A stretch of 35,428 bases of DNA, from positions 1 through 35,428 of IMG/VR virus record IMGVR_UViG_3300011114_000437. One strand, given 5' to 3'. The translations under genes were made by a program, and so were the position numbers. The notes under the pieces were generated by a model, which did no database searches, was not told the DNA's origin, and saw only the letters and a program-made list of their open reading frames with translations. Positions 1 to 35,428 of this stretch are shown one piece after another. Source of the DNA: a virus. How positions within the stretch are numbered: the stretch's first letter is position 1; every line of letters starts with the position of its first letter.

Positions 1-2
1 TA

Positions 3-953
3 GACCATGCTAAATTAGTAGCAGATACCTATAAGGCAATTGATGAAAAGAATAAAGCAGAAGCAACTGAAAGAAGAAGAAAATATTTAGAAAAACAAGC
101 TGAATTACAAAAAGAAGCTGATGAAAAAGAAAAGAAGGATTTAGAAAAGCAATTAGCAATAATAGAAGCAACAAGAAAAAGATTTGCAAAAGGTGAATTT
201 GATATTATTGGTTCTGATGGTTTAACTGCTAAACAAAGAGAAAAAGCTTTAAAAGAAGAAGCAGATAGGAAAGAATATTTCCAAAAGAAAATGGATGACC
301 TAACTAAAAAGATGCAACCACAAATGCAGGCTTGGATGTTAGCTAATACTAGAAGTGCATTAGAAAAAGAATTTGGGTTAAAACAAGCTGCAGCTAAAAA
401 AGAAAATGCAATTGATACTTGGTTGAGTTCTGAAAAGAAAAAGAAATTAGACCAAAATTTACAAGCAGCTAAAGCTGGTTTAAATATAGCAGGTAATTTA
501 GTTGACCAAGGTAGTGCAGCAGGAAAAGCAATTGCCGTAGCACAAACAGGTATAGATACTTATCAATCAGCAACGGCAGCCTATAAAGCGGTTGTTGGTA
601 TTCCGGTTGTTGGACCTTTCTTAGCACCGGTAGCAGCAGCGGCTGCAATTGCAGCTGGTTTAATGAGTGTTAATAAAATAATTAATACAAAAATTCCAAC
701 AATGGGAGATGGTAGTGGAGCTAGTGCTGGTGGTGCAGAATCAGTATCAATAACACCTCCAACCGCACCTTCACTTCCTTCAATGCAATTTAATGATAGT
801 TCAATGAATGTAGGTGGTAATAATCCAACTTCACAAATTGCAAACACCTTAGCACAAACAACAAAGAAACCAATTAAAGCATATGTAGTTTCAACAGATA
901 TGAGTTCAGCGCAAGCATTAGATAGAAGAACCAACGTTGCAGCTACATTTTAA
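3..953 (+). CDS. Tape measure protein, C-terminal part (version A, 5' truncated)
   Basis: The frame is open from base 3 to the stop at 953, so this is the 3' part (316 codons) of a gene that began outside the window. The first ~100 residues are Lys/Glu-rich coiled coil. An Ala-rich hydrophobic stretch follows (TAAYKAVVGIPVVGPFLAPV onward), then a Gly/Ser/Pro-rich linker, ending in KAYVVS followed by LDRR and ATF. The complete tape measure at 31881-33863 ends with the same arrangement (KAYVVS, LDRR, ATF) but the sequence before it is only loosely similar, so these are diverged homologues. Tape measures set tail length and act inside the tail tube. The following gene is a prohead protease in both copies. 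The first ATG inside the frame is at 291, but the open frame upstream looks coding. Confidence 0.75.
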   Translation, partial: DHAKLVADTYKAIDEKNKAEATERRRKYLEKQAELQKEADEKEKKDLEKQLAIIEATRKRFAKGEFDIIGSDGLTAKQREKALKEEADRKEYFQKKMDDLTKKMQPQMQAWMLANTRSALEKEFGLKQAAAKKENAIDTWLSSEKKKKLDQNLQAAKAGLNIAGNLVDQGSAAGKAIAVAQTGIDTYQSATAAYKAVVGIPVVGPFLAPVAAAAAIAAGLMSVNKIINTKIPTMGDGSGASAGGAESVSITPPTAPSLPSMQFNDSSMNVGGNNPTSQIANTLAQTTKKPIKAYVVSTDMSSAQALDRRTNVAATF

Positions 954-987
954 TAATTTTTAATTTTAATATTGTTATTAATACATT

Positions 988-1758
988 ATGGATAATTTAT
1001 TTGAACTTACAGTAGAACCAGGCGATGAAGGAGTATTCGCAGTATCATTCGTAGCAGAACCTGCTATTGAAAGAGATTTCGTTTATATGAACAAAGCAGA
1101 AGTTAAATTTACTGCTATTGATGAAGATAGACATTTAGTGGCTGGTCCATTATTAATACCTGATAAGCGTATTTTAAGAATGGATACATTCAATCAGCCT
1201 TATCACGTATACTTTAAAGCAGATACAATTGAGCATATAGCACAACAATATCTAACTAAAAAATACAATGATAAAGTAACGTATGAACATAGTTCTCCAG
1301 TTAAAGATGTTAGTTTAGTTGAAAGTTGGGTTGTAGCAAATCCTACAAAAGATAAATCAAATCATTATGGTTTTACAATGCCAAAAGGAACATGGTTTGG
1401 AATTATGAAAGTAAACAATCCACAACTTTGGGCAGATGTTAAAGCAGGTAAAGTAAAAGGATTTAGTATTGAAGGTGAATTTGAACATACAGAAGTTAAA
1501 AACTCATTACAAATAGATTTAAGTAAAGCAATCGTAGATTTAAGTGATATGGAAGCGAAAGCAGTATTAGATAAAATTAAACATATCTTAAAAAACGATG
1601 GTAGATATAGAAAAGGTCAGAGAATAGATAAAGTAAATATGGAAGGTGAAGGTGGACAACCATCAATCGTTTCATCTTATCCTGGACAATTCGGACCTGG
1701 TAAAAAGAAAAAGGGAACAAACATTCATCCAGCATTAATTAAAAGAAAAACGATATAA
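988..1758 (+). CDS. Putative prohead serine protease, XkdF/S78-like (version A, short form)
   Basis: 256 residues resembling the phage XkdF-type putative serine protease family (Peptidase_S78_2), which matures the capsid. It aligns along its length with the protein at 33897-34970: shared blocks include AVSFVAEPAIERDFVY / ALSLVNSPAIQSNFVY, GPLLIPDKRILRM / GPILIPDMKILRM, an EH followed by VSLVESWV, and KGFSIEGEF / KGISLEGLF. By analogy with S78 proteases the His of EH and the Ser of GFSIEG are candidate catalytic residues (inference). This copy lacks the ~100-residue extra domain of the other copy and goes from RIDKVNMEGEG straight to QPSI...YPGQ. It starts 34 nt after the tape-measure stop and ends 2 nt before the next gene. 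Confidence 0.7.
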   Translation: MDNLFELTVEPGDEGVFAVSFVAEPAIERDFVYMNKAEVKFTAIDEDRHLVAGPLLIPDKRILRMDTFNQPYHVYFKADTIEHIAQQYLTKKYNDKVTYEHSSPVKDVSLVESWVVANPTKDKSNHYGFTMPKGTWFGIMKVNNPQLWADVKAGKVKGFSIEGEFEHTEVKNSLQIDLSKAIVDLSDMEAKAVLDKIKHILKNDGRYRKGQRIDKVNMEGEGGQPSIVSSYPGQFGPGKKKKGTNIHPALIKRKTI

Positions 1759-1760
1759 CA

Positions 1761-2129
1761 ATGGCGACATTTACAGAATTTTTATCAGTATTAAACTCAG
1801 CAAAACAACAAAGTATTTTCTGGCACAATCAAACCGAATCGTATGCAGAACATCGTACACTTAATGGATTCTATGATAAAATATTGGATTTATTGGATGG
1901 TTTAGTAGAAAGTACAGCAGGTATATATGGTAGACCTAAAGGATATGAGGCACATGATTTCGTAGATTGGACATCAACTGATGATACAATAAAATACTTT
2001 CAGAACTTATACAAATATGTTGAAACTGAAAGAACATCTTTATATTCAGAAACTTGGTTTCAGAATCAAATAGATGAAATCTCAGCACAAATAGCACAAA
2101 CAATTTACTTACTTACACTAAAGAAATAA
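1761..2129 (+). CDS. Ferritin-like / Dps-like small protein (DUF5856-type)
   Basis: 122 residues, helical throughout, with the pattern IFWHNQTESYAEHRTLNGFYD near residues 19-39, then a long amphipathic helix LDLLDGLVESTAGIYGRPKGY and a C-terminal helix ending in QTIYLLTLKK. From memory this fits phage proteins of the DUF5856 type, thought to be small four-helix ferritin-like proteins; family recall is moderate and metal binding is inferred. It sits 2 nt after the protease and 1 nt before the next gene, clearly in the same operon. No equivalent lies between the second protease copy (ends 34970) and the next gene (starts 34972), so it is an accessory gene present in only one version of the locus. 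Confidence 0.55.
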   Translation: MATFTEFLSVLNSAKQQSIFWHNQTESYAEHRTLNGFYDKILDLLDGLVESTAGIYGRPKGYEAHDFVDWTSTDDTIKYFQNLYKYVETERTSLYSETWFQNQIDEISAQIAQTIYLLTLKK

Positions 2130-2130
2130 T

Positions 2131-2547
2131 ATGTTAGGTAATCAACAAATATTAACTAAGTTAAAAGGATTAAGATTAGCAACGTGTCCTACGGCAACAA
2201 AGGATATACCAACTAATTTAAAGAATAGACAAAGATGTATTGACGAGGCGAATTATGGTCCTCTTAATCCAAACGAACCTAACGAAGATTATTGGATAGC
2301 TAAAGCAAAAGTATTCGGTGGTGAAGATATAGAAAGTGCAAAGAAAGCCCTTTGTGGTAATTGTTCATTCTTTGTTCAAACTAAAGCAATGTTAGAATGT
2401 ATTGCAGAAGGTATAGGTGGTGAAATAAAAGATGAGTGGGATACAATTGATGCAGGTAATTTAGGATATTGTGAAGCATTTGATTTTAAATGTGCAGCAA
2501 ATAGAACGTGTGATGCATGGGTGGTTGGAGGTCCTATCGTTGACTAG
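2131..2547 (+). CDS. Cysteine-rich conserved phage protein (version A copy)
   Basis: 138 residues with eight cysteines (C19, C36, C75, C78, C90, C114, C121, C127). The CGNC pair at 75-78 and the tail GYC-FKC-RTC suggest a bound metal or iron-sulfur centre (inference). I do not recognise a named function. A second, collinear copy of the same length lies at 34972-35388. The N-terminal ~30 residues differ at several sites, but after that the proteins differ only at L112/V112. Nucleotide identity rises along the gene and becomes complete after position 2461. Confidence 0.6.
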   Translation: MLGNQQILTKLKGLRLATCPTATKDIPTNLKNRQRCIDEANYGPLNPNEPNEDYWIAKAKVFGGEDIESAKKALCGNCSFFVQTKAMLECIAEGIGGEIKDEWDTIDAGNLGYCEAFDFKCAANRTCDAWVVGGPIVD

Positions 2548-2587
2548 TAATTTAATACATAATAAATTAGCTCAATACTTTGCAAAA
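2462..2587 (+). repeat. Internal partner of the terminal repeat
   Basis: Same 126 bases as 35303-35428. Its location 2.46 kb inside the window, and not at base 1, is what argues against a simple direct terminal repeat. Confidence 0.9.
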
Positions 2588-2896
2588 GAAGAAAAACTAA
2601 CTGTTAGTGAATTTTTAGATTTATTAAAACAAAGTAGTAGAACTGACAAAATGAGTATTAGATGGTTTACTGAGGGTAGTGCAGATGGTAGTGGAAAACC
2701 TCCTCATATGTCTCAGCATTTAATGTGGTGGGAAGATGGACCAAAGGGAAATGGTATTGCGGGTGGTAGTGATACAAAACAATCACAAGACCAATTTAAT
2801 TTACAAGTTACTCCAGGTCAAAATAATTGGAGAACACTAAGTTACAATTTAATAGATAGAGTAGCATTCAAAGGAAAAATATATAAAGTAATATAA
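2513..2896 (+). CDS. Hypothetical protein overlapping the Cys-rich gene
   Basis: The stop at 2896 and most of the frame are clear; the start is not. Options are ATG 2471 (77-nt overlap with the previous gene), ATG 2513 (35-nt overlap, used here) and TTG 2540 (8-nt overlap, with GGAGG at 2527-2531). The last gives an overlap typical of this genome, but a Shine-Dalgarno site would be unusual here and those bases also encode the upstream WVVGGP. The protein has a helical N-terminus (NKLAQYFAKEEKLTVSEFLDLL) and a Gly/Trp-rich middle (HLMWWEDGPKGNG). No family recognised. It runs into the next gene with a 1-nt gap. Confidence 0.5.
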   Translation: MHGWLEVLSLTSNLIHNKLAQYFAKEEKLTVSEFLDLLKQSSRTDKMSIRWFTEGSADGSGKPPHMSQHLMWWEDGPKGNGIAGGSDTKQSQDQFNLQVTPGQNNWRTLSYNLIDRVAFKGKIYKVI

Positions 2897-2897
2897 T

Positions 2898-3203
2898 ATG
2901 CCAATACCAACCCCAACAGCAGCAGAAACAGAAGAAGTATTTGTAAGTAGATGTATCGGTGAAATCATTGATGAATACGGACAAGAACAAAGTGCAGCAA
3001 TCTGTTATAACACTTATAGAAAATCAGAAGGTATGAGTAGTGATAGATTAGTGATGAGTAAAATCAATCAATTTAATAAATACAAAGGTATCAATCTAGC
3101 ACCTGAAGGTGAAGAAGGACCTTGTTGGGATGGATATGAACAATACGGAACAAAAGAATTGGATGGTAGAACTGTCCCAAACTGCATTCCAATAAAAGAA
3201 TAA
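2898..3203 (+). CDS. Small conserved phage protein (head-protease-associated motifs)
   Basis: 101 residues in two segments. Residues 1-42 contain EEVFVSRCIGEIIDEYGQEQ followed by AAICYNTYRK, a pattern I know from short segments attached to or near phage head/protease genes. The C-terminal segment GPCWDGYEQYGTKELDGRTV ending in PNCIP is another such motif. Here both occur in one small separate protein downstream of a protease. Function is unknown; a role in head maturation is inference from motif company and position. It is 1 nt from the gene on either side. Confidence 0.55.
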   Translation: MPIPTPTAAETEEVFVSRCIGEIIDEYGQEQSAAICYNTYRKSEGMSSDRLVMSKINQFNKYKGINLAPEGEEGPCWDGYEQYGTKELDGRTVPNCIPIKE

Positions 3204-3204
3204 T

Positions 3205-3486
3205 ATGGAAAATATATACACATTCTTAATTACAATAGTTTCTACATTAGGTGGTGCAAGTGCGTGGAGATACTTTGAAAAAAGAGCAACACATAAAGAG
3301 GATGATGAAAGATATATTAGAAATGATTGTCAAAGTAGAATAAGTAAATTAGAAGCTCTATTAGAAAGAAATAGTAAAGAGAAAGATGAGTTAAGGGCAT
3401 TAGTATTACACCTTTCAACAGAAGTAGCAAAACTACAAACCCAAATTGCATTCTTAGAAACACAAACTAAAAAAAGTAATTTATAA
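3205..3486 (+). CDS. Membrane-anchored coiled-coil protein (holin or spanin candidate)
   Basis: 93 residues. An N-terminal hydrophobic helix (IYTFLITIVSTLGGASAW, residues ~4-21) is followed by a charged linker and a long coiled coil (residues ~40-90, heptad Leu/Ile in SRISKLEALLERN and LSTEVAKLQTQIAFLE). One membrane segment plus a long coiled coil fits an inner-membrane spanin, a holin-like or a phage membrane-adaptor protein. There is no lipobox and no neighbouring endolysin to settle it. It is the second-last gene of the rightward late operon, a plausible place for lysis functions. Overlaps the next gene by 1 nt. Confidence 0.5.
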   Translation: MENIYTFLITIVSTLGGASAWRYFEKRATHKEDDERYIRNDCQSRISKLEALLERNSKEKDELRALVLHLSTEVAKLQTQIAFLETQTKKSNL

Positions 3487-3608
3487 TGGCTAAACAAACA
3501 ACTACTACAAAAGAAATTAAATCTAAAAAGAAAGGAAATCCTAAAGGTATAAAAGGAAAAGGTCCCAAAACAAAGAATACAAAAGTGACAAGAGGACAAG
3601 GTAAGTAA
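3486..3608 (+). CDS. Very small Lys/Thr-rich basic protein
   Basis: A 40-residue ORF whose ATG shares one base with the preceding stop (TAATG at 3484-3488). It is strongly basic, with Lys-Gly repeats (KSKKKGNPKGIKGKGPKTKN) and no hydrophobic core, so it could bind nucleic acid or be disordered. It is the last gene before the terminator pair. The tight coupling supports it being real; no function is recognised. Confidence 0.45.
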   Translation: MAKQTTTTKEIKSKKKGNPKGIKGKGPKTKNTKVTRGQGK

Positions 3609-3694
3609 TGACCAGGATTAGGTTGTTACTATGTATAACCTAAATTTAACCCCTCAAATATAAAAGTAAGGTGTAACTACCAAAAAGAGTAAAG

Positions 3695-3724
3695 ACCCGT
3701 TAATTAAAGCCTAATGGGTTTTTT
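3695..3724 (+). terminator. Rho-independent terminator of the rightward late operon
   Basis: Stem ACCCGTTA (3695-3702) pairs with TAATGGGT (3712-3719), one G-U pair, followed on the plus strand by a T6 run (3719-3724). It lies 87 nt past the last rightward gene. A further 7-bp inverted repeat (TTAGGTT 3618-3624 / AACCTAA 3637-3643) lies just after that gene but has no T tract. Confidence 0.7.
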
Positions 3725-3731
3725 CATGCGC

Positions 3732-3762
3732 AAAAAAACCCCCAATAAAAATATTAGGGGGT
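3732..3762 (-). terminator. Terminator of the leftward HNH transcript (hairpin with T tract on the minus strand)
   Basis: ACCCCC (3738-3743) pairs with GGGGGT (3757-3762), and AATA/TATT extend the stem. The A7 run at 3732-3738 becomes a T run after the stem when read leftward, so this hairpin stops transcripts coming from the minus-strand HNH gene at 3896-4216. With the previous terminator it forms a convergent transcription boundary. Confidence 0.65.
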
Positions 3763-3895
3763 ATCTACTAAGTGATGGCAAAAAAACTTTGGTAGATTTT
3801 ATAAGGAATTGGGTCACTCTATATAATGTTAATAAACGATAGAGTAGTATATTAAGACCACAACCATAGATTTAACACCGAATAAATCCAAAGTA

Positions 3896-4216
3896 TCAAC
3901 GTCTACCATCTATAACTGCTTGTTGAATATTTTCTTTTTGAGTTCCCCAATATAAATTACTAAAATGATTATTATGTGGATTATTATCTTTATGACAAAC
4001 ATATGGTTTATTATCAGGATTTTCTAAAAAATGTAATGCAACTAATCTATGCACGCCAATTGTAGTCTTTTTATTTTCCTTACATAATCTAATTTTAATA
4101 TATCTATCATACCCTAGTTTCCTTTCAATATTTCGTTTTACATTAAAAATATTACCAAAATTACTTACTTGGTATAATCCTTCAAATCCTTGTATATCTG
4201 TCCATATTTCTTTCAT
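3896..4216 (-). CDS. HNH homing endonuclease with NUMOD4 domain
   Basis: 106 residues on the minus strand. The N-terminus MKEIWTDIQGFEGLYQVSNF is a NUMOD4-type DNA-binding motif. The HNH part follows: VHRLVALHF (H56), then CHKDNNPHNNHFSNLYWGT (H75 with downstream Asn residues). Free-standing HNH nucleases cut a DNA site and spread by copying into it. The gene stands alone between convergent terminators on one side and its own promoter on the other, opposite to the surrounding genes. The promoter is so close that the message would have almost no leader. Confidence 0.85.
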   Translation of the reverse strand: MKEIWTDIQGFEGLYQVSNFGNIFNVKRNIERKLGYDRYIKIRLCKENKKTTIGVHRLVALHFLENPDNKPYVCHKDNNPHNNHFSNLYWGTQKENIQQAVIDGRR

Positions 4217-4220
4217 ATAT

Positions 4221-4252
4221 CAAATATACATAAAATAATTCATTTTTCCAAA
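4221..4252 (-). promoter_or_regulatory. Bacteroidota-type promoter of the leftward HNH gene
   Basis: Read on the minus strand: TTTG (4252-4249), 20-bp spacer, TATATTTG (4228-4221). This is an exact match to the Bacteroidota -33/-7 consensus TTTG/TAnnTTTG. Only four bases separate the -7 element from the ATG at 4216, so transcription would start at or within a few bases of the start codon. Confidence 0.8.
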
Positions 4253-4259
4253 TAAAGGG

Positions 4260-4268
4260 GTGGATAAC
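4260..4268 (+). promoter_or_regulatory. DnaA-box-like sequence in the divergent intergenic region
   Basis: GGTGGATAA matches 8 of 9 bases of the inverse DnaA box TGTGGATAA and is followed by an AT-rich tract. The 219-bp gap (4217-4435) between divergent transcription units is the largest early-region gap. Only one clear box is present, so an origin is only a possibility. Confidence 0.2.
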
Positions 4269-4350
4269 TTGTTAATAACTTTTTTATTAAAATTAATGTT
4301 TTATAGTAAATCTATCATATATATAAGTGTAATAAATAAAACCAATATAA

Positions 4351-4382
4351 TTTGGTAGAATGAAAAGATTATCGTATCTTTA
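4351..4382 (+). promoter_or_regulatory. Bacteroidota-type promoter for the early operon
   Basis: TTTG (4351-4354), 20-bp spacer, TATCTTTA (4375-4382), one base from TAnnTTTG. The first gene, ATG 4436, lies 53 nt downstream. The same TTTGGTA...TCGTATCTT wording occurs at 27877-27908. Confidence 0.75.
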
Positions 4383-4435
4383 TTATATAAACAATCAAAC
4401 CTCCGGAATGGGAAACAATCCAAACACAAAAAAAG

Positions 4436-4633
4436 ATGGCAAATCAAACAAAACAAAACGAAATCGCAGAAGCAATTGACAATCTAGCATCAGTATTAGA
4501 CTATACTGAAATGCATGGACCAAACAAACAATGTGGAATGATTGGAGTATCAATGACAGAAGCAGTTTACTCCTTAGCAATCAACATCGGACGAATTGCA
4601 GATGTAATGGAAAAGCAATCAAAACAAAAGTAA
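4436..4633 (+). CDS. Small early protein, unknown function
   Basis: 65 residues, first gene after the early promoter and immediately closed by a strong terminator, so it can be made as a separate short message. It is helical and has two cores (AEAIDNLASVLDYTEMHG and TEAVYSLAINIGRIADVMEK). There is no known catalytic motif and no membrane segment. Its position as the first, transcriptionally insulated gene suits an immediate-early host-interaction or regulatory protein (inference). Start chosen at ATG 4436; a competing 23-codon ORF from ATG 4409 in another frame is less convincing. Confidence 0.55.
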   Translation: MANQTKQNEIAEAIDNLASVLDYTEMHGPNKQCGMIGVSMTEAVYSLAINIGRIADVMEKQSKQK

Positions 4634-4638
4634 AACAC

Positions 4639-4664
4639 AAAGGGGGTGAAAATCCCCCTTTTAT
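4639..4664 (+). terminator. Strong Rho-independent terminator after the first early gene
   Basis: A perfect 8-bp stem, AAAGGGGG (4639-4646) with CCCCCTTT (4654-4661), loop TGAAAAT, followed by T-rich TTTTATTA. It starts 6 nt after the stop at 4633. No promoter of the usual kind is visible between it and the next gene at 4690, so expression of the later early genes needs read-through or an unseen promoter. Confidence 0.8.
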
Positions 4665-4689
4665 TAATAAACACAAAAATAAAACGAAA

Positions 4690-5058
4690 ATGGCACAGAT
4701 GAAAGAAATTGAAGGTTACAATGGGTATTTTATAGATACTGATGGTAATGTATGGACAACTAAGAAACACAAAGGAAAGACTGGTTTAACTAAACTAACT
4801 CTATCTAAAAAGAAAACAGGTTACTTATATGCTAACATTTATTGGGGTAACTCTAATAATGAAAGGAGTTCACTAAGAGTAAATAGATTAGTATATCAGA
4901 CATTTGTAAGTTGTATACCTGAAGGATTTGTTATAGACCATATTAATGATACCAAAGATGACAATAGATTAGATAATTTACAAATGTTATCGGTAAAAGA
5001 AAATACAAAGAAGTATTGGAAAACACCGCCGGCACAATTAAGAAAAAAAACTATATAA
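4690..5058 (+). CDS. HNH endonuclease (homing type)
   Basis: 122 residues from ATG 4690; an upstream ATG in frame (4531) would run back through the terminator and the previous gene and is rejected. N-terminus MAQMKEIEGYNGYFIDTDGN is NUMOD-like. The HNH part is VNRLVYQTF (position 65 is Asn where VHRLV is usual) and VIDHINDTKDDNRLDNLQML (H84). The His-to-Asn change at the first position may weaken or alter metal/catalytic function. Followed 1 nt later by the DUF1376-like gene. Confidence 0.75.
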   Translation: MAQMKEIEGYNGYFIDTDGNVWTTKKHKGKTGLTKLTLSKKKTGYLYANIYWGNSNNERSSLRVNRLVYQTFVSCIPEGFVIDHINDTKDDNRLDNLQMLSVKENTKKYWKTPPAQLRKKTI

Positions 5059-5059
5059 G

Positions 5060-5569
5060 ATGGCAAAAGACCCAGCAGTATTATTCTACACATCAGATTT
5101 TCTGAGTTCAACATTTACTATGAGTGATGAGCAGGTCGGAAGATACATTAGATTATTATGTATTCAACATCAGAAAGGTAAACTAACTGATAAAGATTTG
5201 AAAAATATATTAACTGATGAAGATATAGATATATTTGAAAAGTTTGTAAAAGAAGCAGATGGTTTCTATTATAATCAGAGAATGAAAGATGAAACTATAA
5301 GAAGAAAAAACTTTACTGAAAGTAGAAAACATAATGGAAGCAAAGGTGGTAGACCTAAAACCATAGAAAAACCTAGTGGTTATGCATATGCTAAACCATA
5401 TGGTAAACCTAACGATAACCTTACCGAAACTGTAACTGTAACTGTAACTGATACTGTAAATAATAACTTGAAACTAGAAACTATAAATGATACTAGTGTA
5501 TATAGTATAGCAGCTAAAATGAAAATGAAACCAGTCCAATCACAAATAGATGAATTAGACAAATTATAA
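5060..5569 (+). CDS. DUF1376-like putative replication organiser
   Basis: 169 residues. The N-terminus MAKDPAVLFYTSDFLSSTF followed by MSDEQVGRYIRLLCIQHQKG is the signature of the DUF1376 winged-helix-like domain found at the start of phage replisome-organiser/helicase-loader proteins. FYYNQRM and RRKNFTESRKHNGSKGGRPK (residues ~72-100) fit the usual end of that domain. After residue ~100 comes a low-complexity Thr/Val and Tyr/Lys region with a short hexanucleotide repeat. It is the only replication-type protein I see, so host DNA polymerase and helicase are presumably recruited. No helicase or ATPase motif is present. Confidence 0.65.
   Translation: MAKDPAVLFYTSDFLSSTFTMSDEQVGRYIRLLCIQHQKGKLTDKDLKNILTDEDIDIFEKFVKEADGFYYNQRMKDETIRRKNFTESRKHNGSKGGRPKTIEKPSGYAYAKPYGKPNDNLTETVTVTVTDTVNNNLKLETINDTSVYSIAAKMKMKPVQSQIDELDKL
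5428..5451 (+). repeat. Short in-frame hexanucleotide repeat (AACTGT unit)
   Basis: Three exact AACTGT units and a fourth ending in A, encoding a Thr-Val run inside the linker of the DUF1376-like protein. Changes in unit number would preserve the frame. Confidence 0.6.
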
Positions 5570-5587
5570 ACAAAACAAAAAATAGAG

Positions 5588-6181
5588 ATGGTAAGATTAA
5601 CAACAGAACTATTCAGAACTCCGGGAATAGTATTTAATGAAAGAACAGGAGAGGAATTTGATTTAACTAATATATTAACAGTATCAAAAACAGGAAATGT
5701 ATTTGTATTAGCTAGAGTTCATAATGGTAAATCTTTAGATGGTAGATTTATTGTTGGTAGACCTAATAAAACAAATCATATTCAGATTGGTATTACTGAT
5801 GATAAGGGTAAAAAAAGATTTATATATGTACATAGATTAGTAGCACACGCATGGTTAAAGAGAGAAGTATATCAAACAGATGTAATGCATTTAGATGATA
5901 ACCCATTAAACAATCATATAAGTAATCTCAGATGGGCTACTTGTCAAGATAACATAGATGATATGATTTCAAAAGATAGAGATAATTTCTATGGTAAAAA
6001 GAAAGCATGTTCAGATGAAATAATGATTAAGATATGGAAAATGGGTAAGGGTGGAATAAATATGAAACCTAGACATATTCATGAATTATTTCCAACTATG
6101 AGTTATGAAACTTTATATCCAATGTGTCATGGTACATCTAAACGATTACAAAGATACCTTAGAAATAATTTGGTAAAGTAA
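5588..6181 (+). CDS. HNH endonuclease, large variant
   Basis: 197 residues, longer than the other HNH proteins here. The core is YVHRLVAHAWLK (near residues 79-90), then VMHLDDNPLNNHISNLRWAT, giving the His-Asn-His-like pattern with H-D-D-N replacing H-x-D-x-N. The N-terminal ~70 residues contain FNERTGEEFDLTNIL and a beta-rich region. The C-terminal 60 residues (SDEIMIKIWKMGKGGINMKP onward) look like a helix-turn-helix DNA-recognition tail, as in other homing nucleases. It follows the DUF1376-like gene by 18 nt. Confidence 0.75.
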   Translation: MVRLTTELFRTPGIVFNERTGEEFDLTNILTVSKTGNVFVLARVHNGKSLDGRFIVGRPNKTNHIQIGITDDKGKKRFIYVHRLVAHAWLKREVYQTDVMHLDDNPLNNHISNLRWATCQDNIDDMISKDRDNFYGKKKACSDEIMIKIWKMGKGGINMKPRHIHELFPTMSYETLYPMCHGTSKRLQRYLRNNLVK

Positions 6182-6218
6182 AATAAAAAGATTAACTTAA
6201 AGTATAAACTAAATAAAA

Positions 6219-6485
6219 ATGGAAGAACAATTTTACACATATGAAGTATTCTATACAGGTAATATAGAAAGAGAACTTGATGAAAAAATAGAAGAAGTTA
6301 TTAGAGAATATCTATCAGAAACATTAAATGTACAAAGTGAATGGTATTATAGTGAATTTACTTTAACAATACCATCTTATAGATTAATTGGGTTTGAACT
6401 AAGTAGAGAATTAGTGCATATTGAAAGATTAAAACTTATTCAGTATGTAGCAGATTATTTTTCAGGATTGGTATTAACACAATAA
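6219..6485 (+). CDS. Hypothetical acidic protein
   Basis: 88 residues, acidic N-terminal half (ELDEKIEEVIREYLSETL) and an aromatic-rich C-terminus. No recognised family, no membrane segment, no Cys. Lies between two HNH genes in the rightward early operon with A-rich leader and no Shine-Dalgarno site. Confidence 0.5.
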   Translation: MEEQFYTYEVFYTGNIERELDEKIEEVIREYLSETLNVQSEWYYSEFTLTIPSYRLIGFELSRELVHIERLKLIQYVADYFSGLVLTQ

Positions 6486-6498
6486 ACTTTTCGTTTTA
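6467..6498 (+). promoter_or_regulatory. Weak promoter candidate for the HNH gene at 6528
   Basis: ATTG (6467-6470) followed by GTA, 20-bp spacer, TCGTTTTA (6491-6498). The spacing and the TTGGTA context match the stronger promoters in this window, but the -7 element lacks the leading TA. It begins inside the end of the previous gene. Confidence 0.3.
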
Positions 6499-6527
6499 TT
6501 AAAAAGATGATACTTATAAACAGATAA

Positions 6528-6977
6528 ATGGCAAACAATAATATGTGGAAAGATATAGAAGGATATGAAGGATTATATCAGATAAATAAAAATGGTGAAG
6601 TTAAGTCTTTAGAAAGAATAATTTTTAGAGGAAAAGGACAACAATTAGCTAAAGAAAGAATACTTAAACCAAGTATATCTGGTACTAAAAAATATCCAAA
6701 AGTTATTTTATCAAAAAATTCAAAAACAAAAACTGCAACTTTACATAGATTATTAGCTTTACATTTTATTGATAATCCATATAATAAACCTTGCATAAAT
6801 CATATTGATTGTAATATATTAAATTATAATTTAAATAATTTAGAGTGGGTTACTCATTCTGAAAATATATTACATTCTGAAAGACTTGGTAGAAGAACTC
6901 ATATCCATAAAATGAATGGTGATAGATTAAAAGAATTACATTTAAATAAAGATACAAGATTAAAAAATTATGTTTAA
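6528..6977 (+). CDS. HNH homing endonuclease with NUMOD4 domain
   Basis: 149 residues. NUMOD4 start: WKDIEGYEGLYQINKNGEVK (residues ~7-26). HNH region: LHRLLALHF, then CINHIDCNILNYNLNNLEWV and THSENILHSERLGR. It closely resembles the leftward HNH at 3896-4216 in domain order but is larger because of a longer NUMOD4-HNH linker. Overlaps the next gene by 8 nt. Confidence 0.85.
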   Translation: MANNNMWKDIEGYEGLYQINKNGEVKSLERIIFRGKGQQLAKERILKPSISGTKKYPKVILSKNSKTKTATLHRLLALHFIDNPYNKPCINHIDCNILNYNLNNLEWVTHSENILHSERLGRRTHIHKMNGDRLKELHLNKDTRLKNYV

Positions 6978-7167
6978 ACAAATTAAAATTGGCGATTGGG
7001 TAGAAGCAGGAATACATTTTTTTCTATTAGGTTATGGTGAAAAAATATCACTAGCAATTGCAAAATTATTAGGATATGATAAATGCTATTGCTGCGAACG
7101 TAAGCAGTGGTTAAACAGATTAACAAACCCTCATTATGATGGTAAATGTAATCAGATAAAATTATAA
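6970..7167 (+). CDS. Small conserved phage protein with C-x-CC-(E/D)-R-K-x-W-L-N motif
   Basis: 65 residues. N-terminal amphipathic/hydrophobic helices (IGDWVEAGIHFFLLGYGEKI and SLAIAKLLGYDK), then CYCCERKQWLNRL. I have seen similar short proteins with CxC-x-R-(K/R)-x-x-LN endings in other marine and Bacteroidota phages, but I know no function. The Cys cluster could bind a metal. Starts 8 nt inside the preceding HNH gene. Confidence 0.5.
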   Translation: MFKQIKIGDWVEAGIHFFLLGYGEKISLAIAKLLGYDKCYCCERKQWLNRLTNPHYDGKCNQIKL

Positions 7168-7186
7168 ATCAAAAAACACAAATAAC

Positions 7187-7477
7187 ATGGCAATTGAATT
7201 AGTATCAACATTAAACGGAACACCAACTGAATTAGACCCAACAAAGGCATATGTAGTAGATTTTAGTAAATTACAAAGACCAGAAGATTTAGTCTTAATC
7301 CTATCAGGTCTCGGAATTACATTTCCTGGCAATCACCCAATCGTTCCACATATCAAACAATTTCTAAACTTAGATAATCCAATTGATATTCCACAACAAC
7401 AACCTCAACCAAAGAAAGCAGAATTTATTCCACTTCAAAAAACTGATTTAGAGGATAGAATTTTCAAAGGAGAATAA
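7187..7477 (+). CDS. Hypothetical protein
   Basis: 96 residues. It begins with a small beta-rich segment (IELVSTLNGTPTELDPTKAY), a helix around LQRPEDLVLILSGLGI, and a Gln/Pro-rich linker (IPQQQPQPKK) before a short charged tail. No family recognised. 2-nt gap to the next gene. Confidence 0.5.
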   Translation: MAIELVSTLNGTPTELDPTKAYVVDFSKLQRPEDLVLILSGLGITFPGNHPIVPHIKQFLNLDNPIDIPQQQPQPKKAEFIPLQKTDLEDRIFKGE

Positions 7478-7479
7478 TA

Positions 7480-7713
7480 ATGGATAACTTATATACCAAA
7501 GAGGAATTCACCTCCTTAAAACAAACCGCAGATAGTATAGTCAACCATATTCCAACAGAGTTAACTGATTGGGTTTGGCATAATTATAAAAAAATAAGCG
7601 GTAGTATTGAAGGAAAACCTTGCAATTGCAGTAGTGCAGCAGGATTATGGCTGAAAGGAGTTAATACAATTAGAAATTATATTAAAGAAAACGCGGACAA
7701 GTATAATGCATAA
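7480..7713 (+). CDS. Small conserved hypothetical with CNCSSAAGLW motif
   Basis: 77 residues; helical with a CNC pair near residue 48 (GKPCNCSSAAGLWLKGVNTI). The pattern Cys-x-Cys followed by a GLW-x-x-A/G-V-N-T helix is familiar from small phage proteins in this kind of gene neighbourhood, function unknown. It overlaps the sigma-like gene by 8 nt, suggesting translational coupling. Confidence 0.5.
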   Translation: MDNLYTKEEFTSLKQTADSIVNHIPTELTDWVWHNYKKISGSIEGKPCNCSSAAGLWLKGVNTIRNYIKENADKYNA

Positions 7714-8260
7714 TGAAGTAACAGGAAGTATGCAAGAGCAATGTAATCAAAGATTAACCAATCTATACAACGAATCACATACCTGGTTATTAAAAGCAAG
7801 TTACAATATATGTAAATCATTTGAGGAGAGCGAGGAACTGACAAGCGACCTTTATGTTTACTTAGCAAAAGAATGTAGAGAAAAGTTATGGTGGGGTAAC
7901 TCATATAACTTAATCTATTGTCAAAAGTTTTTAAGGCATAGGTGGTACAATAGAGCCGGTAAGCTAAAAAGATATCATTACACATCAGATATAATGATAA
8001 TGGATAAAGGTGATATACCATACGATGAAGTAAAAGATGAAGAAATAATGAGGGCACATGAAGATGTAATGCAAGAGTTAAAGAATTTACAAGTTACTCG
8101 TCTTTGGCCGGCTGCAAGATTATATGAGATGTATTGGATGAGTCCGGATACATTAAACGAAGTAGCAAAGAAAATAGGTATAAGTAAATCAACCACGTTC
8201 TTAGCAATAAAGAAAATAAGAAAACACATGGCATTAACAATTAAAAACCCATTTGAATGA
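7706..8260 (+). CDS. Sigma-70-family (ECF-like) RNA polymerase sigma factor-like protein
   Basis: 184 residues, the usual size of a two-domain sigma. Residues ~15-85 (LTNLYNESHTWLLKASYNIC, EELTSDLYVYLAKE, FLRHRWYNRAGKLKR) look like sigma region 2. Residues 148-174 (DTLNEVAKKIGISKSTTFLA then IKKIRKHM) are a region-4-type helix-turn-helix. It sits between early genes and terminase/structural genes, the right place for a middle/late transcription switch. A repeated motif (core GTGTTAAAAAG) heads several downstream late units and is a candidate target. The family call is by pattern, so a related HTH regulator is the main alternative. Confidence 0.6.
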   Translation: MHNEVTGSMQEQCNQRLTNLYNESHTWLLKASYNICKSFEESEELTSDLYVYLAKECREKLWWGNSYNLIYCQKFLRHRWYNRAGKLKRYHYTSDIMIMDKGDIPYDEVKDEEIMRAHEDVMQELKNLQVTRLWPAARLYEMYWMSPDTLNEVAKKIGISKSTTFLAIKKIRKHMALTIKNPFE

Positions 8261-8358
8261 TAATAGTAATAATGTTATTGATAATAGTTTACACACTATA
8301 CAAAAGAGATAAAAGAACAAATGATTTTTGGAAAGAATATAAAGATAAATTAAAATAA
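8257..8358 (+). CDS. Tiny single-pass membrane peptide
   Basis: 33 residues; the ATG overlaps the sigma-like gene's stop (ATGA at 8257-8260). The first 12 residues MIIVIMLLIIVY form a short hydrophobic segment, followed by a charged tail (KRDKRTNDFWKEYKDKLK). Coupling and composition support translation; function unknown. A membrane-active or lysis-related peptide is possible. Confidence 0.4.
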   Translation: MIIVIMLLIIVYTLYKRDKRTNDFWKEYKDKLK

Positions 8359-8359
8359 T

Positions 8360-8509
8360 ATGAACGAAGAACAATTAAAAAAGATAGCAGAAGAATTTAA
8401 AGCTAGTTTAAGCTTAGAAGAATTAGATGAATTAGAAAGAGAATACAATGCAATGTATCAAAGATTAAAAGCAGAGAACGAAAGAAGCGGTAGTGATGAA
8501 AAAGAATAA
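8360..8509 (+). CDS. Small charged helical peptide
   Basis: 49 residues, starting 1 nt after the previous stop: acidic, Glu/Lys-rich, predicted coiled-coil-like (EEQLKKIAEEFKASLSLEEL). No family recognised. Overlaps the following tiny ORF by 14 nt. Confidence 0.4.
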   Translation: MNEEQLKKIAEEFKASLSLEELDELEREYNAMYQRLKAENERSGSDEKE

Positions 8510-8588
8510 AGATATAATCATCTTACTAATAACCTATCTAATAGCAGTAGGCATTGTATTACTATGGTCCACTAAAGTAAATCTATAA
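8496..8588 (+). CDS. Tiny single-pass membrane peptide
   Basis: 30 residues: basic start MKKNKD, hydrophobic segment IIILLITYLIAVGIVLLW, short tail STKVNL. Overlaps the upstream ORF in another frame. With the peptide at 8257-8358 it makes two candidate membrane peptides within 340 nt; function unknown. Confidence 0.4.
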   Translation: MKKNKDIIILLITYLIAVGIVLLWSTKVNL

Positions 8589-8613
8589 TAGGGGTAAATG
8601 ACTTTTTTGAATA

Positions 8614-8630
8614 GTGGTGTTAATATATAT
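8614..8630 (+). promoter_or_regulatory. Weak relative of the late motif, upstream of the terminase genes
   Basis: GTGGTGTTAA (8614-8623), preceded by a T-rich run (8602-8608), matches the left half of the late motif at 11917 and 20490; the AAAAAGATA half is replaced by TATATA. It stands in a 72-nt gap before the terminase small subunit. Confidence 0.3.
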
Positions 8631-8660
8631 GAATATATCTAAAATAGAGGAAAATAGATT

Positions 8661-8966
8661 ATGAGTCAATACGAACCAAAAAAGAAAAAGACAGGTGGTA
8701 GAACTAAAGGAACACTTAATAAAACTACTGCACAAATTAAAGATATGATTGTTGGATTAGTAGGAACACAAATGGAGAAGTGGCCAGTAGTTATAGATAA
8801 GATGATGAAAGAAGACCCTGCCGAAGCAATGAAGATAACGGGTAGGTTAATTGATTATGTATTACCTAAACAAAGTAAGATTGATATTGAGGGTGAATTA
8901 AGACATCGTGTAGAAAAAATTACTATTGAAATAAAAAATGGCAATGATAAAACAAAAGCAGATTAA
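8661..8966 (+). CDS. Terminase small subunit-like protein
   Basis: 101 residues. N-terminal basic segment with KKTGGRTKGTLNKTTAQIKD, typical of small phage proteins placed before TerL in Bacteroidota phages. A helical middle follows (PVVIDKMMKEDPAEAMKI) and a VLPKQSKI motif near residue 70. DNA recognition for packaging is inferred from motif and from the large subunit only 390 nt downstream. Its 3' end overlaps the inserted GIY-YIG gene by 29 nt. Confidence 0.6.
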   Translation: MSQYEPKKKKTGGRTKGTLNKTTAQIKDMIVGLVGTQMEKWPVVIDKMMKEDPAEAMKITGRLIDYVLPKQSKIDIEGELRHRVEKITIEIKNGNDKTKAD

Positions 8967-9366
8967 ATATTATACATATATTCATAAGCGTTTAGATGGT
9001 AGTATATTTTATGTAGGCAAGGGGTGTAGAAATAGAGCATATACACGTTATTATAGAAATTCCAATTGGCATATTGAAGCAAATAAAGGATATGAAATTG
9101 AAATAGTTAACGATAATTTATTAGAAAAAGATGCATATGCTTTGGAAAAGAAATTGATATTATATTATGGAATAGATAATCTTACTAATATTGATAAAGG
9201 TGGAAAAAGTATAAAACCTATTGATGAAAATCTTGAAAGATTAAAAGCTAAATTAGATACATTATTCAATCTAATATACATTAAGCATAATATACATAAA
9301 CTTATTAAAGATGAAAGTATTAAAGAGCAATTACTATTATTAAATCAGTTAAGTAAATGGAACTGA
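8938..9366 (+). CDS. GIY-YIG endonuclease inserted between the terminase genes
   Basis: 142 residues. N-terminal GIY-YIG-like core: YYTYIHKRLDGSIFYVGKGC (residues ~10-29) with downstream Arg residues (RNRAYTRYYRN) and a catalytic-type Glu region (ALEKKLILYYG). The C-terminal third is helical. The gene overlaps the small terminase gene by 29 nt and the large terminase gene by 10 nt, so it is wedged into a normally compact gene pair, as free-standing homing nucleases often are. Confidence 0.75.
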   Translation: MAMIKQKQIKYYTYIHKRLDGSIFYVGKGCRNRAYTRYYRNSNWHIEANKGYEIEIVNDNLLEKDAYALEKKLILYYGIDNLTNIDKGGKSIKPIDENLERLKAKLDTLFNLIYIKHNIHKLIKDESIKEQLLLLNQLSKWN

Positions 9367-10535
9367 AGATAACAACAACTAAAACGTTTGAGAATTGCTA
9401 TAACTCTAAAGCAAAAATACAATTACATCAAGGTAGTGCAAGAAGTGGCAAGTCATATAGTATAATTCAGTTTCTAATAGTAAAAGCATTAGAAGAAAAG
9501 AAATTAATATCAGTAGTAAGAAAAACATTTCCAGCACTTAGAACATCTGCATTACGTGATTTTAAGGATGTCATGAAAGAATTAGGTCTATGGGATGAGG
9601 AAAGATGGATGGCAACTGAGCATACATTTACATTTGATAATGATTCACAAATAGAATTCTTTTCAACCGATAGTGCAGAAAAGCTGAAAGGATTAAAAAG
9701 AGATATACTCTGGGTAGATGAAGCAAATGAATTAAATCATGAGCAGTTTATGCAACTAGCCATTAGAACAACAGGTCAAATACTCCTATCATTCAACCCC
9801 TCATTTTCACCAAAGCATTATATAATGAGTGAGTTAGCGGTTAGAGATGATACAGAATTATTTGTTACTACATACAAAGACAATCCTTACCTACCATTAG
9901 AGCAAGTTCAGTTCATTGAAAAGTATAGAGATACAAACCCACGCTATTGGATGACATATGGTTTAGGGCAGTTTGCAGTGAATGAGAAGCAGATATATGA
10001 ATTTGAGATAGTAGATGAGTTTGATTTCGATACTGCTGATTTTATTTGCTTTGGTTTAGATATTGGATATGTGAGTGACCCTACGGCATTAGTCGGTATA
10101 TGGAAAGCGGGAAGTAAGCTAATAATAAATGAACACATATATCAGAAAGGATTAATTACACAGCAAATATTAGACGTCTTAAAAGGTAATGTATCAGAAA
10201 GAGATATCATAGTAGTAGATAGTGCAGAACCAAGATTGATAGACGAGATTAAAAGAGGTGGGTTTCCATTAGCAAGAGGAGTTAAGAAAGGTAAGGACAG
10301 TATTCAATGGGGTATAGATTTAGTTAAGCAATATAATTTGGTAATACCGAAAAATAATAGTAACTTAATAGAAGAATTATATTCATACGAATGGGTAGAT
10401 GATGGCAATGGTGGTGTAACAAATATACCAATAGATGCGAACAATCACTTATTAGATGCTCTTCGTTATGGTGTAATGGAAATGTTAAATGCAAAAAAGA
10501 TTAATGCAGGTAAATATCAAATATCAATAAGATAA
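9357..10535 (+). CDS. terL: Terminase large subunit
   Basis: 392 residues, complete. ATPase domain: Walker A GSARSGKS (26-33), Walker B ILWVDE (117-122), coupling motif SFNPS (145-149). Nuclease domain: GLDIGYVSDPTALV (Asp235), VVDSAEPRLIDE (Asp288), NNHLLDALRYG (Asp367). This is the PBSX/Terminase_3 pattern; the protein cuts concatemers and pumps DNA into the prohead. Its start overlaps the GIY-YIG gene by 10 nt. All key residues are intact. Confidence 0.95.
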   Translation: MELKITTTKTFENCYNSKAKIQLHQGSARSGKSYSIIQFLIVKALEEKKLISVVRKTFPALRTSALRDFKDVMKELGLWDEERWMATEHTFTFDNDSQIEFFSTDSAEKLKGLKRDILWVDEANELNHEQFMQLAIRTTGQILLSFNPSFSPKHYIMSELAVRDDTELFVTTYKDNPYLPLEQVQFIEKYRDTNPRYWMTYGLGQFAVNEKQIYEFEIVDEFDFDTADFICFGLDIGYVSDPTALVGIWKAGSKLIINEHIYQKGLITQQILDVLKGNVSERDIIVVDSAEPRLIDEIKRGGFPLARGVKKGKDSIQWGIDLVKQYNLVIPKNNSNLIEELYSYEWVDDGNGGVTNIPIDANNHLLDALRYGVMEMLNAKKINAGKYQISIR

Positions 10536-10538
10536 GTT

Positions 10539-10931
10539 ATGGCGAGAAGTTTAAGAGAGTTAAGTAAGAGTTGTGGACAATGTGGAGTAGTATTCGATGA
10601 TAAACTAACTAACAAACAACCTAAAAGAGCATTATGTAAAGAATGTTATCAAATTGAATTAAAGAGTATCGCTAAAGCACAAAAGGATAAACGAGCAGAG
10701 ATAGGAGCAGTAGTAAATAGAGTAGCAATATATAATGATTATAAATTTGAGAATAGAGCAGAATTTTGGAAAGGGATAAATAAACAAATCCGTCCGTTAA
10801 CAAAAAGAGAAGATATAAGAGCATTCATCAGTAAACAAATGGATAGAATATTAGCGGATGTTAATTTAATGAAGTATTTAAGCTCGGTAACAATGGCAGA
10901 ACAAAGAAACGAATATAGAAACTTAAAATAA
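10539..10931 (+). CDS. Zinc-ribbon protein downstream of terminase
   Basis: 130 residues. CGQC (12-15) and CKEC (33-36) form a four-Cys zinc ribbon; the rest is basic and helical (AKAQKDKRAEIGAVVNRVAI). It probably binds nucleic acid or a protein partner; function unknown. 3-nt gap after terL. Confidence 0.55.
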   Translation: MARSLRELSKSCGQCGVVFDDKLTNKQPKRALCKECYQIELKSIAKAQKDKRAEIGAVVNRVAIYNDYKFENRAEFWKGINKQIRPLTKREDIRAFISKQMDRILADVNLMKYLSSVTMAEQRNEYRNLK

Positions 10932-10935
10932 AGAT

Positions 10936-11136
10936 ATGATAACGATAGATGGAAAAGAATACACTTTAGAGGAGATTACACAGGTCTTTGATTTATGTAG
11001 AGAACTATTACAGGCAAACGAAACAATGAGAGCCAATGTGATTGCAATGAGTGCCAAATTGGATAATGAGGAACTTAAGGTAAAACGATTATTGGGTGAA
11101 CTATACTTACAACAAAATAAAAATTATACAGCATGA
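10936..11136 (+). CDS. Small hypothetical, helical
   Basis: 66 residues with an N-terminal DGKEYTLEEI motif and two long helices, the second coiled-coil-like (NVIAMSAKLDNEELKVKRLL). No named family. Overlaps the next gene by 4 nt (ATGA). Confidence 0.5.
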   Translation: MITIDGKEYTLEEITQVFDLCRELLQANETMRANVIAMSAKLDNEELKVKRLLGELYLQQNKNYTA

Positions 11137-11792
11137 GAACAGAAATAGAAATTACAATGCCGGAGAGTTGGGCAGATGTTACATTAGAAAAGTATTTAGC
11201 ATTACAAAAAGATTTAGAAACATATAAAGATAATGAGGAAGCTCAAGTCGCATTTATGATATACCATTTATGCGGTATCAATGCTAAACAATTAAAATCT
11301 TTATCTAAGGCATCATATGATATTATTAAAGATAGTTTACAAAGCTTCTTAACTATACCTAAATTTGAATTACAAAGAATAATTAATATAGACGGAAAAG
11401 AATATGGATTTGAACCTAACCTATCTAAAATCAGTTATGGTGCATATGCAGATATAACTAAGTATGATACACTAACGATAGATGATAACTGGCCTAAAGT
11501 AATGAGTATCCTATATAGACCGGTAGAAAGAAAGCATGGTGATAATTATACTATCAAAGCATATGATGGTAAGATAGATGGTGAAACATTCCGTAAAGTA
11601 AAAATGGGAATACACTTTGGTACTCTGTTTTTTTTTGTGCATTTGTCAAAGGACTTACTGAGCTCTACCCTGAACTCTATGATAATGGAGGAGAGGGAGG
11701 AAGGTTACAGCACAATTTTAGCAAGAAGTGGGGCTCTTACGCAACGATTGTTGAACTCTGTGGAGGAGATGTCAGAGGGATACAAGAAATAG
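11133..11792 (+). CDS. Tail-assembly / T4 gp26-like protein, frame 0 product ending early
   Basis: 219 residues in frame 0. The N-terminal ~165 residues (TMPESWADVTLEKYLALQKD, SKISYGAYADITKYDTLTID, VMSILYRPVERKHGDNYTI) match my memory of a phage tail-assembly/T4 gp26-like family of Bacteroidota and marine phages. At 11628-11636 there is a run of nine T. After it, frame 0 reads unconvincing sequence (VHLSKDLLSSTLNSMIMEER...), whereas the -1 frame continues the expected C-terminal half (separate entry). Either the frame shifts at the T run, or the T count is wrong by one base. The 219-aa form could be a real second product, as in tail-chaperone pairs. Confidence 0.55.
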   Translation: MRTEIEITMPESWADVTLEKYLALQKDLETYKDNEEAQVAFMIYHLCGINAKQLKSLSKASYDIIKDSLQSFLTIPKFELQRIINIDGKEYGFEPNLSKISYGAYADITKYDTLTIDDNWPKVMSILYRPVERKHGDNYTIKAYDGKIDGETFRKVKMGIHFGTLFFFVHLSKDLLSSTLNSMIMEEREEGYSTILARSGALTQRLLNSVEEMSEGYKK

Positions 11793-11890
11793 TTCAATTA
11801 CCTTTAGAACAATGTTTACTCTTTTTAGCATTTAAGAGTGATAGAAATCTTTTAGAAAGTTTAATGCATAAGGAAGCACTGAATAGATAA
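11637..11890 (+). CDS. -1 frame continuation of the tail-assembly gene (frameshift product C-terminus)
   Basis: Reading on after the T9 run in the -1 frame (codons TGT at 11636, GCA at 11639) gives an open 84-codon extension to TAA 11888-11890. It includes FVKGLTELYPELYDNGGEGG, KKWGSYATIVELCGGDVRGI, QEIVQLPLEQCLLFLAFKSD and RNLLESLMHKEALNR. The K-W-G-x-Y-x-x-I ... GGD ... LPL-x-x-C-L-x-x-L-x-F pattern is what I expect for the second half of this family. The fused protein would be about 252 residues. T_TTT_TTT is a classic slippery heptamer; slippage of RNA polymerase on T9 would do the same. There is no ATG near the start of this frame, so separate translation is unlikely. Confidence 0.6.
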
Positions 11891-11916
11891 ATAACTCAAT
11901 ACCTTTTACAATTGGT

Positions 11917-11934
11917 GGTGTTAAAAAGATAAAC
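11917..11934 (+). promoter_or_regulatory. Late-gene motif GGTGTTAAAAAGATAAAC (copy 1)
   Basis: An 18-base sequence repeated exactly at 20490-20507 and ending 9 nt before the ATG (11944) in both cases. It is preceded by AATACCTTTT, and a similar context occurs at 17549. Candidate phage late promoter or leader element; it does not fit the host -33/-7 pattern. Confidence 0.55.
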
Positions 11935-11943
11935 CTAACACTA

Positions 11944-12219
11944 ATGTCAGTTTGGAGTAATAGCAGAAACGGAAATTTAAGATATTCAGTCAATAGAGAG
12001 AACGCAAGTGGCATTTATATCGGCCCTACCCGTGGTCTTAGTTCACCAAAGAACAATAGACGCGGGTGTTTATGTGTCAACGAAGACCGTTACGGAAGAG
12101 ATTGTTGTGGGGGAGCATTGATATCACAAGGTATAGGTAAGATACAATCACCAGCAACATTTGACCAAAGAGGTGGATTCAATCAAGGATACGATGATGG
12201 ATACGAAAATCAACAATAA
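11944..12219 (+). CDS. Small conserved virion-type protein with CLC...CC motif
   Basis: 91 residues. Central Cys motif RGCLCVNEDRYGRDCCGGAL then ISQGIGKIQSP, and a Gly/Tyr/Asp-rich end (GFNQGYDDGYENQQ). I recognise this as a recurrent small protein near tail genes of Bacteroidota phages, without a known function. It heads the fibre block and has an exact copy of the late motif just upstream, supporting late expression. Confidence 0.5.
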   Translation: MSVWSNSRNGNLRYSVNRENASGIYIGPTRGLSSPKNNRRGCLCVNEDRYGRDCCGGALISQGIGKIQSPATFDQRGGFNQGYDDGYENQQ

Positions 12220-12236
12220 TAAAAAGAAATTAATAC

Positions 12237-14750
12237 ATGTCTCAATTAACTAAAATACAATTAGAATCAGAAAATCAAAGTAGTTTTCCGAATAATACTT
12301 CAAACTTTATTACGCCACAAGCACTAAGAGAGTTTAATACAGATATGATTCAATCTACTGTTAACCAAACGATATATACAGCTGATAGTGCTAGTTTTTC
12401 TCAAAGGATTACTCAGAACCAAGGAGTGCAGGGAATACAAGGTGTGCAAGGGTTACAAGGAATACAAGGAGTTAGTGGCTCACAAGGTATACAAGGTGTT
12501 CAAGGTTCTGATGCAACAGTACAAGGTATACAAGGTTCAACAGGTATACAAGGGGTACAAGGGTTATTAGGAACGCAAGGGGTACAAGGAACACAAAGTA
12601 CACAAGGTCAAACTGGTCCACAAGGATATACCGGTAATACGGGTAATGTTGGTTCAACCGGAGCACAAGGTATACAGGGTATTCAAGGTGTACAAGGATT
12701 AGATGGTCAATTTGCGGGACAAGGGGTACAAGGTATTCAAGGTAATACTGGAACACAGGGAGCACAAGGTATACAAGGTATAACCGGTGCTCAAGGGGTA
12801 TCTAACATATCAGTACAAGATGAAGGAAGTATATTAGGAAACGCAACATCATTTAATTTTAATGGAGCGGGTGTATCTGCATCAGTAAGTGCTGGAACGG
12901 CATCAATAACAATAGCAGGTGGTGGAGGTAGTACATTCCCTTATACGGGTAGTGCATTAATCACAGGAAGTTTAGGTGTGACAGGAAGTATTAGTTCAAC
13001 ATTGAATAGTACATTTAACGGAGTAACAATTGGTATAGGAAGTGGCAGTGTTACTAGTAACATAGGAATAGGTAGTGCATCATTACAATCTAATACAGGT
13101 GTAAATAGTATTGGTATTGGAAATGCTTCATTACAATTTAATAAATCAAGTAATAACACAGCAGTAGGTAACTATACTTTAGCATATCAACAATTTACTG
13201 GAGCAGGAGCAAACACTGCAATTGGATTGAGTGCATTTAGTTTGTTAGGTAGCGGTTCAGCAGCACTCGCAGCACAATTATCACAAAATACAGCAGTTGG
13301 TAATAGCGCCGGCTTTGGTTTAATAGTAGGTGCTAGAAATACTTTTATAGGTAATACAGCCGGTTCTAATGCAGATAATGTTGAAAGAATGACTGGAGTA
13401 GGTAGAGGTACATTAAATGTAATAGGTAGTAACTCTATTAATAATGGAAGTGGTTCAAAATATAATACAGCAATAGGTCATAACGCATTATTCCAATTAC
13501 AATCAGGTTCTAATAATACAATTATACATGGTGGTAGTGCAGCGGGTGAAGGATTTATAACTGGTAGTAATAATAATGTAGTAGGAATGGATAGTGGATT
13601 ACCTTCTTCAATGGAAGGAAATACTATTATCGGTAGAGGTATAACAGGATTAAGTTCACCATTATCAAACAATGTTATCTTAGCAGATGGTAAGGGTAAT
13701 ATTGCATTACAAAAGAATGGTACAACGGGCTCAGTAATAATAGGAACAGGATTAGAAGTAACAAATAATGTAACTGCATCAGCATTCACTGCTATAGCTG
13801 GTAATAATAAAGCATTCTCATATTTAGCAGCATCAAGTGGTGGTGTTAATAATACATTCAATACAGCATTAGGTAAAGATTATTTAGATATTTATCAGTA
13901 TCAAGGACAAGCATACGCATTTAATATGCATTTGACGAGTGACCAATTAAATACCTACTCTGGTTCTCAATTCGCATTCCAATTACAAACGAATGGTAGT
14001 GGTGTATCAATACCTGGTGGTGGAGCAACATACTTCTCAATGGTATCTGCATCTTATAGTTCATCGGTAGGACCTGGTACTGAAATACCTGGCTTGAATG
14101 TATTAGGAGCTGCATTGTTCTTAGATATGAAAGCACCTGCTACATTTGAACAAAAGGTATATATGAATAAACCTTTGTATGTATCATCATCAGCGGGAAG
14201 TAGTGGAGCTACGTTAACACTTAATCAACAATTAGGTAGTACAGTTTTATTAGCAACAGGTAGTGTTATAATTACAGGCTCATTAAGTGTAAACGGAAAT
14301 ACTATTACATCATTAGCAGCTGGAGCATTTAATTCAACACAAACTCAATCGGGTAGTGCAGCGGTATCTCAATCAATGACATTTAATAATAGTGATATTA
14401 ATAATCAAGGTATATCAGTACAAAGTAGTTCTCAATTGACAATAACAAATGGTGGAACTTATAATATACAATTCTCAGCAGAATTATTAACATCAACCGG
14501 ACAAGATGATGTATATATTTGGTTAAAGAAAAACGGAACTAATGTAAGTAATAGTGCAACAAAAGTAGTATTAGCTAATAACGATGCAATAGTAGCAGCA
14601 TGGAATTGGGTTGTAACTGCTGGTCCTAGTGAGTATTTTGAAATAGTTTGGCAAAGTAGAGATGGACATGCAACTTTATCAGCATCAAATAGTACTGGTA
14701 ACATTCCATCAATTCCATCAGTAATAGCAACAGTAACACAAGTTAACTAA
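12237..14750 (+). CDS. Collagen-like tail fibre / adhesin with YadA-head-like and C1q-like parts
   Basis: 837 residues. Residues 1-60: virion-attachment-like N-terminus (FITPQALREFNTDMIQSTVN). Residues ~61-187: Gly-x-Gln/Gly collagen-like triplets. Residues ~230-490: beta-helix-like repeats with NTAVGN, NTAIGLS, NTFIGNTAG, TAIGHNALF, resembling trimeric autotransporter (YadA-type) heads. Residues ~690-837: a jelly-roll-like end (GTYNIQFSAELLTSTGQDDV, VYIWLKKNGTNVSNSATKV) like C1q/TNF-type tips of bacterial collagen-like proteins. The whole suggests a trimeric fibre for host adsorption. Seventeen nt after the small Cys protein. Confidence 0.75.
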   Translation: MSQLTKIQLESENQSSFPNNTSNFITPQALREFNTDMIQSTVNQTIYTADSASFSQRITQNQGVQGIQGVQGLQGIQGVSGSQGIQGVQGSDATVQGIQGSTGIQGVQGLLGTQGVQGTQSTQGQTGPQGYTGNTGNVGSTGAQGIQGIQGVQGLDGQFAGQGVQGIQGNTGTQGAQGIQGITGAQGVSNISVQDEGSILGNATSFNFNGAGVSASVSAGTASITIAGGGGSTFPYTGSALITGSLGVTGSISSTLNSTFNGVTIGIGSGSVTSNIGIGSASLQSNTGVNSIGIGNASLQFNKSSNNTAVGNYTLAYQQFTGAGANTAIGLSAFSLLGSGSAALAAQLSQNTAVGNSAGFGLIVGARNTFIGNTAGSNADNVERMTGVGRGTLNVIGSNSINNGSGSKYNTAIGHNALFQLQSGSNNTIIHGGSAAGEGFITGSNNNVVGMDSGLPSSMEGNTIIGRGITGLSSPLSNNVILADGKGNIALQKNGTTGSVIIGTGLEVTNNVTASAFTAIAGNNKAFSYLAASSGGVNNTFNTALGKDYLDIYQYQGQAYAFNMHLTSDQLNTYSGSQFAFQLQTNGSGVSIPGGGATYFSMVSASYSSSVGPGTEIPGLNVLGAALFLDMKAPATFEQKVYMNKPLYVSSSAGSSGATLTLNQQLGSTVLLATGSVIITGSLSVNGNTITSLAAGAFNSTQTQSGSAAVSQSMTFNNSDINNQGISVQSSSQLTITNGGTYNIQFSAELLTSTGQDDVYIWLKKNGTNVSNSATKVVLANNDAIVAAWNWVVTAGPSEYFEIVWQSRDGHATLSASNSTGNIPSIPSVIATVTQVN
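12418..12798 (+). repeat. Collagen-type triplet repeat (Gly-Ile/Val-Gln-Gly)
   Basis: Near-continuous 9-nt period (G-x-Q-G-x-Q triplets; recurring words such as GGTATACAAGG and GGTGTACAAGG). In-frame expansion or contraction by recombination is likely. Not a CRISPR: there are no unique spacers and the array is coding. Confidence 0.8.
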
Positions 14751-14751
14751 T

Positions 14752-14928
14752 ATGAACGAAGATACAATACTATACGAAGTTATGTTAGAGTTGTGTGAGG
14801 AAGAAAACGAGGATTTGAGGCACGAAATGAATAGTCTCTACGGATACATTCAGTATTTGCATGATATAAACAAGGATTTAGTGAATGAATATAACCAATT
14901 CATTAAATTAAAAAATAGATTAAATTAA
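14752..14928 (+). CDS. Small acidic coiled-coil protein between the two fibres
   Basis: 58 residues starting 1 nt after the fibre stop: MNEDTILYEVMLELCEEENE and on, all helix, with heptad-like Leu/Tyr spacing. No family recognised. Its placement between two collagen-like fibres suggests a fibre-assembly helper, but that is only context. Ends 7 nt before the next fibre. Confidence 0.45.
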   Translation: MNEDTILYEVMLELCEEENEDLRHEMNSLYGYIQYLHDINKDLVNEYNQFIKLKNRLN

Positions 14929-14935
14929 ATAAATT

Positions 14936-16645
14936 ATGGCTCAATATAACGCACAACAACTAACATCAGCATCTAATGCAACTTATGTAACTAATATATC
15001 AGGTGCTATTGATGCGCTAAGTGTAAGAACTCTAAATACGGATTGGGTTAGTTCATCAGCATTATTAAATCAAGCAAATACATTCACAGGTAATCAAACA
15101 ATTACTGGTAGTTTAAATATATCAGCAAATATTGTAATACCAAATACAGCAGCAGGTGCAGGTGAAACTAAAGTTGTTGTATTAGATAGTGCAGGACAAA
15201 TTAAATGGAGAACTGATTTATCTTTAACAGGTAGTCAAGGTATACAAGGAACACAAGGTGGAATAGGTGTGCAGGGTATTACTGGTAGTATTGGAGTTCA
15301 AGGAGTTAGTGGGTCATTAGGTTCACAAGGAGCAAGTGGACAATCAATTCAAGGTTCTCAAGGTAGTGTAGGTGCACAAGGTACATCTACACAAGGTGTT
15401 CAAGGTACTAATGGTATACAAGGTAGTAATGGTGGACAAGGAACACAAGGAAATACAGGTCCTTCTGGTTCACAAGGTATGGCATCAACGATACAAGGAC
15501 CACAAGGTATAACGGGTACGCAAGGTCCAACTTCACAAGGAGCACAAGGTGCAACGGGAGCAGGAACACAAGGTTCACAAGGAACTATTGGTTCACAAGG
15601 AATTACAGGCACAGGTTCTCAAGGAGCAGCAGGTGGACAAGGTATTCAAGGAACAACGGGAACAGTAGGACAAGCAACACAAGGAACGCAGGGTGCAACG
15701 GGTACCGGTACGCAAGGTGCTATTGGTTCACAAGGTGCAATCGGTAGTCAAGGTGCAACTGGTACAGGAACACAGGGAGCAACGGGTAGTCAAGGTACAA
15801 CGGGTAGTGGTACGCAAGGCATACAAGGATTTATAGGAATACAAGGACCACAAGGAACAGCAGGTGCACAAGGTACAACCGGCGGGCAAGGTGCACAAGG
15901 AACAACAGGGACAGGAACACAAGGAGCTACGGGTTCACAGGGAGCAACGGGTACTGGAACACAAGGTTCTACCGGTAGTCAAGGTGCAGCCGGTGGACAA
16001 GGTATTCAAGGTATTACTGGAACTGGCACGCAAGGAGCAACGGGTAGTCAAGGTACAACTGGTACAGGAACACAGGGAGCAACAGGAGCACAAGGAACAA
16101 CAGGCACAGGTTCGCAAGGTGCAACAGGAGCACAAGGTGGTGCTGGTACACAAGGTACACAAGGTACAACGGGAGCAGCAGCACAATTAGTAATCAATAG
16201 TAATACTGATAATAATGTTTTAACTGCAACGGGCACTTCTACATTACAAGGTGAAGCGAATATGACATTCAATGGTTCTACCTTAGCAGTAGCGGGAGCA
16301 ATAACTGCAACGGGTAACATTACAGCATATTATTCTGATGGTAGATTAAAAGAAATTATTTCTAAAATTGATTCACCATTGGAAAAGTTAAAAGCGATAA
16401 GTGGTTACTATTACACTCAGAATAAATTAGCAGAAGATTTTGGTTATAACGATTATAGTAGACAAGTAGGTGTGATAGCACAAGAGGTAAAAGAAATTCT
16501 ACCTGAAGTAATTGATAGAGCACCTTTTGATAATGATGGATATGGTGGAAGTAAAAGTGGTGAAAACTATTTAGCAGTACACTACGAAAAGATTATTCCA
16601 TTGTTGATTGAAGCAATAAAAGAATTGGATTCTAAAATTAAATAG
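14936..16645 (+). CDS. Collagen-like tail fibre with C-terminal S74 self-cleaving chaperone
   Basis: 569 residues. Residues ~1-95: attachment domain. Residues ~98-415: long collagen-like region (GTQG, GSQG, GATG units). Residues ~416-465: a beta segment ([20 protein letters not shown]). Residues 467-569: Peptidase_S74 intramolecular chaperone, with S467-D-G-R-L-K472 as the Ser-Lys catalytic pair and the family-typical [15 protein letters not shown] and the C-terminal coiled coil [17 protein letters not shown]. In characterised phages this domain trimerises the fibre and cuts itself off. Both catalytic residues are present, so autoprocessing is expected. Confidence 0.85.
15228..16176 (+). repeat. 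Long collagen-type triplet repeat in the S74 fibre
   Basis: About 950 nt of Gly-x-y coding repeat with 9-nt periodicity and longer higher-order units (for example [12 protein letters not shown] recurs several times). It gives long spurious ORFs in other frames on both strands. A likely site of length variation. Confidence 0.8.
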
Positions 16646-16649
16646 TATT

Positions 16650-17324
16650 ATGGCATTACCTAGCACTGGAACAATTTCAATGGATGATATAAGGGTTGAG
16701 TTAGGAGTTCCTAGTCAATCACCTTTTGGATTAAACGAAGCGAGATTGGGAACATATGTAAGTATAAATCAATTCTCACCCTCTAAACCACCCTCAAGCG
16801 GACAAGTTAGTTTAAGTAGTTGGTATTCATATTGTCAAAATTGTGGATATAATAGTGGCAGTTTTTATTATAGTAATACAAGTGCAGCATTAGCATGTGC
16901 AGGAAGTCCAAACACAACTTTATATTGGAGTGGTAGTTTGGCATTAGCAACTATTTTATATACGGATAGTTTAGGAACTGCGGAAGCATCACAAGGATAT
17001 TGGAGTAATGGAACTGATGCATATTATCAAAGTTGTCCTGATGGATGTTATCCAGGTGTGACCTCAATTACTGCATGCTCTAGTCCAAGTTATGGTTTGT
17101 ATTTAGCAGATGAGTATTATTGTGATGGAGTGACTTGCACATTTAGTATGTCAGATGTATTAGTAGCATTCGCATTACCATTTACACCAAATTATAGTAA
17201 GTTTTATGAATTGCAAGCAGGTGGGTTTTATTATATTTTAAGCACGGAGGTCTTTACAGGACCAGGAGCAATATGTAATGCATCACCAAATTATACCAAT
17301 TGTAATAGTTGGTGTAGTGTATAA
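16650..17324 (+). CDS. Cys-rich virion surface / receptor-binding candidate
   Basis: 224 residues. N-terminal ~65 residues (MALPSTGTISMDDIRVELGV, YVSINQFSPSKPPSSGQVSL, SSWYSY) match a short domain found at the start of many marine phage structural proteins. The rest is Cys-, Tyr-, Ser- and Gly-rich (CPDGCYPG, CDGVTC, CNASPNYTNC), giving at least ten Cys, and looks like an extracellular beta-rich domain. It follows the S74 fibre by 4 nt. Receptor binding is inferred from context. Confidence 0.5.
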   Translation: MALPSTGTISMDDIRVELGVPSQSPFGLNEARLGTYVSINQFSPSKPPSSGQVSLSSWYSYCQNCGYNSGSFYYSNTSAALACAGSPNTTLYWSGSLALATILYTDSLGTAEASQGYWSNGTDAYYQSCPDGCYPGVTSITACSSPSYGLYLADEYYCDGVTCTFSMSDVLVAFALPFTPNYSKFYELQAGGFYYILSTEVFTGPGAICNASPNYTNCNSWCSV

Positions 17325-17334
17325 AAAATAAATT

Positions 17335-17550
17335 ATGGAAAGAATAATTAGAATATCGTATGTAAAGCCAGCTACGAATGAAAATGAAATTGGTTTAGAA
17401 AAACACAGAGATTACTATACTAATACAGATACATTAGAGGAAGCAATTGCAGCAGTTAGAATAGAAGCACAAAAAACATTTTTCAAATTAAATGTTACTG
17501 AAATTCTTAGTATAGAAGAAGTTATATCTAGCGGTATAAACATATCTTAA
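17335..17550 (+). CDS. Small hypothetical protein
   Basis: 71 residues, alpha/beta-like: IIRISYVKPATNENEIGLEK, then helix TLEEAIAAVRIEAQKTFFKL and a final strand. No family recognised. Last gene before the next late motif. Confidence 0.45.
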   Translation: MERIIRISYVKPATNENEIGLEKHRDYYTNTDTLEEAIAAVRIEAQKTFFKLNVTEILSIEEVISSGINIS

Positions 17551-17567
17551 TACTTTTTTATTTGGAT

Positions 17568-17578
17568 GTGTTAAAAAG
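17568..17578 (+). promoter_or_regulatory. Late motif core GTGTTAAAAAG (copy 2)
   Basis: The core is preceded by AATACTTTTTTATTTGGAT (17549-17567), which parallels the upstream context of the copy at 11917. Here the core ends only 2 nt before ATG 17581 (a second ATG follows at 17584), so if it is a promoter the transcript would start inside the gene's first codons, or the true start is further in. Confidence 0.45.
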
Positions 17579-17580
17579 GT

Positions 17581-19242
17581 ATGATGGCAAATCTTACAAA
17601 ACACGTTATAGCAAATGGTGGTAAAATATATCCACTAATAATCCCAGCAGTAGAAACAAACGGAACAGGTCTAATGAATCCATCTATCTTTAATGATAAT
17701 GGAAAACTTATATGCAATTTAAGGCATGTAAATTATACTTTAGTTCATTGTGAAGGAAAACAGGTCTTTGGAAATAGACATGGACCCCTAGCTTATCTTA
17801 ATCCCGAAAACGATTTAACTCTCCGCACAACCAACTTTATGTTAGAGTTGAGTAAAGACATGTCCATAAAGAGATATACGAAAATTGATACCTTAAAATG
17901 GGATGTAGCACCATTGTGGGAGTTTGTAGGATTAGAGGATGGTAGATTAGTTAGGTGGGATGATACATTATGGATATCAGGCGTTAGAAGGGATACGACA
18001 ACTAATGGTGAAGGTAGAATGGAACTATCCGAATTAGATAAAGATTATAAAGAAATAAATAGATATAGAATAGAAGCACCAATTAACAAAGAAAGTTATT
18101 GTGAAAAGAATTGGATGGTAGTAGATGATTTACCAATGCATTATGTTAAATGGGCTAATCCAACTGAATTAGTTAAAGTAGATATCAATACATTACAAAG
18201 TGAGCAAGTTCTATTAAAAGAAGGATGGGGAACTTTACAAAATATGAGAGGTTCGTCACAAGTCATTCGTTATGGTGATAAAAGGATTTGTATTATACAT
18301 GAAACTGATTTGTGGAAAAATAAATTGGAACAAAGAAATGCTAAGTATACTCATAGATTTATAGTATGGGATTTAGATTGGAACATAGAACATATATCAG
18401 AAGCATTTAGTTTTATGGATGGAGAGATAGAGTTTTGTTGTGGAATGGCATTTGATAAGGATGATTTACTTATCTCATTTGCATTTCAGGATAACGCGGC
18501 ATTTATATTAAAGATACCACAATCACAAATCAATGCAATTATAGGAATATACGATGATTTTTCATTTGGAAAAGTTGATGGTCAATTAAGAGATGTAATA
18601 GAAAGAGAGATATTCAGAGATAAAGTTTATGAGAAATATGCAAAAGTTAAAGAAGGTGATGTAGTTGTTGATATTGGAGCTAACGTTGGTGCATTTACAT
18701 ATTCAATATTAAATAAGAAACCATCAAAAGTTTATTGTATAGAACCATCTAACTGCTTAATAAGTACATTAAAGAGTAATACTAAAAATGAATGTGTTTA
18801 CATAAATAAAGCAATAGAGGAAAAGAATGGAACTGCGGTATGTAATGAAGAAGTGCATGTATATCATCATTCAGGCTTAGAATATGAAACGATATCATTT
18901 ACTAATTTTATAAAAGAATTTGATATAAAGAAAATAGATTTTATGAAAGTAGATTGTGAGGGTGGCGAGTATCATATTTTTACAAAAGAAAACTTAAAAT
19001 GGATTAAAGCCAATGTATCTAATATAGCAGGTGAATTACATTTGTGGGGTACACATGATAGTTTAGATAATTTTATTACATTCAGAGATAATATACTAGC
19101 TAATGTAAATGAATACCATATACTAAATGCACATACATTAGAAGATGTTAAAAGTGATATATGGGATAATGAATGGTGTAAAAACTATTCATGGGGTAAT
19201 ACAGAACTAGCACAATTATTATTTTATATAAAAAACGATTAA
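17581..19242 (+). CDS. Fusion: GH130/GH43-like beta-propeller plus FkbM-type SAM methyltransferase
   Basis: 553 residues. Residues ~1-325 resemble the five-bladed beta-propeller of glycoside phosphorylases/hydrolases: MNPSIFNDNGKLICNLRH, FGNRHGPLAYLN, FVGLEDGRLVRWDDTLWISG, YCEKNWMVVDDLPMHYVKWA, MRGSSQVIRYGDKRICIIHE. Residues ~345-553 are an FkbM-like methyltransferase: SAM motif I VVVDIGANVGAFTYS (from residue 361), IEPSNCLISTLKSNT, and IDFMKVDCEGGEYHIF (near 455). The fusion suggests binding or trimming of a sugar and its methylation. The substrate could be host surface glycan or virion glycan (inference). Overlaps the next gene by one base. Confidence 0.6.
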   Translation: MMANLTKHVIANGGKIYPLIIPAVETNGTGLMNPSIFNDNGKLICNLRHVNYTLVHCEGKQVFGNRHGPLAYLNPENDLTLRTTNFMLELSKDMSIKRYTKIDTLKWDVAPLWEFVGLEDGRLVRWDDTLWISGVRRDTTTNGEGRMELSELDKDYKEINRYRIEAPINKESYCEKNWMVVDDLPMHYVKWANPTELVKVDINTLQSEQVLLKEGWGTLQNMRGSSQVIRYGDKRICIIHETDLWKNKLEQRNAKYTHRFIVWDLDWNIEHISEAFSFMDGEIEFCCGMAFDKDDLLISFAFQDNAAFILKIPQSQINAIIGIYDDFSFGKVDGQLRDVIEREIFRDKVYEKYAKVKEGDVVVDIGANVGAFTYSILNKKPSKVYCIEPSNCLISTLKSNTKNECVYINKAIEEKNGTAVCNEEVHVYHHSGLEYETISFTNFIKEFDIKKIDFMKVDCEGGEYHIFTKENLKWIKANVSNIAGELHLWGTHDSLDNFITFRDNILANVNEYHILNAHTLEDVKSDIWDNEWCKNYSWGNTELAQLLFYIKND

Positions 19243-20459
19243 TGATAAACACATTATTAAAAGCATACATTAACGATACTACAAATCCAAATATCTGTTT
19301 TGAATTAGGATATGAATATGAGAAGTTAGGTCAAACAGCATCAGCAGCAGGTTTCTATTTAAGAGCAACTGAGTTCGGTAATAATACGGAATTGAATTAT
19401 GAAGCAATGTTAAGAATGGCTTTATGTTTTGAAAAGCAAGGTAATAGATGGTTTATGATTAAAGGATTAATACTAAGAGCAATTAGTTTACTACCTAATA
19501 GACCGGAAGGACATAATTTATTAGCAAGAACATACGAAAGATGCAAAGAATGGCAAGAAGGATATACGGCAGCAGTAATAGGAAAGAATATAGCATGGGA
19601 TGAAAAGGATTCCCTAACTGATTTAGAATATCCTGGCGATTGGGTATTTGATTTTGAAAAGGGTGTATGTGCATGGTGGATAGGATTATTTGATGAGAGT
19701 GTAGCAATATTCAGAGAGTTAAATAAAAGAACTGATTTATGGCCTAATTATAAAACAGCAGTAGAAAATAATTTAGCTTCTTATGGTAACAATTGGAAAC
19801 AACCATCCATATATACCAATATACAATTTCCTAAACTAAGATATAAATTTGATGGTTCACATTTAATAAAGAAAAACTATTCACAATCATATCAGGACCT
19901 ATTTGTTCTTATGGCATTAGATGGTAAAGAGTTTGGTAGTTGGATTGAGATTGGTTGTGCACACCCTACTTACGGAAATAATACAAAATTATTAGAGGAA
20001 TTAGGTTGGGATGGTGTTAGCATTGATATTGATACAAATGTTGTCAGTAATTGGGTTGATAATAGAACAACGATACCCTATCAAATGGATGCAACTAAAG
20101 TAGATTGGGAAAAGATGCCTATATGGGGATTGGATAATATTACAGATTACTTACAAATAGATGTAGACCCACCTAATATTAGCTATGAGGTCTTATTAAA
20201 GATACCATTTTGGAAACATAAGTTCAGAGTAATTACATTTGAGCATGATTATTATATGGATGATAGTGTAAGAGAAAAGAGCAGAAAATATTTACGTTCA
20301 TTCGGTTATGAGTTAGTAGTAAACGATATAGCAGTAGATGAATACAGCTCGTATGAGGATTGGTGGGTACATCCTGAATTGGTTAATCCGAAAATAATCA
20401 ATCTTTTAAGGAGTAATTCAGAAATAAATCCTGCAAAGGGATATATTTTTGGTGAATAG
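19242..20459 (+). CDS. TPR-domain protein with FkbM-like methyltransferase domain
   Basis: 405 residues. Residues ~1-180 are helical repeats of TPR type (NICFELGYEYEKLGQTASAA, RAISLLPNRPEGHNLLARTY). Residues ~215-380 are a methyltransferase-like domain: YSQSYQDLFVLMALDGKEFG, SWIEIGCAHPTYGNNTKLLE (near residue 234), LGWDGVSIDID, DYLQIDVDPP, RVITFEHDYY. The E-I-G-x-A/C-x-P ... NT-x-x-LE ... GW-x-G-x-SID run is a Methyltransf_21/FkbM hallmark. Its start overlaps the previous stop (TAATG), so the two proteins are probably co-produced and act together on glycans; whether on virion or host is unknown. Confidence 0.6.
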   Translation: MINTLLKAYINDTTNPNICFELGYEYEKLGQTASAAGFYLRATEFGNNTELNYEAMLRMALCFEKQGNRWFMIKGLILRAISLLPNRPEGHNLLARTYERCKEWQEGYTAAVIGKNIAWDEKDSLTDLEYPGDWVFDFEKGVCAWWIGLFDESVAIFRELNKRTDLWPNYKTAVENNLASYGNNWKQPSIYTNIQFPKLRYKFDGSHLIKKNYSQSYQDLFVLMALDGKEFGSWIEIGCAHPTYGNNTKLLEELGWDGVSIDIDTNVVSNWVDNRTTIPYQMDATKVDWEKMPIWGLDNITDYLQIDVDPPNISYEVLLKIPFWKHKFRVITFEHDYYMDDSVREKSRKYLRSFGYELVVNDIAVDEYSSYEDWWVHPELVNPKIINLLRSNSEINPAKGYIFGE

Positions 20460-20489
20460 CAGAAAAAAGTAATTACATATGATTTTAAT

Positions 20490-20507
20490 GGTGTTAAAAA
20501 GATAAAC
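20490..20507 (+). promoter_or_regulatory. Late-gene motif GGTGTTAAAAAGATAAAC (copy 3)
   Basis: Identical to 11917-11934 and with the same 9-nt gap to the start codon (ATG 20517). GTGTT and the following AACAC (20505-20509) can also pair as a small hairpin. It heads the scaffold/capsid operon. Confidence 0.6.
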
Positions 20508-20516
20508 ACATTACAT

Positions 20517-21230
20517 ATGAACTCAAAAAACGTATTAAGTAAAATAGCAAAGATGTTGAATTTAACAGAAGAAGTTACTTTTACAGAAGCACAAACAAAA
20601 GACGGAACTATATTAGAATCTCCAACATTTGATGTAGGTGAAACAGTAGATGTAGTTTCAGAAGACGGAACTAAAACTCCAGCACCAGACGGTGAGCATG
20701 AGATTAGTTTGAAAGATACTGAAGGAAACGAAGTCCTAATTAAAGTAATTACTAAAGATGGTAAAATTACTGAAAGAGAAAACGTTGAATTAACATCTGA
20801 TGCAGAAGTAGAAATTGAAGTAGAAAAAGAAGCTGAAATGGCTGATGTTACTACTGAGATAGCTAAAGGATTACCAAACACAACTGATGAAAGTAAGGAA
20901 AACCAAATTCCTGAGCCTGATACTAAAGACCCTATTATATCATTAAATTATAGAATGGGTGAATTAGAATCTAAATTGAAATCAATGTTGGAAAAGTTTG
21001 AATCAGCATTTCCTCAAGATGGACCGCCTGAAGTTAGTTCATTAGAACCAATTGCAACAACTATGAGTGCAGTTGAACCGGATGAAGAAGAAGAGGAAGA
21101 AGAATTTACTAAATTGGACGGAGCTCCAATTGAATCAGTTCTTAAATTCGCAGAACAAAGCAAAAACAATTTTGGTAAAAAAGCAGTAGGATATCAAGCC
21201 TCAGTTTTATCAAAAATGAATAATATTTAA
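20517..21230 (+). CDS. Capsid scaffolding-like protein
   Basis: 237 residues, very acidic. Residues ~20-95 contain a beta-type segment (TKDGTILESPTFDVGETVDV, VSEDGTKTPAPDGEHEI, DGKITERENV) that I associate with head proteins encoded just before the capsid in Bacteroidota phages. Then a coiled coil (LNYRMGELESKLKSMLEKFE), an Asp/Glu run (PDEEEEEEEF), and a basic C-terminus (FAEQSKNNFGKKAVGYQASV). An acidic coiled coil with a basic tail immediately before the major capsid gene is the classic scaffold layout. The gap to the capsid gene is 23 nt. Confidence 0.6.
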   Translation: MNSKNVLSKIAKMLNLTEEVTFTEAQTKDGTILESPTFDVGETVDVVSEDGTKTPAPDGEHEISLKDTEGNEVLIKVITKDGKITERENVELTSDAEVEIEVEKEAEMADVTTEIAKGLPNTTDESKENQIPEPDTKDPIISLNYRMGELESKLKSMLEKFESAFPQDGPPEVSSLEPIATTMSAVEPDEEEEEEEFTKLDGAPIESVLKFAEQSKNNFGKKAVGYQASVLSKMNNI

Positions 21231-21253
21231 TTAATTAAAAAACTCATTAAAAA

Positions 21254-22228
21254 ATGAAAAAATTACAAAATTTCGTTCAACCTACGTTTACACAAAACAC
21301 ATACGCAGGTGAATTCGCTGGTCAATATATAGCTGCGGCTTTATTATCAGCAAAGACTTTGGACAACAAGTATGTTACCATTCACCCGAATGTTAAGTAC
21401 AAAGAAGTTATCCAAAGAATTGCAGTTGCAAACATCGTTAACGATGCATCTTGTGACTTCACAACTTCTGGCTCAGTAGCGTTATCAGAAGCAGTTTTAA
21501 CTCCAAAAGAATTACAAGTTAACTTAGAGTTGTGTAAGCAACAATTCGTTCAATCTTGGGAAGCTTTACAATTAGGATATAGTGCATTTGATACTATACC
21601 AAAGGACTTTAATACGTACCTTATTTCGTACGTGGCAGGAATCGTTGCCCAAGCAACTGAAACATCTGTTTGGCAAGGTGTAACCGCAACCAACGGACAA
21701 TTTGGTGGATTTGAAGTAGCATTAAGTGCTTCAGTAGCAGCAGGTACTGGTGTTATTGCAGCAGGAACAGGATTAGATTTATCTGGTAGTATTACTGCAG
21801 CAAACGTTGTAGCTAAATTAACAGCAGTTCAAACAGCTATCCCTAACACAGTTTACGGAAAAGAAGATTTAGCTATCTATGTTCCAGTAAATGTGGCAAA
21901 AGCATACCAAACAGCAATGAGTGGTAATGGTAGTGGTGGATTAGGTGCAAACGGATTTAACAATCAAATGAATATCGGTGAAAAGGAATTAAACTTCCAA
22001 GGTATTCCAATGTATTTGTGTCCTGGTATGAGTGACAACAAAATTGTTGCAACATTAAAATCTAACTTACACTTCGGGACAGGACTTTTAAGTGATTTCA
22101 ACGAGGTTAAGGTATTAGACATGAGTAACATTGATGGTTCACAAAACTATCGTATCATAATGAGATATACAGCTGGTACAGTTGTAGGTATCAATGCTGA
22201 TGTAGTTTACTATGGTGCTTACGCATAA
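21254..22228 (+). CDS. Major capsid protein, HK97-fold type
   Basis: 324 residues. Family-like features: AAALLSAKTLDNKYVTIHPN, VANIVNDASCDFTTSGSVAL, LTPKELQVNLELCKQQFVQS WEA, ETSVWQG near residue 137, IPNTVYGKEDLAIYVPVNVA, and a C-terminal RYTAGTVVGINADVVYYGAY. These match major capsid proteins of Bacteroidota siphoviruses. It forms the head shell and would be trimmed by the XkdF-like protease. Codon choice is visibly different from its neighbours (more AAC, TTC, ATC), as expected for the most abundant virion protein. Followed by a hairpin. Confidence 0.8.
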   Translation: MKKLQNFVQPTFTQNTYAGEFAGQYIAAALLSAKTLDNKYVTIHPNVKYKEVIQRIAVANIVNDASCDFTTSGSVALSEAVLTPKELQVNLELCKQQFVQSWEALQLGYSAFDTIPKDFNTYLISYVAGIVAQATETSVWQGVTATNGQFGGFEVALSASVAAGTGVIAAGTGLDLSGSITAANVVAKLTAVQTAIPNTVYGKEDLAIYVPVNVAKAYQTAMSGNGSGGLGANGFNNQMNIGEKELNFQGIPMYLCPGMSDNKIVATLKSNLHFGTGLLSDFNEVKVLDMSNIDGSQNYRIIMRYTAGTVVGINADVVYYGAYA

Positions 22229-22246
22229 TAAAAAAATTGATTAGTA

Positions 22247-22277
22247 GGTGGGGAGTATCGTAGAACAGAAACCCACC
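22247..22277 (+). terminator. Hairpin after the major capsid gene (possible attenuator)
   Basis: GGTGGG (22247-22252) pairs with CCCACC (22272-22277) around a 19-nt loop; no T run follows, so it is unlikely to be a strong terminator. It could stabilise the capsid message or reduce read-through into the tail tube gene. Confidence 0.4.
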
Positions 22278-22314
22278 AATTAATTATCACAAACAAAAAT
22301 AAAACATTAACACT

Positions 22315-22872
22315 ATGAGTTGTAATTTATCAGCAGGTAGACAAGAAGTATGTAAAGAGTCGGTAGGTGGTTTGCAAGGAGTTTATTTTATGAACTATCC
22401 TTCATCATCTTATAATCCAACATTTACAACAGACGGAAGTGGAACTATCACAGCTTTCCCTTCTGGAAGTACGGTTTACTTCTATCAATTAAAAGGCAAT
22501 AGTGCATATACAGAAACTGTTAACTCTTCAAGAGATAACGGAACAACTTTCTTTTCACAAGCGTTAACTCTTAATCTTAAGAAATTAACAGCTGAGATGA
22601 CTACACAATTAAAACTTATGGCATTCGGAAGACCGGTTGCTATTGTGTGGACTACAAATGGTGAAGCATTAGTTGCAGGTTTAACTAAAGGAACAGATTT
22701 AACTGGTGGAACTATCAGTACAGGTGCAGGATTAGGCGATTTATTCGGTTATTCTATCACTATGACAGGTTTAGAACCATTACCAGCACAATTTATTTCT
22801 GGTTCAACTTCTACTAACCCATTTGCAAGTGTTGGTAACGCTCCAACAGTTGTGACAGGAAGCGCAGCTTAG
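22315..22872 (+). CDS. Major tail (tube) protein
   Basis: 185 residues. Characteristic stretches: MSCNLSAGRQEVCKESVGGL then QGVYFMNYPS, AYTETVNSSRDNGTTFFSQA, LTLNLKKLTAEMTTQLKLMA, IVWTTNGEALVAGLTKG, GYSITMTGLEPLPAQF. The pattern of a Cys pair at the start, NGTTFF-x-Q, then KKLTAE...LKLMA followed by a turn I know from tail tube proteins of Bacteroidota phages. Encoded 86 nt after the capsid gene with no intervening gene. Confidence 0.6.
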   Translation: MSCNLSAGRQEVCKESVGGLQGVYFMNYPSSSYNPTFTTDGSGTITAFPSGSTVYFYQLKGNSAYTETVNSSRDNGTTFFSQALTLNLKKLTAEMTTQLKLMAFGRPVAIVWTTNGEALVAGLTKGTDLTGGTISTGAGLGDLFGYSITMTGLEPLPAQFISGSTSTNPFASVGNAPTVVTGSAA

Positions 22873-22898
22873 TATATAGCACGATTGTAAAAATATTA

Positions 22899-22929
22899 AA
22901 TAGCTACTCTCTATATGGGGGTAGCTATT
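22899..22929 (+). terminator. Terminator-like hairpin after the tail tube gene
   Basis: Perfect 9-bp inverted repeat AATAGCTAC (22899-22907) / GTAGCTATT (22921-22929), loop partly G-rich, followed by ATTATG, a poor T tract. It lies 26 nt past the stop and just before a new promoter, so it probably marks the end of the scaffold-capsid-tube unit. Confidence 0.55.
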
Positions 22930-22945
22930 ATTATGTCAAAATAAA

Positions 22946-22977
22946 TTTGGAAATATGGATTTTTTAATGTAACTTTA
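22946..22977 (+). promoter_or_regulatory. Bacteroidota-type promoter in the capsid/portal gap
   Basis: TTTG (22946-22949), 20-bp spacer, TAACTTTA (22970-22977), one base from TAnnTTTG. It lies in the 241-nt gap (22873-23113) upstream of the small structural gene and the portal. No ORF of interest is seen in the gap. Confidence 0.65.
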
Positions 22978-23075
22978 AGTTTAGAAAGCTAAGTTACTAG
23001 AAATACTATAATAAATTATCTTAAATTAAAATCTATAAATGTAAATGTAGTAAACACTAACAAATAGATAATATA

Positions 23076-23091
23076 GTGTTAAAGACAGATA
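23076..23091 (+). promoter_or_regulatory. Variant late motif (GTGTTAAAGACAGATA)
   Basis: Keeps GTGTTAAA and AGATA of the 18-base motif with a short change between them; 22 nt separate it from ATG 23114. Together with the host-type promoter at 22946 it gives this unit two possible controls. Confidence 0.35.
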
Positions 23092-23113
23092 CACACAAGC
23101 TAAATACAATTAA

Positions 23114-23470
23114 ATGCTAACATACTTCCTTTCAGGCTCAAATGCTTACACTATTAGAACAGCTGTTACCTCCTCAAATCAATTTACTATGTCTTTACAA
23201 GATATGATGAGTCAAGTTAATACAACTGCTAGTTTAAGTAATGTTACCTATAATGGGTATGAATCACTATTAGCATTTACAGCAAGTTTATCAACAAATG
23301 TAGTTGCGAATGAATATAGAGCAACCCTATACAATAGCGGCAGTTCTACACCAATATGGAATGGAACTTTTCAAGTATACGCATCTCAGTCAATTGATAA
23401 AGCTAATTACGTCACACAAAATGATGGATACGTTTCAAATGTATCTACAAATGAATTTATTATATACTAA
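23114..23470 (+). CDS. Small structural protein (beta-rich), precedes portal
   Basis: 118 residues, strand-rich: NQFTMSLQDMMSQVNTTASL, YESLLAFTASLSTNVVANEY, then IWNGTFQVYASQSIDKANYV and STNEFIIY at the end. The GTFQVYASQSIDK...NE-x-IIY ending recurs in proteins beside head/tail genes of Bacteroidota phages; exact role unknown (head decoration or tail component). 2-nt gap to the portal gene. Confidence 0.5.
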   Translation: MLTYFLSGSNAYTIRTAVTSSNQFTMSLQDMMSQVNTTASLSNVTYNGYESLLAFTASLSTNVVANEYRATLYNSGSSTPIWNGTFQVYASQSIDKANYVTQNDGYVSNVSTNEFIIY

Positions 23471-23472
23471 TT

Positions 23473-24810
23473 ATGGATAAAAAATTTAATAAACAACAGT
23501 TTTCAGTTATTAATTTAAGCTCTTCAGAATTACCTCAGGTAAGTGAAGATACTAGGACACGTTTACAATACGTTCCTTTTGGAGTATTTGGACATGATGA
23601 TTTCTTTAATATGTTATCATTAGCATTTACCACATCTACTACATCAGCAGCATGTATTGAGGGTATTTCTGATTTAATATATGGAAAAGGTCTTTATTCT
23701 AAAAATGTAGAAATTAATAATACAGTTCAGAAAATGATACCACAAGAGGAAATTAAGAGAGTATCGTTTGATTTGAAACTATATGGTAACGCGGCATTAC
23801 AAGTATGTTGGGATGATGCACATGAAAACATTGTAAAGATGTATCATGTACCTGTTCAGTATTTAAGAGCAGAAAAGTTAGGTGTTAATCCTAAAATAGA
23901 AAACTATTACTATTGTACTGATTGGAATGACCAAAGAGCACAAAGAAATAAAACTAAAATAGCAGCATTTGGAACATCTATTCAAAAAATGGAAATACTT
24001 TATTTTAAGAATTATTCTCCAAACTTATATTATTATTCACTACCTGATTGGGTTTCAGCATTACAATTTAGTTATGTAGAAGCAGAATTAAGTAACCTAC
24101 ACTTAAATAACATTGAGAATGGTTTCTTACCGGCAGTAATGATTAACTTTAATAATGGTATTCCAGCTCCTGAAGAAAGACAAACTATTGAAGATTTAGT
24201 AACTAATAAGTTTACAGGCACTAAAAACGCAGGTAGGTTTATGTTATCATTCAACGATGACCCTACAACTAAACCTACATTAGATATAATCAATATTGAA
24301 AACTTACATGAGAAATATGAATATGTTGCAACTTACGCACAGGATAGAATCCTTGTAGCACATAGAGTAACATCACCACTTCTTTTCGGTATCAGAACTG
24401 AGAATAATGGTTTTAGTTCTCAAAGTGAAGAAATGATTACAGCATTCTCTATCTTACAAACAATGACAATCTCTCCATTCCAAAACTTAATCTTAAATAC
24501 ATTAGATATGGCGTTAAGAGAAGTAGGAATAACAGATGCAGAATTATACTTTGACCAATTAACTCCATTAGCTATCCTTTCTCAACAAGCAGAGGATACT
24601 GATAAAACAATTGCAGAAGTAGCAGATACAACAAATAAAGAGTTGGAAAATCCAGCAACAACAGACCAAAGTGGTGACCAATCTACAACAGATATAAACA
24701 CACCAACTAAAACACCTAATAAAGTAGGTAACGGACCTGGTGAAGGAACAAACATTATAAATGCAAGTAGTGCATTTTTCAAACAAGAATACGAAATAAC
24801 CAAACAATAA
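23473..24810 (+). CDS. Portal protein, PBSX/SPP1-like
   Basis: 445 residues. Portal features: TSAACIEGISDLIYGKGLYS (near 55-75), KRVSFDLKLYGNAALQVCWD, VKMYHVPVQYLRAEKLG, the long DILVAH-type region DRILVAHRVTSPLLFGIRTE (near 290), and FSILQTMTISPFQNLILNTL. The C-terminus is a Thr/Asn-rich linker. It forms the dodecameric vertex that DNA passes through and docks TerL. Unusually it is encoded after the scaffold, capsid and tail tube instead of directly after terL. Confidence 0.8.
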   Translation: MDKKFNKQQFSVINLSSSELPQVSEDTRTRLQYVPFGVFGHDDFFNMLSLAFTTSTTSAACIEGISDLIYGKGLYSKNVEINNTVQKMIPQEEIKRVSFDLKLYGNAALQVCWDDAHENIVKMYHVPVQYLRAEKLGVNPKIENYYYCTDWNDQRAQRNKTKIAAFGTSIQKMEILYFKNYSPNLYYYSLPDWVSALQFSYVEAELSNLHLNNIENGFLPAVMINFNNGIPAPEERQTIEDLVTNKFTGTKNAGRFMLSFNDDPTTKPTLDIINIENLHEKYEYVATYAQDRILVAHRVTSPLLFGIRTENNGFSSQSEEMITAFSILQTMTISPFQNLILNTLDMALREVGITDAELYFDQLTPLAILSQQAEDTDKTIAEVADTTNKELENPATTDQSGDQSTTDINTPTKTPNKVGNGPGEGTNIINASSAFFKQEYEITKQ

Positions 24811-24815
24811 TAACT

Positions 24816-25334
24816 ATGGCTACACCATTATTTATAAGCAGAAACGATATAATTAAAACTTCACCATTGCAAGGAGCTTTAGATGCAGATGCACTATTAC
24901 CTTTTATTGCAACAGCACAAGTTAAATACTTGAAAAATCTTTTAGGAACAGTTCTATATGATTATTTAGGAGCACAAATATTAGCGGGTACAGTTAGTTC
25001 ATTATCGGCATATTATCAAGACCTTTTAGATGACCACATTAAACCTACATTAGTATGGTATGCATGTGTAGAATATATACCTTTTAGTAGTATTCAATTC
25101 AAATCTAATGGTGCAGTTAAACAAAATTCAGAGCAGGGTGTATCACCTTCTAAGATAGATGTAGATTTCTTATTACAAAAATCACAAGAGAATGGTGATT
25201 ACTACGCATTAAGATTACAAAACTATTTGATTTCATATTCTAATCAAATACCGCAATACTTACAATCAGTAGGAAATCAAACTCAAATCTATCCTGACCA
25301 AACTAACCAGTATTTTTCAGGCGTGCAACTTTAG
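24816..25334 (+). CDS. Head-tail connector-like protein (DUF6712-type)
   Basis: 172 residues, helical: MATPLFISRNDIIKTSPLQG, LLPFIATAQVKYLKNLLGTV, LYDYLGAQIL, IKPTLVWYACVEYIPFSSIQ, GVSPSKIDVDFLLQKSQENG. The all-helical arrangement and position right after the portal fit the gp6/gp15-like connector group; the DUF6712 family comes to mind. Its last 32 nt overlap the convergent HNH gene's end. Confidence 0.6.
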   Translation: MATPLFISRNDIIKTSPLQGALDADALLPFIATAQVKYLKNLLGTVLYDYLGAQILAGTVSSLSAYYQDLLDDHIKPTLVWYACVEYIPFSSIQFKSNGAVKQNSEQGVSPSKIDVDFLLQKSQENGDYYALRLQNYLISYSNQIPQYLQSVGNQTQIYPDQTNQYFSGVQL

Positions 25335-25689
25335 ACCATCTAATTTGAGAAGCTTTACTAGCCCAACTTCTTAAATGTTCTAAATTGATATTAGGTTTAC
25401 GATTTAATGTAGAATAAGCATGTTTATGATTTTCAGAATGTGTCATCCATTCTAAATTATCTAAATTATTATTTTGCTTATTGCCATCCTTATGATTTAT
25501 AGTTCGTTTATTTTCAGGATTAGCAATAAAACATTCTGCTAATATTCTGTGTAGATATAATGGAATTTTATTTAATGTAATTGAAATATAGCCAGTTTTA
25601 CCTATTTGTGATTTCATAAACTTATTTCGCTGTTTACTCCAAACTCTACCATCTTCGTATACAATGTAATTGTCTTTATATTCTTTCAT
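25303..25689 (-). CDS. HNH homing endonuclease, leftward
   Basis: 128 residues on the minus strand: IVYEDGRVWSKQRNKFMKSQ (short NUMOD-like start), LHRILAECFIANPENKRTIN then HKDGNKQNNNLDNLEWMTHS ENHKHA (HNH core), and a helical C-terminus (LRSWASKASQIRWSKVAR) as a DNA-binding tail. It lies inside the structural operon but opposite to it, with its own promoter, and its 3' end overlaps the connector gene by 32 nt. Confidence 0.85.
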   Translation of the reverse strand: MKEYKDNYIVYEDGRVWSKQRNKFMKSQIGKTGYISITLNKIPLYLHRILAECFIANPENKRTINHKDGNKQNNNLDNLEWMTHSENHKHAYSTLNRKPNINLEHLRSWASKASQIRWSKVARLKNTG

Positions 25690-25714
25690 AAATTATAATT
25701 TAATTATCCTATGT

Positions 25715-25746
25715 TAAAGATAAGAAAACATAACCTAATTACCAAA
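25715..25746 (-). promoter_or_regulatory. Bacteroidota-type promoter of the leftward HNH gene
   Basis: On the minus strand: TTTG (25746-25743), 20-bp spacer, TATCTTTA (25722-25715), about 25 nt before the HNH start at 25689. Read rightward the same bases give ATGTTAAAGATAAG, similar to the late motif, so this spot may be bidirectional or the similarity may be an overlap effect. Confidence 0.65.
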
Positions 25747-25750
25747 TTTT

Positions 25751-26281
25751 ATGAGCTATTTACAAAATAACGCAGGAACTAATTATAGTCTTTATTATAC
25801 TATTTTAGATTATTTCAAAACTATTATGATTAATCATCCTTCTGTTGATAGTGTATCACAAGGGGATATACCACAAATAGATGACAAATCATTTACAATG
25901 TATCCAATCGGTAATGTAAATATATTGAGTGCTAATTTTGGACCTAAAACAACTGAATATCAAATACAATTAATAATAGCTGATAAGATTAAGAATAAGA
26001 ATAACGAATCAGACCCTATAACAAATGAAATGACAGTTCCATTTTTTAGTTATGATGATACAGTAGATATTCACGCTAACACATTAGGTATAGTAAATGA
26101 TTTAGTTTCATTCACTCAATATTCATTAGAAAGTTTTTCAATTGATGGTGAAATAACCAATGAGCCATTTGCAGAAAGATTTAATAATGGATTAGCAGGT
26201 TGGGTTTCTACATTTACACTTACCACACACAACGATAGACCGAGATGTTTATATAATTTATACCCATCTGGCTCTTATTAA
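25751..26281 (+). CDS. Minor structural protein, tail-terminator-like position
   Basis: 176 residues, alpha/beta: helical N-terminus (YSLYYTILDYFKTIMINHPS), a strand region (FTMYPIGNVNILSANFGPKT, TEYQIQLIIADKIKNKN), and the C-terminal motif TFTLTTHNDRPRCLYNLYP. The last is a recurrent ending in Bacteroidota phage structural proteins between connector and tail genes. Tail terminator/completion is inferred from size and order. Confidence 0.5.
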   Translation: MSYLQNNAGTNYSLYYTILDYFKTIMINHPSVDSVSQGDIPQIDDKSFTMYPIGNVNILSANFGPKTTEYQIQLIIADKIKNKNNESDPITNEMTVPFFSYDDTVDIHANTLGIVNDLVSFTQYSLESFSIDGEITNEPFAERFNNGLAGWVSTFTLTTHNDRPRCLYNLYPSGSY

Positions 26282-26286
26282 ACCCT

Positions 26287-26661
26287 ATGGCGACTAATAT
26301 ATTTTATAAAAAAGAATTGGATAAAATTGCTAAGAAACTTAAAACCTTAGCAGTAGCTCTTGCACCATATAAGACAGGTAATCTAAAGGATAAATTAAAT
26401 TCATATAATACTTTAGATAAAATGGTTGTTGATAGAGGTGGTGGTAGAGCAGGTATAGAATTTGAAACAGGTCCTCCAGGTGCAGTATACGGCCGTTTTT
26501 GGAATCCACCCTCAACCTCTAAATCTAAAACTAAAAATAGACCTGAGTTTGGGTTTGCAGATAAAGCATTAGGTGGAGTAGATTCAGAAATAGATGCATA
26601 TGTAAAAGAAGTAGAAGCATTAATTATTCTACAAATACAGGCAGAACTTAAGGACATCTAG
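26287..26661 (+). CDS. HK97 gp10-like neck / tail-completion protein
   Basis: 124 residues. ALAPYKTGNLKDKLNSYNTL resembles the A-P-x-x-T-G-x-L-x-x-S core of gp10-like tail-completion proteins; GIEFETGPPGAVYGRFWNPP is the expected strand with Y-x-x-x-x-E/W. The C-terminal helices are DAYVKEVEALIILQIQAELK. 5 nt from the preceding gene. A weak hairpin without a T tract lies in the 48-nt gap that follows. Confidence 0.55.
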   Translation: MATNIFYKKELDKIAKKLKTLAVALAPYKTGNLKDKLNSYNTLDKMVVDRGGGRAGIEFETGPPGAVYGRFWNPPSTSKSKTKNRPEFGFADKALGGVDSEIDAYVKEVEALIILQIQAELKDI

Positions 26662-26709
26662 CACCACTACCTTTTCTAAAAAGTGGGGTTAAATATAAAA
26701 ACGATTTAG

Positions 26710-27876
26710 ATGTCATATTCTTATATACAAACGCCGGCGACAATGTCTTTGGGACAATCCCCAACAATATTTTCAGTATCATCTTCAACCCTAATAGGAC
26801 AAATTGATTTCCAATACATAGGAACTCTAACCATATATTCAGGTTCTCTATTTAACTCAGCAAGTGGTGATACATGGCAATTAGCTAAATACCCATCAAC
26901 AAATGGATATACCGGTATCTTTGATGTAAGTAGAATATTAAACTCTACTCAAACCGAATTAACACAAACTAATGTATCACCTGTAAAATATTTTACATTT
27001 GAAAGTTATTATAGATATCTAAGCGGTAGTGTGTATGTTACCGGTTCTCATATCACATCATCGGTATTCAAATCAGTTGATGGATATCAATTATTTCCTG
27101 AACCTATTGGTGAGCAAGTATACACTTTAACTCCACATTGGCCTTTAATGACAGATGGACCTACAACACAATCAGTATTTATTGATAATGTTGGTAGTGC
27201 ATCGGTTTATGTTGGAAATGTAGGAACTAGTTTACCAACAGGAGTATATTATAGCGGTAGTAATGGTAGTAATGGTTTTGTTGCATTAACATTAGCGAAT
27301 GGAGATAGTGATAATGAAATACAATCTTACCCACAAGCACCTGCAGAAACAGGATTTCCTCTTTCAACTATTGGATTAGACTCGTATACAATACAAGCAT
27401 ATAGTGGTGTAACACCATTAGGAACGAAATTGCGATACAATGTTACTTGTCCACAAAAGTATCCAAACATAAGAATAAAGTGGAAAAATAGGTATGGCGC
27501 GTTTGATTATCTTAACTTTGATATGATTAATAGAAAATCAATTACATCAACTAAGAGAACTTATCAGCCACAATTAGGAAGTTGGCAGGGTGCAACATTG
27601 GCATACAACGAATATGATTCACAAACCTTAAATTATATTGTAGATAGTAATCAAACTATTAAATGTAATACCAATTGGTTAGACGAGGAATATAATGAAA
27701 TCCTAAAGCAATTATTAGTAAGTAGTGAAATTTATTGGTGTCAAGAAAATACACAAGAAGTAAAACCATTAACTATTACCTCAACAAATATACAATTTAA
27801 GACTGGTGTAAATGACCACTTAATACAATATACATTTGATTTCGCATTCGGCCAGGGATATAAGATGATTATTTAA
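26710..27876 (+). CDS. Minor tail / baseplate-like structural protein
   Basis: 388 residues, strand-rich. The first half is Ser/Thr-rich beta (MSLGQSPTIFSVSSSTLIGQ, DFQYIGTLTIYSG); the second half contains NIRIKWKNRYGAFDYLNFDM and ITSTKRTYQPQLGSWQG, then YWCQENTQEVKPLTITSTNI and a C-terminal YTFDFAFGQGYK. The KNRYGAFDYLNF core is common in a tail-associated protein of Bacteroidota siphoviruses. Function beyond virion component is unknown. Confidence 0.5.
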   Translation: MSYSYIQTPATMSLGQSPTIFSVSSSTLIGQIDFQYIGTLTIYSGSLFNSASGDTWQLAKYPSTNGYTGIFDVSRILNSTQTELTQTNVSPVKYFTFESYYRYLSGSVYVTGSHITSSVFKSVDGYQLFPEPIGEQVYTLTPHWPLMTDGPTTQSVFIDNVGSASVYVGNVGTSLPTGVYYSGSNGSNGFVALTLANGDSDNEIQSYPQAPAETGFPLSTIGLDSYTIQAYSGVTPLGTKLRYNVTCPQKYPNIRIKWKNRYGAFDYLNFDMINRKSITSTKRTYQPQLGSWQGATLAYNEYDSQTLNYIVDSNQTIKCNTNWLDEEYNEILKQLLVSSEIYWCQENTQEVKPLTITSTNIQFKTGVNDHLIQYTFDFAFGQGYKMII

Positions 27877-27908
27877 TTTGGTAATACGAACAAAAAATCG
27901 TATCTTAA
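27877..27908 (+). promoter_or_regulatory. Bacteroidota-type promoter of the GIY-YIG gene
   Basis: TTTG (27877-27880), 20-bp spacer, TATCTTAA (27901-27908). The words TTTGGTA and TCGTATCTT are shared with the early promoter at 4351. ATG follows at 27919, leaving a leader of only a few bases. It starts right at the previous gene's stop codon. Confidence 0.65.
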
Positions 27909-27918
27909 AAAGAAAAGT

Positions 27919-28326
27919 ATGAAAAAACATTTTGTATATGAGTTGGTTAATTTATTGGGAACAATTGAATATGTAGGTGAAACTAATAATCCTAAAGGAA
28001 GATTTAGTCACCATATATGTAAAGTTGGTAAATTTGCAAAAAGACAAGATATAATAATGAATATTGTTAAAGAATTTAATACTGAAAGAGAAGCTTGGGA
28101 TTTCCAATGTGAATTACAAAATGAATACGGATTAAAAACTGATAAAGAAATAATGAGTGAAGCAATGAAACATGTTGGATTTAAGAAAGGTGTGCAATCA
28201 TTAGGTGGTAAATCAGGCTTTAATTCTCAAAATATAGAACTTAAATGTCCTCATTGTAACAATATAGGAATTGGCAGAATAATGTATAGATGGCATTTTG
28301 ATAATTGCAAAAGGAGAACTATCTAA
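27919..28326 (+). CDS. GIY-YIG homing endonuclease with C-terminal zinc finger-like motif
   Basis: 135 residues. GIY-YIG core: FVYELVNLLGTIEYVGETNN (Y7...Y17 spacing), PKGRFSHHICKVGKF (Arg), EAWDFQCELQNEYGL (Glu). The C-terminus has CPHC...H-x-x-x-C (KCPHCNNIGIGRIMYRWHFD then NCK), a single zinc-finger-like motif as used for DNA recognition in this family. It has its own promoter and lies between tail genes, 1 nt before the next gene. Confidence 0.8.
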   Translation: MKKHFVYELVNLLGTIEYVGETNNPKGRFSHHICKVGKFAKRQDIIMNIVKEFNTEREAWDFQCELQNEYGLKTDKEIMSEAMKHVGFKKGVQSLGGKSGFNSQNIELKCPHCNNIGIGRIMYRWHFDNCKRRTI

Positions 28327-28327
28327 T

Positions 28328-31300
28328 ATGGGAGTTACATCACAACAAGGTTTTAAGTACAAATTAGTAGCATATCCTGACGATAATTTAGCTAATAGTA
28401 TTATATTAGACCTATTCAAAGATGAGGAAATTAAATTAAGTAATAATATCACAGGTCTTTTTGATTTGGGTTTATTACCTTCTGATTTTACACGCACTAT
28501 TACCCTACCTGGTTCTAAAAAGAACAATAATTTCTTTGAATTTGTTTATGATATATCGGTTGAAGACCCATATACATTTGCAACCAATCAAAAAGTTCCG
28601 TGTTATTTAGATTTTGACGGAATATATTTATCTAACGGCTATATACAATTAAATAAAGTAAATGTTTATCAAAATAAATTTATTGATTCATATGAAGTAA
28701 CAATTTATGGTGGATTAGCAAGTTTTGGTAGAGATTTGAAAACATACTTTCTTAGTGATTTAACTTCATTAACAGAATTTAACCATACCGCATCTTTATC
28801 AAATATAACAAGTAGTTGGGAAGGTAACTTATTTTCAGGCTCAATTGTATATCCTATGGCTGATTATGGTCAAAGATTAAGATATACTCCTACGGATACA
28901 AATAGTGGAATAGATAGTTTAACAGGTGCAATGTGTGTGCAAGATTTCAAACCTGCAATTAGAGTAAAAGAAGTATGGGATGCAATATTTACAGAATTTG
29001 GATACACTTACACTTCTGATTTTTTTAATGAAAGTTGGTGGGATGATGTATATATGATTTGTAATAAAACATTACGTTACCCAATATTTAATTCAGCATC
29101 TAATGGAACTTCATCAGTTGATTTAGAAACATATGGTAATTTTACGTTTGGACCAGTAAGTGGAAGTAATGCTATATCTCAATCAATGAATCCAGGTGGA
29201 ACATATCCTTTAAATTGGTATAATATTACAAGAAATCCATCAGGAATATTAAGTTCTTCTTTAGAATTTGATTTAGATATGAATAGTAATTTAAGGGGTG
29301 AAATAAATCTTAATTTTGAAATAGCACCATCAGGTAGTTTTGTTATTGGTTATGGGTATGGTGTTCCAAAATTTAATTTAATAATACAAGGATATATATC
29401 ATCAGCTTGGACAACTATAAGTACTATACCATTAACTAATATTAATAATAGAATGGCGCAAGTGAATACATATAATTCTGGCTCAACTAAAACAGAACGA
29501 TTTGATTTAGTACAAGAATGGAATCAAGTATGGGATGGTGGTATTTTTATTAATGGTTGTCCAAAAAATACACAATTAAGATTTGCATTACAAGTTGATA
29601 CATTAGATTTTGGTATTGATAATTTTACACTAAGAATGGATCCAGGTGGTCCAAAATCATTTCTATCGGTTAATAAAGTAAATCAAGCGGGAGAAGGATT
29701 AATAATGAATATACCATCTAATATGCCTATTGGTAGTAGTGGTCAAAATAGTGGTCAGACTAATGGTGTATTATTAATTGATTTTATTACTGCAATACAA
29801 AAGAAATTTAATTTAGTAATATATCCAAATAAAGAAAAACTTTGGGATTTTATTGTAGAGCCATTTAATACTTGGTATAAAGATGGTAGTATAAAAGATT
29901 TTAATAGATACATTAATCTAAATGATAAAATAGAAGCAACACCCGCAAATAACTTAGCAGTAAATAAATTAAACTTTGGTGATACCTTAGATACAGATTA
30001 TATATCTCAACAATTTGCTAAAGCAGCAAATAGAGAATATGGTAAATCATATTATGTAGATTTTGAAAATTATTTTTCACAAGGTGAATATACAGTTAAA
30101 TCTAGCTTTGCTAGTTCTCCATTAATTTATTTAGATGGAACTGGTTTAAGTGGAAGCCAAGTAGTTGTAAATTGTCCTACATGTAATAGTGTTACGGCAT
30201 CAAATTGTTATCAAATAAATTATGGTGGAGAAGGACCAGTAAGTTCTTCGGTTGCATATTATACAAATTGTGATGGGTCAGCATCAGCACAATGGATGGG
30301 TGGTACAATTATTAATGCATGGATTTGTTCACGTGTTAACCCAACATTAGATGGTAGTAATATAAGTTGGACATTATTACAACCATGTGTAACAGCATCA
30401 GCAGCAGTAACAAGTTCTATTAATAAAATGTATATACCAACTTTTATTAGTAGTATTACTTACGCACCAACTACTACACTACCACATATATATTTTTACA
30501 ATGGATTATTAGATTCTCAACCTTGGAATATTGAATCACAAAAAACATCAGCTATAGCTGCTACTGAATTTAATTCATTTCCATATTTTGATAATTATAA
30601 TACATTTGTATCAAATTCAGCTCCAACTGAAAATAATTTATCTTTACTTTTTAATAATGAGCAATCTGTATATGGAACAACACCAACTGAAAGTTTATAC
30701 TCAGAATATTGGTCAACATATGTAGATTTACTTTACAATCCGAGAACAAGATTATTTGATTGTAGTGCAATTATTCCCCTAGCAGATTATTTTAAGTTAA
30801 ACCTTAATGATATAGTAGAGTGGAGAGGTAACTATTACCATTTAAGAGCAATCAATGATTACAATTTATCTAATGGTGAATGTAAATTACAATTATTAGG
30901 ACCGGTTATTAGAGATGTAATTGCAAATGTATTACCTGAATTTAGTTGTGATTTTAATTTTGATATTGGAACATATACACCAGCAGAAAGTGCATCATTT
31001 ATAGTAGCACAATGTTTTGGAGCATCACAATTACAGGTATCATTTACATCATCTCTTAGTATGAGTATTGGTGAATCGTTTACATTCCCTGCAGAATACG
31101 CATTAGATGATTGTTGGTATGTATCCTCATCATTTAGTGGAGCATTAGATTTAAGTAATGTAAGTGTATCTCAATCATTTGTAGATTGTAGTGCATGTTC
31201 AGCATCATTACATCCAGAACCACCTCCACCACCTCCAGTATGTGAAGCAACACAATGGAAAATTGATAATAGTGCAAGTGGATTAGGTAGTTTTTATGGT

Positions 31301-31432
31301 GGATTAGATTGTGATGATAATAATGTAGGAGGGTATGTAGATGCATATAATATTGGATTTACAGTTTGTATAAAAGACGGAACATTAACAACTACTGGAT
31401 TTCCAGTAGTAACAGTAGATGCAATTTGTTAA
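28328..31432 (+). CDS. Large tail protein (distal tail / baseplate hub candidate)
   Basis: 1034 residues from ATG 28328, two bases after the GIY-YIG stop; an in-frame ATG at 28298 would overlap that gene and adds nothing conserved. N-terminus: GLFDLGLLPSDFTRTITLPG, VPCYLDFDGIYLSNGYIQLN, YEVTIYGGLASFGRDLKTYF, a pattern shared with large tail proteins of Bacteroidota phages. The middle is strand-rich. Near residues 610-635 is a Cys-rich stretch (VVNCPTCNSVTASNCYQINY). The C-terminus has a Pro run (HPEPPPPPPVC) and a final Gly-rich domain. Second largest protein after no other; clearly a virion part, precise role inferred from size and order before the tape measure. Confidence 0.6.
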   Translation: MGVTSQQGFKYKLVAYPDDNLANSIILDLFKDEEIKLSNNITGLFDLGLLPSDFTRTITLPGSKKNNNFFEFVYDISVEDPYTFATNQKVPCYLDFDGIYLSNGYIQLNKVNVYQNKFIDSYEVTIYGGLASFGRDLKTYFLSDLTSLTEFNHTASLSNITSSWEGNLFSGSIVYPMADYGQRLRYTPTDTNSGIDSLTGAMCVQDFKPAIRVKEVWDAIFTEFGYTYTSDFFNESWWDDVYMICNKTLRYPIFNSASNGTSSVDLETYGNFTFGPVSGSNAISQSMNPGGTYPLNWYNITRNPSGILSSSLEFDLDMNSNLRGEINLNFEIAPSGSFVIGYGYGVPKFNLIIQGYISSAWTTISTIPLTNINNRMAQVNTYNSGSTKTERFDLVQEWNQVWDGGIFINGCPKNTQLRFALQVDTLDFGIDNFTLRMDPGGPKSFLSVNKVNQAGEGLIMNIPSNMPIGSSGQNSGQTNGVLLIDFITAIQKKFNLVIYPNKEKLWDFIVEPFNTWYKDGSIKDFNRYINLNDKIEATPANNLAVNKLNFGDTLDTDYISQQFAKAANREYGKSYYVDFENYFSQGEYTVKSSFASSPLIYLDGTGLSGSQVVVNCPTCNSVTASNCYQINYGGEGPVSSSVAYYTNCDGSASAQWMGGTIINAWICSRVNPTLDGSNISWTLLQPCVTASAAVTSSINKMYIPTFISSITYAPTTTLPHIYFYNGLLDSQPWNIESQKTSAIAATEFNSFPYFDNYNTFVSNSAPTENNLSLLFNNEQSVYGTTPTESLYSEYWSTYVDLLYNPRTRLFDCSAIIPLADYFKLNLNDIVEWRGNYYHLRAINDYNLSNGECKLQLLGPVIRDVIANVLPEFSCDFNFDIGTYTPAESASFIVAQCFGASQLQVSFTSSLSMSIGESFTFPAEYALDDCWYVSSSFSGALDLSNVSVSQSFVDCSACSASLHPEPPPPPPVCEATQWKIDNSASGLGSFYGGLDCDDNNVGGYVDAYNIGFTVCIKDGTLTTTGFPVVTVDAIC

Positions 31433-31443
31433 AGTAAAAAATT

Positions 31444-31719
31444 ATGAGTATATATAAAACGATAACACTAACTGAAAAAGGAGCTAAAGCAGGACCAGCA
31501 TATGATATATATTGGACTGCTGATGGTGTTATTTTTACATTTTTAGAAAGTGTAGTATTAAATAGTGTTGGGGCATCAGTAATTATAACTTTACCTGATA
31601 ATGCAATTGCCGTAAAACTAACAAGTATAGGGGATTGTACAAATTCAGTAACTATTGCTATACCTAATGTAACATTAGGTGATTTTGATATTGATTTTGA
31701 CCAATTAGATTTCAATTAA
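31444..31719 (+). CDS. Small beta-rich tail-associated protein
   Basis: 91 residues: IYKTITLTEKGAKAGPAYDI, YWTADGVIFTFLESVVLNSV, VIITLPDNAIAVKLTSIGDC, ending in Asp/Phe-rich DFDIDFDQLDFN. It looks like a small beta-sandwich. No named family. 11 nt after the large tail gene and directly before a late motif. Confidence 0.5.
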   Translation: MSIYKTITLTEKGAKAGPAYDIYWTADGVIFTFLESVVLNSVGASVIITLPDNAIAVKLTSIGDCTNSVTIAIPNVTLGDFDIDFDQLDFN

Positions 31720-31722
31720 AGG

Positions 31723-31733
31723 GTGTTAAAAAG
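31723..31733 (+). promoter_or_regulatory. Late motif core GTGTTAAAAAG (copy 4)
   Basis: Exact core, 3 nt after the previous stop codon and 8 nt before ATG 31742, heading the tape-measure unit. The bases after the core (CAAAGAT) differ from the full 18-base form. Confidence 0.5.
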
Positions 31734-31741
31734 CAAAGATT

Positions 31742-31891
31742 ATGATAAAAAATATAATTGATTTATTAGCAATGGATGAACATTACAACATTTCAGAGCG
31801 GGTAGAAATTGCTAAAGGTAAATATGAATATATAAATACTTGGAAAAGTGCTTGGATAAAAATTAAAAGACATTTGAAACATGGCAGATAA
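31742..31891 (+). CDS. Small protein immediately before the tape measure
   Basis: 49 residues (MIKNIIDLLAMDEHYNISER onward), helical and basic at the end (KIKRHLKHGR). It overlaps the tape-measure start by 11 nt, so translation is probably coupled. This is the usual location of tail assembly chaperones, but it is much shorter than those and I see no slippery site, so the role is open. Confidence 0.45.
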   Translation: MIKNIIDLLAMDEHYNISERVEIAKGKYEYINTWKSAWIKIKRHLKHGR

Positions 31892-33863
31892 GAAAATAAA
31901 AATAGAAGTTGATTTAGATGCAGAACCATCCATTGCGCAGTTAAAGAAATTAAAATTAGCATTAAAAGAAACTACTGCTGGTAGTGATGATTGGAACAAA
32001 TATAAAAATGCTATCAATGATACTGAGGATGCATTAAAATCTGCCGGTAAAGGTGCAGATAACTTTGCTGAAATCATAGGAACATTACCAGGACCATTAG
32101 GTGACTTAGGTAATAAATTAGGTAGTACAGTTAATACATTAAAAATATTTGGTGGTATTAAATTAGATGCATTAAAAAATTCATTTACAGAATTAGGTAA
32201 GGATATTGGACAAGCAGGTAGTAGTATACTAAAAATTACAGGTATACAAAAACTATATACTATTACAACAGTTGCAATGTCTAAAGCATTACGATTTGTT
32301 GGTATAGAAGCAACTGCTGCATCCTTTGGTGTAAAAGCATTTAGTGCAGCATTGGTTGCAACTGGTATTGGTGCTATTGTAGTTGGATTAGGATTATTAA
32401 TTAGTGCATTTATGAATGCAGGCGATGAGGCAGATGTTACAGCAAATAAGGTAGCAAAATTAAATAAAGAGTTTGATAAATTAAGAACTGATGCTAAATT
32501 AAATGCTAACGAAACAATTGCTAGATTAAACGCAGAAGGTGCAACTCAAGAAACAATTGCCGCAGCTAAAAAGAAAATAATACAAGATGAATTAAATTTA
32601 GCTAGAAATGCATTTGACCAATATCAAACTCAAATGACAGCGGCTGAAATAATGGATGAAAAAGGGAGTGAAGGGTATAAAAAAGCATTAGAGGGAAGGA
32701 AACAGGCAGAAAAAGATATTAAGCAACTAAAATCTGATTTAAGAATAGCAGATTACAATGAGCAAGAAAGATTAAGAAAAGAATCTGAAAAAGAAATTAA
32801 ACCAGCTAAAGAAGACCCAGCGGTTAAAGCAAAAGAAGAAGCACTTAAATTAATTGCTAAAAATGAAAAAGAGGCAGCACTTTCTTTATTAGATGATAGA
32901 GAGCAAGCAAAGAGAAAAATTGTAAATGATTATAATGCACAAATTAAATTGGCAGCTGATAATGGTAAGGAAACATTTATATTAGAGGAAGCTAAATTAA
33001 AAGCATTACGTGAATTAAAAGATAAATACCAAAAAGAGGATGATGAAAAAGCTGAGGAAATAAAAGCCAAAGAAAGAGAAGCAGCATTTGAAACATTACA
33101 AAATCAAATTGATGATTTAACTGCTCAAAACGATTTGATAGATGATGATTTTGCACAAGATTTAGAAAGATTAGAGAATAAGCGTATATTATTAGATGAA
33201 CAAAAAACAATTGAACTTTCAAACTTAAAATTAACAGAAGCAGAAAGAATAAAGATAATTGCTAAATACGCTAAGCAAGAACAAGATATTGATAAATCAG
33301 TTACAGCAACAAAGAAAGCTGAAAAAGAAGCAAAACTACAATTACAATCACAATATGCAGATGCTATTGGAAGATTTGGTTCTATTTTACAACAAGCAGC
33401 AGGTGAAAATAAAAAGTTAGCAATCGCAGGATTATTAATTGAACAAGGAGCAGGTATTGCTAAAATTATTATTAACTCACAAGCAGCAGCATCAAAGGCT
33501 GGATATTTATCACCAAAGGGTATTTTAGAATTAATTTCAGGTGGGTTAGGTGTTGCCGCTGCAGTAATTGCAACTAAAAAAGGTATAGACCAAATCAATA
33601 AAGTAAATATACCAGGTGGTGGAAGTGGTGGTGGAGGTGATAGTAGCGCACAAGCACCATTACCGGCATATAATAGTGGAATGGCAATGAACACACCACA
33701 GATTAATACAACCGGTGGAGCAAATCCAGCAACACAAATCTCTCAAACAATACAAAATGCACAATCAGTTCCTATAAAAGCATATGTAGTAAGTGGTGAA
33801 ATTGCTTCTCAACAACAATTAGATAGAAGGGCTAATAGAGGTGCAACATTCAACTTAGGATAG
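31881..33863 (+). CDS. Tape measure protein (version B, complete)
   Basis: 660 residues. Start MADKKIKIEVDLDAEPSIAQ with helical N-terminus; hydrophobic segment near residues 145-180 (ALVATGIGAIVVGLGLLISA); long Lys/Glu-rich coiled coil (~190-490); second hydrophobic region (~505-570, IAGLLIEQGAGIAKIIINSQ); Gly/Ser/Pro linker (PGGGSGGGG); C-terminal tail KAYVVSGEIASQQQLDRRAN. Coiled coil plus two membrane-like segments is the standard tape measure layout; the length predicts a rather short flexible tail. Related to the truncated copy at 3-953. Confidence 0.8.
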   Translation: MADKKIKIEVDLDAEPSIAQLKKLKLALKETTAGSDDWNKYKNAINDTEDALKSAGKGADNFAEIIGTLPGPLGDLGNKLGSTVNTLKIFGGIKLDALKNSFTELGKDIGQAGSSILKITGIQKLYTITTVAMSKALRFVGIEATAASFGVKAFSAALVATGIGAIVVGLGLLISAFMNAGDEADVTANKVAKLNKEFDKLRTDAKLNANETIARLNAEGATQETIAAAKKKIIQDELNLARNAFDQYQTQMTAAEIMDEKGSEGYKKALEGRKQAEKDIKQLKSDLRIADYNEQERLRKESEKEIKPAKEDPAVKAKEEALKLIAKNEKEAALSLLDDREQAKRKIVNDYNAQIKLAADNGKETFILEEAKLKALRELKDKYQKEDDEKAEEIKAKEREAAFETLQNQIDDLTAQNDLIDDDFAQDLERLENKRILLDEQKTIELSNLKLTEAERIKIIAKYAKQEQDIDKSVTATKKAEKEAKLQLQSQYADAIGRFGSILQQAAGENKKLAIAGLLIEQGAGIAKIIINSQAAASKAGYLSPKGILELISGGLGVAAAVIATKKGIDQINKVNIPGGGSGGGGDSSAQAPLPAYNSGMAMNTPQINTTGGANPATQISQTIQNAQSVPIKAYVVSGEIASQQQLDRRANRGATFNLG

Positions 33864-33880
33864 GAAATTTACAATAACCA

Positions 33881-33895
33881 ATGTTAAAGATATAC
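33881..33895 (+). promoter_or_regulatory. Weak late-motif variant (ATGTTAAAGATATAC)
   Basis: Lies in the 33-nt gap before the protease start at 33897. Matches TGTTAAA and GATA of the late motif but lacks two A bases. The corresponding gap in the other version (954-987) has only TTGTTATTAATA, so the site is not conserved between versions. Confidence 0.25.
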
Positions 33896-33896
33896 T

Positions 33897-34970
33897 ATGG
33901 ATAATCAACAATATGAAACTTACGAATTAATTCTTAAAGATGATGAGGATGAAGTATTTGCTTTATCTCTTGTCAATTCACCAGCAATCCAAAGTAATTT
34001 TGTATACTTTTCTGAGGATGGTATAAAAGAAGTAATTAAATTTGCAACAACAGATGAGGACCAAAGAACAATAGTAGGTCCAATTCTAATTCCTGATATG
34101 AAAATATTAAGAATGAAAGAGGATGGTAAAACTCCTTACTATGTAACATTTAGTAAAGATACAGTCCGCAAGATAGCTCAGAAATATATTAGAGATAATA
34201 ATGCAAACAATATTACATTAGAGCATGAAAAAAATGTAATGGGTGTATCATTAGTAGAAAGTTGGGTATCGGAAAGTTCTAAGTATGATAAGAGTAAAGC
34301 ATATGGTTTGACAATAAAGCCAGGAACGTGGATGGGTGTATTCAAAGTAGATAATGGAGAAGTTTGGAATAGGGTTAAAAGTGGTGAATATAAAGGAATA
34401 AGTTTAGAAGGTCTTTTCTCACACGAATTAATTAAAGCAAGTTTATTAGATTTAGATTTATTTGAAAAAGATATAACTGATTTAAGTGATATAGAAGCTG
34501 AAATAGTATTAAGTAGAATGAGAGCAATAATCAAAAAAGATAATAGATACGGAAGGGGTGAAAGAATTGAAATGGAATCTTATTCTGATTATGGTAGTGG
34601 TGTAAGAGGAAACGCTAAAAGAGGCAGAGAGTTAAACGAAAAAAATGGTAATAAATGTGCAACACAGGTTGGTAAAGTAAGAAGTGCTCAATTAGAAGCA
34701 GGAGAACCAATATCAGTTGAAACGCTAAAGAGAATGTACTCATACCTAAGTAGAGCAGAAGCATACTATGATGAAACAGATATGAATGCTTGCGGGACAA
34801 TTAGCTTCTTACTTTGGGGCGGTAAAGCAGGATTATCATATAGTAGAAATAAATTAAAAGAATTAGGATTGATTGAAGCAGAAGCACAACCATCAATACC
34901 AAACTCAACATATCCTGGCCAAAGAGCAAAAAAGATTATAGCACCAGCATTAATTGCACAAACTAAATAA
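33897..34970 (+). CDS. Putative prohead protease, XkdF/S78-like, with extra C-terminal domain (version B, long form)
   Basis: 357 residues. Residues ~1-222 align with the 988-1758 protein (see that entry for shared blocks; here EH at LEHEKNVMGVSLVESWV and KGISLEGLF). Residues ~223-330 form an added domain: YGSGVRGNAKRGRELNEKNG, KCATQVGKVRSAQLEAGEPI, SVETLKRMYSYLSRAEAYYD, ACGTISFLLWGGKAGLSYSR. This domain is common in phage prohead proteases of this type in my memory; its function is not known to me. The tail QPSI...YPGQ resumes the shared end, so the domain is a clean insertion or loss. Next gene starts 1 nt later. Confidence 0.7.
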   Translation: MDNQQYETYELILKDDEDEVFALSLVNSPAIQSNFVYFSEDGIKEVIKFATTDEDQRTIVGPILIPDMKILRMKEDGKTPYYVTFSKDTVRKIAQKYIRDNNANNITLEHEKNVMGVSLVESWVSESSKYDKSKAYGLTIKPGTWMGVFKVDNGEVWNRVKSGEYKGISLEGLFSHELIKASLLDLDLFEKDITDLSDIEAEIVLSRMRAIIKKDNRYGRGERIEMESYSDYGSGVRGNAKRGRELNEKNGNKCATQVGKVRSAQLEAGEPISVETLKRMYSYLSRAEAYYDETDMNACGTISFLLWGGKAGLSYSRNKLKELGLIEAEAQPSIPNSTYPGQRAKKIIAPALIAQTK

Positions 34971-34971
34971 T

Positions 34972-35388
34972 ATGCTAGGTAATCAAAAAATATTACACAA
35001 ACTTAAAGGATATCGTTTAGCACAATGTCCTACGGCAACGCAGGATATACCAACTAATCTTAAAAATAGGCAGAGGTGTATTGACGAGGCAAATTATGGT
35101 CCTCTTAATCCAAACGAACCTAACGAAGATTATTGGATTGCAAAAGCAAAAGTATTCGGTGGTGAAGATATAGAAAGTGCAAAGAAAGCCCTATGTGGTA
35201 ATTGTTCATTCTTTGTTCAAACTAAAGCAATGTTAGAATGTATTGCAGAAGGTATAGGTGGTGAAATAAAAGATGAGTGGGATACAATTGATGCAGGTAA
35301 TGTAGGATATTGTGAAGCATTTGATTTTAAATGTGCAGCAAATAGAACGTGTGATGCATGGGTGGTTGGAGGTCCTATCGTTGACTAG
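34972..35388 (+). CDS. Cysteine-rich conserved phage protein (version B copy)
   Basis: 138 residues from ATG 34972; an upstream in-frame ATG (34954) lies inside the protease gene and is rejected. Same eight cysteines as the copy at 2131-2547. Differences cluster in the first 30 residues (Q6K, T9H, L14Y, T18Q, K24Q) plus L112V. The stop and everything after it match the other copy base for base to the end of the window. Confidence 0.6.
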   Translation: MLGNQKILHKLKGYRLAQCPTATQDIPTNLKNRQRCIDEANYGPLNPNEPNEDYWIAKAKVFGGEDIESAKKALCGNCSFFVQTKAMLECIAEGIGGEIKDEWDTIDAGNVGYCEAFDFKCAANRTCDAWVVGGPIVD

Positions 35389-35428
35389 TAATTTAATACA
35401 TAATAAATTAGCTCAATACTTTGCAAAA
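35303..35428 (+). repeat. Exact terminal copy of 2462-2587 (126 bp)
   Basis: 126 identical bases in the same orientation, ending at the last base of the window; the base before (35302 G, 2461 T) differs. The match continues upstream as a gapless but diverging alignment to 34972/2131. Offset 32,841. Confidence 0.9.
35354..35428 (+). CDS. 5' fragment of the hypothetical gene seen at 2513-2896
   Basis: Identical to 2513-2587; truncated by the window end. Same start uncertainty as the full copy (ATG 35354 or TTG 35381). Confidence 0.4.
   Translation, partial: MHGWLEVLSLTSNLIHNKLAQYFAK

Follow-up and report, generated by a model that had tools for sequence, protein, structure and literature searches.

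A putative programmed -1 slip at a conserved T run gives a terL-adjacent phage gene two predicted products

Two predicted products from one gene

Comparative analysis suggested that a phage gene located behind terL very probably undergoes programmed -1 recoding and yields two functional products, and the slip at the T run in this gene was almost certainly programmed. The gene was found in the window, which was the whole 35,428-nt stretch (positions 1 to 35,428) of IMG/VR record IMGVR_UViG_3300011114_000437. Normal decoding would yield a 219-aa product, and a -1 slip at nine consecutive Ts would yield a 252-aa product carrying a conserved C-terminal domain that was modelled as helical. The short and long products would have 168 N-terminal residues in common.

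Based on the open reading frame and its homologues, the 0-frame ORF of the short product was placed at positions 11133 to 11792 on the plus strand, with 168 aa before the slip site and a 51-aa 0-frame tail. The T9 run was located at positions 11628 to 11636 (plus strand), exactly where a preliminary description of the sequence had put it; the run starts at codon position 1 and is read as three Phe codons in frame. The slippery heptamer T_TTT_TTT that had also been pointed out was in phase at positions 11630 to 11636 (plus strand). The -1 extension (11636 to 11890, plus strand) contained 84 codons and a stop codon at 11888 to 11890, and joining it to the upstream codons by a -1 slip at T9 gave the 252-aa product with an 84-aa ending. 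The 0-frame tail and the -1 extension shared positions 11637 to 11792 (plus strand), a doubly coding overlap marked by selection against 0-frame stops. No other T run of 8 or more was present in the window. Because about 0.5 T runs of 9 or more were expected in the window from base composition, the T9 run by itself was unsurprising.

Conservation of the -1 arrangement

An IMG/VR scan with the N-terminal half as the query yielded 45 loci. All loci that spanned the slip site (43 of 43), as well as the window, contained an in-phase heptamer followed by a -1 extension of 84 to 89 codons. Alignment-based scans each produced at least 550 confirmed relatives. When both halves were used in profile searches, and all loci among the matches listed were considered, 372 contained both halves; these loci were IMG/VR contigs plus one Nonlabens phage, and some were overlapping copies of the same contig. 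Among the matches listed, the C-terminal half was in the -1 frame behind the T run in all 372 loci with both halves. Thus, the 84-residue -1 ending, which had been called well formed in the window, was a conserved feature.

The heptamer T_TTT_TTT was in phase in all 372 loci, and the run was T7, T9, or T10. Among the matches listed, the loci represented 228 distinct contexts, with T9 in 209, T10 in 17, and T7 in 2, meaning that a T9 or T10 homopolymer was found at the frame transition in 226 of 228 contexts. Outside the slip site, about 1,550 kb of sequence from these loci contained just 13 T runs of 9. The preliminary description had proposed looking in related phages for a conserved run and had counted homologues whose continuous frame matches the 0-frame tail as evidence against the shift. 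The run was conserved as indicated above, and none of the relatives examined among the matches listed had a run that joined both frames or a continuous 0 frame that matched the C-terminal half.

Both halves were recognisable down to about 25 to 30% identity, and a distant subgroup at this level of identity was reached via the cultured Nonlabens phages P12024S and P12024L. In P12024S (gp38/gp39) and P12024L (Inhavirus), both halves were homologous to those described here, and the T9 run and the -1 relation were the same. The records of these phages list two hypothetical proteins, which share about 30% of their residues with the protein of the window.

The P12024S and P12024L records annotate a 55-aa -1 ORF with an ATG that overlaps the 0-frame stop, and an ATG is present somewhere in the open -1 frame of 30 of the 84 representatives, as might be expected if the -1 ORF were a separate gene with its own start. 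However, the window lacked an ATG, GTG, or TTG in the open -1 stretch, no start position was common to the family among the 84 representatives, and the conserved -1 residues (YPE and G-L) directly adjoined the T run. We consider a separate gene highly unlikely. Phase variation at the DNA level, in which the run length would vary in the population and switch the C-terminal domain on and off, seemed just as improbable. A homopolymer this long could vary at replication, but the in-frame state was found in none of the assembled contigs, whose consensus could conceal minority lengths.

Selection on the overlap

Stop and tail-length statistics were calculated for the 84 representatives, which were under 90% identity. 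The mean 0-frame tail was 48.7 codons long, compared to control tails of 9.6 codons when the -1 frame was recoded with random synonymous codons and 16.7 codons when its own synonymous codons were shuffled. Because the representatives are related, the stop counts are non-independent events; with this relatedness, 2 zero-frame stops were observed in overlap codons 1 to 36 versus 157.8 expected from codon usage, and 367 were observed versus 378.6 expected in an internal control of equal relatedness, the same -1 domain behind the 0-frame stop. The 0-frame continuation, which had been described as unconvincing, was therefore misjudged. Stop depletion was repeated in the distant subgroup, with 4 zero-frame stops in the overlap versus 79.5 expected and 183 behind the 0-frame stop versus 161.7 expected.

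Third positions of the -1 frame varied least in the overlap, where their entropy was 0.92; the values were 1.31 behind the overlap and 1.32 in the N region. Similarly, the mean at fourfold sites without a possible stop was 0.87 in the overlap (4 columns) versus 1.31 in the N region (11 columns). Twofold sites showed no clear difference.

The stop counts indicated that the 0-frame tail is under strong selection to remain open and is a real protein end. Because 0-frame stops were depleted in the overlap, and again in the distant subgroup, both products appear to be used. Comparative genomics therefore provided strong support for the earlier proposal that 219-aa and approximately 252-aa products are made from one start. 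The overlap of approximately 49 codons cleanly illustrates selection for dual coding and has an internal control of its own.

These data also bear on whether the frame transition could be a sequencing or assembly error, with a true run of T10 or T7 and a continuous gene. Homopolymers are error-prone, and one related phage has a T8 run in one plasmid record and a T7 run in another. In contrast, T9 to T10 runs were found in hundreds of contigs and in two cultured phages, and selection keeps the 0-frame tail open, which excludes an error or a dead gene. Based on the hundreds of loci and the selection on the 0-frame tail, we rejected sequencing error at the family level, and it is barely credible as an explanation for the window.

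Polymerase or ribosome

The preliminary description had hesitated between a ribosomal slip and a transcriptional slip, and this hesitation was justified. The conservation of run length and the T7 clade point in opposite directions. The T9 run alone cannot separate the ribosome from the polymerase, because every run of at least nine Ts includes an in-phase heptamer regardless of how it is positioned relative to the codons. The in-phase T_TTT_TTT in 228 of 228 distinct contexts is what ribosomal slippage would require, but the T7 clade supplies the only diagnostic contexts.

From the sequence patterns, we favored RNA polymerase slippage on T9 to T10 over tandem ribosomal slippage alone, and we give polymerase slippage alone about an even chance of being correct. 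Some of the mRNA would then contain 10 (or 7) Us and would encode the long product in one continuous frame. This preference was based on a constant run length, varying codon layouts, the absence of T8, an invariant T, and the lack of an unusual fold. Specifically, the run length was 9 to 10 in 160 of 162 tree rows, while the run had four codon layouts with at least 11 changes on the 162-row tree. T8 was never found on this tree or in the 228 contexts among the matches listed. In the 54 clusters in which changing the last heptamer base to C would alter neither protein, this base was always T, although TTC accounted for about a quarter of the Phe codons there. In addition, nine Ts is a known slippage-prone length (PMC5009743, PMC1088944). 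Two observations weigh against the polymerase. The T7 clade (L025 and L346; also L045), in which poor transcriptional slipping would be expected, has a normal conserved extension, and amino acid requirements also limit the bases of the run that lie outside the heptamer, so that T9 may be conserved partly at the protein level.

Ribosomal -1 frameshifting on U_UUU_UUU alone, in which the P-site and A-site tRNA-Phe would slip one base back, was a serious but somewhat less probable alternative. The T7 clade keeps the exact in-phase heptamer (GGT TTT TTT ATC and CAT TTT TTT ATC), as a ribosomal slip predicts. However, T8 would serve the ribosome and none was found among the loci examined, and TTC was never found at the last position in the 54 clusters in which it would be silent in both frames. 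No stimulatory fold was found around the site either: pseudoknot-free RNA folding showed no excess stability (z near 0), and Rfam gave sub-threshold chance matches only. Some ribosomal -1 sites function without a stimulator. Shine-Dalgarno-like motifs were present in just 27 of 84 representatives. The described cases of tail-chaperone recoding are ribosomal (PMC5009743). In E. coli, U_UUU_UUU is a poorer shift site than A_AAA_AAG (PMC5009743), but E. coli is not a host here. Polymerase and ribosomal slippage acting together is a rather unlikely third reading. With a T7 clade beside T9 to T10 clades, the level of the slip is directly testable.

A nine-base run at the frame transition is not peculiar to the family described here. 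The slippage run of Shigella mxiE consists of nine identical bases. Thermus dnaX, which has nine As in the sense strand, and IS elements also resemble the present family in this respect (PMC1088944, PMC5009743). The family differs from these slippage genes in having one T7 clade and in being known from DNA sequence alone.

Possible role of the protein pair

The two-product logic and weak PF10109 and PHROG matches suggested that a tail assembly chaperone pair is the likeliest role, and we consider this role probable. Membership in a chaperone family is not claimed because the gene is located behind terL and tape-measure-like genes are far away. The pair would act like the tail assembly chaperones lambda gpG/gpGT and P2 gpE/gpE', with many copies of the short product and few of the long product, and the long product would recruit a second partner via its extra C-terminal domain. 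By analogy with these systems, such chaperone-like working, with the long form bringing in a second partner, is also probable. The tail-chaperone-like logic proposed in the preliminary description was borne out as a two-product -1 pattern and a plausible role, but the support for a family assignment consisted of weak profile matches.

PF10109 (Phage_TAC_7, the P2 gpE family) was the Pfam family matched by most members (7 of 14; best E value, 5e-4), with matches in the first ~73 residues; in a wider set, 3 of 29 members matched. A Pfam search with the window protein itself gave no chaperone match. Among PHROG families, phrog_166 (annotated as tail protein) was matched at 2e-7 and phrog_3140 (annotated as tail assembly chaperone) at 0.017. 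The P2 gpE relatives available for profile comparison were near-identical and uninformative, and a genome-collection search gave a single match that was spurious. The T4 gp26-like family named in the preliminary description was rejected: no likeness to T4 gp26 was found, and T4 gp26 and gp51 match phrog_150, which no family member matches.

The N and C halves were modelled separately. The N half model had a pLDDT of 88.6, and the C half model, which was all helical, had a pLDDT of 73.5, a moderate confidence. PDB fold searches with either half gave no useful match, an absence that is no proof. Matches among viral models were uncharacterised phage proteins, including one weak BFVD match annotated as a tail assembly chaperone. 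BFVD proteins of 226 to 267 aa matched both halves weakly and may be single-frame fusions.

Like the gene described here, lambda gpG/gpGT has a common N terminus, a late -1 shift, and an extra domain on the long form. The slip site of lambda gpG/gpGT is G_GGA_AAG, whereas that of the present family is a T9 homopolymer. Unlike lambda gpG/gpGT, the family has its gene behind terL and at a distance from the tape measure gene, and it has a long overlap (mean, 49 codons) that is selected in both frames. P2 gpE/gpE+E' (PF10109) also uses a -1 shift, annotated in P2, to make a longer product. According to the P2 record, E immediately precedes the tape measure gene T, whereas the gene described here is behind terL; the PF10109 matches were weak, and sequence kinship between P2 gpE and the family is a possibility.

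We found no report of this recoding in the open literature, which covered few subscription papers. PHROGs places the two halves in separate families, phrog_32199 and phrog_38404. Databases have thus divided between two unrelated families what appears to be a single gene with two programmed products. The phage group that carries it is large and almost unannotated. Taken as a whole, the proposal that widespread, apparently Bacteroidota phages make a chaperone-like pair via polymerase slippage on T9 to T10, from a terL-adjacent gene with a dual-selected overlap of ~49 codons, is a tentative one. If the slip is transcriptional, RNA polymerase, rather than the ribosome, would set the product ratio of a tail-chaperone-like pair.

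Gene neighbourhood and host

In the window, terL (9357 to 10535, plus strand) is upstream of the two-product gene, and two small plus-strand ORFs of unknown function (10539 to 10931 and 10936 to 11136) are located between them. Upstream terL was found in 78 of 84 representatives and was absent from none that held more than 1.5 kb of upstream sequence; in all 78, no more than about 1.1 kb separated terL from the start of the two-product gene. A tape-measure-like gene of the window (phrog_1538; 31881 to 33863, plus strand) was far from the two-product gene. The distance to tape-measure-like genes was about 10 kb or more in the window, and in P12024S such a gene was about 6.4 kb downstream. The preliminary description had likewise noted that the gene adjoins terL and that the tape measure gene is distant. 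The usual chaperone position just upstream of the tape measure gene was found in neither the window nor P12024S.

The terL matches included phages of Bacteroides, Phocaeicola, and Flavobacterium, and the P12024S and P12024L isolates infect a flavobacterium. We infer that the window phage has a Bacteroidota host.

Several other features of the window and of related records were observed. Window positions 2109 to 2587 and 34950 to 35428 matched at 93.5% over 479 bases, and because the ends match at this level, the contig seems to run once around a circular or permuted genome about 32.8 kb in length and then overlap itself. What seems to be a divergent second copy occupies the first ~2.1 kb of the window: positions 3 to 953 (tape-measure end) resembled 31881 to 33863, and positions 988 to 1758 (phrog_24921 protein) resembled 33897 to 34970. 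Two closely spaced HNH endonuclease genes (4531 to 5058 and 5588 to 6181) were found upstream of terL. Behind collagen-like fibre genes, two adjacent large genes (17581 to 20459) had methyltransferase (FkbM-like) and TPR matches, and a function in glycan or fibre modification is possible. A 1044-aa protein encoded at 28298 to 31432 matched phrog_38559 in its first ~280 residues only; this is the family of P12024S gp45, whose record notes a Bacteroidetes-associated carbohydrate-binding domain.

Two records deposited as plasmids, CP045836.1 (L387) and NZ_CP040811.1 (L388), were assigned to Lysinibacillus pakistanensis and Escherichia fergusonii, respectively. They were 99.7% identical over 14 kb and carried the two-product gene family near a terminase gene, with broken frames in both (T8 in L387 and T7 in L388). 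They look like one phage contaminant with homopolymer errors. In Flavobacterium phage 6H (L262; region 10047 to 10927), gp10 precedes the tape measure gene by a few kb. Based on the models, 6H gp10 is possibly the weak fold match (191 aa) to the N half, and the unannotated stretch after it is open in other frames; this is perhaps another recoded chaperone.

Follow-up and report, generated by a model that had tools for sequence, protein, structure and literature searches.

Gene clusters that modify glycans, and the glycosylation of virion proteins, are already known kinds of system in phages. In mycobacteriophages, virion glycosylation targets proteins of the capsid and the tail tube (Freeman 2023, as cited in PMC12619734), and the sections of PMC7029224 that we drew on describe the host recognition clusters of pelagimyophages as variable islands with tail fibers, glycosyltransferases and radical-SAM cassettes, from which those authors infer modification of the O-chain. 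Among the sugar enzymes, the GH130 mannoside phosphorylase Teth514_1788 recognizes mannose through Asn28, Asp92 and Asp281; Glu91 precedes the Asp, and a Glu before the catalytic Asp is seen in GH130_NC enzymes (PMC4264767). A different kind of component is found in Caulobacter, where the TPR domain of FlmG binds flagellin (PMC7591256). Here we describe a phage gene pair that combines a propeller of the GH130 fold with a TPR protein, close to genes for collagen-like fibers.

Results

The window, by which we mean the whole 35,428-nucleotide stretch of the IMG/VR virus record IMGVR_UViG_3300011114_000437, carries the pair on its + strand. P1 (17581..19242, 553 aa) consists of a GH130/GT108-like propeller followed by an FkbM methyltransferase, and P2 (19242..20459, 405 aa) of a TPR domain followed by a divergent methyltransferase-like domain. 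Both are intact open reading frames, and base 19242 is common to the TAA stop of P1 and the ATG of P2, giving a 1-base overlap. A preliminary description had placed the pair between receptor-binding genes and the capsid operon, and the annotation agrees. Upstream, on the same strand, lie a collagen-like tail fiber (12237..14750; PF01391 E=1e-15; tail fiber PHROGs) and a collagen-like fiber with an S74 self-cleaving chaperone (14936..16645; PF01391 E=1.8e-20, PF13884 E=7.9e-11), each of them a candidate acceptor in the model discussed below. Two short genes separate the second fiber from P1, and 3' of P1-P2 come a scaffold/capsid-like pair and then the portal.

An 11-base motif, GTGTTAAAAAG, has four exact copies in the window where 0.07 would be expected. 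They lie at 11918, 17568, 20491 and 31723, all on the + strand, and the first three begin 13-26 nt 5' of a gene start (11944, 17581 and 20517, respectively). The copy at 17568..17578 starts 13 nt before P1, and the next, at 20491..20501, stands between the P1-P2 unit and the capsid block. In the relative L054 the motif lies 13 nt from P1, the same distance as in the window, and also precedes the next gene. Since P1 and the capsid unit are both preceded by the motif, P1-P2 seem to constitute a separate unit within the virion block. Judged from its sequence and placement, the motif is a probable promoter or leader element of the phage. The preliminary description had called it a late motif; the element itself is real, as its copy number and its retention in L054 indicate, and that it drives late expression is what we infer.

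Several other observations concern the genome as a whole. The order of genes between 20517 and 24810 (scaffold-like, capsid-like, small genes, portal) is that of Nonlabens phage P12024S, to whose counterpart the capsid-like protein is 27.7% identical, and this likeness suggests that the window comes from a flavobacterial phage similar in size to P12024S. The proteins encoded at 988-1758 and 33897-34970, 33 kb apart, have the same family matches (phrog_24921 and, more weakly, head maturation protease) and are likely paralogs. The terminase ORF in the region 8938-10535 encodes 392 aa that match residues 275-600 of the 807 in phrog_2. It overlaps a homing-endonuclease-like ORF just upstream and is possibly an interrupted terminase; a search of this region for Rfam introns found none.

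The N-terminal part of P1 (residues 1-321; 17581..18543, +) is a five-bladed propeller according to its fold matches, its invariant residues and its alignment to a GH130 profile. The AlphaFold2 model of P1 has a pLDDT of 88, and its best matches in the PDB are GH130 mannoside phosphorylases (Z 23.7 over residues 5-323, 268 residues aligned, 3.2 A). Leishmania GT108 enzymes score Z about 18 in the same fold search and GH43 enzymes up to Z 18.3, so that fold alone cannot separate GT108 from GH43. Model and fold match thus agree with the earlier claim of a glycoside-phosphorylase-like propeller. At the level of sequence the distance is large, with 10-17% identity in structure alignments with GH130 and GT108. 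The propeller falls below the cut-off of the Pfam GH130 family (PF04041), with no match at E<=0.1, a search of its own genome also gave none, and a profile search with the propeller found neither a GH130 sequence nor any other sequence link in the PDB.

The residues that line the expected pocket are nevertheless kept. In a global hhalign comparison with a bacterial GH130 profile, N33, E119-D120, R122, H240 and D304 pair with conserved GH130 residues, the pairing of D304 coming from this global alignment only; the local alignment, at a probability of 90%, is confined to residues of about 29-131 in the window protein, that is, the part with N33 to D120. Of these positions, N33, E119, D120, H240 and D304 are invariant in 34 sequences with identities down to 22%, and R122 is kept in over 90%. 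N33 (17677-17679), E119-D120 (17935-17940) and D304 (18490-18492), all on the + strand, align with the mannose and catalytic residues of GH130. The invariance of these residues, and their pairing with the mannose positions of Teth514_1788, lead us to take the sugar pocket as preserved; the conserved residues speak against a propeller lacking such a pocket, which would have counted against the preliminary description. The domain thus has the GH130 fold, the catalytic Asp and the Asn and Asp of the mannose site, and it scores below the curated cut-off of PF04041; on this sequence evidence we do not file it as GH130.

The BFVD matches of the P1 model include propeller-like proteins from Pithovirus LCPAC, Solivirus, Satyrvirus, Indivirus and Ectocarpus virus, and several of these proteins are annotated as fucosyl- or pyruvyltransferases. 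Pithovirus-like giant viruses hold structural relatives of the propeller at about 20% identity, and the fold may be widespread among giant-virus glycan enzymes.

The C-terminal part of P1 (18598..19239, +) is an FkbM-family SAM methyltransferase with the motifs DIGANVGAF and KVDCEGGE. It scores above the cut-offs of both PF05050 (E=9e-8) and the NCBIfam model TIGR01444 (E=1.2e-15, 58.2 bits against a cut-off of 37.7), so the fusion of a methyltransferase to the propeller holds as first proposed. The N-terminal part of P2 (residues 1-190; 19242..19811, +) is a TPR superhelix, also as proposed: TPR_17 is above cut-off, TPR folds match at Z 15-17, and Foldseek places SPINDLY first, with OGT and GmaR also among its matches. 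It is the constant partner of the propeller, as the 103 loci described below show.

The remainder of P2 (residues 191-405; 19812..20456, +) had been described as a second FkbM-like domain, and here the claim survives in part. The order of strands and helices is that of a Rossmann methyltransferase-like domain, and 4 of 32 relatives match PF05050 at E<=0.01, all weakly. In contrast, TIGR01444 matches none of the 32 members and the profile of the domain does not match the FkbM domain of P1 significantly, so that assignment to FkbM is unsupported and the domain is not demonstrably of that family. Its profile gave no sequence link to the PDB, and no GT family match was found in P2.

IMG/VR contains at least 591 loci with the propeller. 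Among 50,697 phage records the full P1 sequence matched five, two of them through the methyltransferase part only, and among 84,980 species genomes the propeller was found in five binned genome contigs or loci (four labelled MAGs and one binned assembly); a search of plasmids did not find it. The recent capture of a bacterial GH130 pathway gene is unsupported, given only five loci in 84,980 species genomes and the phage-like context, with collagen fibers, of L136, the one of the five whose context was examined. In the non-redundant set of 103 propellers (under 90% identity), a TPR homolog accompanies the propeller in all 103 loci. The two form a single protein in 11 of the 103, which belong to one clade, and 10 of these 11 also include the C-terminal domain of P2. 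The very distant phage DSL-LC01, which lies outside the set, has a propeller without a TPR neighbor. With dN/dS of 0.10-0.27 the pair is under purifying selection. The number of loci, this selection and the constant partner rule out a remnant or a chance pairing; the search for the pair in other phages thus found it conserved, and not in the form of remnants only. One carrier, Synechococcus phage S-SCSM2R, in which the pair is SSCSM2R_194/195, has a recorded host strain, WH7803.

What is constant in the pair is not quite what had been described. The two-gene pair is real, but its essential part is the propeller with the TPR; FkbM is an exchangeable extra that the closest relatives lack. In the nearest relatives of the window (e.g. 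L054, 81% identical) the propeller comes without FkbM, and along the propeller tree P1 has switched architecture at least 18 times. The tails of P1 (n=27) match Radical_SAM in 22, SPASM in 20 and FkbM in 20, and the extra or downstream segments (n=74) match, by Pfam, DUF6445 (14), GT2 (11), FkbM (10), Methyltransf_24 (6), GT25 (6), WavE (3) and mannose-6-phosphate isomerase (1). Both the tails and the next genes thus vary from locus to locus, drawing on FkbM, radical-SAM/SPASM, GT2, GT25 and DUF6445.

DUF6445, a family of unknown function in Pfam, has an invariant HxD...H...R (e.g. L223:11243-11905, L111:7258-7899, L131:11174-11833 and L130:11118-11708), which we take to be the pattern typical of 2OG-Fe(II) hydroxylases and oxygenases. 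Its profile had no significant match among solved oxygenases, and the 2OG-Fe(II) reading therefore rests on the residue pattern. A separate gene of the 2OG-Fe(II) oxygenase family lies immediately 5' in L047 and in two similar loci.

The pair is also linked to collagen-like fibers. In 37 of 65 loci a collagen-like ORF on the same strand ends no more than 2 kb upstream, where random genes from the same loci would give 10.5. At a limit of 100 bp the count is 18 of 65, where 4.0 would be expected; none of 2000 shuffles reached either count. The signal upstream falls with distance, and downstream a collagen ORF lies within 2 kb in 4 of 96 loci. Over the tree the upstream ORF switches between presence and absence 17 times, and so does not represent one inherited arrangement. 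Nearly half of the loci are without a collagen ORF within 2 kb upstream, and several of these have other fiber or virion proteins there. Thr-rich repeats, possible sites of O-glycosylation, were as common in unlinked as in linked fibers, and in the absence of a clear difference they were dropped as evidence.

Discussion

A sugar-enzyme fold with a kept pocket, a constant TPR partner, swappable enzymes and proximity to fibers together suggest a protein acceptor presented by the TPR and a sugar that is set or remodeled by the propeller and afterwards capped by the methyltransferases. Our best explanation, to which we give about even confidence, is that P1-P2 form a complex that modifies glycans on fibers of the phage itself, be they collagen-like or tail fibers; activity, donor and acceptor are all predicted, and collagen-like fibers are the best candidate acceptor. 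The TPR domain would dock the fiber by analogy with the docking of flagellin by FlmG, and the propeller would transfer or remodel a sugar, probably of mannose type, with an NDP-sugar or a sugar-phosphate as donor. O-methylation by the FkbM and P2 methyltransferases could then cap this sugar, and in other phages comparable tailoring would fall to radical-SAM, GT2, GT25 or DUF6445 enzymes. The receptor-binding fiber would end up with a changed surface, affecting adsorption, stability or camouflage.

The preliminary description had left open whether virion or host glycans are the target. That the genes are a glycan-modifying cassette is favored by the evidence, and the placement next to collagen genes, together with a TPR that resembles the acceptor-binding TPRs in protein glycosyltransferases, favors the virion fiber over the host surface, with activity and substrate both predicted. 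The main rival to modification of the fiber is nonetheless that the pair alters surface glycans of the host (O-antigen, capsule or exopolysaccharide) during infection, so that superinfection or re-adsorption to debris is prevented and release made easier; the fibers would then be neighbors because genes for binding and for altering receptors travel together. GH130/GT108 enzymes act on mannans, relatives of the pair have neighbors of LPS type (WavE, GT25 and an rfaE-like protein) as well as mannose-6-phosphate isomerase, and the pelagimyophage cluster, which mixes tail fibers with glycosyltransferases, is read in the sections of PMC7029224 that we used as a set of O-chain modifiers. However, a constant TPR partner suits a protein acceptor better than a polysaccharide, the placement is directional and tied to the end of a fiber gene, often at under 100 bp, and the P1-P2 unit sits in the virion block with a motif that the capsid unit shares. 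We consider an action on host glycans somewhat unlikely.

The same TPR partner, with the frequent SAM-dependent enzymes and glycosyltransferases, suits synthesis or tailoring better than breakdown, and for that reason it is improbable that the propeller is a phosphorylase or hydrolase degrading storage or envelope mannan of the host for carbon or for release of progeny, even though its closest folds are phosphorylases and the Glu before the catalytic Asp, as in GH130_NC enzymes (PMC4264767), is invariant. Proximity to fibers, including one upstream neighbor of a tail-fiber-assembly family, would also be expected if P1 and P2 were non-catalytic assembly factors or structural adaptors made from enzyme folds. 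Against a purely structural role, which we find very improbable, stand the invariant active-site residues, the retained FkbM motifs and the variety of enzymes among the accessory modules.

Modification of the fibers, our preferred reading, has a bolder form that we regard as unlikely as a whole. In it the propeller would found a new virus-centered glycosyltransferase family within the GH130/GT108 fold, its TPR acceptor-binding subunit would serve the O-glycosylation of collagen-like fibers, and interchangeable hydroxylase, methyltransferase, radical-SAM and glycosyltransferase modules would diversify the fiber glycan. If this holds, phages would possess an equivalent of collagen glycosylation, and the pithovirus-like giant viruses would hold structural relatives of it. 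Short of that, a conserved core surrounded by sugar-tailoring enzymes in changing combinations occurs in at least hundreds of uncultured phages and in only a handful of phage genomes in the databases, which points to a common and unstudied route to chemical diversity of phage fibers or host surfaces. If fibers are the target, adsorption and competition between phages would depend on fiber glycans besides fiber sequence. The presence of the pair in S-SCSM2R makes the idea directly testable.

Within the full-text literature that can be searched without subscription we found no description of the propeller-TPR core, and one may exist elsewhere. The pelagimyophage clusters have a similar mix of families, and the propeller with TPR is not described in the sections of PMC7029224 considered here. 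With the mycobacteriophages the pair would have glycosylation of virion proteins in common, but the targets there, in the account cited by PMC12619734, belong to the capsid and the tail tube. The GH130 mannoside phosphorylases (Teth514_1788, BfMGP) and the Leishmania GT108 mannosyltransferase-phosphorylases resemble P1 in their five-bladed propeller and in the aligned Asn/Asp/Asp mannose site; unlike them, the P1 propeller is below Pfam detection, is viral, stands beside or is fused to a TPR and is often fused to a methyltransferase or radical-SAM domain. From the TPR-guided protein O-glycosyltransferases (Caulobacter FlmG, eukaryotic OGT and SPINDLY) the pair is familiar in coupling a TPR superhelix to a sugar-transferring domain, and GmaR joins them in the fold list of the P2 TPR. 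Enzymes of the OGT/FlmG type, however, have a GT-B (GT41-like) catalytic domain on the same polypeptide as the TPR. No such domain was found in P2, where a methyltransferase-like domain follows the TPR; the sugar enzyme here, a GH130-like propeller, usually resides on another polypeptide.
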